Below, piece by piece: positions 1 to 64,000 of a DNA stretch of 64,000 bases (within the stretch, counting starts at the first letter, position 1; each line of letters begins with the position of its first letter). Below the pieces are notes generated by a model. That model was not told the origin of the DNA. It made no database searches and saw only the letters and a list, made by a program, of their open reading frames with translations. A program made the translations under genes and the position numbers. This DNA is from Opeltia flavorubescens (taxonomy: Eukaryota > Ascomycota > Lecanoromycetes > Teloschistales > Teloschistaceae). The stretch is taken from assembly GCA_000442125.1 (NCBI GenBank), contig KE546965.1:434001-498000 (forward strand), read 5' to 3'.

Positions 1-61
1 GGCGCCGCTCATGTCAGGAATCAAAATGGGGTATACTCCGGTATTGCCTTATGGACCTCCC

Positions 62-2549
62 TCAACTGACGCCAACCATGCGACCCTGAGCTGCTGCCAT
101 CGCCGCCGCTTGTCGAGGTCCGAAACTGCTTTGACTGCTGTGGGCCGACGGTTCCGAATCTATGTGCGCACTATCGCCACTCCCCGCGCTGGCGCTCGCA
201 CTACCCGTCAGACTACGTACTTGCTTTTGTGCAGGGCCTTTGGGTGGGTATTGGTTGCTCACCCCAGCATGCTGCTCGACTTGATACGGTGCCACCGCAT
301 TTCCTTGCCCCGGCGGGTGCCGAGGTACCGGCTGCCGCATCATCCCATTAGGTGACGGACCACCATTTGGCGTAGCACCAGGGCCCATGTATCCATCATG
401 CGGCGGCGAAGGCCTTCCCATTGGGCGTCCGCCAGGGCTAAACGGGTTACCGGGCGACTGGCTGGTGCGTCGAGGCATAGGATAAGCCCCGTTCATGCCA
501 GGATTGTTACCTGGACCTTGCAGCTCGTTCAACCGCGATGCTGTCAACGAGTTTGTCCTTGACTCGTCGTGCATCAACTTTCGATCGACTGTTCCATAAC
601 GGTTAGATGAGTAGCCTATCATAGGATTCTCCAGAAGGTTGTCATGTGTGCCCGGCATGTTTGCCATCATCTGAGAGGACATTCGGTTTCGATTAGCTCC
701 AGGTCTGAAGCCATGACCCTGGCGCATGCCACCTCGGTTTGAAGCTTCTGGATCTCGACGAATCTGGCTGAGACTCGGAGTCTTCCTATTCTTCCGCGAA
801 GTGACGCTCATCATGTCGAAGTTTTCTGGATCGATCTGAGGTACTGGGGGGCCTCTGGCTACCATCGGATCGAAGAAGTCATCGTCATCTTCGTCCTCAT
901 CAAAACCCCCCACGTGCGATCGCGGAGGGGGTGGCCTTGCTCCTCTGCGCATGTTGTACTCTTGTTCTCTCAATTGAAGTTCTCGCTGTCGAAGAGCAAG
1001 CTCTCGTTCCCGTAGTGCCAATTCCGACGGGTTCGGAGCTGGAGCACTACCTTCGGGAATATCGTCATACAGGACCAGGTGGCTGAATTCTTCGAGGTCA
1101 TTGTTTTCGAAAGACGGTCGCCGTGACATCTGATTTTGGGGAATCCCGCGCGGGTTGTAGCCATTGGATTGTCTTGAAGGGTAGCCATTCATTGAAGGAG
1201 GGGCCCGTCGCATCGAGGAGCCCATTGAAGGGTTTCTCCCTCCACGCATACCGTTCCCGTTCACTGGGTGTCCATTGGGCGGGCCCCCCATACCGTTGTT
1301 CATTGGCGGTCGCGGAGCAGCAGAACCTACTCGCGGCGGTGGGATCGGGCCTGGGGCACCTGCAGATGTATTGGGAGACGGAGGAGGAGCGACTGGTCTC
1401 TGCTGATTGATAGTATTACAATGATGCAAAAGCGCATATAACGTCTCGATACGTGGTACCCGAACACCAGACTCGTGAGCAAGCTTGATCGGGGATCCCA
1501 GATATGTCTCCACTTCCATAGGTCGTCTTGCCATGAAGTCCTGATACATAATACTTTGCGTCTCTGTGGGCTGGATCATAGCTTGGATGGTCGTTTCCTT
1601 GAAGTCAGGCTCGAATGTACAACCTTGTGCTGTGGAAAGCTGTAATAGCTCGTCTATAACGTCCAAGATCATTGATCGAACGCCAACTTTTTCGATCAAA
1701 TCAGCATGTGAAGGGGATTCGAATAAGACGCTGGGAGGATGAAATGCGATTGGCCTAGGACTGCATGTCAGAACCGGCGTATCAGAAGGGTCAATGGATA
1801 CTCACCCAATCATGCGCTCATATTGTTGTTGTCTGATGTTTGGAGATACCTTCGCATCAACCTGGCCCGTGCTCAGAGTCATAGCTAACGCTTCAGCCAT
1901 ATCGTTCTGAATGGCAACTGGAATTGCATCATTTTTGTTTGCAGGGCCAACCCAGACGTCGGTAGCCCCAAGATGCTCAAATTCACTTGCGCCTAATTGT
2001 GTGATCTCTGCACCTGATACCAAAGAGAGAACGACATTGGTGGGGAATCTTTGTTCAAGATGAGCCTCAACCCCAAGAGTGTGAGTTGTATTAACGAGGA
2101 TGCAAGTATGTTGGGGGGTGACAACCGATTCGATTACCGAAGCCAGATCGTAGACATCTGGTAGAGCTTTGACGCAGAGAAGGACATAATCAAAAGCAGC
2201 TTTGCGGCCAGCGGCATCCTCAGGAGTTCTAACGACTGTGGACTTCTTAGATCTGGGTGATCGGATGAGAAGTCTTTTTTGTGGGGATACTTACCATGTC
2301 GTGGTTTGAACCGCTCATTGCCAAAGAGCTTAGATCTGCAACATCCGTCAATAGCAGCACTCAAACTCGGCGTGTTTGCATATCGTACCGAAACGAGATC
2401 CCGTATTGTGCAACAGCATCATATCCCGATTTCCAAANAAGCGTCACGTCACAGGCATTGGTGGCTTGTAGTCTCCAGGAAAGAAAGGCAGAGACTGCGT
2501 TGCCGCCGACTATAAGATAATGCGTTAGTTTGAATGGCTTGTATGACAT
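62..2549 (-). CDS. Ketopantoate reductase-like protein (ApbA/PanE family, Mug72-like) with long disordered C-terminal tail
   Basis: I assemble four exons: 2549-2389, 2335-2295, 2235-1806 and 1730-62, with introns of 53, 59 and 75 bp that all keep frame (766 aa). The N-terminus has a Rossmann-type dinucleotide site (YLIVGGNAVSAFLSWRL). It is followed by family blocks near RSKLFGNERFKPRHVVRT, AAFDYVLLCVKALPD and VNTTHTLGVEAHLEQ, and by a helical C-domain around VGVRSMILDVIDELLQL. The family reduces 2-dehydropantoate with NADPH in pantothenate synthesis, but fungal Mug72-like members are not proven to do so. From about residue 310 the chain is Pro/Gly/Met/Asn-rich and looks disordered, with a charged helical stretch (ALRERELALRQRELQLREQ). 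One N at 2438 leaves one residue unknown. The start ATG at 2549 directly precedes the Rossmann strand. Confidence 0.85.
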
Positions 2550-5096
2550 TGCGATAAGAAAATTGAGACAGTTGAAAGATAGACGGTGAGCCCTTGGGCC
2601 TAAGAATGTAGAGTTTGTGCAAGATGGTGTCGGTCAATAATGATGAAGGTGACGATACCTGACAGAATTCGTAACCTTGGAGGGGAAGGAGCCATTGTGT
2701 CCAAATCAAACCCTGAACACCCCAGTTGCTAATTCGCAGGACTTTGCAACAGGTCTCCAGTCTTTCCAATGGCGATTTATGCTGACGACTGCTCTCTGTT
2801 GCTCGTTGAGTCTGCAATAACAATGCCACCTTCTCGTACCTTTCCAACAAAATTGCGCCCGGCTTGGCAGGATTTTATAGGCAGCGGTTCAAATTCGAAT
2901 TAACGAGTGTAGAAGGTTACGGTCGCAACAAATTTCGGTATCCTAGGTTCAACGAGTGGACGCTGGACGTGGGCCAGGCAGGTTGTTGATGGTGGTGACG
3001 GTGGTGACGGGATAGATTAAAAATTATCGAGGAGCTCAACGGTCGCCTATCTCCATAGGGCAGTCACGGCTCAGCTGCCTCCGGCGAAAGACGGGGAATA
3101 AGATTGTTAAGGAGGTCGATGCAGGTCCAAGCGAGTGTGTGACGATGTACATGAAAAGAATACAATGGTCGTCGAGAGGAGTGTCACTGGCACGTAGAGA
3201 TGTTGAGGACGTGTAAGGGTAGAAATGATTCGATTAATTACGCGGAATTTTGGGTTTCTTGGGGGGGTAGTTGCTTCGCTGTATCCTTCTGCGATGAGCT
3301 GGTGGATCCGCAGGCAGAGCAAAAGGAAAGCTGAGGGACCTAAGCTACTTCAAGCCTAGCATAACCAGGGTCTCAAGATTGCCATCCACCGTATAATTCT
3401 CTCGCCTCGACGACTCTAAGATTACCAACTCTCTACGAATGATCAAAGGCTGCAGTGACAAAATGATGGACGCGGTGACAAAAAGCTCCTGTCTGGTGAG
3501 CTGGAGGGAACGGTACTTTCGTCAAAATGTTCGGTGAGCGAGCTATTGCAACCAGTGCCCATGCTTACAAAAGCGTGCATGTTTCACATTCATGGTGGTT
3601 CAGAAGTCGGCTGTCTGTGGCTCGCTACCTGCAAACAACGTCCGCTCAACTGCAAGCTGCAGGCCACCCCTAGCCTTTGCGTCCAAACCAGCCATGAATA
3701 CCCGGATGTGGCCCCGCACGTCCTCGCAAACTCACACAAGCCATTCCCGGAGAAGCCTTGAGGACGCACGATGGATTCGAGTGGACAAATGAGATTCGTT
3801 GCACAAATCGATGCTTTCTGCAGCGTGCAGGGGGCGCAGCTTTTTGCTCGTAGTCTTAATGTCACTCCACTTCTCCTTCAAATTTTGGTAACGCGCGCTA
3901 TCAAGCCGACTCCGTCGGACTGTGAGAACCCCGAAAACGGCGGCGGCTGCTCCGTAGAAGCCTCGCCACGACTATCGCTGCTTGTGCCCACCCTAATCTG
4001 TCTATTTCTGTCTTTAGCATGTTTATAGTCTTGCTTCCTAATCATCACGGTCGAACTGGACCTCAAACAAAAACAATAGCCTGGTAACACCTGTCACACT
4101 GCGATCACAAGGATCCAATTTGAAGTTTGTGAGAGCTACAAGGTCAACAAGCGGCGATGATCCATCCGCTTCCGAAATTAATGAGCGAGGATCATTCTAT
4201 TTAAAGTTAGGCTAGAGTAAGCGAAGAAGTAACGTACGTCTAACGGTAAATGGATGATGCTACTAACCGTAATTCCAACTTCACCTGGAGAGCTCATCAA
4301 ATAATCACTTGCCGTACGGAGTACCAGGAATTTGCCACTTAGGTTTTTGAACATCTTCAATATGAATGACTCGCGGATCCTTTAAAGTACCACCCATGCT
4401 TTCTCAAATCACCTCGGGAAACGTCGAAGAAATCTACATTCGGAAAGCTGTCCATTTACGGCGGCTGCTGATCTCCTCCAAATCGCCTATCCTCATCAAG
4501 CCGTTGCGGTTCGAAGCTCTTGATATCAATCCATCCAGATGCTCCACTACTAGTTGCCAAAAAAAGAGCTCGGTGTGACGGAATTATAGTGCCCGGTACC
4601 TCTTTGATCGATGGTACACTCTCAAGCGATCCCAACTGGCATCCCGTTGGAATCAGCCATCCATCATTTCGTGCAAAAACTTGTCATAATCTAACTCTCC
4701 CTGTATAAAAACCCGACTTTATTGTATGCTAGCAGATAGTATCAATGCGGAAACTGCTCATATAAGATCACGAGGTAAGTTAAGCGCAATTCAATTCAAT
4801 GATTCATGGGCATGGGAAGAAGTGAATAGAATCCCGCTATGGTGGGTATCTCCAAACATCGTACTCTAAAGAAAACGTCATGCACCCTCATTTCCAATCC
4901 CCAATCATTTGATTCAGAGCACCAAACACCCTTAATGCCCCCCAATGCATCCCTTCGCCATGCGCTTTTGTTTGGATGGCAATCAAAATCACAAAAAACC
5001 GAGCTTTTTCCAGATCCAATGCCCAGACGTACCTTCTCTTGGTCCCATAGGCTCACTTCTGGGTAATTACTCTTTTTCAATCGATTTTGGAGTGCT
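2550..5096. other. Intergenic, no gene recognised
   Basis: About 2.5 kb between the start of the reductase-like gene and the stop of the NIMA kinase, both on the minus strand. It should hold the promoter of the former and the terminator of the latter. ORFs here are short, lack family motifs and cannot be joined by convincing introns. A small GGTGGTGAC tandem lies near 2990-3008. I see no tRNA or mobile element. Confidence 0.5.
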
Positions 5097-7348
5097 TCAA
5101 AGGTTCCGCAACCCCTTGGTACCTCGCACCAAGAATGGGCTTGGCATCTCATCTTTCTCTGGGTCCCACAACGGTGCCTCGCTCTCACGCCGCTTGAACG
5201 GTGCTGCGATTGGCATCTCGCCCGTCTCCATCATGCCTTTAGCTCCCAAGGTAGGCGGTACACCTTGGGTGCCACCAGCTCTCGCTTGAGCAAGTTCGAC
5301 CAGAGTCCGTCCCCCTTGGCCGCCTTGACCGAGCATGTTTCGTTGCATCACAGCCTTTAGCATCTCGTCACCGCCAGCACTGGCAGGCTTGGGCGGAACT
5401 TTTCGAACCGGAGATCCGTTAGGGAGAATATTCGTAGGTGATGGTATACGTGGCGGCTTTTTAGTAGGGAATAATGGTGGAGCTGTGCTTAAGCGGTTTG
5501 CCGGTGCTGTCTTTTGACGGATCAGACCAGGACGATTAAGTGCTTTGGTTGACGGTCTCCGTGTCGGTGAAGGTATCTCTGGGACTTCGTCTTCCGAGTC
5601 TTCCAGGATGGCCCGATCGAGGAATGTGCTCGAAGAAGGCGAAGATGGCAAAGGGTTAAGGTTGCTCTTTTGTTTGGCTGCTCTTGCAAAGATGTTTTTG
5701 CTGTTGGGTATATTCGTAGTAGCCGCGGCCATATTTCGTCGAGGAGAAAGTGAGAGACAGTCGATGGACATGGGAGAAGGTGCTGGCAGTAATGGATCCA
5801 TCGGTGTGTCAAATTCCGTGCGGGATCGAGCAAGAGGTCCGCGTGGCTTTCGTTTCATTGGGTGGGCATCGGGTTTCTGAGCCGTTGGGGAGCTCAGCGA
5901 CAGGCTGCTAAGATCACTAAGGGCGGACTGGTCCGAGCCTACTTTCGTCTCGCTCCCGCTTGGAGGCATTTCTTCTGGTGAGATGGGCGAGGCTGGTTTC
6001 GCGATGTTAAGTGATCGAAGTTGTTGCTGGACTTCGGTCTGTACCCGGGTTTGGACTTCTGCCTCGTACTTCTTATGCAGTTCTTGTATTTCAGCTTGGA
6101 TGTGCTGATCGATCGCAAGGCGAGCCTTGACCTCCCATTCTCGACGCACAGTATCGTCGATGGCAGCACGCATCTTTTCCTTCTCAATATCAAGGTTTGC
6201 AACCCTAGCTTCGACCTCGAGTTTCTTTCTGTTGATTTGATCTTCCTTCATGCGAACTGCTTTTCCTATTTCAACGACTTCTCGTTCTTTCCGCATGACC
6301 CTCATGATTGGCAGACTTAGAAGAGATGCAGTATCAGGTCGGTGAAGGGGGTTCGTTTTCAAACAACTCTTGATAGTACTTTGAAGTTCTGGTGAGTATA
6401 TGCTAGGTAATGGTTCTACTCGACCATCTTTGATTCGCTGTATCAGCTGCAGATGCGTCTTGGCATCAAATGGGGGCCTTCGAGCACAAAGCTCGTACAT
6501 GACACAACCCAATGACCAGATGTCGGAAAACAGAGTGTATCGCTCAGCGGCACAGATCTCCGGAGACATATAATAGGGCGTTCCGACATATGTGGAGGCA
6601 AAGTCATGCGACTGCATGAGCTTGGACAGGCCAAAATCCCCTAATTTGACCTGATTATCGTCGCCGAGGAAGACTACGACAGTCAGCAATCGTCCAAGCT
6701 ATGCGCAGCAGGGCGATCATGTTCACCATTGTCGGGCTTTAGATCACGATGCAAGATCATAATCTGATTCTTCCCTCGCAAACCTCCTGGTGGTTTGACT
6801 TCGCCAGTCAAGCCCAAAACGTTCGTTCCTGCTTCAGGTGGATCAACTCCGTAGTGGCAGCGGTAGAGGGCGGTCGCCAGCTGAGAGAACATGCTCCAGA
6901 CAAAAGCTTCCTCCGCGTATTGGTTCTTCGCGATGAGGTTCTTAATCAGTTTGCTTAAATCTCCGCCGCCGCAATATTCCATATACAGATGTAGGTCTTG
7001 GGTGTCTTTGAGATGGTGGCGATGGTAGTATGCTACAATGTTTGGGTGTCGTAAAGAGCTCAGGATAGAGAACTCGGCATGAAGCTGTTCGCGTTCTTTC
7101 TGCCCCATTTTGATGTAGCTTATTTCCTTCCGGCATAGGATCTCAAAGCTTGTCAGCTCGCGAGGACGTGGCATTGTGTGGTGCTAATTCTTACATGGCT
7201 GTCCGCAACTCTTCGAACCTTCCGAATGATCCCAAAAGATCCTTTGCCTTGGGAATTGTCAGCTTTATTCAACGACCAGTGGGAATTCAACTACCCTACC
7301 AATTACCCCGAGAGCCTCATACTTTTCAGCGTCCGTTGATTGAGCCAT
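5097..7348 (-). CDS. nimA: G2/mitosis protein kinase NIMA (NEK family)
   Basis: Four exons, 7348-7300, 7247-7195, 7141-6727 and 6673-5097, give 697 aa, close to the 699 aa of Aspergillus NIMA. The kinase domain is complete: glycine loop GVIGKGSFG (residues 14-22), lysine in CRKEI (39), catalytic loop HRDLKPDN (165-172), GDFGLSKLM (184-192), and activation segment GTPYYMSPE. A charged coiled coil follows the kinase domain, then a Ser/Pro-rich tail with proline-directed sites such as SPMSID and SLSPRR, as expected for NIMA control by phosphorylation and proteolysis. NIMA drives mitotic entry and chromatin condensation. The gene is head-to-head with the BTB gene, 252 bp apart. The joins restore YEALGVIGKGSFG, SHILCRKEI and KPDNVFLGDD, which supports the exon model. 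Confidence 0.95.
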
Positions 7349-7600
7349 GTCGATGATTTTATGAGATTGCCAACCGCTCTCAAGTATACAGAAATGAAAT
7401 TAGGATGCCCAATGCGATTACTTATCTGTAACGCATATCATCAGTTTCATGATCACTGGGGAATAGTTCATCTGAATTCCGAGCGCTGCTTGTGCAGAGG
7501 TACAGTGATGCACTATTGACGATTTCTGTTGCGGGAGCAACGGCATCACGTGGCGATAAGATAAGTGTTCTGATGCATTTGCCACAACACTATCTGCGTC
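7349..7600. promoter_or_regulatory. Shared divergent promoter, nimA / ankyrin-BTB gene
   Basis: Only 252 bp separate the two opposite start codons, so both core promoters must lie here or overlap the coding ends. No specific factor site is claimed. Confidence 0.55.
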
Positions 7601-9703
7601 ATGTCTTGCGAGCTCTTGTCAGTCAAAGGAACCAAGTTGACTCGATACAGTCGATTGAGAATGCTGTTGCGAAAGGATCAGTTGGAAGTAAGTTTACATG
7701 CAGAAAAGAAGCTGATCGAAGAGGGCCGCCTCAAGGACGACAACCCGCTCGATCTCAGTGCCAGTTTCAACAAATTGTGCGAAGCCTGCCGCAGGGGAGA
7801 TCTCAAGCTATGCCAGGAGATAATTACAGGGGGGGTCAACATAAATGCCCGCGATCGGTTTGACTACAGCCCTCTGATCTTGGTAAGCCTCCCCAGTCAT
7901 GTGCAGTCCCATCGCAGGCAGAGCAAGAGTGCTAATCGAAGATTGGGCAAGGCTAGTCTGTGTGGTCATTACGAAGTCGTCCAGCTGCTCCTTGAATCAG
8001 GAGCTTTGTGTGAACGAGATACATTCCAAGGCGAGAGGTGTCTATACAATGCACTGAACGATCGAATACGAAATCTCCTCTTATCCTACGATTACTCCAA
8101 GTCAACGGATCCGCTACAACCATTTGCAGCCCATATTACCTCACTGTTATCAAGAGATGAGCCTCGAACTTCTGATATTATCGTCACTACACTCCGCGAG
8201 TCGTTCCACTTGCATAAATTCGTGCTTTCTGCTCGCTCTCCATACTTTTACAAGAAGCTATCAGCTGTACCGGAAACATCGTCATGGAAACTCCCACCTG
8301 CAATACCACCGCAAGCTTTTAGCATAGCTATGCGGTATGTTTACCTCGGAGAAATACCGAATGACTTGGGAGGGGGGCCGGGTACCGGTTTTACAGAGGA
8401 TGAAATCCTGGAAGGCATCGATAAGATCAGTAGACATCTTGAGATCCGAAGTTTGTGGGATGCAGTCCTAGAGAGCGATGATCGAAGGCTCTCAAGGCAA
8501 AGAAGAACGGAAGAGGTGGAGAAGGGCCGCAGTCAATTGGAACAGTGGTTTTTGAACAATGTGATAAGGCATAAGGTTATGGTCAATACAGAAAAGGCGG
8601 ATGAGGTTCGATGGGACAGCAGCAATGGCATTTTTGCAGACGTCCTGTTACGCGCTGACCAACCGAGTGAAGTCTCCTCGGATGGCTTGACGACCGAAGT
8701 TTTACAGGTACCACCCCCTAGAACAACTCAAGACCCTCTCAATGGCATCCCTATTGGCCCGGCCTCCATGCCGTCTCGCTCCCCCTCCAGGGTTCGCTCT
8801 TCCCGCGATTCCGTTCTTTTCCCTGCCCATCGGGCTATGCTCCTTCGATCTGAATTCTTCCTCACAATGTTCTCCTCTGGTTTTCGCGAAGCCCAAACAA
8901 CACCACATCTCCAAATCATTCCCATCGATTGCTCGCCCGCCGTTCTCGAAGTCGTCCTCACTTTCCTCTACACGGAAAAATCCGACTTTCCGCTTGACCT
9001 CGCCATCGATGTCCTCTTCGCTGCTGACCTTCTGCTTATCGATCGCCTCAAACAGAAAGCTGCCGTCTTAATCAGCACCCTGGGGAACGGGACCATGGCA
9101 CCAGCCTCAGACCTCCAGATCGTCGGCACCGAGATCCCCCAGGCGGGAGAGAATATAGACATCTACGACGTTGTGCGAGCCGGGTGGCTCACGCGTGTGC
9201 CGAGGCTCGAAGAATTCGGCGCGAGGTATTTCGCATACAGGCTGGAGAACTATATTGACGAGGAAGATTTTGCGGACTTGATCAGGGAAAGCGCCGGCAG
9301 AATCAAGGGGAGACAGGAGACGGATAGTATTGAGCTGTTGGATGACATCCGGTACTATCTGAGTGAGAGGTTTAGGTTAAGATTCGAGGATGCGGGGCTG
9401 GATGATATGATGGATGAGGGTGAGGCGGATGGAGATGAAGCAAATGGTAATAGAAATGGGAAGGTTGAGACAGAGGACGAGGCGGTAGACGTCGGGTTTG
9501 AGGGATTATCGGTCACAGACACGGCTGTGGAGCATAACGATGGAGTTGACAACGACGAAGGAGGTATACCGCTGTTGAACGGTGCGATCAGGACGCTTGA
9601 CGGGGAAATTGCGGGCGATGAATTTGCGGGTGACGCCATAAATTATCAGATCTTACTGGGGAAAATCGATAGACTGCTCGATCGGTTGAAGTTGGATGCG
9701 TAA
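7601..9703 (+). CDS. Ankyrin repeat and double BTB/POZ domain protein
   Basis: Two exons: 7601-7882 and 7952-9703 (677 aa). The 69-bp intron has GTAAGC at 7883, a GCTAATC branch near 7931 and CAAG at 7948-7951. It is a multiple of three with no stop, so retention would insert 23 residues; removal restores the ankyrin core SPLILASLCGHYEVV. The N-terminal ankyrin region is followed by BTB 1 (TSDIIVTTLRESFHLHKFVL) and BTB 2 (VLFPAHRAMLLRSEFFLTMF), each with the HK/HR-x-x-L-x-x-R/S-S-x-F pattern. An acidic tail follows. The layout resembles ABTB1-type proteins and yeast YIL001W; such proteins often serve as Cul3 adaptors, which is inferred here. The start could also be the in-frame ATG at 7661, which has an A at -3. 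Confidence 0.88.
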   Translation: MSCELLSVKGTKLTRYSRLRMLLRKDQLEVSLHAEKKLIEEGRLKDDNPLDLSASFNKLCEACRRGDLKLCQEIITGGVNINARDRFDYSPLILVSLPSHVQSHRRQSKSANRRLGKASLCGHYEVVQLLLESGALCERDTFQGERCLYNALNDRIRNLLLSYDYSKSTDPLQPFAAHITSLLSRDEPRTSDIIVTTLRESFHLHKFVLSARSPYFYKKLSAVPETSSWKLPPAIPPQAFSIAMRYVYLGEIPNDLGGGPGTGFTEDEILEGIDKISRHLEIRSLWDAVLESDDRRLSRQRRTEEVEKGRSQLEQWFLNNVIRHKVMVNTEKADEVRWDSSNGIFADVLLRADQPSEVSSDGLTTEVLQVPPPRTTQDPLNGIPIGPASMPSRSPSRVRSSRDSVLFPAHRAMLLRSEFFLTMFSSGFREAQTTPHLQIIPIDCSPAVLEVVLTFLYTEKSDFPLDLAIDVLFAADLLLIDRLKQKAAVLISTLGNGTMAPASDLQIVGTEIPQAGENIDIYDVVRAGWLTRVPRLEEFGARYFAYRLENYIDEEDFADLIRESAGRIKGRQETDSIELLDDIRYYLSERFRLRFEDAGLDDMMDEGEADGDEANGNRNGKVETEDEAVDVGFEGLSVTDTAVEHNDGVDNDEGGIPLLNGAIRTLDGEIAGDEFAGDAINYQILLGKIDRLLDRLKLDA

Positions 9704-12700
9704 AGGTACTCCCAAAAGAAACATTGGAAATGCGATATACAGCCAGAATACAGAAGCAGCATCTAGCATGGAGGTTGAAATCTCTCAGTATTTAGAATCT
9801 ATTAGATTAGCATGTGCATCAATCCAAGAAGATCTTCGTAAAGCTAATGGAGCGAATACCCCCTTTCTCTCGATCTATGCGATCAGAATAATAGATATCC
9901 CTCTCGCTCACCATAAAACTTCTTTTCCCTCCCTTCAACCTTCTTCTAAACTGGCAAAGAAACCAAAACCTCTCTCACACATGTGTGAAGCGAGGAAGAC
10001 CCGGCGTACAGAATAGTTGATGCAGTAAGCGCCAAATGGAAGAGGGAAGGAAGGATCGAATACAAAACTCCAAAAGCACCATGCATAAGATTCCATCCTG
10101 TGAGTGTACAGGCTCTTCTAAGCAGACATCAGAAGAAACGAGTGGTGTTGTATTTTCCCAGATCGATACGTCGATGTCAAGGCCAAGGGAAACCGGAATG
10201 TCGAATTGTCGAGCTGTCGAGTGCCAATCATCGGATTTCATGGCTACGGTTTTGCTTTGTCACTCAATACTCGACGAGATGAAGGAAAAATAAGAAATTA
10301 TTGGATATGAGAATCTATATGGAAAATTTTAAAGTCCATTGAATGATTTAGGATATCTATCGACGCTCGGGAGACAAGAACTCCTCCCTTAAAGCACAGA
10401 GTTTCGGAGACCCCGGTACATTGGAGGCTTGGGTGTCCCGGGATGTGCATGCCGTATTCTATCCTTACTCTATGAGTGAACAGAGGAAGTACAAGAGAGA
10501 TAGAGGAACACCTCCGGTAGATTGGAATTCGCTCTGCTTTCACCAAGCGCCCAATCATAGAACCACAGATCTTGTAGGTGGAAAGCCAGATCAGAGGGGA
10601 GAAGGGTATCTCGGTCTTCGACAATGAGAGGGTAACAGGACAAGGGCAAAAGGGGCAAATTACAAGGAAAAGGGTTCACCCCGGTGTCATGGCAGGCCTG
10701 AGGAATAAAAGAACACGTCATGCTAAATTTTTCGAGTATGGATTTGCAACGAAAATTTCGATAGAGAACTACCGATGGCATTTGCCACAAAGCCGTTGAA
10801 CAGCTCCATATCGAAACCTACTGTAAACCTAAGCAGCCTTAAAGACGTTAAGTAGATCAACGGGTCACAAAGTGATCATGTTTTCTCAGTTATACCCGTC
10901 ATGAGACTTCCACAGTATACGGAGATGAATTGAGAGACATCGAGGACCGAGCGCATTAGGTCCGGGCGGAGGTGACATGAAGAATGGTGTCACGATAGCT
11001 TTATAAAACGGGCAAATAGGGACTGCATACAATATCAGGTAGGCGACGTCGTAGAGAATGTTATTGGCATTGGGTCCAAGCGCGCATGATGCGCCAGCGG
11101 AGGCCTAAAAGGGAGGGACTGAGCGCTTTGATGATTCATAGCTAAGAGGCTTTATTGCGGAAACAATTCTTCTCGAGTTGAGATTGCTCTTGATATGTAT
11201 ATATTGTAGATTTCAAAAAGAGTTTTCCCTGCTGATTTCTTGGATATTGTAAGGCTTCCCATACAACATGTAGTAGGACAGAACAGTCTGGATGTAAAAG
11301 CGCTCGAGCATATGAGGTGTGTCTTGCCTAAATAGGCGCTTGCATCGAACCTAATGGGCATCTGCAAGACGTACCTTAGCTTCTGCGGACATTATCAATG
11401 CTGACTGATGAACAGCACAGGAGATGCTCTGATCGCCGTGTAAATCCCCACGGGCGATTTCTCAGCTAGACCTACGTCGTACAGCTGTCAAAAGTGCATC
11501 TGACGTTATTCACGAGGTTACATCATGCCATCTGGCTGATAGCACCCATTAACAATTTTCTTCCCAACGTTTTCGACGAATGTCAAGCAACTCCTTAGAT
11601 TTGTGTTCCAGTGAGAAGCACCTCTCGAATGTCGTAATGGGAAGATTAAAAGCTGGAGGCCTTACGATGACCGTCCGGCTCTGTAGAGATCTTTGGGAAA
11701 AGCGGCAGACATGCATTTTTCCGGCGTTATCTCATTGGAGAGCGACAAGTATACCAGTCACGAGAATGTACAGTCCGAATGAGGGAATCCGAGGTTGACT
11801 TGAACCGTTGCAATCGGTTAGGACTATCGGAGCAACCTCATGGAGATGCAGAGCAGACGTAATAGTACGATGTCGGATCTTCCGAAGCCAATCCTATCTC
11901 GTTGTGTCTATTAACTTATGCAGTAAGTTTGGCTCAGATGGAATCAGCTCATCTTGGGACTGCAGAACGCATTGCCCTGCTGATTCATTTTCGTCCCAAA
12001 AATCGTATCGCCGACCAGATGAGAAGAGATTCACTTCGTGAACTAGTAGAGATAGATACGGAAGTCTATCCGCTCCGATGAGGTCGGAAATCGTACCGTC
12101 ATAATCTTGCATTATCGTCTAAGAAACATCCAATGGATTGACAGAAGAATTGACGCGTACGACCGTTGAGAGCGGAGTTGTGTCCAAGCCAAGAAAAAGG
12201 GTCTTACTTTCTTGCCTACAATGGCATATGTCTCGCTTTGCACAGATTTGCTTGGACCTCTCCTTCCGAGAGATACGAGCTGCGGGTAAGAGATCAAGAT
12301 TTGGAGCTCCACGTTAAGTCTTCTCCATTCGGGGGCGGGTCCGAAATGCATCTTTACAATAGAATTCCTCCAATCTGACATCAATTTCTAGCTTTGATCA
12401 CAGCACAGTGATATGAAGTTGTGAGTTCTCAAGACAAGATTAGATTGAAACATATGTAATAGGAATGTGGTATCCAAACGAATGGATAAGGGGCAACCCT
12501 ACCAGAAAACGTGCGGTCTATCTTGGTACGGAATTCCCAAGATATGGCATTCTCCGCGTGGTTGACGTCGATCAGTGGAGCTGGGGGAACGTGAGCCGTT
12601 GAGATCTGCAGTGATGTGCCGCCCGCCGCGTGCATCGCTGGACGTGGCCCTCGGCTGGGATGAAAAACCTAGCTGCATGAGAGATCGTCGGACTTGTCCA

Positions 12701-14784
12701 TACTAGTCAGCCGGCACTCGTACCCTGGACTGCAGCCTGCAGCTTTGCTGTACGAGCGACGTCGATATGAGCAGAAGCGGACGTAGCTTATTTCAATCTT
12801 CCTCCAAAATCCCTCAACTGGCCTGGCCTTTGATCAAAAGGAGCCATGTTTATGTGAAAACCCCGTCCGTCGGTCGCGTTAGGCAATCAGGGTCAACTCA
12901 GAGAAGATTACCCCCTTTTATCACTGCGCGGATATGCATCATGTCCGGCTCCCCTCTGACAGCAGGCCCGGTTTGGTATCGCTGGAAAAGTGATAAATGA
13001 GAATTGCTTTTTCCTACAGCCCTTGTGATTGGATGCAATGCAGCATTAGGATGATTTTCCCCGGACCTTTTCCGACCAAGTCTCATGCGACCAACTGCAC
13101 CTCCCCGTCTTGTGGACCCTTTCTGACAGACAAGTCCTCTCGAAAACGGAGAGCACTTTGACGTCTGCCAATCGTCCCATGCATGGTCCGAACGCCAACA
13201 TCAATCACGTGAATACACCATCCAATATGAACCCTTTCATCAGTCGCTGCTGTGGATTTATTGCTGTAGATCTGCTGCAGGTGTGCCGTTACGAGTTTGC
13301 CAATGGCAGTCATAAGATGTCAATCTGAATAAGAAATTTGGTGCTGTGTAAGCGGACTCGGTTGACTCGAGGATTCGGAGGATGTGTAAGCGAGCAAACG
13401 CCGCAAGCACCGTCCGTCAGACGTCGAGAGGCGTGGTCCCAAAGGCGGACGGATCAGGAAGTCGGTAAGGGGCATCTTGCCTACCAAATCCCGGGAGCCC
13501 GTATGCATGAAGGCTGCTTCCTGGGCCGGTACCGGTGATCCCTTCCATCACCCCATATCTCTTGCCGATCATGCCCAGCCAGTGGTACACCTAGGCCTGC
13601 GTTGTCGATCAGCCGGGAAGCCAATCGCCCTAAACCTTGGACCGCTTTATTGCAATCTTAGTTCCTAGATCCAATGTCCATGTCCTGTGCCAGCACACCG
13701 AGCGATCCACCACGCGTGGGCTGCTCATCAATCGTTTAGACTTCTGAGGCTCGAGCTTTGGGTTGGTCATTTTCAAGTGACCCTCCATCTTTTCACGTGT
13801 TCGTAGGATCTTCTGGATCGTCCATGGATTCCTTTCTCGGATTAGCACTAGGACCATCCCATCCCATTTCCAGGCTACAGGGCTACAGGAGGCCCGCGCC
13901 GTCATTCCTCGCCTGAAGAGTTTTCCTCCCCCCTGAGTGGGCGTTCGAAGTCCTGTGATTGCATTCCTAGCGGTGAACACTCGCACGGGACGAGCTAGCT
14001 AGCGCAAGGATAAGGTAGGGATAATTGGCGTCAAGATTCGACTGTACCGTCACTTTCACTTTCCAGGTGGCGCTTGAGCAATTCTCGACCATGGTCGTCT
14101 CTTCAGGAACCTAAAAGGCATTGTTGTGTAACCGAGATCCTGCCTAGGGTCCCGAAGACGTGCTTCTGGGTTCTTTAGCTCCCTTTAAATTTGAACGTTC
14201 TTTAGTACAACCAGACGAAGCTTTCGTCAACACGCCAGATCCCACCATCGGTGCTCGTCTCTCTGATACCTCCAGCCCGCTTTAGCGTTGGGCAATCCCA
14301 AGCCGGAACATACTTGGTTACGAGCCATCTGAAATAGAAGGGAAGCGAGTGTCTGAGTAGGTAGCACACATCGGCCAGCAGGAGCCAAGGACCACGAGCC
14401 AGCAGATGGTGATCCGCAGCCGCTACTGCCATGTGCCTGATCGTCAACAGCTTACTTTGACCACCCTAGTACCTCCTGCTGTTTCGAGAGCTTCCTGCGT
14501 CCAAGGAGGCCAAGGGAGAGGCGAGGGGGGTCCTGGTCCCCAGTATCGACGTCTGTGATTAGCACTGACATTATTGTGTCTGGCCCTTGTAAGCATGCTT
14601 TTTTCGTGGTCCGTGTTTGCTTGCGATCGTCATTCATTATTATTGCAATCCATGGTTGCTGTGTAAATGTAGAAATCTTCGTGCAAAAGGAATGTGTGGA
14701 CAGACGAAGCAGCTGGCCTGGTCTTGTTCTGTCGTTGTTTTGTTTTGTCACTATTTTGCTGACTGAGAGGGTGGCGGTGAAGAT
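9704..14784. other. 5.1-kb gene-poor interval
   Basis: No ORF here shows a recognisable family motif or joins to a neighbour with good splice signals; the longest is about 118 codons and looks random. It lies upstream of the FlbC-like regulator, so a long regulatory region or untranslated leader is possible. A CT/TG-rich stretch (14720-14760) sits just before its ATG. No tRNA, repeat array or transposon seen. Confidence 0.45.
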
Positions 14785-15979
14785 ATGAATCTTTCCAATC
14801 TGTTACACCAGCAACATCCACATCCACATCCAACCTCATATCCAAGACCACATTCAAGTCGCTCCTATTTTGATTCCTTTCAAGCGAATTCTCCTCCATC
14901 TTCCAGCCATCTTGGTCACCGGAATATGGCATCTGCCCTAACAGCGAACCAGTATCGAGGTCCACAATCAGTATTCGCTCAAGCCCCTCATCATCCGCCA
15001 TCACCTCCAATCGAGGACTTCCATAGCAAGTGCACTCTCCCATCAATCCAAAGTCTCATCGGTGTCATGGCCGAAAGCCCTGCAACAGATGCCGGACAGC
15101 AGCGTAAGTCCCTTTTCTGACCCTCAGCGAGTCCCCAACGAGGCACCTGATTTACTCGATATAGCAGAAACAGAACGACAACCCTCAATACCCTCGCCAC
15201 CAAATCAACCGGGAACACAGCACGCAGACAATCATCCACAGACCTACGGTCAACCTCCAGTGAGCAACCCTCAAGCGCTGCCACCAACGCCTCCACTCAG
15301 GTCTTATGTCGGTTTTGACGCGTCCCACCAGTCTCCTTCGGCAACGTCCTCACGGTCCTCTGCTGCTCCCGCTGGGCCGTACTATGGCGCTGCAAACATG
15401 AGCAACACTACCGATTCACAACTGGAGCGCCAGCCTCCACCACCAACCACTCATCCAGGACAAGCTCCCATGGCGCCAGCGTCGGAGCCTTCGTACCATA
15501 ATTCGCCATACCCACCTTCACCTACTGATGCCACCACGTACGCTTATCCACCACCAGCTCATGTGGCGACAGCACCACCTCCGATGTATTATCAGCGTCC
15601 GTTGCCCACCAACTTTCCTCCCCCTCCGCCAGCACCTGCGCCTGTGCCTATGGACCCAGCAATTTCGAATTCCCGACAGGAGCACTCACCTATTGAACAG
15701 GGCAGCAGTCCTTGGCAACATCAGCATCAACATCACCACTACATTTCACCATCTTCCTCAGCAGCACTTTCTGGTCAGCCTCAAGATCGATACGTTTGTC
15801 AAACCTGTAACAAGGCATTTTCAAGGCCATCGAGTCTGCGAATACATAGTCACTCCCATACGGGAGAGAAACCATTCAAATGTCCGCACCCGGGATGTGG
15901 CAAAGCTTTCAGTGTAAGAAGCAATATGAAAAGACACGAACGAGGGTGCCACTCTGGCTCAGAACCGGGCGAAACCTAA
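14785..15979 (+). CDS. flbC: C2H2 zinc-finger transcription factor, FlbC-like
   Basis: Two exons, 14785-15103 and 15165-15979, with a 61-bp intron (GTAAGT ... CTGAT ... ATATAG) give 377 aa. The first 300 residues are rich in Pro, Ser, Gln and His, with a short conserved-looking LPSIQSLIG motif. The C-terminus carries two fingers: C-x2-C-x12-H-x3-H in YVCQTCNKAF...HSHSH and C-x4-C-x12-H-x4-H in FKCPHPGCGKAF...HERGCH, joined by the HTGEKPFK linker. In Aspergillus FlbC acts upstream of brlA in conidiation; its fingers are very similar as far as I recall. The role in this species is inferred. An internal ATG at 14926 is an alternative start. Large flanking intergenic spaces fit a developmentally regulated gene. 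Confidence 0.8.
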
Positions 15980-18900
15980 CCCAGACAGCATTGCTCCGGC
16001 ATTGATACATTGCGATTCTCACAGCACGAAGAAACTCGATAAGTAAATGAGGGATTTATCTCAAGCCAGTCTTCCGCCATCTGGACTGCTTGCGACTGTG
16101 CTCCTTTTTTTCAATTCAATACCCCTCGAATGAAGTTTGGCGTTGATAATGACGTTTATTGAGTGGCCCAGAGATTACCCGGATGGAGTAAAAGGAAGGC
16201 GAAAAGTCATCTGGGCAAAAATTGTATTCACACATAACCGAGGGCACAGGCTTATTGGCCCGGACCGGGTAACAGTCACGAGATGGAAGATATCTCTACA
16301 AGGACTACTTGGTGTTGGTTTGAAGTATGGAAAAGAGGCTATGATGGAGAGATCTTTAAATTGATTATGCATTCATGACTACGGATCAAGGTCGAACCCA
16401 GTGGTGTGATTTCATTCTTCCGGGTACTCGAAGCGAGGACATCCGGCGGTATACGGAAGGATCGCACTCTATCACAACGTCCTGCTTTCACCTTCTACCA
16501 GCTGGTCATGCTTCATGCTCATCCAAATGCCTCTTTGTTACGTGCGTGCGTGCTTTCTTTCTTATTCGCTTGCTTTCACATGACAATCCAGGAATCCTAA
16601 TTGCTTAACTTCTTGACTGCTAACTACAGCTTTCAAAGGTCCTGATACCGATACACGGAGGCTAGCAGTTCTTCAACCGCAAACCTGGTAGCAGCTCAGT
16701 AAGTCAGGCTTCCACACTACTCATAGAGTATCCTTCCTATTGTAAAAAGCATCAAGCTATTGAACGATCTCCACCCTCCGAGGTGACCTTTTACCACGGC
16801 TGTCCTCGTTGCAAAGTTACCATCTCTCCAATTCCACAATGTTCGAAATTGACTCGCAGACCATTTTAATTTTCCATTGGTCGACCTTACACCATTAGAA
16901 CTCCTCGACACTTCCTGTTCCAGCAGGTCATTTGGACCCAGTCGCCTATATCATGCGTTTTGGCTTCAGCCATAGTTTGTCCAATTGCTGAACTATGAGA
17001 CTAAAAGCCACCACAGAACCGGGTTATTTTTCAGATCTTGATCGAGAGCAATGACCAGGATCTTCACAATAACCTCCCTTTGAAAGAGCAATCTCAGGCC
17101 CCAATTCGCTATGACTGTCTTCCTCGTTTCCCACATAACCGAGCGAAAAAATATCACATCCTGAGTACCTTTTCCGCAAGATTCTTAAAGTGCTCTCCTA
17201 TGATGACCTGTCTACGTGATATATGTCGCTTCCTAGTACCAAAAGCTGCATTGTGTGATTTTTCCTGGCGATCGAGATCCTAGGAACGAGGTAGTCTTTC
17301 ATGTCATTTTCTATTGTTTCATTACACCCCTCTTGGTTTTCTACCTGTCCGATTGAATTACTACTACCTCTACAAAGGGTTAAAGATTTTGAAGAGGGCT
17401 TTAGCTCGCCTCGAAACCCCCGAACAAATAATGTGAAGAGAAAACAGACCCTAACTCAACCACATCAGATTCCTCATTCCTCCCAATAGCTGCACTCGAC
17501 CGCAACCAAAAATTATTACTCCAATCTACTATAAGTGCCCCAGACTCTCTACATGCACAGTTCCTCTTGACGAACGGACCAGATGACCACCCGAGCAACT
17601 ATTCATTGGACCGAATCAGCTCTCTTGTCCCTCCCTACCGTATCACCGCATCGACACGTTGACACAATCGAGATATCGAATTCTAGAGGCGCAGGCACGC
17701 TCTAGGAAAACCCTCCAAGGGGCCCAAAGGATAATGCTTGATTAGGGCGGTGGTTGTATCAACTGATATCATTTCAGGGAAGAAACATCCGCTCATGCAA
17801 ACTCGGAATTCGAATGGAGGAACAATGGGCTTCTAATATCCATCGGTATAGAAAAGAATTGGAGCTGGACTACGGAGGTTTGATGTTGGGGATAGATTGG
17901 AAGTAGATTGGGGGGCTATCTGGATATTAAGATTTGGTGTGAGGGCAGTATGTGGTGGATGGATGGCTCTCGAATTGGGAATTACGGGGACTGTGTGGGA
18001 GAAGGATGTCAAGTTGTGAGGATGAGGTTGGAAGGGACTTCTTTACAGGGTGCTTGGTCCTTGTGGGCATGAGGGAAGGGGATTGAAGAGGGTGGTGTTG
18101 AGAAAGACTGATGAGAAGGCTGATGGAAAGGTGAGATCAGAGTGGGCGAGAAAACACAGTGATGGCGATCAATATTATCGTCGAAGCCTTAGTCATTTCC
18201 TGGAGAATTTCTGTAAGAAGAGAGAAGTCGTGAATGGCAAGACGAAGATGGTAGACAGCAGTTTGGCCGAGTACAATCGACATGATGCAATGGTAGAATT
18301 CCGAGTATGCGACATGAATTGACCTTCATTCCCCGAATGCAAAGCCAACATCCCCCCCTCTCTGCAAGGTCACTTCCCTGCAAATCATCGCCCCTACTGA
18401 CTCTTCTCCCCTCCTCCTGCCACCTCCAAACCCCCACGCATGCAAAAATCTTAGGTAGTCGGGTTCGGGTTCATCTAACAATAACCGCATCAGCGAACAG
18501 TCACGCCAGACACCGTAGAGCATATCTTCTCAACGTTGTCGATGACATACCTTCCTCTTCCCGCCCGTCATCGTGACATTCACGAACCGCCGGGTGTATG
18601 TTATTCTCTTCTTCGCCCGACCCTTGGGTGTCTTCTTCTTCTCTTGAGGCTCGACCTATTTATACCCAAAACGACCCATCAGCACCAAAATCCACTTCTT
18701 GCTAAAAGTTTCTCATTGTAAAATATTCGGGTATAGCTTTGCGAGGGAAGGAAATGCTGAGGTAAAGAGCGGGGACATCGGTGTAGTTTGGTCGCATGCA
18801 TACCTTTGGTGTTTGCGATTTGACTTTTCCAGCACGAGCGAGGGAACCGTGGACTTTACCCATGATTGCGGGGGCTGATGACTTGGTTTCTGATGTGTTT

Positions 18901-19773
18901 TACGAGCTTGCCTTTGGCTGATTCGGAGTCTGCTGCGGTGGCGAGGAAAAGAGTTAGTCCTGGTCTTCGATATTATGGCCTTGCTCAAGGATGGACAGAT
19001 TTTGAGATGATGGATACGTACACAGCTGTTATAAGGCGATCAAGACTTTGTCGGATGATTGTATATGTTGTCGTAAAGTGAGTCAAACCTTTGATAGTGG
19101 AAGGAATCCCGTTAGCGGTGGGATTGATTAATCAGCATCGTAGGGTTAGCCCTCAGTATTCAAAATGGTGAAAATAGGGGCTTTGTGACAGCTTCTTGGT
19201 GTAGCTATTCCCAATTAACGATTTGTCACGCATATCTTTACAAGATGAATAAGACAATGATACGGCTGTGACATAGAACTTTGATGATGCTATGAAGAGG
19301 GGTCTAGCCATTGGTGGAAGGTGGTGGTTATATGGACGAGTGACCGACGCCATTTCCTGACGATGGCCTAGCACAGGCACCACAGCATTCACCATGCATG
19401 TTATTTGCGTTGCGATCTTGACGATAACATGCCTTGAGCGCCATAAGCTGTAAGGGTCAAAAGCAGCTCACCAGTAGCAGTACTTTTCGAAGATAAGGAG
19501 CAAATCAATGACACATAACTGACCCGTGTAACATATCGAACCGATTAATACATACATTGTGCTATGCGACGGAAAATTGAACAAGTAACAAATGTAAGCA
19601 AGAACTCTACAATGGGGGTATACTATCGCTGCCGGGCTTGCGCCTCCTGTCTAGGGGTATCAAGCTCGTCAATCGTATGAAACCAGTGGGGAAAACGTCC
19701 AAACCTCCAAATTACCTGTACATCTCTCCATTTTGTTTTTCAATAACTTCAAAAAGTTTCCTGCAGCACGACC
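15980..19773. other. 3.8-kb gene-poor interval
   Basis: Downstream of the FlbC-like gene and beyond the 3' end of the small coiled-coil gene. ORFs are all under about 90 codons and without family signal. I see no structured RNA or repeat that I could support. Confidence 0.45.
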
Positions 19774-20421
19774 TCACCGCCGCGCACCACGACTATCCAT
19801 CTTCCTTTCCAACCCTTCGACTCGTGCTCTGAAACCTTTAACGATGTCCCGGATGTGTCGCACTTTGTCAAACTCGGTCTCCAGCTCATCGATCTGTCGA
19901 ATAATCGCATGGAAGCGGGCGATTTCGGCGTCCGCGGCAGCCATCGCATTGCCTGCACGTGATGACTGATTCATGGTGGATATTTGGGTCTGCGCGGTGA
20001 GCTATAGAGAAAGGCGGATTAGCATTAATTCCGGAAAGATCGATCCGTGGGTAAAGCATAGGGAAACGGGGCTGTTGAGCCCGTGGATAGACAAAATACG
20101 GGACGCTTCGCTGGAGGATTTGCTCTGACGTACCTGTTCGACGCGATTCTGGATGGCTGCCATTAGTCGTTCAAAGTGCTGTCCTAGAACAGCGAGACTT
20201 CCTGGGTCGAGCACCAGCCTGCCATGGCCAGAAGAGGCAGCACTCGCAGCGCGCGAGGTGCTTGCAGAGGTCCGAGCATGTCCGCGCCCGCGCGTCGAGG
20301 AAGAGTGTGCGTAAGCTTGATTTTGTAGAGCGAGCTGTTGGTGCTGCCGAAGAATCTGGATCTCTGAGCTGGAGAGACCAAGTTGTGTGTCGGGGACTGA
20401 GGAGGGAAGGGCGGAGGTCAT
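19774..20421 (-). CDS. Small coiled-coil protein, BLOC-1 subunit Cnl1/cappuccino-like
   Basis: Two exons, 20421-20134 and 20001-19774, split by a 132-bp intron (GTACGT ... CTATAG), phase 0, giving 171 aa. The N-terminal half is Ser/Ala/Gln-rich. The C-terminal half is helical with a heptad pattern: LDPGSLAVLGQHFERLMAAI, then DAEIARFHAIIRQIDELETE and FDKVRHIRDIVKGFRARVE. The E/D-L-E-x2-x-K-x-R-x-I-x-D-x3-x-F-x-x-R order resembles the C-terminal half of yeast Cnl1, a BLOC-1 subunit that acts at endosomes. I assign this from memory of the pattern only. The ATG at 20421 is the first in-frame ATG; a GTG-started extension upstream is not used. Confidence 0.65.
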
Positions 20422-22824
20422 GAAGACTGTCGCGCTGCTTCTCACATGGTCGGAGGAGAGGGAGAGAAGTGGGCTTTATTGCGGGGAGAGTCGGAGATCT
20501 GGAGGGGTGTTGGTAGGAGGTGGTGTAGAGTTTGTGTGGAGGTGGTGTTGCAATGGAGCTTACTTTTTGGGTAGCTATCGGGCAGCTGGAGTGGAGTGCA
20601 GGAAGAATTCTGGATTGGCTCTCATCGTGCATGAGGCGAACCATAGACTGACTAGAGGCTATCCCTGCTTTGGTATAGCTTCAAGCTTTGGTCGAGACCG
20701 CGTGAACGCCGCACTTCTTCCAGCGGAGAGAAATCTTGGGGTAGATATCCATTACACTTCAAATCTTCCGATAAGTCAATCTGAACGACTTCACGTGCGC
20801 GCAAATCCGTGAATAACATAGCCTCCCTAATTAATTCATTCGAGTGACATGTACCTGGGCCGTGGAAAAATGGGGAAAAAAGCAAGAACTTGAAGTCATG
20901 CACCTTCCTAACGTTGAATTGATTCCACGACTGAAGTCATGAGACCAAGTCCATCGCGCTGGATCTTTCAATTTTACCCAAAACACGAAATTGTGTCTGC
21001 AGCATCAAGACTGACCACTTAGATACCCTCCTCTTCGTCTAGCCAATGGGACTCCCGGTCTGACAGCTGTTTTTATTCCAGGTCGGCCTCGTACTATCTT
21101 GTGTCCCAATGCCATCAACGTTATGATCTTGGAGTAATATCCAAATTCAGGCAATGCGAATTAAGATTTGAGGGACTCGATACGCTCAGACAGCCATTTT
21201 CGGTGGCGGGCTACGACGGTAATGGTCTCCTAAGGACGTTCTTGGAATCCTAAAGGTCTAGGGACCTTTGCCCACAACGTTCGGACATGGTTCTCCCTTT
21301 CCTTATTTACATGATCCTCTTGTTTCATCCTTCTTCTTTTTTTGGCTTCGGTTTGTTCAGTGCCGAAAGCGTTCATTTTGTTCACGGATTCCGTAATAGT
21401 AAAGAAACGGCCTACGAGTTTCGGCTTCAATAGATTAGAATCCTTGCGCTATGACATCCAGAAACATGTTGTTGTACTGGAAGCGCATCTCGGAAGAATT
21501 GGATTGTAAGGTAGGATGAATGGGAATTGGCCACCGGCCACGCTAGTTATCGGAATCTAAGGTACTTGCCATAGACCGTTGTCTCATAATTGTTTCCCCA
21601 ACACACATATCATTTTGTAGCTCGATTCTATTCATAGGATCGATCTCCAGTTGCCACGTCAGACTCTGTCTAGTTATAGTTCAAATTACTCAGGGGCAAA
21701 CACTCTGAAGCACTATACCAGGCATAAAACGCCCGTGGCATGTTGAACCCTGGCTATCAAACGGTTGCCAGATTTCGTGGGAGCGAATTATACTGCAAAT
21801 CGGATATATTATTGTATTAGTGTCTCACACATCGATAGATCGAGATGGCCCGTGGGTCTTGCTGTCAAAATGAAGGCAGATTTCAGGTAGTAATGTTCAG
21901 GCCGAACAGCAGGACCGTGAAAAAAGTCATTTCCGATGCGTATGGGGTAATCGACGAAGCGAGCCCGTACATGAGACGTTGTGCCTTGAGATGAATGTGC
22001 GACAAGGGCCGAGCGGTAACAGCCAAGGCAGCTCGATAAGGGAAAATAGGACCAAGACATCTAGGATGATCCCCCAGCAATGCTTTCCAGACGCTATATG
22101 TCAGAGAGTAAACTCGTGTTAGAGACCTGGTGGGGAGAATGCTGGAAGGCCTACTCGACAAATCTTTGAGGCTTTGAAGCAGTATTGATTGCTTCGATCA
22201 CGAGCTCGTACACCACTTCAGGGTACCATGCGGAATTCAACTTGAAAATAAGTTCACTACTATCAACGAGAAGGCAAATGCTATAGAATGGAACATGCCA
22301 GTCTCAATTGCCGTCTCCTTTCTTATATCCGCGTATTGCCGCGATATGTCTCTGCAACACACCTAGTGCTTAGGCTCTGGTGAGAATTGGACACCCGACA
22401 TGAGAGAACGTCGACAGCAATTTCTTAGCTGCTAGATAGCGATAGATGTACGTATGTAAGGTTGTGCCAAATAATGTAGAGCCATCAAGGCGTCTCCATG
22501 CTCTTCAAAAAATAATTTACACCATTGAAGTGAAATGATCGCAGATGCCCTGAAAAGGGTTCAACGCCGTGGAGGATATCATACACTGACTTGCACTGCG
22601 ATCTTTGTTTTGCACCATCCCAATGCCGCTCACTCTAGCAAATCATCCTCTCAGCAGGCGGGCGATGCAATGTGGAAACCCAACATACCTGCTGCTGATC
22701 ACATCAACGTATATGAAAGCGAACGAGAAACCGCTGGAGTAAGACCTCGCCTAGACTGATGCTCGTAGCCCTATATTCGCGAAATGAAATTCGAATCGTC
22801 GTATACTTCGTAAAAGCTCGGCAA
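20422..22824. other. 2.4-kb intergenic, nothing recognised
   Basis: Promoter side of the Cnl1-like gene and 3' side of the Zn2Cys6 gene. Only short ORFs without family motifs. Confidence 0.45.
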
Positions 22825-24295
22825 TCAACCCACGCTTGTGAAGACGGCACCAGAAACGTCGTTGAACGAGGGCCCGACTTCCTCTTCTTGGACCTTGGCA
22901 AGCGGTGCTGGTTCTGAATACCATGTGCTGTATTCGGGCGCTTTGCTGAGGGCAGAGTGACCGGGCAAAGTGTTCCACGCCGGGGAAACAAAGTGACTCA
23001 TTGGTTGACTCGTCACCGTTGCTGTCAGAGGCGGTGTCGACACTTCGCAAAGAGAGTTATTCTTGGAACTCTCAGAGCTTGCTTGGAGTGAAGGAGGGTA
23101 CAGCTCCGATGGCCGGCGCCGGTAGTCCATGGACACAGACGATGGGTACGGATTCGGGTAGCCATGCGATAAATCTTCCACCTGTCCAAAGGACATGGAA
23201 CGCGGAGCCACTGGCCATCCATGATCCTCTCGAGGCGAAGTAAACCCTGCAAAATTTGCCCGAGACTCGAACTGGTGATGAGCAACTGAGTTAGGAGGAC
23301 CAGAGAATTGCGAATAAGCCGGAGTCATGGGCGAATCACCCATTCGCCAGTAAGAATGGGAAGGATCTTCTGGAGTTGAATGCCCCGCAGAAGTAGGGCC
23401 ATGTTCGTAAAAAGGAGACTCCCAATATGAACGATCGGGATGGTAACTAAATTCATATGTTCGAGAGTTGTCTGAAGCGGCTCCTTATCAGCCAAGATGT
23501 ACAGCTGGACAACCGGAGGCGCTACTTACTTCTTCTCGAGGGCGAGGAGGTGGTTGCATTTATTGAGGCTGCTGAAGGTGGATAATCTTGAGTGGAAACG
23601 GGTAGTGGATGGAATTGAGAGAATTGGTCGATTACTGGTCCTCCTGCTAAAGCGGGCGAAGACGACGAGGATGCGGATGTCTCTCCAGACCCAGCTTTCG
23701 AACCAGTTCGTGGCCGTCGGTCTAATGGAGGCTGCTGGTCCACAGGGAAGAAACAACATTCCTTCTTCAAACGTATGCAATTCGAACAGCGATTCTGAGG
23801 ATCATCGAGGGCCAGCAAACACCGTATCTTACGTCGCCTGCAGTGACCTACTCATCGGATAAGCCATGTTCACTCATGAGCCGAGTGACTACACATACCG
23901 CACGCTACAGAGGTTCGATGGTAACCAAGCTTGTTGCGCCTCTTGTCCGCCATCGACATAGCACTTTCCCCAGTGACAAGGCCTCGGACGTTGGGGGTGG
24001 ATGCGGACCTCTTCAGGGACGACATCATAGAACCTTTCGACGACCTCCGGCGACGCGCAGCAGCGAGGGACGCTGATGCACGAGACATGGGTTGCTGTGA
24101 CGGTACTGAGCCAAGATCGGTATAATCGAATGGCGATATTGGATCTGCTGCACTCCCCATAGGCGATGGAGGTACTTGATCCGACGCTGACGCCATGGGA
24201 GGATTCTTTATTATATTATCACCCTCGTCAACGTTAAGCTTGGCCCGGATATCAATCTTCAGTTTCAGTCTACTACGGCATTTCCCCGCAGCCAT
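22825..24295 (-). CDS. Zn2Cys6 transcription factor
   Basis: Three exons: 24295-23899, 23847-23530 and 23471-22825, introns 51 and 58 bp, 453 aa from ATG 24295. The binuclear zinc cluster is split by the first intron and rebuilt as ACGHCRRRKIRC ... CSNCIRLKKEC, spacing C-x2-C-x6-C-x10-C-x2-C-x6-C. It is preceded by basic KRRNKLGYHRTSV and followed by an FFPVDQQPP block. The rest is Ser/Pro-rich with aromatic blocks (SYWESPFYEHGPTSAG, SHSYWRMGDSPMTPAYSQF); no fungal-specific middle homology region is evident. It should bind DNA in the nucleus; its targets are unknown. The N-terminus is uncertain: ATG 24196 (MASASDQ) may be the true start, and an upstream reading frame near 24390-24300 could be an extra exon. 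Confidence 0.85.
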
Positions 24296-27200
24296 ATAGA
24301 ATTAGAAAAGGTTCGGGAGCGTGCGCCTCGAGACCATCAATCTGCAGGTCGAGTTTCAGGTCCCGTTGCCCTACACCTGGAGCCGGAATGTTTTGCGTTG
24401 CCAAAAATACCTCGACTCCTGAACTTAGGGTCGCACACCAGTGTCGAAGAAACAAAACGGTACGCGTATCACGATGGAACTAGCCGGCCTACCGAATCCA
24501 AGCGATGGGGGTCGTAAATCGTCGAAGGAAACTGATGAGGCTGGACGTCGAATATATCGATCCGAGCCTACCTGGATCCAGGCTAAAAAGGACGCAGCGC
24601 AGCACAGCGGCGGATGATAGTCGCCTTGCGTCTTGATTAGAAGTGCTCCATGGCCACGAGGTTCGAGTATGGCGCAAATGCAGGGATGTTTGGCTGGATG
24701 GAACGTTCCGAGGACTACGATCTGGTAAGGTTTCGCTGGAGAATATCCTGCACTGTGCCAATCATTAAGCGGCGTAAGTACTAGAATAAAGGAAATCATT
24801 TGGTCGCTCCTCAGAGCACAGGCCAGCCATGACTCAAGTCCCTCATGCGACGGACTTTTGGGGGGGGGGCGAATGGGATTACTGTCAGTGCAGGATGAAT
24901 TCCAGTTTTTAATTTTGTCGGTCATTTATCAAGCTTTCCAGAAGCTTTCTAGCTCCGTCCTGCGCCGATCGACCGGACAAAAGCGCGTGGGAGATGATAT
25001 CTTTTCGTCAGAGTGGCAGTGTGGAGCGATAGGTTAATAGAGCCAACGACGACGCTGGTCGCTCTTGCGCCATTGAGTGATTCGTGCCTCTTCTCCGCCT
25101 GATTTTTGCCTGCACAGGGAAGCTTATTTCGCAGCGCGCGTGGCCTGCCCTACTGCAAGCCTACTCACAGGTAGGATCTAGCTGATAGTATTCCGCTGTC
25201 AGGGTCGGGAGACGATGCAGCTCGCCTGGCTAGAAAGAAGAACTAGTAGAATGAAGGTCGCCCAACAAAACGGTATACTCGAGTCCTGAATCCCTCCAGC
25301 AGGCGAGCTGTTCCTCCATCCTCTATTTCCAGCAGTGTGTGGTCAGGGGGCTTCATTCATTACACATCCCAAAGCTTAGTCGGATCGAAGGAAAAGGGCT
25401 CTAGAGGTCGTTTGGCCAGTGAAATGGCCAGGATGCTGAGAGGATGGTTCGTCAATTCCGGGTGACAAGGGCAAGCCACTGCCGCCAGGACTATCGGATC
25501 TCATTATTCTCAGCTGCTTAAGTGGCCGAGGGTGGACTGGGGGCACAGGTTCATACCGTAGTACGTATGTTTTAGACCCACTTGGCAAGCTTGGCCAGCA
25601 CCCACATGCGCATCCTAGGCTCGAAGGAAGGATCGGAGAATTGTCGTCTTTGGAAGGCAAGGTGATGCGTTGGCGGACAATAGACCGGATGTTTTGTGAG
25701 CCAGTCTTCGTTGGCTGGCCGGCGGACAGAGATCCTAGAGGCAACGTGGGTGCATGTGGCCACGCGATATGCTTGCGGCAATAGCCATGCACATCCTCGT
25801 CGTCTTTCGGAACCGGCCAGTGAGACAGACGATCCCAATGACTCGGAGATCTACAACCGTGGATTCTCCACGTGCATTGATCGTCGGTCCCTTACCAACC
25901 TAATGAGGATAGGACAGTCGAGACAGCAGATGGCCATCTCTTTTGCTTTCTGCCAGGATCCACTGAAATGGATGAACCCAAAAGCTGCATCATGCCGCCA
26001 ATGGTCGTGTCACAGCAGGCGTCAGAGATGGCGTGTAGACATCGTATCATTGTCGAGCTAGGGGCCTTTTTGACGCCGGAGCATCATGCCATTCCTGCAG
26101 CCAGGTAACTGGGGAGATGGCAAGGCTGCACTATGCTCTGATGCTTCTAGTGTCCCTTGCTAGCAAGGATAAAAAGGCAGGGGCCGGTGGTGTGTTGGGG
26201 GAATTGGAGCAGGCTGGGAGATGCTTTATCAGGCCTGATTGGCGCGCTAACGCTAATGTTTCGATCATCCTTCGTTGGTAAGCAATCTACACATTTTTCA
26301 CACGTCCGTAAGCTTGAATTTCTGAACCTCATTTGGAATCTCGGTCAGTCGGTCTCGCCAATTCATCTCGATTCAGTGTAACGTCTCCAGAAATGCAGAC
26401 AAGCAACGTTCGAGCCACTTCAACGGTCGCAGCCACCCTTGCAGTCCTACGTCCTGCATCAACTGCCTGACTACTTCACTAGCCCCGTCAGAAAATGTCA
26501 TGGGTGATGTTGATCCGATAACCTGCGTTTGGTTGTTAGGGTTTTTGGGGAACCCAGTAGCCACGGGCATCCGTCTTGATCAGCGTCGATGGGTTCGGGA
26601 TACACCGTGACAAAGCATCTACGCAGCTTCTACGTATGCTCTAGTCTCGCTGATCTACACTTTGCTGACCTGACGTGATGTCAAGTCGAGCCTTGTTGGA
26701 TGTCTGGATGTCGAAAGCTCACCACAACGTTGAAGTCCGGGAATCGAGGGCGTTTGACCAGCAGTCAGACCACAAAACTCTATGCAATAGGAACTGGTGA
26801 GGCCCGAGCTCCGGTACCTGCAGGTCCAGTGTGCATGAGCTTTGGCCTTTTGGAACCTTGGTCAAGCACGGCTTCGACACTGGGGTGCAGACGCCAAAGT
26901 TAATTCTGGCTTCAGAAACCCAGCCGAGTGGTTGACAATAATCTTCCCCATATCCGACAGAGGGGAAAGACATTTCTACGATCGCCATTGTGAATAACGA
27001 TTAGAACTCGTCGTATCTTCACACCGAGCAATGGACGATGTATCAAATGAAGGATCGGATCGTCTATTAGCCTATGAATGCTAGGCCGGGGCAGTACTTC
27101 CGAGTTGCTGAGTCAAATTCCTGTTCTTCGATAAAAGATGGATGTCGAATTTGACTGATAAAGCAGCTTGGTGTGGCGACGCGGATTACTTGATAAGGCA

Positions 27201-29780
27201 GGTGATCTCGCTAATTTGGATTCCATCATGCAGGACGGGAAACCGTCAAAGCTTTTCCACGTGCATCATGAGAAATTCTCCGAAATGCCCTTCAAGCTGT
27301 CGCATATATCATCGCATCATGCGGCCTAGCACGGCCTGTGATGGTAACGTCTATCAGGGATTCAAAGGCCATCCACTGTCATGAACGTTTCATCTATTCT
27401 GGCAGAGATATCTAGTGCTACTTGCTGCGTCAAATCCGCATCCTCTTATGGTAATCTGAAGGGATTATCTCGATTCAGCCTCGACATCGAACGTGCATCT
27501 GGATACTCCAATTACTTCGAAGGTTTAGTGTGGTCATACCACACCTCTGTTTCATGGCTTTTCGTGGCCATCTCTCATTACTGCGCGTATACTTTCCCCT
27601 TACACCACGTCTCGAGTCCTGTACCTGCGCACCTGGGTGACCTCACCAAGCATCTTGCATAATCTTAGCCGTTTCGATAGCTTCTCTAGATCTTAGTGGC
27701 ACGCATTCTCTAACAACGGCGACTTCAGCCATCAATTACTTGGGGCCCCCACGCATGTCTTGGGGGTGGGTAAATATAGTTCCTTCACCATCTTATTGAG
27801 ATCAACCCACCTGTCACCGCATTCGGTCAAAAGTTGCATACTTTTCCAACCTCAAGCTCAAATTCCATCGAGATCCATCGTACTCATCCTCGATAAGTGG
27901 TTGTGGGGCCATGGATTTCCGTCGCGTATCGCATATATCCTGAAACCGTGGAACCTGAAGGCTGGATTCTCCTCACACAGATCACACATGCATACACATG
28001 CACGAGGAATGCATACTGCAGTCTATTGCGAGATGATTTGAGATGACCAAGTTTTCCCTAATTGGAAGGGTGCGAGGCGAGACGTCTAGAATTTTGGTGG
28101 ACTAAGGAAATCAAAGTACAGAAATGTAGCAATATTCTATAACATCTCTCACACAAATGTCGGTAAGGATATTTCGGGTCGGATTTAAGACCGAAGAGAC
28201 AGCTGGTCATTCTTCTTAGAAATTATCATGACGAGGTCTGATGGCATCACCCTTTCCATGCGTAGCATTCAGTAAGATTTTCCGTTTACGGCCTGGGAAA
28301 AAAGCCTATTTGCGTTGGTTTTGAATTTCTGACCACGACCTTGCAGCGGAAATGGCTGTATGTATGGCATACTCCTCACGGTACGCCTGTATCCGTCATC
28401 CAATGGCCCGTTCCTTTTCTCCGAGAGTGTCATGACGGTGTCAGACTCAAATACATGCAGGATATCCATACCCCAGTATTCTGCATGTCATACTTCTCAT
28501 TCGCTGAGCGGAGATACGTTGATAGTTCTACGGGAAATCTATCCGTCCTACTTTTTGCTGTCGGCACTTCAATCTCCCATTACAGGATATCCCTTTGCGG
28601 GTCGTCAGCACCTATCTCACACGGGAGGCAGCATATCATATTGGGAGCCAATGCAATATTGAACGAGTCCTAGCCACCTAAGCCACCCGTCTTGTTTTGA
28701 TATCGACGATGATCTCGTCGATCTCTCCATGTAGCAGTTCCTGTCTTGAGATAATTAAAATTGTTTCTTCTTTGACTGAAAATCCTCCAGCCGTGTAAGG
28801 CTGCTTGTCTAATATCAGAATGATGACAGATCGTCTCATCTCGGTTGACGCTGCGCGTTCCAATTTTAGTTCAGCAACGACCGAAATAGTAGGACCAGGA
28901 TTTCATCCTCCGCGACATGTTGCACAAGGCAGATTCTGCCTCTCGTCTCGTATTCTTCTAAGACAGGCTTCCTTGAAGCCAGCACATTCCCTTGTGGTGA
29001 CATCATACTAAAGTTGGGTATTGCTTATCGTTCTATCAAGTTACGATAGACAGGAACCTGGCATTGACGCCGTTTCATTGATGCTTTGTGTGCTGGATAC
29101 TGACGGTTACATACCATGGTGACACAAGACTCGATACACGATGATGCATTGATTGTAGCAATTCAAGATCAGTTTACTTTGATTCAGTAGAGCTCCTCAA
29201 TCAATTGTTGTTGGTTGTGTCACCTCAATCTTTCCTCTGTGAAAGATTAATACCATGCTCGGATGCGAACAAGGCACGCTGGAGCTGATAGGTAATGTGT
29301 TCGATGACACGGTGTGTGTGAATCCACGTTATGATAGACTACCAACGAATCTCATCTACTTGCTTTCTCATTTCGCACCCTGAGTAGAGTACTTGTAGTA
29401 TCGTCTTTGGACCACAATGCCATTACCCTAATTTGACCTAATCTTTGCTCTGCATTTATTGAACCACGAACCATCTTACAAAAGACCCAGGGAGTCCTTC
29501 AATTGTCTAACTGTAGACCTCATGCTTCATCTAAGATTCGAAGTAAGAATTGCGTGTATTAACCTTTTGACGCTCAGATTGTCCCATTCCATCTCATCCC
29601 CTTACTCCTCCTCCTTGAGAAAAATGTTTTTTCAGACAAATTTGAACAATCGTGGTGATGAGACGCAGCATGAGCCATGGGGACATCTAAAATCAAGTCC
29701 CAACTGTACAAGTCCTATCGTCAGAGCACTACACGTACTCCACCGGATGTACAGATGCGCTGTTCATTTCATACCTCGAG
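24296..29780. other. 5.5-kb gene-poor interval
   Basis: No supported gene. The longest ORF (24425-24925, minus, 166 codons) has no family pattern, no splice context and uneven composition. A run of ten G lies at 24860-24869. The interval separates the Zn2Cys6 gene from the acid phosphatase gene. No tRNA, inverted terminal repeat or transposase remnant recognised. Confidence 0.45.
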
Positions 29781-31550
29781 TCACGTCTGATGGAGGAACG
29801 TGATTTGCCGCGGCGCATCGTCGTCCAATCCACACCTCCACCGGAAATCCATGAGATCACATTCCCGTCTCCGTACCATTGCAAGAAAATCAACCAGCGG
29901 ACAGCTTGAGCCTGGGCCAGAATTGCAGTCCGGGAGTGCAACAATGCCATCATTTACGTTGATACGAACGAAAGGTTTGTCGATCCCGGTTTCATTCGTT
30001 GCCGGGGCCCTGCAAGACAGGCGCTCAAATATTATACGACCGTTCATAGGAACAACCTGCGATGTCTGCCATCCCCTTGACTTCGGCCGATGAGTAACGG
30101 GAAGGTGTTGATTGGACGGAAAAAGATCGAGTGCTGCGAGCATGGGTACGATATCGCCGTCGTGGACGCTACAATATCCATGTCAGTCTGTTGCCATCCC
30201 AAGGAGACATCGGAGCTCGCATTACAAGCTAAAGAAAAACCTCCCATTGTAGGGTCCATGTGCGAGTAAATTGGCTGTGGCGTTTAACCACAAAGATCCC
30301 ATCACAGGCCCAAACCGGTTTCCAGGGCCGGCGCGATAATAGTGTAGCACGTCCCTTGCATACTCGAAGTCCAGCCATTCGTTATGACCGAACACCTCGC
30401 ACCAGGGGCTGGAACCCCTGACCAAAATCTCGAAGCCACACATCTCCTGCATACTGTAGATTTCCTCATTGGTGAATCTTATGTCAGGGTTCTGGGCTTC
30501 AAAACGATCGGCAATCGCTGGTAAGTAGGTCGACCGGAATTTGGTGAGTTGGATTAGCCCATAGTCATGTCCCGTAAGCCTATCATTGCGGTATTGGAGG
30601 CAGGTGTCACCGGGCGTCAAGGTATCCGCACCACGATCTGGGGTCTCTGGTATGACGTGGAGCTTCGCTGTAGTGCTAGAGTTCCAGTCCAGACCAAAGA
30701 AGCCTGTTGCGAAATAACGAGCTGTCTCGATAACCCGGTTACAATCGCTGGCCCAGAAGCTGATGGGTTTCGCCAATGAAGGGGATGACAGAAGATTGAG
30801 ATATCGAGTACGAAGCCTCGTGCCAGCAGCAAACGCGGATAGAGTACCAGCGTATGGTCCAGTCGTAGTGAGTTGGTCGTGTTCAGCAGAAGGTTCTGAG
30901 CAGAGCGAGCTATACGTCAGCGCTTGCTATCTTTCTCCTGAGGGTTTCTTGTGTACGAACCCAAGCTGAAGTATTTCCAATCATTGACGAATTCGAGGTC
31001 ACCTTTGAAAGTAATGTTGGAATCCTTAATGCGCTGCAAAAGAGCGAGCATACCTGCCGTTCAGTCAGGTATGTGTCAAAGAGTAGGATAGGGAGAAATT
31101 TTGCTAATTGAAAGGGAATATCGACTTACGACCACCAGCATTTGACGTTGGATATCTTTCCGCATGCCGTGACAGCTGATCCCCAGCCATGTTAAAGATT
31201 GTTCTCTACAGTCAATGGCTTGGATTAAAGATAGTCATACCATATGAACTTGCTCGACTTTGCACCCTTCTGGGGCATCGAACTCGCCATCAATCACCCT
31301 ATGGGTGTTCTGGATCCATGGTCCGTTACCTCCAAGGTGATGTAAAATATTCCAAGCCGGTGATCCAAAATTGAGGACGGTAGGGATGCTGTGCTGCAAA
31401 TATCTCGAAGATGTGAAAATCTGTTTTCTAAGCTTAGCAAAAACACGCTGACTGTTCAACGAGGATATCACTGTAGGAGCGACTTACGGACACGAGGAGC
31501 AAACCTCCAATCCAAAGCAATCCCCAGATGAGAGGTCTTAGCCGAGACAT
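29781..31550 (-). CDS. Secreted histidine acid phosphatase (phytase/PHO5-like)
   Basis: Six exons: 31550-31488, 31420-31241, 31175-31130, 31053-30961, 30895-30226, 30168-29781; total 479 aa, the usual size. The N-terminus is a signal peptide or signal anchor (LIWGLLWIGGLLLVS). Family blocks in order are WNILHHLGGNGPW, DAPEGCKVEQVHML, the catalytic SRHAERYPT, LTTTGPYAGTLSAF, WASDCNRVIETARYF, and the proton-donor motif VHDGDIVPMLAALDLFP. A C-terminal cysteine pattern closes the fold. The active-site motif has Ala where RHGxRxP has Gly. The family hydrolyses phosphomonoesters at acid pH outside the cell, often under phosphate control. Intron 4 is the least certain: donor GTTCGT at 30960 with CTCAG at 30896, but a GTACAC/TATAG pair also keeps frame. 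Confidence 0.9.
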
Positions 31551-32356
31551 GGTGTTACAGATAGCATAAGACAGTGGGAGAAAGAAAAGATCCCCAAGAT
31601 GTATAGCAAGAGTTTCAATTTCTCGAAGAGCGGTGAAAAGAGAGTCAATTACACATTTCATATGTACCCCCACTAAATTATAAGCGATCATCACTTAGCA
31701 ATCGCAGACTAGTAAAGTGATGGAATGAGCGATCAACCCTGTCAGCGCATGGAAAGAACGAGGTACATACTAACTTGATTGTTTCCCTACAACATTCTTC
31801 ATTAGCATAAGGAGAATAAGCGCTTAGCAGTGGCAAAACAACCTAGATTCAAAAATGAGAATGCTAGAATCAAGACGAAAAGAAAGCTGTATTCTCTGGC
31901 TATGGCACATTCCCAAAGTTCTCTTCCTAAAAGTAATTGCCCTGGCCCTGTGAAATTACCAATAGTCATCTTCCCTTTTAGCTCCGTCTCCACCATATGG
32001 TCAGAGAACAAGATGCAGTATTCCTCTCAAGACATGGAGGTAATCGGCACCGATTTCGTACAAGGTCCGTAGTACAATATCATAAATTCCTGCCAAAGGC
32101 CAGCTTTTGCAATTGACTCCGTCGACAGGCTCACACGGAACCCCAAAAGAGCTTTCAGCTATTAGAAGCAGTGCGAGCGTAGAGTGACCAGAGATTAGGA
32201 GGTTGAATCATTCGATCTTGTCGCTTCGCGAATGGAAATCATCTGCAATAAAGAAATGTGACTTTCGCAGCTCAAATAACACTTAAATATGGGCTGAAGG
32301 TCGACCTTTGGACAGCGAGGCCAGGATTTGCTCGATTGAATGAACCCACAAATTCG
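31551..32356. other. Intergenic 0.8 kb
   Basis: Holds the acid phosphatase promoter and the RPR2 terminator. No gene seen. Confidence 0.5.
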
Positions 32357-32977
32357 TTATGTTTGATTTTTTGTATTTTCTGAATGGACCTGATCTGGTC
32401 CCTTGTCTGACCTATCTTTCCTTTTACGCGGTCTTTTAGCTCCAACTGGGAAGTGTCTCACAGTCCCACAAGCATTGCAGGTGATTACAAGCACATTCGC
32501 CCAAGGCTTCTTACCGCCTCGACTCCGATTTTCGATCCGTTGAGTAGAGTTTCGCCCATGGATAAGGAGCACATGGCAGCGTTTGCAGATGGAATGCTTC
32601 ATTGACGAAGGAAGTCTCAATAAACTTTTTCTTGATATGCCTTTGACATGAGACAGCATGAGACGAACACTGGCCTCGTTATACGCGGTAGATAGATTTT
32701 CTGTCTGCTTGATTGGATCAATTGCACTGTCCTTGGCTTGGATCTCAACATTAGTAGGAGAAGAGGATGATCGTTCTTCTTGGTTTCTTCGGATTCCTTG
32801 GCTTTCAATCGGCTTGGAAACTGCTTGCTTAGGAATATCCTGTTCCTCTACCTGTTTCTCGATAGATAGACCAGCAAGATAAGAAGCAGCTCGATAGAGA
32901 TACGAAACTCGGGAATGCAGATGCTTTTGGGCTTTCGAAGGACCTCCTTTATTAGAAAGACCGTTAGGCTTACTCAT
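32357..32977 (-). CDS. RPR2: RNase P protein subunit Rpr2/Rpp21 (Rpr2/Snm1 family)
   Basis: Single exon of 206 aa from ATG 32977. The N-terminal helix HSRVSYLYRAASYLAG is typical of Rpr2/Rpp21. The zinc ribbon follows: CKRCHVLL with a GRN-STQRIENRSRGGKKPWANVL spacer, then CNACGTVRHFPVG, i.e. C-x2-C and C-x2-C pairs. A basic tail (KRPRKRKDR) suits RNA binding. The family protein is part of nuclear RNase P, which cuts the 5' leader of tRNA precursors; the paralogue Snm1 serves RNase MRP and cannot be fully excluded. A 165-residue linker-bearing middle is Ser/Gln/Glu-rich. The gene is head-to-head with SUB2, 395 bp apart. An upstream TTG-initiated extension is ignored. Confidence 0.88.
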   Translation of the reverse strand: MSKPNGLSNKGGPSKAQKHLHSRVSYLYRAASYLAGLSIEKQVEEQDIPKQAVSKPIESQGIRRNQEERSSSSPTNVEIQAKDSAIDPIKQTENLSTAYNEASVRLMLSHVKGISRKSLLRLPSSMKHSICKRCHVLLIHGRNSTQRIENRSRGGKKPWANVLVITCNACGTVRHFPVGAKRPRKRKDRSDKGPDQVHSENTKNQT

Positions 32978-33372
32978 TTTGAAGCTTACATGATATTCAA
33001 TGCGAGATTCCAACGATAAGTGACTCTAAGAGCTACAAGAGATGAAGGAGTGATTATTTATCCAAAGAGGTGAGTAAATGCTTGATAAGGCTTAGCGTCG
33101 CGCGGCTGTTTTCATCGATTTAATCCTTCTTTTCCACCATCTCTAACAAAGAAGCCATCCACCTTTCATCGACCAAGTACTTGGCCGCCTCGTACTCTGC
33201 CACCTGCTATAAGAACTCTTTAAGATCACTTCATCGGCTCAACTGATTACGTTACGGTCAACTTACCTTGCGCTTGAATATCAAACCCAGCGTCGCAAGC
33301 GCTTGCCTTGCATCTTCTTCCTTACACCCTCGTTCCCTCAGTCACTTCGAAATTCGAAATTTATCAGCTACA
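32978..33372. promoter_or_regulatory. Divergent promoter RPR2 / SUB2
   Basis: 395 bp between opposite start codons, with a pyrimidine-rich stretch leading into SUB2 (about 33300-33345). No factor site is claimed. Confidence 0.5.
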
Positions 33373-35310
33373 ATGTCCCACGCAGAAGAGGATCTCATCG
33401 ATTATTCGGACGAAGAACTCCAGACCAACGATACTGCTGGAGTGGACCCCGCAACAACAAATGGCGCAGCCAAAGCAGACGGGTTGACAGTCCCTGCCGG
33501 TACCGCAGATAAGAAGGGCAGTTATGTTGGAATGAACACGGCAGGTTTCCGAGACTTTTTGCTGAGACCCGAGCTCCTCAAAGCCATCACCGATTGCGGT
33601 TTCGAACATCCCTCGGATGGTCAGTCATAACTTTTCTCCCAAGCTCCCTACCAGAAGTATCCATGTGTCCGTCCATCCCGCAAAAAGAAGATTGGGTGTT
33701 GTGTAAGATAAGAACACATTGAAGATTCACCACCAGCGCGCATATCATAATGATAACTAGCTGAACTCTGAGAATAATGGGTTATCATGTTTTGATATNC
33801 CATTCGGCTCATTTGAACTTGAGCTGGTCCTCATCAGCTCTTCAAGGGTTGGCATTCCACCAGGGGTGTGACGTTGGGTCCTAAGTGATCCTGGTCTCAT
33901 TCAATTGAGTTCGGCGGGTCCTGCGTCTTTTGCTGGCTCGGATTATGCAGTGGTGGAGAAGGCATGAGTAACGCGGGATGGACGGACAAGACATGATCGC
34001 CGCGCATGATATTAATTGAACGTACTGGACGAAACAAGTCTAACTCGATCGCCTTCTTCACAGTCCAGCAAAAATGCATCCCACAAGCCATTCTCGGAGG
34101 CGACGTGCTCTGTCAAGCCAAATCCGGCCTCGGTAAAACGGCCGTCTTCGTTCTTACAACCTTACAGCAAGTCGAGACTGTCCCAGGAGAATGCTCGGTC
34201 CTTGTCATGTGCCACACCCGAGAACTTGCTTATCAGATCAAAAATGAATACGCCCGATTCAGCAAATATATGCCCGAAGTCAAGACGGCAGTATTTTATG
34301 GCGGTGTGCCTCCTCAGAAGGATTACGATCTGCTTGCGAACAAGGACACTCACCCGCATATCGTCGTTGGAACTCCTGGACGACTTAACATGCTGCTCCG
34401 CGACAAAAAGCTGTCATTAAGAAATATCAAAGTTTTCGTACTTGACGAGTGTGATAAGATGCTTGACCAGATTGGTAGGCTACTCCGACCTGTTTCCTGG
34501 CAACCATAGCTCATCTCCTGGTAGACATGCGCCGTGATGTGCAAGAAATCTTCCGGGCTACTCCGACACAAAAGCAAGTCATGATGTTCAGCGCCACGCT
34601 GTCGCAAGAGATCAGACCTATCTGCAGAAAGTTCATGCAAAATCCATCTGAGCTGTTCGTTGATGACGAAACAAAATTGACTTTACATGGCTTGGATCAG
34701 TACTATATCAAGCTTAGCGAATCGGAGAAGAACAGAAAGTTGAACGATCTTTTGGACACCCTGTCCTTCAATCAGGTCATCATTTTCGTCCGGAGCACAG
34801 TTCGCTGCACCGAGCTGAACAACATTCTTGTCGACTGTAACTTCCCAAGTATTGCAGTTCACTCAGGCATTGCCCAAGAGGAGCGGTAGGCGGCGCTGAT
34901 TATCAAGAGCCTGGTGGATACTCTGGCTGACAGGAGCTAGGATCAAACGATACAAAGAGTTCAAGGATTTCCAGAAACGAATTTGCGTTGCTACTGATGT
35001 ATTCGGGCGTGGCATTGACATTGAGAAGGTCAATATTGCAATCAACTACGATCTCCCAACGGATGCAGACTCCTATTTGCATCGTGTTGGCCGTGCTGGA
35101 AGATTTGGGACGAAGGGTGTCAGTATTTCTTTCGTCAGCAGTGATGAAGATCAGGAAGTTTTGAAGAATGTGGAGAAACGTTTCCAGGTTCCTCTACCGT
35201 AAGTTCATCTTTTCTTCCTACATCTTCTAATCGAATTCGGATGCTAACGAAAGGTCCATAGTGAATACCCTGCCGAAGGCATTGATTCAAACAGATACAT
35301 GGGAAACTGA
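33373..35310 (+). CDS. SUB2: DEAD-box RNA helicase Sub2 (UAP56)
   Basis: Five exons: 33373-33619, 34064-34474, 34525-34885, 34941-35198, 35262-35310; 441 aa, the standard length. Motifs seen: Q-motif region [17 protein letters not shown], Walker [14 protein letters not shown]-equivalent [21 protein letters not shown] box, SAT (FSATL), and in the second domain [16 protein letters not shown] and [14 protein letters not shown] rather than DEAD is the Sub2/UAP56 signature. The protein works in spliceosome assembly and, with TREX, in mRNA export. The first intron is 444 bp, far longer than the others here (50-63 bp), and contains an N at 33799. It sits between RPR2 and a WBP11-like splicing gene. 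Confidence 0.97.
33620..34063 (+). other. Long first intron of SUB2
   Basis: 444-bp intron with donor GTCAGT, a CTAAC branch near 34041 and acceptor TTCACAG. Other introns in the window are mostly 46-108 bp. I see no coding stretch in it; a C/D snoRNA was looked for but no convincing paired C and D boxes were found. Confidence 0.8.
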
Positions 35311-35663
35311 GTGAGAACGGGTGGGCGGGCAATGGTCAGGCAATATTTTCCAAGATTGCTTCAATTTTCCTAGTAAAAGTCAGCATGTGGGCCGTTTCCT
35401 ACCAAATTTTCTTTGCCAGTGGCATGCCGGCTTCTAAAGTTTTCTGATGCTATATCCTCTGGAATGATACACAACGGCTGTTAGTCCCCTCTACTTAGGC
35501 ATTAGAATACCAACCAGAGTATCTCAATTTCAACTAAAGATCAACAAAAGTCATCCACGGTGGTATTCTGACGTACTGGCTATGCTCCCTGATCCCGGTC
35601 CATGGCATTAGATTGAATTCCAAACACAACGCTCGCTGTGGGTATCTTATGGTAGAAAAGTAG
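35311..35663. other. Convergent 3' intergenic
   Basis: 353 bp between the stop codons of SUB2 and the WBP11-like gene; holds both 3' ends. Nothing else seen. Confidence 0.5.
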
Positions 35664-36668
35664 TTACAAATCCTCATCACTGACCTCCTCCATCCTCACT
35701 TCTCTACTAAACCTTTCCTCTTCCTCCTCCAATTGCCGTCTCTGCTCTTCTTTCCCTTCGCCTTCCTTCTTCCTGCCCTCAACCATCGGCGCCGAGTCAA
35801 CCACGGTCTCACGACCCTTCCCTCCTCCACCCTCTCTAACTACACTCGCACCACCTCCGTACCCTTCCCGCTCCAACTTCTCCACCTCCTCTTCTTCCAA
35901 CAACCGTCCCCCCGCCCCCTTCACAGCCTGCACTTTCCTAGCAACCACAGCGGGCATGAACGCCTTGACGGCTTCTTTCCGCAAATCCCTAACCACAGGC
36001 TTCGCTTCATACGTAGTCTTCGCTGGTGCTGCAGCCACAACAGGCTCCGGTTTCGGCGGCAGAGTATGCACTTGTTGACGATGTTCCCTCCCCTCACCCA
36101 GAGGAGTGAGATTCGCATTCCCGCTCCCATCCCCGTTTGTAGGAACGGTAGAATCTCGAGGCCCTTGCCCACGATGATGATGATGATGGCGATGGGATGG
36201 AGGAATGGGAGGAGGCGTATCCCTCGGCATAGGAATATTCCTCACACTCTCGTCCGTTTCCCCGCCGCTGGATTCGTCCTCCCTCCATCCCTTTCCATTA
36301 TGACCGTACCCATCTCCTCGCGACCGTTTCCCAAGGACCCCTCCTCCCCTTCCCTTGTCCCGATTATCCTGATCATTACCACGACCAGCACCACCGAACG
36401 CAGGCGCCTTATCCCCAACTTTCTCCCTCGCCTTCTTCACAGCCGTCAACTGCCGTTCTAGATCCTCCAGCTGCTTCTTATCCCTCGGGTTGAGATCTCC
36501 TCCTGCGGCTTTCAGATCTGAGATCTGTCGTTCCAGACGCGAAGGGTTACGCTGTGCAAGGCGCTCGTTGCGCTGGGCGGAGACTGCGGCTTTGGATTTC
36601 TTGAGGGCGCGGGCTTTGTCGGCTTTTAGTTGGGCGGCGGCGGGGTTGAGGGTGCGGTCTTTGGGCAT
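35664..36668 (-). CDS. WBP11-like pre-mRNA splicing factor
   Basis: Single exon, 334 aa. The first 55 residues match the WBP11 N-terminal domain: MPKDRTLNPAAAQLKADKAR followed by basic helix and NPSRLERQISDLK. The middle has low-complexity Pro/His/Gly segments, and a second conserved block KTTYEAKPVVRDLRKEAVKA-FMPAVV occurs near residue 218. The C-terminus is acidic and coiled (EEEEERFSREVRMEEVSDEDL region). Mammalian WBP11 is a nuclear protein linked to splicing and PQBP1; fungal members are smaller. The antisense strand has a long open frame that is a compositional shadow. It is convergent with SUB2. Confidence 0.88.
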   Translation of the reverse strand: MPKDRTLNPAAAQLKADKARALKKSKAAVSAQRNERLAQRNPSRLERQISDLKAAGGDLNPRDKKQLEDLERQLTAVKKAREKVGDKAPAFGGAGRGNDQDNRDKGRGGGVLGKRSRGDGYGHNGKGWREDESSGGETDESVRNIPMPRDTPPPIPPSHRHHHHHRGQGPRDSTVPTNGDGSGNANLTPLGEGREHRQQVHTLPPKPEPVVAAAPAKTTYEAKPVVRDLRKEAVKAFMPAVVARKVQAVKGAGGRLLEEEEVEKLEREGYGGGASVVREGGGGKGRETVVDSAPMVEGRKKEGEGKEEQRRQLEEEEERFSREVRMEEVSDEDL

Positions 36669-37151
36669 TGTGATGATGGTTGTCTATGGCGGAAGGATGG
36701 TGAGTCAGGGCAGTGTGGAACTGTAGGAGACAGGAGAGAATATGATTCAAGATGTGTTCAAGGTGGAACACGTGGAACCGTGGTAACTCCGATGAGGATG
36801 TGGCGACGAGTGAAGCATCATGAATCCTACAATTACCGTAGATTTATAAAATCACGATAAATTGAGCGTTGATGGGATTTCAATGAATTAGCTGACATGA
36901 AACTACTTTCACGTTCAAAATGAATATGGAGCCTCATGACAATAATTAAAATTTCATGTTCGATTTCGAATGCTATCGAGCCCTGAAGAGCAGCTAAAGC
37001 CTGTTGTCATCTCTCATCGTATCGTACATCATAAGTCTTCCCAGTGAATGATGCAATCCCTTCCTGCTAATTTCCACCATCAAACGAGATCCGGTCTTCC
37101 AGGAACGAAGGACACGAAGAAACGAATTGCTGGGGTATCATGGTGAAATGT
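36669..37151. other. Intergenic 0.5 kb
   Basis: Promoter of the WBP11-like gene and 3' end of the Hsp12-like gene. No gene seen. Confidence 0.5.
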
Positions 37152-37745
37152 CTACTTGCTCTGCTGGCCTGACTCGGAGATCTTAGTAGCGGCATCTACG
37201 ACAATGTAATTAGTATTGACGGACAATGAAAGAGACGAGCAGAGTGGAAAGCCATACCGGAGACTGTGTCAGAGACATATTTGGCAGCGTTGGATGCCAT
37301 CTCAGTAGCCTGGTCAAGGTAGGTCTTGCCGGTGTCCTGGGCCTGCCCAGTGGAAGGCATGCTCTCAGAGATCTTGCTTGTAGCGTCAGATGCGGCGTCA
37401 GATGCTTGGTTGGCATAGGACTTGGCAGTATCCTGGGTGCTGTCGAAGCCAGAGCGGGTTTTGTCTCCAAGTTCCTGAGTAGTAGATTTGGAGTCACCGG
37501 GCTGGAGGGCACCGGCGGCCTTGTCACCCAAGCTTGTGAGCTTCTCGGTGCCCTGCTCAGCGGTGGACTTTTGGGAGTCTGGAGTCAACCTGCTTCGAGT
37601 CAGTAAATTGTGGCTGAACGGTATTAATTCACTAGACAGACTTCTCCTGCGCCTGATCACCGAGGCCTTTACGACTATGAGCGTTTGTTAGTACGTCGTC
37701 GTCTGAGACGAAGGAAGGGGTGGAAGCTCACAGGTTGTCAGACAT
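37152..37745 (-). CDS. Hsp12/Hsp9 (Awh11)-like stress protein
   Basis: Four exons: 37745-37732 (14 nt), 37674-37642 (33 nt), 37589-37258 and 37195-37152; introns 57, 52 and 62 bp; 140 aa. The rebuilt start is MSDNLRKGLGDQAQEKLTPD, the hallmark of the Hsp9/Hsp12 family, followed by SQKSTAEQG and a second QPGDSKSTTQELGDK element. The body is repetitive and LEA-like, with Ala, Ser, Asp, Thr and Lys repeats (SYANQASDAASDATSK, DQATEMASNAAKYVSD). Yeast Hsp12 is unfolded in solution and folds into helices on membranes, protecting cells from heat, osmotic and stationary-phase stress. Very short first coding exons explain why the start is easy to miss. Confidence 0.9.
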
Positions 37746-38287
37746 GTCTACGGGTGCAGTTTGATATTGCTGTGTGGTTTGAAAGTTCGAAGAATTTGAA
37801 GAATTAATAGGACTTGTGGCGGAGGTGGTGGTTGCGTGGTATGTAGGAAGAAGCAAGAGAATGTTTACAAGGCGGGGTTTATTCAAGGGACCCCTCTGTG
37901 GCGCTAAGCTGTTCTCAGGGTAACATCACGCCAGGCATGATGAATGTGAAGAAGGCGTGATCAATGCTTGAGTGATGAATTCAAGGGTCTAAAGCTGCTA
38001 CTTCGTCAATTAAACAATCGTCTATCACATTGCTGCATTCAGAAAAATTCGACAAAGCTGCCTCTCTGTGAGTATGACGTCATATGCAATTCATTGAGCA
38101 CCGCCACACACCCCCTTGACTGCAGGCTTGTGACTGTTGACGTTGATAGAGTCAGGTGTCAACGCGAGTATTCATGATAAACGTTGTATTGCAAAGTAAA
38201 TGCCAAAGAATAAAGCTTCAATACATTCAAGATGTCTTATAAATATAAACAATAAACCCTTCCATAGTCCAAATTTGACTTCTTCCC
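37746..38287. other. Promoter region of the Hsp12-like gene
   Basis: 542 bp between the Hsp12-like start and the stop of the permease gene. Contains an AGGGACCCCT near-palindrome (37886-37895). No gene seen. Confidence 0.5.
37891..37895 (-). promoter_or_regulatory. Stress response element (STRE) candidate
   Basis: CCCCT on the plus strand, i.e. AGGGG read towards the Hsp12-like gene, about 150 bp before its ATG. STREs bind Msn2/4-type factors in yeast and are frequent before HSP12. A five-base site alone is weak evidence. Confidence 0.35.
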
Positions 38288-40089
38288 TCAAGCACCAATA
38301 GGATTAGTACAGCTGAAACCAGACACCGCTGTGGTGGCATATGCATCGATCAAACCTACAACAGCCGAATAGATACCCAGTATCGCGGTAGCAAGCGATC
38401 CCAAGAAGAATATCAGATTGAATGCATTCAAGGCGGCATTCTTACGCAAGCCTCGCATCCAACGAGACATACCCTGGTCGTGCCGGATAGTCCTGCCACT
38501 CGATACATCGAAGCCTTCACCTTCTTGAATGGCGTCCCGTTGAGCACAGTGGAAGAGCATGAGGAAGGGAGGGAACGTGTAGGAAAATTGGAGTATACAG
38601 AGGGCCGCGATGAGTCCTGACAAATTAGAAACCGAGGGTATTGCCGCTGCCACAACAAAAGCAAGTCCCCAGTAGATTGGAACGAATGCCACCCAGAGTA
38701 GCTTTCCAGACTTCTGCGCCAAGGACGGAAATCCGAATAAATCCATAAAAACATTGCTGTAGATGACCTTGATGCCGATGTTGCCATACAGGAGAGCCGC
38801 AATAAGGGTCGATACTAGTGCCATGGAATTGACTGCCGTCTGCCACGTGTAGGGGGACACGCCCTGATAGTTGGGATTGATTGTAAATTGCCCCTGTTGG
38901 GAGTAAACGAGGAACCCAAAAATCATGTAGCAGAAGAAGATGAACGTTTGTGCAACCACCATGCCTTTCCAGAAATCGTACGGTCTCCTCATCTCAGCCA
39001 TAAACTCCACGAATAACATAGCACCACCGTATGAGTAGACCGCCTGCATCAGGCCGACCACTTGCCCTTCGAAGTCGACGCCATCAGGCGGGCCTGCAGT
39101 TGTTATCTTCGGTCCCTTGGGCGCGTTGTTATTCGCCAAAGCGGCATCGTAATTAGGGTCTGAATGGAATATGACCGCCGTCGTGATGATGAGGATCAGC
39201 ACGTTTAACCAGATCGCAAAATGGGCCAGCCATCCAAGCCTTGCCAACGTTCGAATCTGGCCTATGATTGCTCCGGCAATGGCCCATACCAAGCATAAGA
39301 CGATGAAACAAACAGAACCTTTACTGATCTGCGACAGCCCTTGGCCATTTTGGATGATGATGATGCCGACATTGAACAGCAATTGGACGGACTGGAAGAT
39401 GTTTATGGTATGCCTGGCAACTTTCCCAGCAACTCGATACGCAATGTCTCCAAATGATCGGAGAGGGTAGCGATCGGAATCTAGTTGTAAGAACATCTTC
39501 CAAAGCAGAAAGCCCCCGCTAAAAAGGTCAGGTAAGTGATGAAAACTTTGTTCGTATTGGTACAACCTACTAAGCAGCAAAGCAGCCGAAGACAAAGTAC
39601 AGCACTGCTGCTGGCCCGTATCCCATCTGGCTGAAAGCCCAACTTTGAACGCATCAGTGACGAAACGCAATCCCTTGAAGAATGTGCAACTTACGCCGTC
39701 GTATACGGCCCGAGGATATCTGTGGTGATAAGGTAAAAAACGGCACCCCAAGTTGCAGTACGTAGAGCTCGCGAAGCCTGAACGTATTCTTCCTCAGGAA
39801 CATCGTGCCACGGCTGTGCTACATTTAGACCATCGCCCTCTTTCCCGTCCCCTGCTGCATGGTTCTCTACGGCAACAGTCCCTTTTCGAAATTGTGTGAA
39901 CTTCGAGATGAAACTCGGCGCTGGGGTCGGGGCAGCGTCCGATACTTCACTTGGGTGGGTACGAGACACTTGGGCGTAGTAGTAATACTCCTCGAATGTT
40001 ACATTTGGATCGTGCAATCTCGTGGGTGGAGCCCTAGGAGTACCGCTTTCGCCATCATGGCTGATGGTTTTGAGCTCGCTCTTCTCCAT
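38288..40089 (-). CDS. mtr: N-system neutral amino acid permease Mtr (AAAP family)
   Basis: Three exons: 40089-39695, 39642-39571 and 39518-38288, introns 52 and 52 bp, 565 aa. Joins restore GPYTTAWAFSQMGYGP and CFAAYGGFLLWKMFLQLDSD. About eleven hydrophobic segments follow, with blocks RYPLRSFGDIAYRVAG, QSVQLLFNVGIIIIQNGQGL, MQAVYSYGGAMLFVEFMAEM-RRP and LLYGNIGIKVIYSNVF typical of Aa_trans permeases like Neurospora Mtr. The cytosolic N-terminus is long and polar. It should import neutral aliphatic and aromatic amino acids by proton symport at the plasma membrane. ATG 40089 (MEKSELKT) is preferred; an in-frame ATG at 40209 would add 40 poorly conserved-looking residues. Confidence 0.93.
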
Positions 40090-41071
40090 TGGAATGATAC
40101 TCCCAATAATGAGCGATGTTTGATGCAAGATATCGAGACCAAAAAAAGGCGAGGGATAGAAGAGCGATTCAGGCGAGAGCGACAAGGCGCTCCAAGATAT
40201 ATGTGGCATGCAGCCATCCCTTTCAGAGACACCATGACGACCATCCTATGAGGGGACATTTCAATATTCTCAGTTGACTATTTGGCATTAGTATGGCATG
40301 GCGATAACGAGATACTAATGAGGAAGGTGCATTAGCGAGCGAACCCCTCACAATGGCTTTGGCTGGACGACTATTTCGCTCCCGCCATTGTCGTAGATCG
40401 GTTTCCGATTTTATTGTACACGTCATTATTCCCAAAGCTCACAGCTCGAGGATTTTCGCGGGAAGACATATAAGAAAAGGAACATGTATACCAATGAGCC
40501 TGCTGAATCAAATTTTGCTCCATGACAAGGACAATGATGCTCCTAGCCGTCGAGCCAGGTAGCAAGTTAGCGCTTTCGATCTGGAGGTCTCGTTTGAATT
40601 TACCGAATCTCAGGCTGACAGACAAGCTTTTCTGCATGTAATCCATGCATGAATAACGGGTTCCTGTTGCAATCTACTGCTCGGCATCGCTAGCCGAGGC
40701 AGCGGTCTCGAAGCTTACGGTCAATTTAGCGTTATTGTAATTGTCAATCTTGCCGTATGTCAAACCACGTATGACCAGTTGCGTGCTGCAAAGAAAGGGA
40801 TATAGGTAAATTCAGCAATTCAGAGTATTAATAAAGTGAAGACAATATGTACTATCTCAGCATTGATTCTTGCATAGAGCGATATGAAATTTGGTCCTGG
40901 AACGTAAAACAAAAGAAGGAATTGGAGAGATTAGGTTGATCCATCTTGTTCTCAAACAGCGTGAAAATAAAAGTGGAAATAAAAGTGAAAGTGAAAGTGA
41001 AAGTTCAACAGCGGATTGAGAGTTGTAGAATCATTCTTATGGAAAGGGATGGTTCTTGAATTTGTTTAATG
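40090..41071. other. Intergenic 1 kb
   Basis: Upstream of the permease and downstream of the LC7 gene. Only a short hexanucleotide repeat is noted; no gene. Confidence 0.5.
40961..41004. repeat. Short GTGAAA microsatellite
   Basis: About three perfect GTGAAA units at 40985-41004 preceded by degenerate copies from 40961. It lies about 70 bp beyond the LC7 stop codon. Confidence 0.8.
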
Positions 41072-41578
41072 CTATGGCGCATCGTGAATGACGACCAAAA
41101 CAAATTTCGCGTCTGGGTAGAACTATCAGCATGGCTTGCTTAAAATTGCAACTCGTATTCGGATCTGACAGTCGCAAACGAAGGTGTACCGACCTGGGAC
41201 AATCACGATCTCATTCTTTCTTGTCCGCATCCGTAAGAGCTTGGTATCGTCCTCCTTCTCTATTCCTTCCGCAAATTCATTTGCTGCAGATAAAAATGTG
41301 AACACAAGCCTGGCGATATGTTCAGCGGTTTTACTTCTATCCTCGCCTGCTCCACTCTCGAGGAAGTGATCTCCGCCATTCAACGCCGTTGAAGACATAG
41401 CACTGTTCTCCTCACCCGCACTTTTTCTAGTAGTTGATGATTCAGAAGGCACTTTTTCAGCCGGAGTCGCAAGCAGGCCGGTACTTTTGATGATTGAGCC
41501 GTCGGCTTTTGAAAGTACAAGTGTCGATTGCACACCAGGCTTCGAGGCCAAACGACTCAGGTTTTCGAGCGTAGACAT
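41072..41578 (-). CDS. Roadblock/LC7 dynein light chain
   Basis: Two exons: 41578-41194 and 41112-41072, intron 81 bp (GTCGGT ... ACCCAG), 141 aa. The N-terminal part has VQSTLVLSKADGSIIKSTG, the LC7 strand-turn-strand, and the C-terminal part has EHIARLVFTFLSAANEF, TRKNEIVIVPDAKFVLVVIH, ending VIHDAP. Between them lies a Ser/Thr/Glu-rich insert of about 50 residues, longer than in animal roadblock. The family dimerises on dynein intermediate chain. The last exon has only 41 coding bases; without splicing the frame ends in an unrelated tail, so the join to DAKFVLVVIHDAP is well supported. Confidence 0.87.
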
Positions 41579-41661
41579 AGGCTTCGTTCTATTAGAAAAA
41601 CGATGGAGTATATGATGCGACACACGTACCGTAGAAAGAACTCTTTTTAGGGCCGCGCTTT

Positions 41662-42027
41662 TCAAGGTATTCCGTGTAAGATGATATTTAGAAACATGAA
41701 CAGGAATCCATTGAGAGTCTTGAAGAAGGGCGAGGTGTGGTCCTTTCCGTGGATCAACAGAAGCAAGAAAGCCGCTTCTTCAACAGAAGCCGCGACAATA
41801 CATAGCAGCAAGACAAAGTATTCGAAAGCGCTGATATCGGTATTGAGTAGTCGGCGGCTGACGGAGACCACAAGATGTAAGACGGTGGTTGCTCCTAGTA
41901 TGAACGGATCGATCGTGCCGTTTTGAATTGCTTCGGGGTTTAGACTGTAGACATGGGACTTTTCATTTTCAATATTATGCAATCGGTAAATGCTGCTGAG
42001 GTTGAGCTGAGTGATTGGCCAGGCCAT
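41662..42027 (-). CDS. Hypothetical small membrane protein
   Basis: Unspliced ORF of 121 aa from ATG 42027, ending 83 bp before the LC7 start on the same strand. Three hydrophobic segments: DPFILGATTVLHLVVSVS, FEYFVLLLCIVAASVEEAAF extending into LLLLI, and FLFMFLNIILHGI. I do not recognise a family. It fills the gap between LC7 and IPI1 and is head-to-head with IPI1 (175 bp). Could be chance. Confidence 0.35.
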   Translation of the reverse strand: MAWPITQLNLSSIYRLHNIENEKSHVYSLNPEAIQNGTIDPFILGATTVLHLVVSVSRRLLNTDISAFEYFVLLLCIVAASVEEAAFLLLLIHGKDHTSPFFKTLNGFLFMFLNIILHGIP

Positions 42028-42202
42028 TGCTGGAAAACATTCTCTAGTTTGCAGAAAATGATTATCGGAGCTTGGTCCCAGACCTCCCCACAATCTTTAG
42101 GTTCACTATTCTTCACCTGCGTTTCCAGCATCCCTGCATATAACTTGGCCACATGTCGCCTTACATCTTTTCTCATCCAAAAACTTCGCTACCAGAGCAG
42201 GC

Positions 42203-43327
42203 ATGGGTTCCAGCTCCAAAAAGAAAAAGGACAAGAATAAAGACTTTCAAGTATTTTCGATCTCCGTCATGCAAGCTATGCTGAATGCTCCTGCAGAAAC
42301 CGAAACTGAAAGTCGGGAAAGCGCGACCTAAGCCTACGAATATCACCGATACGAGCTTTAGGTCAAAGGGTAGGCTTTTTCAACTTCACACTCCGCAATG
42401 GATACCGTTCCTGATAGCTCTCCAGCTATTACTCTAAATCAGCAATCTCTTGCTACTACTGCGCCCTCAGCGACAAGCCAGTTTTCACATCATGTGTCAT
42501 TATTGACTTCCCGTACCGACAGCCAGCGCAGAGATTCATTGAGCTATTTGACGACTGCGATCTCGACGAGGCCTACGAATGCTCCGCTTCCGCAACCCGT
42601 GAGCGTGTTGCTCCCTAGGGTTCTACCCCTTACATTGGATGAAAGTCATGGTGTCCGAATGCAGCTCTTGAAGCTTCTACGTGCTCTGCCTCGTACCGAC
42701 GTTGAAGACCATGTTGAGCAAGTCCTCGTATACATCCGAGCTGGAATCACCCACTTGGCAACCGACATTCGCAGCACTACTATGGACATGCTGGCGTGGG
42801 CACTGGAGTGCAGAGGCCATGCTCTTGTATCTTGTGCTGGTGGATGGGTGAAAACGCTCAAATCACTGATGGCGATGCAAGGATGGCCAATGGAATCTAG
42901 TCCTGGGGGATGGTCATCGGGCGAAGCATTGTTTGGGAAGTCTGACCATGAAGATAAGGCTTTGGTCAAAAGCTTGAATGTTATGGCAGTATTTCTCCGC
43001 ATCGGGTTCGAGGATTCTCCGGAGGAAGACAGTGCAGACGACCCCGTCCAAGGGTGGCCGTTGACAGACTTTGCAGCACACCGAATCTCAAAACGAACGA
43101 ACTGTTTCGCCCATCTGAATCTATTCGGACCGCCTCGAGACTATGAGACACAGATCTACGAAGATCGAGAGGATCGTCAAAAAATATTCAGTGAAAGATT
43201 TCAAGAACCCATGGGACTCGGACTGGAAACAGCTAAGAAGAAAGGCGGCGAATTAGGACGTGCAGCTGCAAGAGTGCAAAAAGTTATTATTGAAGGCATG
43301 AAAGACTATGAGGAAGATGAGTATTAA
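42203..43327 (+). CDS. IPI1: Pre-rRNA processing protein Ipi1 (TEX10 family)
   Basis: Three exons: 42203-42250, 42297-42369 and 42426-43327, introns 46 and 56 bp, 340 aa. The first exon encodes the basic leader MGSSSKKKKDKNKDFQ, joined to KPKLKVGKARPKPTNITDTS and then AITLNQQSLATTAPS. The following HEAT-like helical region (HHVSLLTSRTDSQRRDSLSY, VRMQLLKLLRAL, CAGGWVKTLKSLMAMQGW) is the Ipi1 core. In yeast Ipi1 forms the Rix1 complex with Ipi3 and Rix1 for ITS2 processing and 60S maturation in the nucleus. Starting at the later ATG (42398) would lose the conserved lysine-rich N-terminus, so the spliced start is preferred. Confidence 0.93.
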
Positions 43328-43769
43328 GGTACCTGCTCAGTCCTCTGAACCTAGCATCCGATAGAGTCAAGAGGCAGACAGAAGTCTCAACGGCTATAGT
43401 TGAGGAGTGCATCATATAATGGAAGCATACACTTCACACAATTAGCTAGAGTTGTGTCAAACAATAACATCATACCGTTAACCTTGTAACATCTTGTATC
43501 CTTTAGTCTATTGCATATCTTCAACTTTCTCTCGAAGGGCAGCATAGGTTCGCTTAGCCTTACATCCTTAGCTAGACTGTGTTCGCCCGATCAATATTGT
43601 ATATTCAATGACCATAGCATCGCTTGCGGAAAATTATCGTCCACAGCTCATGAAACTCCAACATCACCAGAGTCACAGACGTTAAAATATCCTGTAGGAG
43701 TTGAGGCCGGGACATTGCATCAAGGGACCATAAAGAGATCGCAAGCCAGTTCAATCCAACTCCGCCAAT
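43328..43769. other. Intergenic, EGD1 promoter
   Basis: 442 bp between the IPI1 stop and the EGD1 start in the same direction. No further gene. Confidence 0.5.
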
Positions 43770-44536
43770 ATGGATCAAGCAAAGCTAGCCAAGATGCAGC
43801 AGTCGGTGCGAATTGGTACGTCCCCACTCGGTCGTCATATAGGCTACCTCCCTCCTACCCCTACTGAAACCAGAGCTGATAGAGATTCACAGGGTAAGCT
43901 TCATCACTCTATACCCCTCGCACACTTCCCCAAACTACCCTCCAGCATTACAATATCCCATCGTCATCGCGCAATCCCTCGCAACAATCCTCTCTTCGAA
44001 CATCATACTAACAGAAGCTCTCGACACTTAGGGGTAAGGGCACACCTAGGAGAAAGCAGAAGAAAGTCCACAAATCCTCCGGCACAGACGACAAGAAGCT
44101 CCAGACCTCCCTCAAGAAACTCAATGTCCAACCCATCCAAGCCATTGAGGAGGTAAACATGTTCAAGGAAGATGGGAATGTCATTCATTTCGCCGCTCCC
44201 AAAGGTATCTCTTAATCTATTTCACTTCTGCACCCACAAATACACCTCCCACCCCTTCAACAAGGCAACACTGGCAGCTAATCCATACATGTAGTACACG
44301 CCGCCGTCCCCTCCAACACCTTCGCCGTCTACGGCAACGGAGAAGACAAAGAACTCACGGAGCTCGTCCCCGGTATCCTCAACCAACTCGGTCCCGACAG
44401 CCTGGCCAGCCTGAGGAAACTGGCAGAAAGCTACCAGAGCTTGCAGAAGAAAGAAGGTGGAGATGAGAACAAAGATGACGATGATGATATCCCAGATCTA
44501 GTGGCGGGGGAGAATTTCGAAAGCAAGGTTGAATGA
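43770..44536 (+). CDS. EGD1: Nascent polypeptide-associated complex subunit beta (NAC-beta)
   Basis: Coding parts: 43770-43815, a probable one-base exon at 43893, 44032-44204 and 44295-44536; 153 aa. The sequence reads [32 protein letters not shown], the NAC domain [35 protein letters not shown], and an acidic end [16 protein letters not shown]. RRKxKK is the ribosome-binding motif. With Egd2 the protein shields nascent chains at the ribosome exit. Direct joining of 43815 to 44032 gives the wrong frame; adding the single G between ...TTCACAG (43886-43892) and GTAAGC (43894) restores [11 protein letters not shown]. It is convergent with the cryptochrome gene, 259 bp apart. Confidence 0.92.
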
Positions 44537-44795
44537 TGCGGAGGAGTGAAAGGGGGACGGATGTAGATAGAAGGGATTGGAGAAGGTGATTGTCGATGAA
44601 GAAAAATTGGCTAAAAGAGCACGGAGACCTAGGGAGCGGAGACTTGTGGAATTATAGAGTATCATCGATACTCGAGCTCACGGGGAATGAACCTGGTACT
44701 TCTCCGCAGCCGCCATCATTTTGCTACTGCCCAGTCTTACTGCTGAAATTGAACGCACGAAACCGGGCCTATTGAAACATTCCATTTTATTTTCT

Positions 44796-46738
44796 TTATT
44801 GTCCATTGGCGTTGGCTTTATCCATCATTCCCTGTCTCCCTTGGCCTTTAAATCTATCATGTCTGCCTCTGCCACGATACCCGCCATTCGGACCTGGTCC
44901 TCCCCCTCCTCCACCTCCTCTTCCTCCCCTACCACCTCGGCCACCACCCCTGCCAGGACGAAACTCAATCCTCTTCAGAGGCTTCTCTAACCATTCCTTC
45001 CCATCAAGACCCAGTTCCTTTTTCTTGTCCTCGGGCATCTTCCATGGTTGGAAGAGGATCTGTGGATCGTCCAGTGATCGTAGCTCCTCCACCCAGTTTT
45101 TGACATACTCACCTTGAGGGTCGTAGTCGTGCGCCTTAACACAGGTATGTCAGCATCCTACCCAGTACAGAACCCGTCGTCCTCGATAGTAGATGTGAAT
45201 AGAGAGGGACCACATACCTGCTTCACAGGGTTGAATACCCTTGCCTCCCTTGGATCATTCCCCACGCCAGCATTATACTGCCAATTGCCCCAATTGCTGC
45301 TCAGATCATAATCACACAAGAGACTCTCATACCACTCCGCTCCAATCCGCCAATCAATACCCAAATGCTTCGCCAGGAACGAAGCCACATTCTGCCGTAA
45401 TCGATTACTCGTATAGCCGGTCAGAAAGAGTTCCCTCATACTGGCATCAATGAAGCCATTCCCAGTAGTTCCTTCCAGAAACCGTGCAACCGTATGCTGA
45501 ACCTCCTTATCCTTTTGAGGATACTTCCACGAGTAAGACGAATCGTCCTTGAAGCCTTCAATACGGAAAAGTCGCGGTCCGAATTTTCGTGTGGCCAGCC
45601 GGAAGTAGTCTCGCCATAGTAGTTCGAATCGAACGGCAGCAGTACCTTTGTTTTCACCTTTCCCGTAGCCATGTACGCCTTTCCCGACCTCGGTGTTCCC
45701 ATCTTCGAAATCAATGAGTTGTTCGTGGACTTGACGGGCGGTGATGCAGCCGAGGGCGAGCCAGGCGGAGAGCTTAGTACTAAAGTCGAGACCTAACATA
45801 CCGTTTCGAGTGTCCTTGTAGGTCGTCATGTTACCGCTTGTGATGAGATGCTTGATTCTGTCATGACCGGTGGTCTCCCCTCCGTGGAAGGGATGAGCGG
45901 ACTGGGCTTTCGTTGGCCATTTGGGCGGATTGGAAAGACCTAAACTGGGTTCCAGTGGCTTTGTGAGGCACGCGATGATATCTTCAAGGCTGTCTGGGAT
46001 TTTGAACGGCGCCGGCTGGGGAGGAATGAAATCTGGGCGCGGAAGCAATTTCTTCGGTACTGGTAACGAGCGTCGAGGGGCTTCTCGAAGTGGCTCGACC
46101 TGCTTACGATATGTTGTAAAGACATCTGGAAGCTGTCGAGGGTTTTGGAAAGGTAAATCTCGACTGGGATATGTTAGAGCTGGGTCCTGAACGATGGATC
46201 TTGCGGAAGGATGTACTCACTCATCGACGTAGTATTTCTCATCAACCCAGAGTTTGAACTCAGTTTGTGCAGCCTCGGTAGCCTTTCTCACATCTCTCTC
46301 CTCACGTTTTTCCTCAACCCCTTCCTCATCGGTCATCCATACGCCAGCGATCTCAGTGTCAGCCTGTTTGAAGGCTTCCAACATCTCGTTGATGACCTGG
46401 CCGGCCATCCCCACTCGTATCTCCAGATCACTGCCAACATTGCTCAATCCCTTTTTGACATCCCACACGCTCTCCGCAAGAAACTTTGCGCGATGCGGCC
46501 CACATCTCCAGAAACCGCCGGCCTGTGAACGAGCTTGAGGAAACGGCGATCGCTCGGAGTCCGAGGACAGAAAGCCAGATACTTCGATTTGTTGGGCAGC
46601 GAAGACGTAAACGGGTAAGAAATGGGTGAATGGATGTTGAGATTGTTGCGATATCCTGGCGATCTCGTTGAGTATGGGATTATCTGCTACACGGAGATCC
46701 CGTCGTAGCAAATAGATGAGGACCCGAGGAGGAGACAT
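44796..46738 (-). CDS. DASH-type cryptochrome
   Basis: Three exons: 46738-46221, 46163-45218 and 45134-44796, introns 57 and 83 bp, 600 aa. The N-terminal photolyase domain starts VLIYLLRRDLRVADNPIL. The FAD domain has TTYKDTRNGMLGLDFSTKLS, WLALGCITARQVHEQL, LLWRDYFRLATRKFG, GNGFIDASMRELFLTGYTSN, and SNWGNWQYNAGVGNDPREAR, all cry-DASH blocks. The C-terminus is an RGG/poly-Gly tail followed by a Lys/Arg-rich end, as in other fungal DASH cryptochromes. These bind FAD and a folate antenna and repair CPDs in single-stranded DNA or act as blue-light receptors. The upstream TTG-started extension is ignored since MSPPRV aligns with the family start. Confidence 0.95.
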
Positions 46739-47876
46739 TTTGCTTATGGCAAATATGGACCGAGAATGGAATAGATTGTCCGATGTTAATTTCAATCTTC
46801 AGACAGATAGACCAGACAAAGAGAGGAAAGGGTAAGATCATAGGATGATTCGTCCAGTGTTCTGGAAGCGAGGATAATACATAACAACGACAGAGACGAA
46901 GACAAACATCAGAACCAACAACTGCAAGTCGGACAGGAACCAGGCAGCGTCTCTGGATGGAAGGAGGAAGCCATCATGTGTTATGACGGCCATAGGAACC
47001 TATGACATGCAATGGAAAGCAACTAAGAGAGCAGCGCCGCTGGGGCCATTGGTTCTTTGGGACGGGAAACCGGACTAAGTAGTGCAAGATTGTGGTCCCG
47101 AATACGCTTCAATAATATCGATGCATCATGCAGACCGAGTGGCGACATCATTCTGAGAGTGTCAGATGCACGGATGCGACAAGGCGATGATATCAGGACT
47201 ACTAGGCGATTCCATGGAACTTTTCTAACGACAGTGGGAGCTAGTCGAGGACAACGGCGCAGTAAGGAGTCTGTGATTGGGATAAAGCAATAGATGATGG
47301 TGGAGTGTGCAAGCGTCAATTCGTGGTTGGGGAAATTCAAGAGTTCAACGACTCGATCGAGCGGAAGCAACCCCGGCTTAATGCTAGAAGAGATAAGCGA
47401 AATGTCTGTTGAGATCCACGAATGAAAAAGGTCGCCTGGATCCACAAAACCAGCTCGGAAAGTAAATCGATCTCCCTTAGTCTCGCTTTAGAGAGCGACA
47501 TGCGTCAGGTCCGGGTTGGATATGCGTGATGCATGTTTATGAACTCGGATGCTGCAACCGATATATCATCTCGCTCGAGCCTCTGTAGCTTTGAATTCAT
47601 TTCCGTTGCAGGATGAGAATATCTCTTGTCCAAACATTCAATCTGTACCGAACTTTGCTTGCTAAATCGGGGGCAAGGTGGCGATAAGAGTTGTTGAGAC
47701 TGCTACCAGCCGGTCGGCGAAAGGATGCACGGCGTCTGTCAATAATGCATCAAGGCCTGATCGTCACACTGAGGCATATTTATGCATGTGCCTGTTTTCG
47801 GCCAATAGAATGGTAGATCCATATATGCGCATCGCAAAGAAATCAATATGCATAGAACAGAAATGGTATTCTCGAT
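46739..47876. other. Intergenic 1.1 kb
   Basis: Promoter of the cryptochrome gene and 3' end of the SDR gene. One ORF (47023-47445, minus, 140 codons) has no family pattern and was not accepted. Confidence 0.45.
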
Positions 47877-48859
47877 TTAATATCCTTTACTCGAGAGTTC
47901 CTTCTCCGTCCAATCCCACAGCTCACGCGCCAGGTCCGATTTCTGCGCCCAACCACTACCGTTGCTCCGCTTGGCAACAGGAGTGTAATAGTTCCCACTG
48001 ACTACTTCACTCTTCTTTCCCCCAGCTGCCCACAGCTGATTCAAAGCGCCTGTAGGAACATCGGACATGAACAATGGTCCTGCAAACATGAGACCATATC
48101 TCAAAATCATGCTGTTCTGCTGGTTAGGTAGGTATAGGTCAGTCTTGATTACACCGGGATGAACGGCAACAGAGGTGATGCTCGGATATCGCCTTGCCAA
48201 TTCTTTGGTGTAGAGGATGTTGGCAAGCTTGGACTGTCCATAGCGTGCCCAAGATCCGTACTCCTTCAACTTTTCCATGTCGAATATGATCCCTTTGGAC
48301 CTTGGAGCAAGATTGTGTCCTTCGCTCGTTAGATTGACGATCCGCACATCGGAGCCTTCTTCCTGGGCAGTGGACAACAGAGTTGGCAAAAGTTGCTTGA
48401 CAAGTAAAGCATGACCTATATGGTTTGTCCCAAATTGCGATTCGTAGCCATCTTCGGTCATTGCGAGCGGCGTTGCCATGATGCCTGCGTTGTTCATCAG
48501 TACATCGAGCCGGGTGGATTGAGATTTGAACTCTTGCGCCGCCGCTGAGATTGATTTGAAGGAACAGAGATCCAATTTCAGGTATGTGATTTTGGCAGAC
48601 GGTACGGCTTTCTTGACATCTTCGACTGCAGCTTCGCCCTTTGATGGAGTCCGTGCCGCGAGAAATATGTGCGACGGATTGTGCTTGGCCAATTGGGAGA
48701 CCGCTTCTCTACCTAGTCCAGTGTTTCCTAATGATACATTGGCTACGTCTATCGACAGAGGAACCAATATCACTCACCTCCAGTAACGAGGATGACCTTG
48801 CCTGATAAGTCAGGGATATCTTTTTCCGGCACGAAACTTTGACCACCAAAGCCAAACAT
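47877..48859 (-). CDS. Short-chain dehydrogenase/reductase (retinol dehydrogenase/WWOX-like)
   Basis: Two exons, 48859-48778 and 48727-47877, intron 50 bp, 310 aa. The join rebuilds KVILVTGGNTGLGREAV, the TGxxxGxG cofactor site. Further SDR motifs: NNAGIM (with LDVL before it), catalytic Ser in IVNLTSEGHN, YGQSKLAN for YxxxK, and HPGVIKTDL. The substrate is not predictable; this SDR subtype often uses NADP(H). It lies beside the metal-uptake group but in an independent transcription unit, so no link is claimed. Confidence 0.92.
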
Positions 48860-49770
48860 CTTTTGGATATGTGAACTTGGTAACGATCGGTCCCGAAATC
48901 TATAGTGGTACCGAAGCAATACTGTGCAGCTCCTTTGATTCGGCGAGAGCTAGTATTGAGGTGATGGTATGTAAGTAATAGACTAGCACATCTGTGATGG
49001 AGAAAAAAAGACTAGATTTCCTATGTCTTTATACATGTTTCTTCGCAAAATTTTCCGAGAATTGCATGGTTGAAGAATGACGTTCTGGTCCCTTACGCCC
49101 GTGTTATCGTCGGGGTATCAACGGCCGAGCACATCAACCTAGTACTATTTGGGCACCAAAATCGGCACGCAATGCATTGCGCGAATGAGATATCGATAAC
49201 CGAAATTCACTGCATTACTAGATCAGGGTATAAGAGCTTTTAATTTATTATTCTACTGCACATTGAATTAACGGTTACTGGGGTGTCTGCTCAGTTCCTG
49301 CTTTCGTTGGTGATGGCATCATCTTCTCGCACGCCATCATTTTTGAGTGAGCGATAAAGCCGTATTCGTAAGAACACCAAACCTCATCACCAGGGATCGA
49401 TTGTTTCGCAAACGAAAAAACCAGACAGGGTATTCCGAGGTAGACTTCTAGATTGAATGCCAAAACAGTGATGCAAGGATATTAGGAGATTACCTAGGAT
49501 TTTGACTTTGATTCACCTGGCATTACTCGTTTATTGCTGTCAAAGAGAAGGGGTATTTCCTTTATCTGTGAGATTATTCGTCATTCAATCCGGTGCTTCG
49601 AATACGCTGACGGAAGTAATGGTATCTAAAATCCTCAAATTTCTTGACGATATCATGAGTCTAAGCGACCACGAATGGGTATCTTCATGCAGATGACTAA
49701 CTCCAAGACTGATCCTCCAGTACTCCTGGCTCCATCTTGAGATCCGTATATATTGCCATACTATGCGATC
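48860..49770. other. Intergenic 0.9 kb
   Basis: SDR promoter side and 3' side of the reductase gene. Short ORFs only. Confidence 0.45.
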
Positions 49771-51965
49771 TTAGTATTCGAATGACTCGGCATGAAAGTA
49801 GATCCCCTGAGCGCCAGTTCCTTTATGCACTGCCCTTTCGTTACTTAAACTCACCACGCTCCGCTGGACTCCATCAACAAGACCCTGCGGTCCACATACC
49901 ACGACCGCACTTTCACCAAGCGCTTGCTCCAACATCTTACGAATGAGGCTATGAGGCTGGGGCCGGCCGGATAGCATTGCAATCTCTTGATAGGTTGATA
50001 GCCTGACCTCCTGATGGTAGCTGGAAAGCTTCTGTGAGGCTTGGGTACCCATTAATGTTTGCTTGACAATTTCAATCTTGTCGGCGTTGCAGTTGCAGCA
50101 ACATTGTTCTTGCAAATCGAGGGCCGCTCCCTCATCTTCAATGGTCCTCCTGCAGCAGCAGGTCCCGTTTGGTCCACAACTTGTAATGGCACCAACTTGA
50201 CTTTGAAAACCCGATGTGACGGAATTGATCGAGATGGCATCGCTGTTCTCTTTCTCAACGTATCCTCGAATTTTCTGCGCCACAGTCTTCTCTTCCAATT
50301 TTCCATCCAAGACTTCGAAAGGCTTTTGCTCGCCTTGTCTCCCACGGTCAGCACCTGAGATGCCGTCGCAGGTTACATAAATGCTCATGTCAACTTCAAA
50401 ATGTGACCCTTCACTTTTCAGTTGTCGGACATCGTCTGAAACCGTTTCTAATTGAGGTTTGAACCAATCATACTGCTCTCGTGACTTGATTGCCCAAATG
50501 AAGCGGATGTACCGAGTCGCAGCCCCTTGAAACGCAAATGCCGGATGGCAGCACGAGTCTCTTCGATTATGGGCGTTCTTCGACCAACATGATACGATAT
50601 CTCGCATCAGCGGTACTGTAAAGGTCGCTCCGCTGCTCCCAGCGATCAGAAAGACGCTATCGAACTGTCGCAACGGTCGGATACGTCCATACGGACCCTC
50701 AAGGATGAGACTGCGTGTAGGGAGCTGATATGACTCTCCATTCGCTGTCGGAAGGCTTTGCGAGTTCTGGGCGTGACGGAAAAAGCGCTTGGTGCCCCCA
50801 GATTTAGACTTAACCAGAAATTCCATTCTTCCGTCCTCGGGTATAGATGCAATTGTGAATGGATGTGCCTGAAGAGGTGCGAGGGCGTGGCATGTTAAGA
50901 AAACATGCTGTCCAGCTTTCCAATGCATGGGTGGATTCTCGATTGCGATTCGTGTGGTATTCAGACTCAGAGGCTGGAACGTCGCTCGAGAGCACATTGC
51001 CCCCGACCCTCTAGTTCGTCGGTTCAATAACGGAACATTCACAAATAGAGTTACAATGGCTCTAATTGCCCGGTCGAACGCATAAAAACCTATTGGGAGC
51101 CAGACCCAAACCTTGACCTCTTGGGGGAAATGTAGATAGACAGCTGCAAGGAAACCGACAGATGTGACAATATGTTGCACCACGAAAAACTCGTAATTCC
51201 ATCTGCGGAATGGAAACAAGGAGCTAAGAACGATCCACAAGAGGATACACCATGCGGCAAATCCTCTTTGGGTGATAGGATCGGTGGTTAACTTGACTTT
51301 GATGTAGTCGTAGCGAGCCCAATTGACGAACCAGAAGCCCATGTGTATGGTCACAGTAAGAAACAGTATCCGCGAAACCCACCTATGTAACCAATTCAGT
51401 CTCTCATAGCTTGTTCCAGTCAACCATCCAATGATGTTTCGTTTCCCGGAGAGGAGGACAATGAGTGGCAGCTGCGCAGCGGCGACGAAACCGGTACGAT
51501 AGCCTATGTCCTCCCACTTCCACTGATCTCCAGGATCAAGCTTATAAAAGCAGAGCACGACAATGAGAATGAGTTCAGCTACGATTATTGACATTCGCCC
51601 AAGGGTTGGGGAGGTCCAGCGAAATTTCTCGGAGGTAATTAACGGATAGCTGAAGTATGAAAGCTCCCGAGCAGTGGCATAGAGAGTCGCAAATATTGAT
51701 GGCAGCAGAGCTCGAGGCTTGGCTGGCAACGAGTCTTTACAACTGGCGGCTGACATCCTGGGCTCGTTCAGCGAATAGGATGCAATATTTTGTGATCATA
51801 AACGCACCTCTGTCTGTAAAGAATCTTATTATACAAATTGACCAACGTTGCGCATCCTATGGCTGTTCCAATCACGGCCCAGTAAAATTTTTGTACATCG
51901 ACGAGGCTTGGGACGCCGTCGCCCATGGACATTCCGCCCATTCCATGACCCATTCCATGACTCAT
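49771..51965 (-). CDS. Ferric/cupric metalloreductase (FRE family) with Met/His-rich N-terminus
   Basis: Two exons, 51965-51808 and 51757-49771, intron 50 bp, 714 aa. It opens with a Met/His-rich stretch (MSHGMGHGMGGMSMGDG) before a first membrane helix. The heme domain has paired histidines in LHRWVSRILFLTVTIHMGFW and VVQHIVTSVGFLAAVYLH. FAD binding is marked by HPFTIASIPEDG and NADPH binding by LILEGPYGR, LIAGSSGATFTVPL and the C-terminal VVVCGPQGLVDGV. A Cys-rich insert (SCGPNGTCCCRR and QCCCNCN) lies in the NADPH domain around residues 590-625. The enzyme passes electrons across the plasma membrane to reduce Fe(III) or Cu(II) outside. It is head-to-head with a CTR gene (490 bp), which favours a copper role. 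Confidence 0.95.
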
Positions 51966-52455
51966 GTTTAGATTGGGCCTTACAAGCCGCGGAGAATAGA
52001 GCAGGGAGAGAAGAGAATGACAATTTAGAAAAGAAGAGGATGCCTGATCCAAGTCACGCCATAGGTGTAGTAACGAAGAGAGAAAAGCAAGACACGCTTG
52101 CACTACGAGGAGACAACGGCAACGGCACCTGACTTGACGCCACTCCCTCCAGGATCTCAAACAGAGATTTAAAGACCATACTTCGATACTTCGGTTGTGC
52201 AACAAGTGAAAAAGACGGGTAAGAGCACAAAGACAGACTTGGTCATGCGTAATGGATGGAGCATGTTTGATAGCCACTTTCTTAGCGCATTACGTTTTAT
52301 CTCTGGCACAACAGCGTCTTTGTTGTCCCTGTACATAATGATCTATCAATCCTGCATTTATCACTAAGGTAAGAGTATTCAATCATCAAGTTTATTTCGT
52401 CGAGCACTCGGAGCCTCTAGTCCCTGCTATATCCAAACAACGTTTCGTACACAAA
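51966..52455. promoter_or_regulatory. Divergent promoter, metalloreductase / CTR transporter, with GATA-type sites
   Basis: 490 bp between opposite start codons. Four HGATAR sequences lie close together: TGATAG at 52268, TTATCT (reverse AGATAA) at 52297, CTATCA (reverse) at 52343 and TTATCA (reverse) at 52358. Fungal iron regulators of the SreA type bind HGATAR; the longer ATCWGATAA form is absent. No perfect Mac1/Cuf1-like copper site found. Confidence 0.4.
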
Positions 52456-53079
52456 ATGTCTCATGACATGTCATCAATGTCTGCTTCCTCAAGTACGCCG
52501 ATGCCCATGTCAAGCATGGCGTCGGCTTTCTATTCATCAACCTCCACGACCCTTTTCTTCTCATCTTGGACGCCTGGAAGCACAGGCTCATACGCTGGAA
52601 CATGCATTTTCCTTATCTTGCTCGCTGCGATATTTCGAGGCCTTGCCGCTGGGAAACATGCGCTGGAGCACCGATGGCTGGATGAGGAGCTCAACCGAAG
52701 ATACGTCACCGTCAGAGGCAAACCCACCGAAGCCGAGAGGATCAAATCGGACAGTGAGAGCAAGAATGCGACATTGATCACGGAGCGTGGAGTGGAAGAG
52801 CATGTTAAAGTGGTCAGGAAGGCGCGTCGGACCATCACGCCTTGGAGACTGAGCATAGATTTGCCCAGAGCCGCATATGCAACCGTAATGGCCGGAGTCG
52901 GTTATCTGCTGTAAGTAAATTGAAATCGCAAAGAGAGTCAATCGGAATCCTAATCCCTTCATAGGATGCTGGCTGTGATGACAATGAATGTAGGATACTT
53001 CTTATCTATTCTGGGCGGTACTTTTCTCGGCGAGCTTGCCCTGGGGAGATACACACAATTAGAGGAGCATGGCCATTGA
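52456..53079 (+). CDS. CTR-family copper transporter
   Basis: Two exons, 52456-52910 and 52965-53079, intron 54 bp, 189 aa. The N-terminus is Met-rich (MSHDMSSMS, STPMPMSSMAS). Three membrane helices follow: around TGSYAGTCIFLILLAAIFRG, then AYATVMAGVGYLLMLAVMTM, then GYFLSILGGTFLGELALG. The MLAVM and MTMNVGYF segment fits the MxxxM selectivity motif of TM2 and GGTFLG the GxxxG packing motif of TM3. CTR proteins form trimers that let Cu(I) into the cytosol, at the plasma membrane or vacuole; size does not decide which. It is divergent from the metalloreductase and 668 bp upstream of a BIM1-like gene in the same direction. Confidence 0.95.
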
Positions 53080-53747
53080 ATTCAATTTTACAGCGAACTC
53101 CTTAGAAACGGTGTATACAAATCGATACATCGAATCACCAGGTCTACGACCTTAGCAGAACCTCCGCTAGATCAACGGGTATGAAGCCATTGGTAAGACC
53201 AGCAGCAACTCTCGGTCCTGTATGCCATCATCTAGGTAATTAAGGCTCTCGTGCAACGGTTTCCCTCCAGATGAGCCGTGGATTGCTCCTCCGTGCCAAG
53301 CCGACATGGAAGCGCCGACACCCCACTAAACTGCAGAAAAAACATGCTCAAACCACGCCTTTGACAAGCGAGACAAAGGAAGCCGATCAACCACACCGAA
53401 ACGTGCATTCTAGACCAGAAAAGGGTCCTTCCCACGGCAAAGGCATGAATCTACCATCTTCTCCGGCGCTTGGCGTCTCCATCATCAATGTATCGAACCT
53501 CATTAGTCGAATCTGAACCATCCACTTTGCGTAGGTATGGTACAACTTGTGGCCCAGTGATGCGCGTGTTTGAGCAAGTTTTCGGCATTGGCCGTTCCAT
53601 TCTTGTCTAGTGGTGGTTCAACTGCTATTCCTTTCACGTGCTACTTGTAACGGCTTTGAGAACAATTTCCTGACTCGTCCACAAGAAGTCCGAAATCCTG
53701 CCGTGCTCTGTTTGCTTTCGTTCCCAGAATTCTTTGGCCAAATTTTC
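53080..53747. other. Intergenic, upstream of the BIM1-like gene
   Basis: 668 bp. TGAGCAAG at 53571-53578 is one base off the reverse complement of the yeast Mac1 site (TTTGCTCA), about 170 bp before the ATG. Weak. Short ORFs only. Confidence 0.4.
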
Positions 53748-54529
53748 ATGATGAAGCTCAGCATCTTACTCCTCTCATTCCTCACCTCCCTTGCTTCTGC
53801 TCATTTCACCCTCGACTTCCCTCCTGCCCGTGGCTTTGACGAAGACCAATTGACTAGCTTTCCCTGTGGTGGGCAAAGCTCCGTCAGCAGTGACCGTACA
53901 CCATGGCCACTTGCCGGCGGTCCAATCCAATTGACCATGGGGCACGATGAATCTGCAGTCCAGGTGCTGATTGCTCTGGGGAATGACGCGACTGACGCTT
54001 TCAACACGGTCCTGGTGCCTACAGCTCAGGAGCAAGGACTCGGAAAATTCTGCCTAAGCGACGTGAAGATCCCAGAGAGCCTGGGGGTCAAGGAGGGTGA
54101 CAATGCGACCATTCAGGTCGTGACGAATGGGGATCCGACAGGAGGCTTATACAATGTACCTCAACGATCCTATCCTGTCCCGCGGCTTTTGTTCCTCCCT
54201 TGGACGTTCAATGACGGCACGTTGCTGACTTCGATACACAGTGCGCCGACATCACTTTCTCTAGCACCAACTCTACCGCTTCCGAATGTACCAATGGCAA
54301 AGGCGTCACGACAACAAAATACACGGGCAAATCTTCAAACGCCAACGGGACCGATTCTATGGCTGCTACTACGAGTTCGGCATCTGGGACTGGGACTGGG
54401 ACTGGGACGCCTTCTATGACTGGTTCGGCTGCGGGTTCCTCGCCGACGGGCGCAGCGGGGAGGTTGGAGTTTGCAGGGGCTGCTGTGTTTGTTGCATGCC
54501 TTGTCCAAGCGTGCATCTTGTTGCAGTGA
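53748..54529 (+). CDS. BIM1-like (X325) copper-binding GPI protein
   Basis: Two exons, 53748-54155 and 54242-54529, intron 86 bp (phase 0), 231 aa. A signal peptide (MMKLSILLLSFLTSLASA) ends so that the mature chain begins with His (HFTLDFPPARGFDEDQ), as in LPMO-like histidine-brace proteins. A second His is in QLTMGHDESAVQVLI. Four cysteines (FPCGG, GKFCLSD, YNCADI, SECTNG) match the family disulfides. The tail is Ser/Thr/Gly-rich with a (GT)4 repeat and a hydrophobic C-terminal segment, a GPI-anchor signal. Cryptococcus Bim1 binds copper at the cell surface and aids Ctr1 under copper limitation; X325 proteins lack polysaccharide oxidation. The adjacent CTR and reductase genes support the same role here. 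ATG 53751 is an equal start choice. Confidence 0.92.
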
Positions 54530-55584
54530 TAGAGATAAGAGAGGGGGTTTGAATATATGAATGATAGCATAGCATGCATAAGAACTAAATGGAAGCCCTG
54601 ACTTACTATTACCCGAGGCCCTGTGAAGTGAAGAGATGACACAGCTCCGTAAGAGAGCCCACAGTCTTATTTCAATTTTCAATCATCCATCATTGAAACG
54701 ACAGCACTTGGATTCCTGACAGTTATCACGCAGGAGAGTCTTCGGACAATTTCAAATCGATCTCCCATTGCACAACGATCTTGGGTATCAATTTCTCTGA
54801 GTAATATATCAAATTTAGTGTAGTGTATCAACCCGGGTATAAAAGCATGCGACAATGCCACATCCTACAGCCACTCATATGGTGCTCTGTAGAATGGAAG
54901 AAAAAACCAGTCCACCAATGCTAATGCCAATGCCTCGCTCGCAAAATGTCTGTAGAAGATAAACACAATCTTCCGCATGATTGTACTTTTTTCCTTCATG
55001 CTCCTTTATCAATACTGGGTATCACTGACACCCCTCGACTCCATTTTTGTGTAACGCCGTGCTATGCGGAATTAGCATCATAATCAGAAAACTCGCTCCT
55101 CCAAATGCAGACGCTCTTCAAGCGTGAACGAGTTACTTAAGAAGTGTGCATGCCTGAGACCAACAACTGCTGTTGCAACCGTATGGTCGATTAAGACATA
55201 CATGATGCCCTCTTGAATAGTTGGTTCAATCTATCTCGCTCCACCGGTAGACATACACCGAAGTCAGTCAATACTAGTGATTGAAAGAGGATGAAAGACC
55301 GCGTGAACAATCGCTTGGAACGAATAGAAAAGACATGTGTGTAAGTAATGTGTATGGTTGAGACCGATGACTGCTGTTGCAGCTATATGATCGATCAAGA
55401 AATGCACATTTCCCTTTTGAATATCGGCTCATTTCCTCTCGCTCGACCGGTAGACATACACCGAAGTCAGTCGATACCAGGAACTGAAGGATGAAAGTTG
55501 GCGTGAAAAATCGCTTGAAACGAACCGGAAAGACGTGCGCGTAAGTGATGTGGACTTGGATGTTGCTAGCGTGATGTGAGAAAT
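54530..55584. other. Convergent intergenic, 1.06 kb
   Basis: Between the stops of the BIM1-like and Nup53 genes. Its right half is the tandem repeat listed separately; the left half shows nothing. Confidence 0.5.
55122..55560. repeat. Diverged tandem repeat, about 200-bp unit
   Basis: Copies start at 55122, 55301 and 55501, each with GCGTGAAMRA; the third is partial (about 60 bp). The segment ACCGGTAGACATACACCGAA recurs exactly at 55243 and 55446. Copy 1 is about 20 bp shorter. Copies differ mostly by C/T and G/A changes. No coding sense is evident. Confidence 0.85.
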
Positions 55585-58208
55585 TCAATCGTCTTTCAGG
55601 CCACACAGGTCGGTCCCAAAACTTGAGTCTAGCCAGTAGAAGAATCGCCAATAGAAGCTTGCGTTTGCCCAATCGAATTCACCAGACTCGGTACGTGGGA
55701 CCTGATTACCAATTACATCCCCGGGAATCAGTCCCAGATTTTCAAGGTACCGGAGGCTTCTCTGGGTGAAAGTAGGCTGAGGTAAAAATGCTTCGCTTGC
55801 AGGACGGAGTTGAGTGCGTGGTACATCTGGGAAGAATCTCATGTATTGTGTGTTCTCTTGTGGTGGTGATGTTCCGGTAACAGCTCCAGCGTCCGGACGC
55901 CCTTGCAGCTCTGATCCACGTTGTCGCAGCGTTGAATTATTTGCATCCGTATTCGGAGCCGTAGCTGTTGCGGAAGACGCTGTAGATGGAGACCCAGATT
56001 CGGGTTCGGGACGCTGAGAAGCGCCCGTGTATGTTGGGAAGGACTTTGGTAAGGTTGCGCTCGACTGGCGATGCTGAGATTGGAGATTGCGGGTGGAAGC
56101 AGGCCCAAGTGATTGGGTGATCTTGTGAGATGGGACGTGGGAAGGCTTTGCTGGCGTAGTGAGACCACTTTCTCTGTCTTCTGGTCTGCAAAGTATAGGC
56201 TCATCGCCATTTGGTATGATGCCGTCGGTGTACCTCTCAGCGTAGACCCAATGCCCTTGAACAATACGGGGTGAGTTGTAGCAAGCTCGTTCGGCTGCTT
56301 CGGCAGAGTCGAAGGTGACCCTGATCCATGCCTTACCGCCCTTATAACTCATACTCAACTTCTTTTCGGTTGGAGTCAAAGCGCGTCGAGGCATCATACC
56401 AGGTGAACTGAATGTGGTTGGGATTCTTCGTGCTTCAGGAGGGGGATGACGGTCGTAGTCCTCGCAAATCATGCCACCAGATGCTTTCTCATAATATGAG
56501 ATCGCTGCCCATTGAATAGACGGTGAGAATCCGTAAAGCATGACCTGGACAGGCTCTTTGCCTACATTGCTAGCCGTAGTATCCTGCTGCAGGCCTGTGG
56601 TTGAGACAAGGCTGTCACGGCCTTCATTGTAGAGCTCAGCTCGGCGCTTATCTTCTTCCAATCCTCGTAGAAAACCATCAACGGCAGAACTTTCTTTCTT
56701 TGCTGGGGTTGCTGTTCGAGTTGCTCTGGTTGAACCTTTGCGGCGCATTGATTTTCCGAAAGGCCCTGTCTCGACAGGTCGCTTCTTCTGACCGCGTGCA
56801 TTTGGATGATCGTCAGGCCATTCTAAAGCCCAAGGAAGCTGTTTTCCATTCTCGTCGTAAGCTCTCTCTTCGGGCGGGACCGCGTGAAATTGGGTAGGAC
56901 GACCGTTGGCCGAGTATGTATTCATTGTATTTTCGACAAGTCTACGGCGCTTAGGGAGGATATCTCTTCGAATAAGGATGTGGAGAGGGCCAGTCGCTAA
57001 ATGGCGAACCTCAATTGTGTCTTCAATCAACTGACCATTTGGTAATGTTTGGGGCACAATTTCGCGTCGTCTAAGAATAAATAAAGGTCAGCAGCCGAGG
57101 TTGATCGTCATGAATTGGGTCCGCTAGCGGAAAACAGCCGCGCGGAACAAAGGGATGCGGGCTTGCAGGACAACTCACATTCCGCAAAGGGGATCCTCCA
57201 GACAGGCCGCGAAGAACAATGGTGACTCTTTTTGGGCCAATGCCATTTTCTGCTTTTTCTCATCCCCTTCTGGCAATTTGAAAATCTTGTCAATCACGTG
57301 CCAATCGTGGGTTCGCTCCCACTCGTCAGTCCAGAATGCCGCCTTCAGGACACTTCCCATCGTAGCAAAGTTGCTTTGGTCTCGTGCCCAGCGGCTGACT
57401 CCCTCCTCAAAGAGGTTTCGTTCATTTTGGGAAACCTCGTAGAGTCTCTGGAGCTCTACGTCTCCACTGGGCACTGAGAAGGGGAGTGCCGTTGCGCCGC
57501 TGGCTTCGAACATGTCCATCGCTCGCCAGTGGCGGCGAAAGCCGTTCAGCCCAGACGCCCAATTCCAAGCTCCGCACACTTCCCTTGGGCTCCGTTCCCC
57601 CTTCTCAAAGTACAGCCCCAGCAAGACGATCCATTTGGCTGGGTTGGCATATGCCCACCCCAGTAGCATGTTGACATGCTGTGCAAACGCCGTCCGATCT
57701 TGCGCCAGGACACTGTAAGGGGGCTGTCTCGTCACCGGCTGTGCTGCAGCAATAGTCGTCTATGCCATTGTCAGCGTGATCGGTGTATCGACATCAGATG
57801 AAACAGATACAGCTGACTTACCTGGGCATTTGACCAGCCAACGGCTCCGAAGTTAGCCGGGATGGCTGGCTGTGTTTGGCGGGGAGGAGTGGCGTAAGGG
57901 AGGGGCGGGACGTCAGGGAGAGGAGCAGCGGGGCTGGCAGGTGGGCTCGGGCTGCCAGGGGGACTGGGAGGGAAGCCTTCAGGAGGAGGTGAATCGGGCG
58001 CATCGTCCTCGGTTGGATGAAGCTCTTTTCGAAGAGCATCGCGAAGTGCTTCTAGGTCTTCGGCTTCCTTCTTTAGTCTAGCTATCTCCTCGTCTTGAGG
58101 ATTGGGTTGCTTGGGTCCATGCAAAATTAGACTCGGTTTCTTCGGCTTCTCATCGTGATCGTGTTGATCGTTCGTGTCATCATCATCTGCTTGCTTTCGC
58201 TTGCCCAT
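55585..58208 (-). CDS. NUP53: Nup53/Nup35-type nucleoporin with long N-terminal extension
   Basis: Three exons: 58208-57822, 57759-57179 and 57070-55585, introns 62 and 108 bp, 817 aa. The Nup35-type RRM lies near residues 495-620: VQVMLYGFSPSIQWAAISYY, then GKAWIRVTFDSAEAAERACY and GHWVYAERY. The C-terminus ends in an aromatic amphipathic segment (FYWRFFYWLDSSFGTDLCG), matching the membrane-binding end of Nup53. Ahead of this are a coiled, Pro-rich start (MGKRKQADDDD; KKEAEDLEALRDALRKEL) and a domain of about 200 residues (AFAQHVNMLLGWAYANPAKW, RHWRAMDMFEASGAT) that I do not recognise. Frame-keeping introns with good branch sites join the parts, but a two-gene model is possible. Nup53 acts in the nuclear pore inner ring. 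Confidence 0.8.
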
Positions 58209-58443
58209 GTTAGACGACGAGTTTTCGAAAGAGCTGTGTGAGAAGGTGCTGCTTCACAAACGGGATCAACGAAGTCTACGAAATAATGTAAGAAGCTGGA
58301 TAAAATTCGTGTATTGTTTGGAGTTTCCTTTTCTATTGAGGGACTTAGCTCGTTGAAAATGTTTTGTTGACCTTCTATTGTACATAGTGATCGTCAAGTT
58401 CCGCCTGCCAAATTCAACAGACCTATATTCATAAAACATCAAT

Positions 58444-59135
58444 TTATTGTATTGCGCTTTTAGCAGCTGCCTCTGGATTCTCCGGAATACCGCCTTTCAC
58501 TGTCTTTGCTACATCCTCCGCATCTTGCTGTACAAGTCCCGTGGCAGTTCCTTGTTTCACCTGTCGCTGCCACATGAGAATCCTACTGACTTGAACTACG
58601 CCCACGCATCCAAGCAAGAAGTTAACGGCCGCTAATCTGGTAAAGGTGTCAGTAAAATATTGCGATTCTATTGAAAGGCCTAACATACAGGATGTTACGT
58701 GGTTTGATAATAAAACACCAGCGGGTCCAAATAGCACCGGTTGCTGTCAGAGCCAGGCTCTGTGTCAAGGACAATACCTCGGGAGGCCGATAAAAATCAC
58801 TGACTCCAGTGAGGACAAGGCCCCACTGATTCTGGTCAATGATCCTATTCTAAATAGTCAGGGCAAGTGACGCCAAACCTTCATGACTGGCGCCCTGGGT
58901 TTGAGTTAGTATCATTCTCAGTAGAACAGGAGCCGCCGCAAAGAATGGCTTACCAGAAATGTACAGTCTTGACACCTATAGGACTGGTCCATAACCGCTG
59001 GAAGGTACTTTGATTTGGTGTCGTGGGTGTTGTTCCGGTGGTTTGGAATCTTCTGCCGATTGGTCTCTGGAAAGGTGATGCTCTCGCAAATTGTTTACCG
59101 AATCGACTGAAACGTATTGAGTATCGTGCCGACAT
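58444..59135 (-). CDS. MPC2: Mitochondrial pyruvate carrier subunit Mpc2
   Basis: Four exons: 59135-58954, 58894-58879 (16 nt), 58825-58689 and 58636-58444; introns 59, 53 and 52 bp; 175 aa. The N-terminus is Arg/Ser/Phe-rich (SIRFSRFGKQFARASPF), a mitochondrial presequence-like leader. The core reads FQRLWTSPIGVKTVHFWAPV, MKWGLVLTGVSDFYRPPE, SLTQSLALTATGAIWTRWCF, IIKPRNILLAAVNFLLGCVG, covering the MPC helices. Mpc2 forms a heterodimer with Mpc1 or its paralogue in the inner membrane to import pyruvate. The 16-nt exon is required to recover the invariant WAPVMKWGL. Confidence 0.92.
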
Positions 59136-60623
59136 CGTGATTGATGTGGTTCAGGGTGTTTGCAGCGTGCTTAGTCGACCATCTGAAGATGCCCGAGTAT
59201 CGGCGAAGTGAGTGAGATTTAGCGACATATGCGCCGGAGCTAACGTAGGTATTGTCCGAGTGGATGAAGTGCTTGCTTAGTCATTCGTATGTTCAGTATT
59301 GCACACAGCAGATCATGCAATTTGGGAACTTCTAGAATGAGAGGATCCGTTCAACCAATTCTTCATTCGGGACATTGGGACAGGGCTATTACGTCCATAG
59401 CCTGAGCACCAAGAAAACTTCGCCTCTAGAGGCGCTACTTCAACGACGATCTGAGCAATGTCGGGCAAATACACCTTCACAAAAGCCTTAAAGGAAGTCC
59501 GATTCCACCTATGTCAAACCTCAGAACACAGCGCGGCAATCAGGTCCGAATTCAAGTCCTAATCCTACAAAATGTTTGCGCTCACACGGAACCAGATCCT
59601 TCTTGACCAGAGCCTACCCCACTATGAAGAAGAATAACCCACACACACCAATCATGATCCGAGAAGCATTGGGCGTTGAGCCGAGAGTGTTTGCGAGATA
59701 TGGTAGGACGATGGTTTCAAGATTACCTATATCAATGGGCGACTGACCAAGACACAGAGTATGGGAAAGAAAAGCAAGAGGAATTGACCGGTCAGCCCAA
59801 TATCCGTGCCCTCAAACGAACCCTAGCAGCACCTAACCCATTGCCTAGGCCTAAGCGATAAAGAAATTGAGAGCAAGGTGACGAGCTTGGTCAAGACTGG
59901 AATATAGAATTGACCATCAAATTACGTCAACGGCCCATTGTACATAGGATTGGATTATCTTTACCGCTTGGTGGACAGATGATCGAGCTCTCCGACCATG
60001 GGTGTGCGACTCGGAATCTTCTGTCGTTCATGCGATCGCATTGGAGGATATCGATGAGTACCAACAGCACTGAAGCGATATGGCCGATACGAATTCCCTC
60101 CTTCCAAGTCCGCAGTCTCGTTCGAAGGATTTACTGGCATGCTTAGTAGCGGCAGGAAAATATAGGAGATGTACCAAGATACGGAGAGATTGTTCAAGTA
60201 GGTTTAGGTGGAATAAATCCTGAGATTCTGTCTCTATCTCTCAGAGCTGAACCGTTCCAATTGAAGGTCAGCTTCTGTACGGATTCATTCCGTTACGCAA
60301 GCCCCTTCCACCGTTCAGACCCCACATTGAATGTTGCGCCATGAAACCGATCATAAATCTAGGCCGGGAAATGAAGCTGGTTCGACCGTCAAGCCTTACC
60401 TAGATGTCTTGACTCTGAAAATCATCAAAGGACGTGGTCAAATCTCTCCTTATCAAGTGTCTCCCTTAGAACACCCATATTTTGATTCACAAGTTCCAGC
60501 GCCAAAGATGCATCACTGGAGAAGCATATCCAATGTTCGTCCAGATAATCCACTAAACGCCAAAAGAAATCTACCAAATGGAGATTGGTGGGATTCCTAC
60601 TTAAGGGAATGGCATCTTTCAGA
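59136..60623 (+). pseudogene. Unrecognised coding relic
   Basis: Between MPC2 and SKT5 the plus strand has protein-like stretches in separated frames: about 59676-59861 (VGRWFQDYLYQWATDQDTEY), 59910-60140, and 60331-60700 (KPYLDVLTLKIIKGRGQISP; HHWRSISNVRPDNPLNAKRN; NGDWWDSYLREWHLSDHI). They read like one protein but no intron set joins them. The last part overlaps the 3' end of SKT5 in antisense. I do not know the family. It may be a decayed gene or chance. Confidence 0.3.
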
Positions 60624-63600
60624 TCACATCACGATGCACTCGCCCTCGGACTGTTTGTTCATCTTAGACCGAGAGACTCTTGTCTTTTGCATCTTGGCTC
60701 CACCGCGGCGAAGATCCTCCAAGCGTTCCCGCGCTTTCGGAAAGTTTTGTGCTACACGGAGTTAGTACTGTGCTGAAGCCGGAGAGGTCGCAATACGTAC
60801 ACGCTGATCGCCAATACCACCGTTTGGCGTCCTCGATATTTGCTGGAGCTCCTATGCCAACCTCGGTGAAATAACCCATAGCATACTCCGCTTTAGCAAG
60901 ACCTGCCTGAGCAGCTTTGCGTGCCCAGAGATACGCTTCTGTGTCACTTTGCTGGAGTACGCCCTCAGATCCGGTAAGGTACCATCCGCTGAGCGCAAGC
61001 TCACTCTGATGCTCGTCTTGCACGGCTGCTTTACTGTACCACGCGATGCTTTGTCGAGGATCGATGTTACATCCCAGAAGGCCATACTCATATGTACATC
61101 CAAGACGAAATTGGGAGAACTTATAGCCAAGATTTGCGGCGTCCGTAAAGAGCTGCCTCGCCTTCGCTTCATCTGTGCCTGCACCTTCAATTCCGTTGGG
61201 CGATTCATACAGAAGGGCCTATGCGTTCGCTCAGGTCAATCATCTTTGCCTTTTTTTCGGTAGAAAATAGACTTACTAGTTCATGCAAAGCATGAGGGTT
61301 CTCCTTGTCCGCTCGATCAGCTGCTCGTTGAAGCCAGGTCAAGGCTGCCTTAATATCTCTTGGCTGGCCAAGGAGAGCCTTAAGTTGGATCACTCCCAGT
61401 TTGTACATTGCTGGGGTGTCTCCTAAGGTTGCGGCGCGCTGGTACCATTGCATGGCTTTCGTGGCATCTCTTCTAGTTCCACCACCTTCATCCAATCCCA
61501 TTTCGCAGCATACCGCTACCCTATAAGCAGCTTGAGGGTGTCCAGCCTTGGCAGCTGACTGATAATATCCGAATGCTTCTTTCGCATCCGTTTGAAGGCC
61601 CAGTGAGCCCCGACTGTAGCAATCACCGAGGTAAAAAATGGCCTCTGAGTACCCATTCTGTGCCAGTTTCTTGACCAGCTTGTGAGCGTCGGAAATAAAC
61701 CGTTCCCGATTTCTGCTGCTGGTTTTTGGGTCTGCCCGACCGCCATCGTCCGCAAGCACGGAAGCAGCCTCGACAAGTTTCTTCGCTAACAGTAGTTGTG
61801 TCTTGTTGTCTGAAGGATTGCTCCTGCTGATCTGTTTGAGCCGTTCGAGTTCTCCGTATGTCACAGCTGCTGACTTGGTTTCCTCGCGTGGAGCTCGAGA
61901 GATCTGCGCTCTCTGGCTAGATGAGCTCTCTTGAAGCGATGAAGACCCGTTAGTGTATTGTCGTACAGGGGGTGGTCGAGGAGGCTGATTTGAGGGTGGG
62001 CTCTGCATCAGACCTGCTCGGACTGGTGCAGGGTGGGCTGGTAGTGCATCAGGATTTCCTTTGGGACCCGCTGGGGGCGAACGAGGACCAATACGATTGA
62101 CAGGACTCGGTCGTTTGCTAAACTCGCGGCTTTGCTGTCCATGAGGGGGAAGGGGCTTGGGCATTGGTGGCTGATTTCGCATATCAGGCGATCGGGAATG
62201 AGGTGGTCTTCCGTGAGATTCGCTGGGGCTTGGACGATTTGATGGCACTTGGTGATGGGTGGGGATTTGGGGTGGATTTGGCACGGGCTTATGCTGCCAG
62301 TCATTCCGGGGAGGTTGATAGGGTGCTTCATCATGCGTATTTCCATTGCCATTATCATGACTCGGCCGTGGGCTTAACGAGTACATTGCCGGAATAGAGC
62401 CTGGAAGCTCGAAATCAAACCCATCGCTGTACTGCTGTGATTCTTGGGAATTTTGCTGCTGTAGATTTGGGGATGATTTACTACGGGTGACCGGATTTGC
62501 AGATTGAGAACCTGGATGGATGCTAGAAGAATGTCCTTGCATTGAACTGGTAGGCATAGATGGCAAAGCAGGCGTTGACTGCTGACTACTTAGATGATCA
62601 TCAATAGTCATGCCTCGCTTGTGAGCCGCTGCCGCCGCAGGATGTGTGTCAAAGTTGGGCATCTCCTCTTCATGAGGTGCGGCAAACTGGCTTGTGAATC
62701 CCTGCGCACCCGAGGAGTCACTATGATGAGGACTATGATAATAGGAATCAAAGAAATCGCCTAAACTAGCTTGCTGGGAGTGATGAGAACCAGGATGTAG
62801 TGTCTGCGGCTCCTGATTTACATGTCCGCTTTCAGGTGGATAGTCCGCAGATCTTGAATGAAGTTGCATTGGCGGCCGTACTGCTTGAGGTGCTGGTGAC
62901 CTTTCTATGTACGTGTGTTCGTTCTGGCCCCCTAATTCATGCCGGTCGCCTCGCACCGCCGTATCTTTCTCATAACTCCATTGAGAATCTGAGTTGACGA
63001 ATGCAGAGGTGAAAGTGGTAGGCATGGTTCGACTTCGTTGGTCGCCTGCCTGATAGGCTGCTGGCATACCATATGACTCATCGCGTGTGACGTCCTTTGG
63101 AAAACCGTTATAAACCGTTCGTGGTTGAAGCTGATCCCGAGGATTAATCGATGGTTGCAATGGAAACTGATTGACTCCTGGACTCCCAGGTCCATAATGC
63201 AATGTCCCATTCTGCGTTTGCAGAATCGGTGGCTGATTGTGGGCAACTCTCTGGTTTGTATGTACAGGTCTTTCTCCTCGAGTCTTGGTCTGTCCGCTAT
63301 CAGATGAGAATACATGATCTATACGGCCTCCTGCCGTTGCTGGCCTCAAGCTTCCTGCGTTTCCCGAGTCCAAGCTGTGGTCGACCCGCATTTCGGCCAT
63401 TGAGTGATTCAGGTCACGCTCGTGAGGGTGTTTATTCTTTGCTTTGACTGACGGGAAAGTTGGAAACGGGTTATCCCAGCTCACAGTCTCTGGGCTCATG
63501 GGGCTGGTCAAAATTCGCTCCTTGGCTAGAAGAATGTGTGAGCTTCACCAAAAAAATGCTGAAAGGCAGCTGATTATCGATAAACACTCACGAGGGTTTT

Positions 63601-64000
63601 TCAGCTTTTCAATATTTGGATCAGCGGTACGTAATTGATTTCGTGGCTTAGGAAACTGTGTACCTTCTCCGTACTGTTCAGGGGCTTTTGGTTTTTGCTG
63701 ATTTTGAACATTATGCGGCACACGCACTTCCCCAACATTGGGATTGCGGATGCCATTGATCCGATCTCTTATGTAAGGGTTTTGCGGTATCTGGTCCATA
63801 TTCGCTCCTGATGCCGCGCTTACGTTGTTATAACCTCTTCTCGAATATCCGGCATTTTCACAATCAGTCCCTGGAGGATAATGTCGCCGTTGTTCGCTTC
63901 CAACTTGCCGTAATGGATCGCGCCATCCAGGCTCCTGATATTGGTGAATAGGATTGCCTCGTGGGGATCTTCTCGCGTCATATGGTCGGGTCGCTTCGTT
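60624..64000 (-). CDS. Chitin synthase activator Skt5/Chs4-like (SEL1 repeats, CaaX), 5' end outside window
   Basis: Exons seen: 64000-63592 (open to the edge), 63525-61277, 61218-60801 and 60751-60624; introns 66, 58 and 49 bp; 1067 residues visible. A long disordered Pro/Ser/Gln/His region precedes at least seven SEL1 repeats, for example GYSEAIFYLGDCYSRGSLGL, HPQAAYRVAVCCEMGLDEGG, DTPAMYKLGVIQLKALLG, YKFSQFRLGCTYEYGLLG and AKAEYAMGYFTEVGIGAP. The rebuilt C-terminus is ECIVM, a CaaX box for prenylation as in yeast Skt5/Chs4. The protein activates class IV chitin synthase (Chs3) at the membrane. ATG 63799 (MDQIPQNPY) is in frame but the frame stays open upstream, so the true start is probably beyond 64000. 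Confidence 0.92.

Follow-up and report, generated by a model that had tools for sequence, protein, structure and literature searches.

Our analysis indicates that EGD1 very probably carries a constitutive exon of one nucleotide, G43893, placed between two ordinary U2-type introns that would be spliced out in succession. The gene lies at 43770-44536 on the + strand of the 64 kb stretch of DNA analysed here (the window), and its spliced product of 153 amino acids is, as judged from its sequence, the beta subunit of the nascent polypeptide-associated complex (NAC), known as EGD1 in yeast and BTF3 in animals. Residues 36-92 of this protein form a NAC domain (Pfam PF01849; E = 1.2e-23), residues 1-149 of the 153 match BTF3 chains in the PDB, and residues 1-73 align with BTF3 without a gap, VRIGGKGT included, in four of the five PDB sequences found, the fifth being a chain of 31 residues. 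The product thus combines the NAC domain with the BTF3-like N-terminal VRIGGKGT segment by which a beta-NAC (BTF3) is recognized. The parts of the gene are as follows.

43770..43815, + strand: EGD1 exon 1, 46 nt, ending ATT G, with 15 residues and base 1 of the Gly16 codon
43816..43892, + strand: intron 1, 77 nt, phase 1, with GTACGT donor, GCTGAT branch motif at 43875-43880 and CACAG acceptor
43893..43893, + strand: predicted single-nucleotide exon G, the middle base of the Gly16 codon GGG
43894..44031, + strand: intron 2, 138 nt, phase 2, with GTAAGC donor, TACTAAC branch motif at 44006-44012 and CTTAG acceptor
44032..44204, + strand: next EGD1 exon, with base 3 of the Gly16 codon, then GKGTPRRK... 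to AAPK
44205..44294, + strand: last EGD1 intron, 90 nt, GTATCT ... GCTAAT ... TGTAG
44295..44536, + strand: last EGD1 exon with the stop codon

Direct joining of exon 1 to the exon at 44032 loses the reading frame, as a first-pass annotation of this locus had stated, and runs into a stop after 56 residues, and the inclusion of G43893 gives the open frame of 153 amino acids. We enumerated 104 frame-restoring solutions, 12 with one intron and 92 with two, using GT or GC as first donors, GT as second donors and AG as acceptors, with donors at 43790-43950, acceptors at 43830-44045 and introns of at least 40 nt. The exact VRIGGKGT segment comes from one solution of the 104, the pair of introns 43816-43892 and 43894-44031 around G43893, which also holds the top score among the two-intron solutions (16.7, with the runner-up at 11.8, on general fungal splice weights that were preset rather than trained and that were likewise used in the gene finder, the intron scoring and the chance test). 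In the searched span no single intron with GT-AG or GC-AG ends joins exon 1 to 44032 with VRIGGKGT preserved, and the annotation's proposal that one G restores the conserved segment is therefore not only sound but describes the sole GT/GC-AG solution in that span with this property. One base stands between an AG and a GT, complete introns lie on both sides of it, and the frame and the conserved protein need exactly this base, which is the arrangement expected of a single-nucleotide exon.

A single intron with other boundaries would restore the frame without a one-base exon, and we regard this as highly improbable. Among the 12 single-intron solutions, the GTCCCC donor at 43820, raised as a rival by the first-pass annotation, is alone in leaving exon 1 whole while adding one residue, and it gives an open frame of 154 residues that reads RIGTGKGT; each of the remaining 11 either removes part of the conserved segment or inserts more than one residue. 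This candidate fares poorly on closer inspection, however, as GTCCCC scores below all 31 donors of our reference introns and the added Thr falls within VRIGGKGT, where the alignment with BTF3 has no gap and no such residue. The frame is likewise restored by donors at 43802 (GTCGGT) and 43806 (GTGCGA), whose scores are milder than that of GTCCCC, but they lose or replace four to five residues and destroy SVRIG. Options of 215 nt with GT-TA or TA-AG ends, derived by hand from the sequence and outside the scripted enumeration, can be added to this group, and they are weakened by the fact that such ends are very rare among spliceosomal introns. All introns of this kind measure 209-236 nt, longer than each of the 65 other introns in the listed gene models. 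The break in frame on direct joining of the outer exons could also be real, as in a decayed or frameshifted copy of EGD1, yet every other exon is open, the match of the product to BTF3 reaches residue 149 of 153 and the splice signals are intact, leaving this explanation with a negligible probability.

The signals on either side of G43893 are those of ordinary introns. Scored against 31 reference introns, intron 1 has a donor that equals or exceeds 15 of them and an acceptor with branch that equals or exceeds 22, and the corresponding values for intron 2 are 18 and 30, placing the donors and acceptors of both flanking introns inside the reference range. The last EGD1 intron has a weak donor, which scores at or above four of the 31. 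These reference introns are script predictions, hand-picked from 65 introns that lie outside EGD1 in the listed gene models (30 of at least 240 nt, out of 32 in total), and a homology check covers the three introns of SUB2, two of which are among the 31. The earlier description of a lone G at 43893 between introns of 77 and 138 bp with full signals consequently stands with its coordinates, except that the TACTAAC motif, which had been placed at 44008-44014, is found at 44006-44012. A homology-free gene-finder script, built on the codon usage of the window and general fungal splice weights and penalising long introns, chose the same three EGD1 introns with the G43893 exon included. This call alone is not proof, since two more exons of at most 5 nt occur in the 32 models of the script; one, at 39531/39532, has a length of 0 nt, the other is a terminal piece of 1 nt at 14165, and both belong to models on the strand opposite to family-supported genes. 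A principle stated in the excerpted part of PMC6616335 makes the two-intron reading the expected one.

The main rival to the one-base exon is an assembly or sequencing error, in which one base would be missing from the GGGG run at 44031-44034 and a single ordinary intron would extend over 43816-44031. We consider this unlikely, though it is the alternative that deserves most weight. The start of the exon lies within four consecutive G, a context in which sequencing easily errs by one base, the outer splice sites are good at both ends, and the window contains 100 runs of exactly four G together with two ambiguous bases (2438 and 33799). Against it stands first the length of such an intron, which at 216 nt is twice that of the longest reference intron. 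The reference introns have a median of 62 nt and a maximum of 108 nt (n=31), and the longest of all 65 non-EGD1 introns, to which the 34 dropped from the reference set belong, is 132 nt, although it must be borne in mind that the script penalised length. Intron 2, at 138 nt, also exceeds all 65, which counts against the reading with a one-base exon. Secondly, a full set of branch, acceptor and donor would have to lie exactly one base apart by chance. When the 216-nt interior was shuffled 20,000 times with its dinucleotides preserved, an AG-N-GT of equal quality arose once (60 times at a loose threshold), and across both strands of the 64 kb window G43893 is the one site at the observed quality, with nine sites, G43893 included, at the loose threshold. 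Finally, SUB2, one other conserved gene in the window, aligns without gaps with yeast Sub2 over 359 residues that run through its three called introns. An assembly error, as put forward in the first-pass annotation, hence keeps a small share of the probability, burdened by its need for a 216-nt intron that holds an extra branch, acceptor and donor by chance.

Several features of the surroundings may be recorded alongside these results. The branch motifs, the short introns and the gene content of the window are, in our judgement, those of a filamentous ascomycete. The exon after intron 2 begins AG|GG|GTAAGG (44030-44039), so that the Gly-Lys codons of GGKG resemble a donor two bases past the acceptor; this site is a loose-threshold match in the AG-N-GT scan and is possibly a decoy. 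The next gene upstream of EGD1, on the same strand and with 442 bp from stop to start, codes for a protein with an Ipi1_N domain (Rix1 complex, 60S maturation; 42285-43327). A ferric reductase gene (49653-51965, - strand) stands head to head with a Ctr copper transporter gene (52456-53079, + strand) at a distance of 490 bp, and the two are perhaps co-regulated for metal uptake. In the SUB2/DDX39B helicase gene (34006-35310) the match leaves out the first 19 residues of the script model, and the true 5' exons are probably to be found further upstream. Searches of the window for RNA families and tRNAs returned none, and searches with NAC beta residues 1-73 and with a C-terminal stretch of 48 amino acids returned no relatives in genomic and viral contig collections, neither of which is a fungal genome collection.

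Splicing through G43893 in the cell would proceed, we propose, by two separate canonical reactions. The two U2-type introns flanking G43893, with their full signals, would each be defined on its own, as is usual for introns in fungi. Introns 1 and 2 could not be removed simultaneously, since the acceptor of the one and the donor of the other are one base apart. An argument that two spliceosomes are unable to sit together at such a site has likewise been made for APC11, according to an excerpt of PMC4674806. The 77-nt intron 1 would most likely be the first to leave, and its removal would rebuild the exon end ...ATTGG in front of GTAAGC, after which the 138-nt intron 2 would be excised; the reverse order would yield an identical mRNA. 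A 9-nt exon of potato invertase, cited in the same excerpt of PMC4674806, counts against the order with intron 1 first, as there the second flanking intron left first. In the mature transcript codon 16 would be assembled as G|G|G, with three exons contributing a base each, and the conserved segment would be uninterrupted. The first-pass annotation had remarked that stepwise splicing through this point would look the same, which is correct, and we would regard stepwise removal as the likely mechanism of the one-base exon rather than as a competing structure.

Wrongly or incompletely spliced forms would be closed by early stops and presumably lost. With intron 1 alone removed the in-frame codon next to RIG is TAA, so this splicing intermediate would be closed at once, with the stop after residue 16 when intron 2 alone is retained. 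If intron 1 alone stays in, the stop comes after 82 residues, and if both introns do, after 128. It could be imagined that EGD1 genes throughout a fungal lineage conserve the one-base exon, and that it acts as a built-in control that ties the level of NAC to splicing capacity, with full-length NAC beta made from the twice-spliced transcript only and with skipping or intron retention ending in an early stop; we hold this to be unlikely and mention it as speculation.

As to how such an exon may have arisen, an excerpt of PMC12940212 contains a rescue model (Nelson and Syed) for the CYP621A gene of Fusarium, in which one base is lost beside an intron and a cryptic AGGGT is adopted. A similar origin is plausible for EGD1, where one base could have been lost beside the intron border and the frame restored through a cryptic AGGGT within the intron, and the model fits this locus because the exon at 44032 starts in a run of G. 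An origin of intron 2 by tandem duplication, suggested by the similarity of the junctions AGGGTAAGC and AGGGGTAAGG, was considered separately and was not supported by shuffle tests or by a repeat search. For intron 2 compared with the exon, 12 of 300 plain shuffles reached the observed score; the comparison of intron 1 with intron 2 gave 59 of 300 and that around the two junctions 219 of 300. Dinucleotide shuffles with the shared anchor left out did so in 361 and 173 of 2000 cases for the downstream part under two scorings, in 1135, 293 and 781 of 2000 for upstream parts of 30, 48 and 60 nt, in 1508 of 2000 when the intron interiors were compared and in 892 of 2000 with the 40 nt on the donor side. 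The repeat search returned one 22-nt pair at 73 percent, away from the junctions.

One-nucleotide exons are already known but very rare, and the EGD1 locus would be a further member of this small group. The first-pass annotation was right in calling them extremely rare, yet the kind has been published for plant APC11 and VPS55 and for Fusarium CYP621A; a one-nucleotide exon in EGD1 is not described in the open-access literature searched. By the excerpted texts, the single-nucleotide exon A333 of Arabidopsis APC11 was confirmed by cDNA with mutated constructs (PMC4674806), and the 1-nt microexon of plant VPS55 was confirmed by RT-PCR (PMC8831610). The predicted EGD1 exon resembles these in being a single nucleotide between two introns that is required for the frame and missed by annotation, and differs in that they are found in plants and in other genes. 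In mitochondria, a one-base exon lies between two group II introns in the rnl gene of Ophiostoma (excerpt of PMC12308204), and a one-nucleotide exon is reported in placozoan cox1 (PMC5436844). These too place a single base between two introns, but they are organellar, and the introns of Ophiostoma are self-splicing group II introns that use no spliceosome. A further paper deals with a microexon in Trichoderma Xlr2 (PMC11121469).

Two kinds of stepwise intron removal come close to the EGD1 arrangement. Recursive splicing at zero-length exons, as named in the excerpt of PMC4674806, likewise sets an acceptor beside a donor and removes the intron stepwise, but such sites add no base to the mRNA, whereas the EGD1 site would add a base that the frame requires. 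We rejected a zero-length recursive splice site at this locus, as one exonic G stands between the acceptor AG and the donor GT. Stwintrons (spliceosomal twin introns), in which one intron is nested inside the splice signal of another, are known in ascomycetes, and the [D1,2] type described in excerpts of PMC9024468 and PMC12403724 resembles EGD1 in that two successive canonical reactions, under intron definition alike, remove what appears to be one long intron. In a [D1,2] stwintron, however, the inner intron splits the outer donor and a T is needed right after the internal AG, while in EGD1 the donors, branches and acceptors of both introns are uninterrupted, GG follows, and the introns are complete and one exonic base apart. 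A true stwintron is thus a most improbable description of this locus. In our reading, intron 1 sits between exon positions -2 and -1, just outside the donor, which would make the EGD1 arrangement a neighbour of the [D1,2] type without being a member of it. With its predicted one-base exon, the EGD1 locus shows why gene predictors may fail there, and it offers a compact substrate for testing the minimal distance between acceptor and donor under intron definition.

Among the closest known systems is the one-nucleotide exon in Fusarium CYP621A, published in 2026, which the excerpt of PMC12940212 calls the first in a fungal gene. There the sequence reads AGGGT, with the base as the second letter of a glycine codon; 18 RNA reads are shown for the exon, one of them with intron sequence according to the methods. 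Both cases concern a fungal nuclear gene with AG-G-GT, a passage from phase 1 to phase 2 and a base that takes the central position in a glycine codon of a conserved motif. CYP621A is, unlike EGD1, a P450 gene with RNA reads, 20 Fusarium orthologues and an intervening span of 139 nt in F. graminearum; on the side of EGD1 stand a chaperone gene, an arrangement of 77 + 1 + 138 nt and an exon predicted from sequence. The shared AG-G-GT and mid-glycine pattern hints at a general route to such exons, in which the loss of a base beside an intron is followed by rescue through a cryptic site. If confirmed, EGD1 would, within the open-access literature searched, join CYP621A as the second nuclear gene of a fungus known to have such an exon, and would extend the phenomenon from a P450 gene to a conserved chaperone gene.
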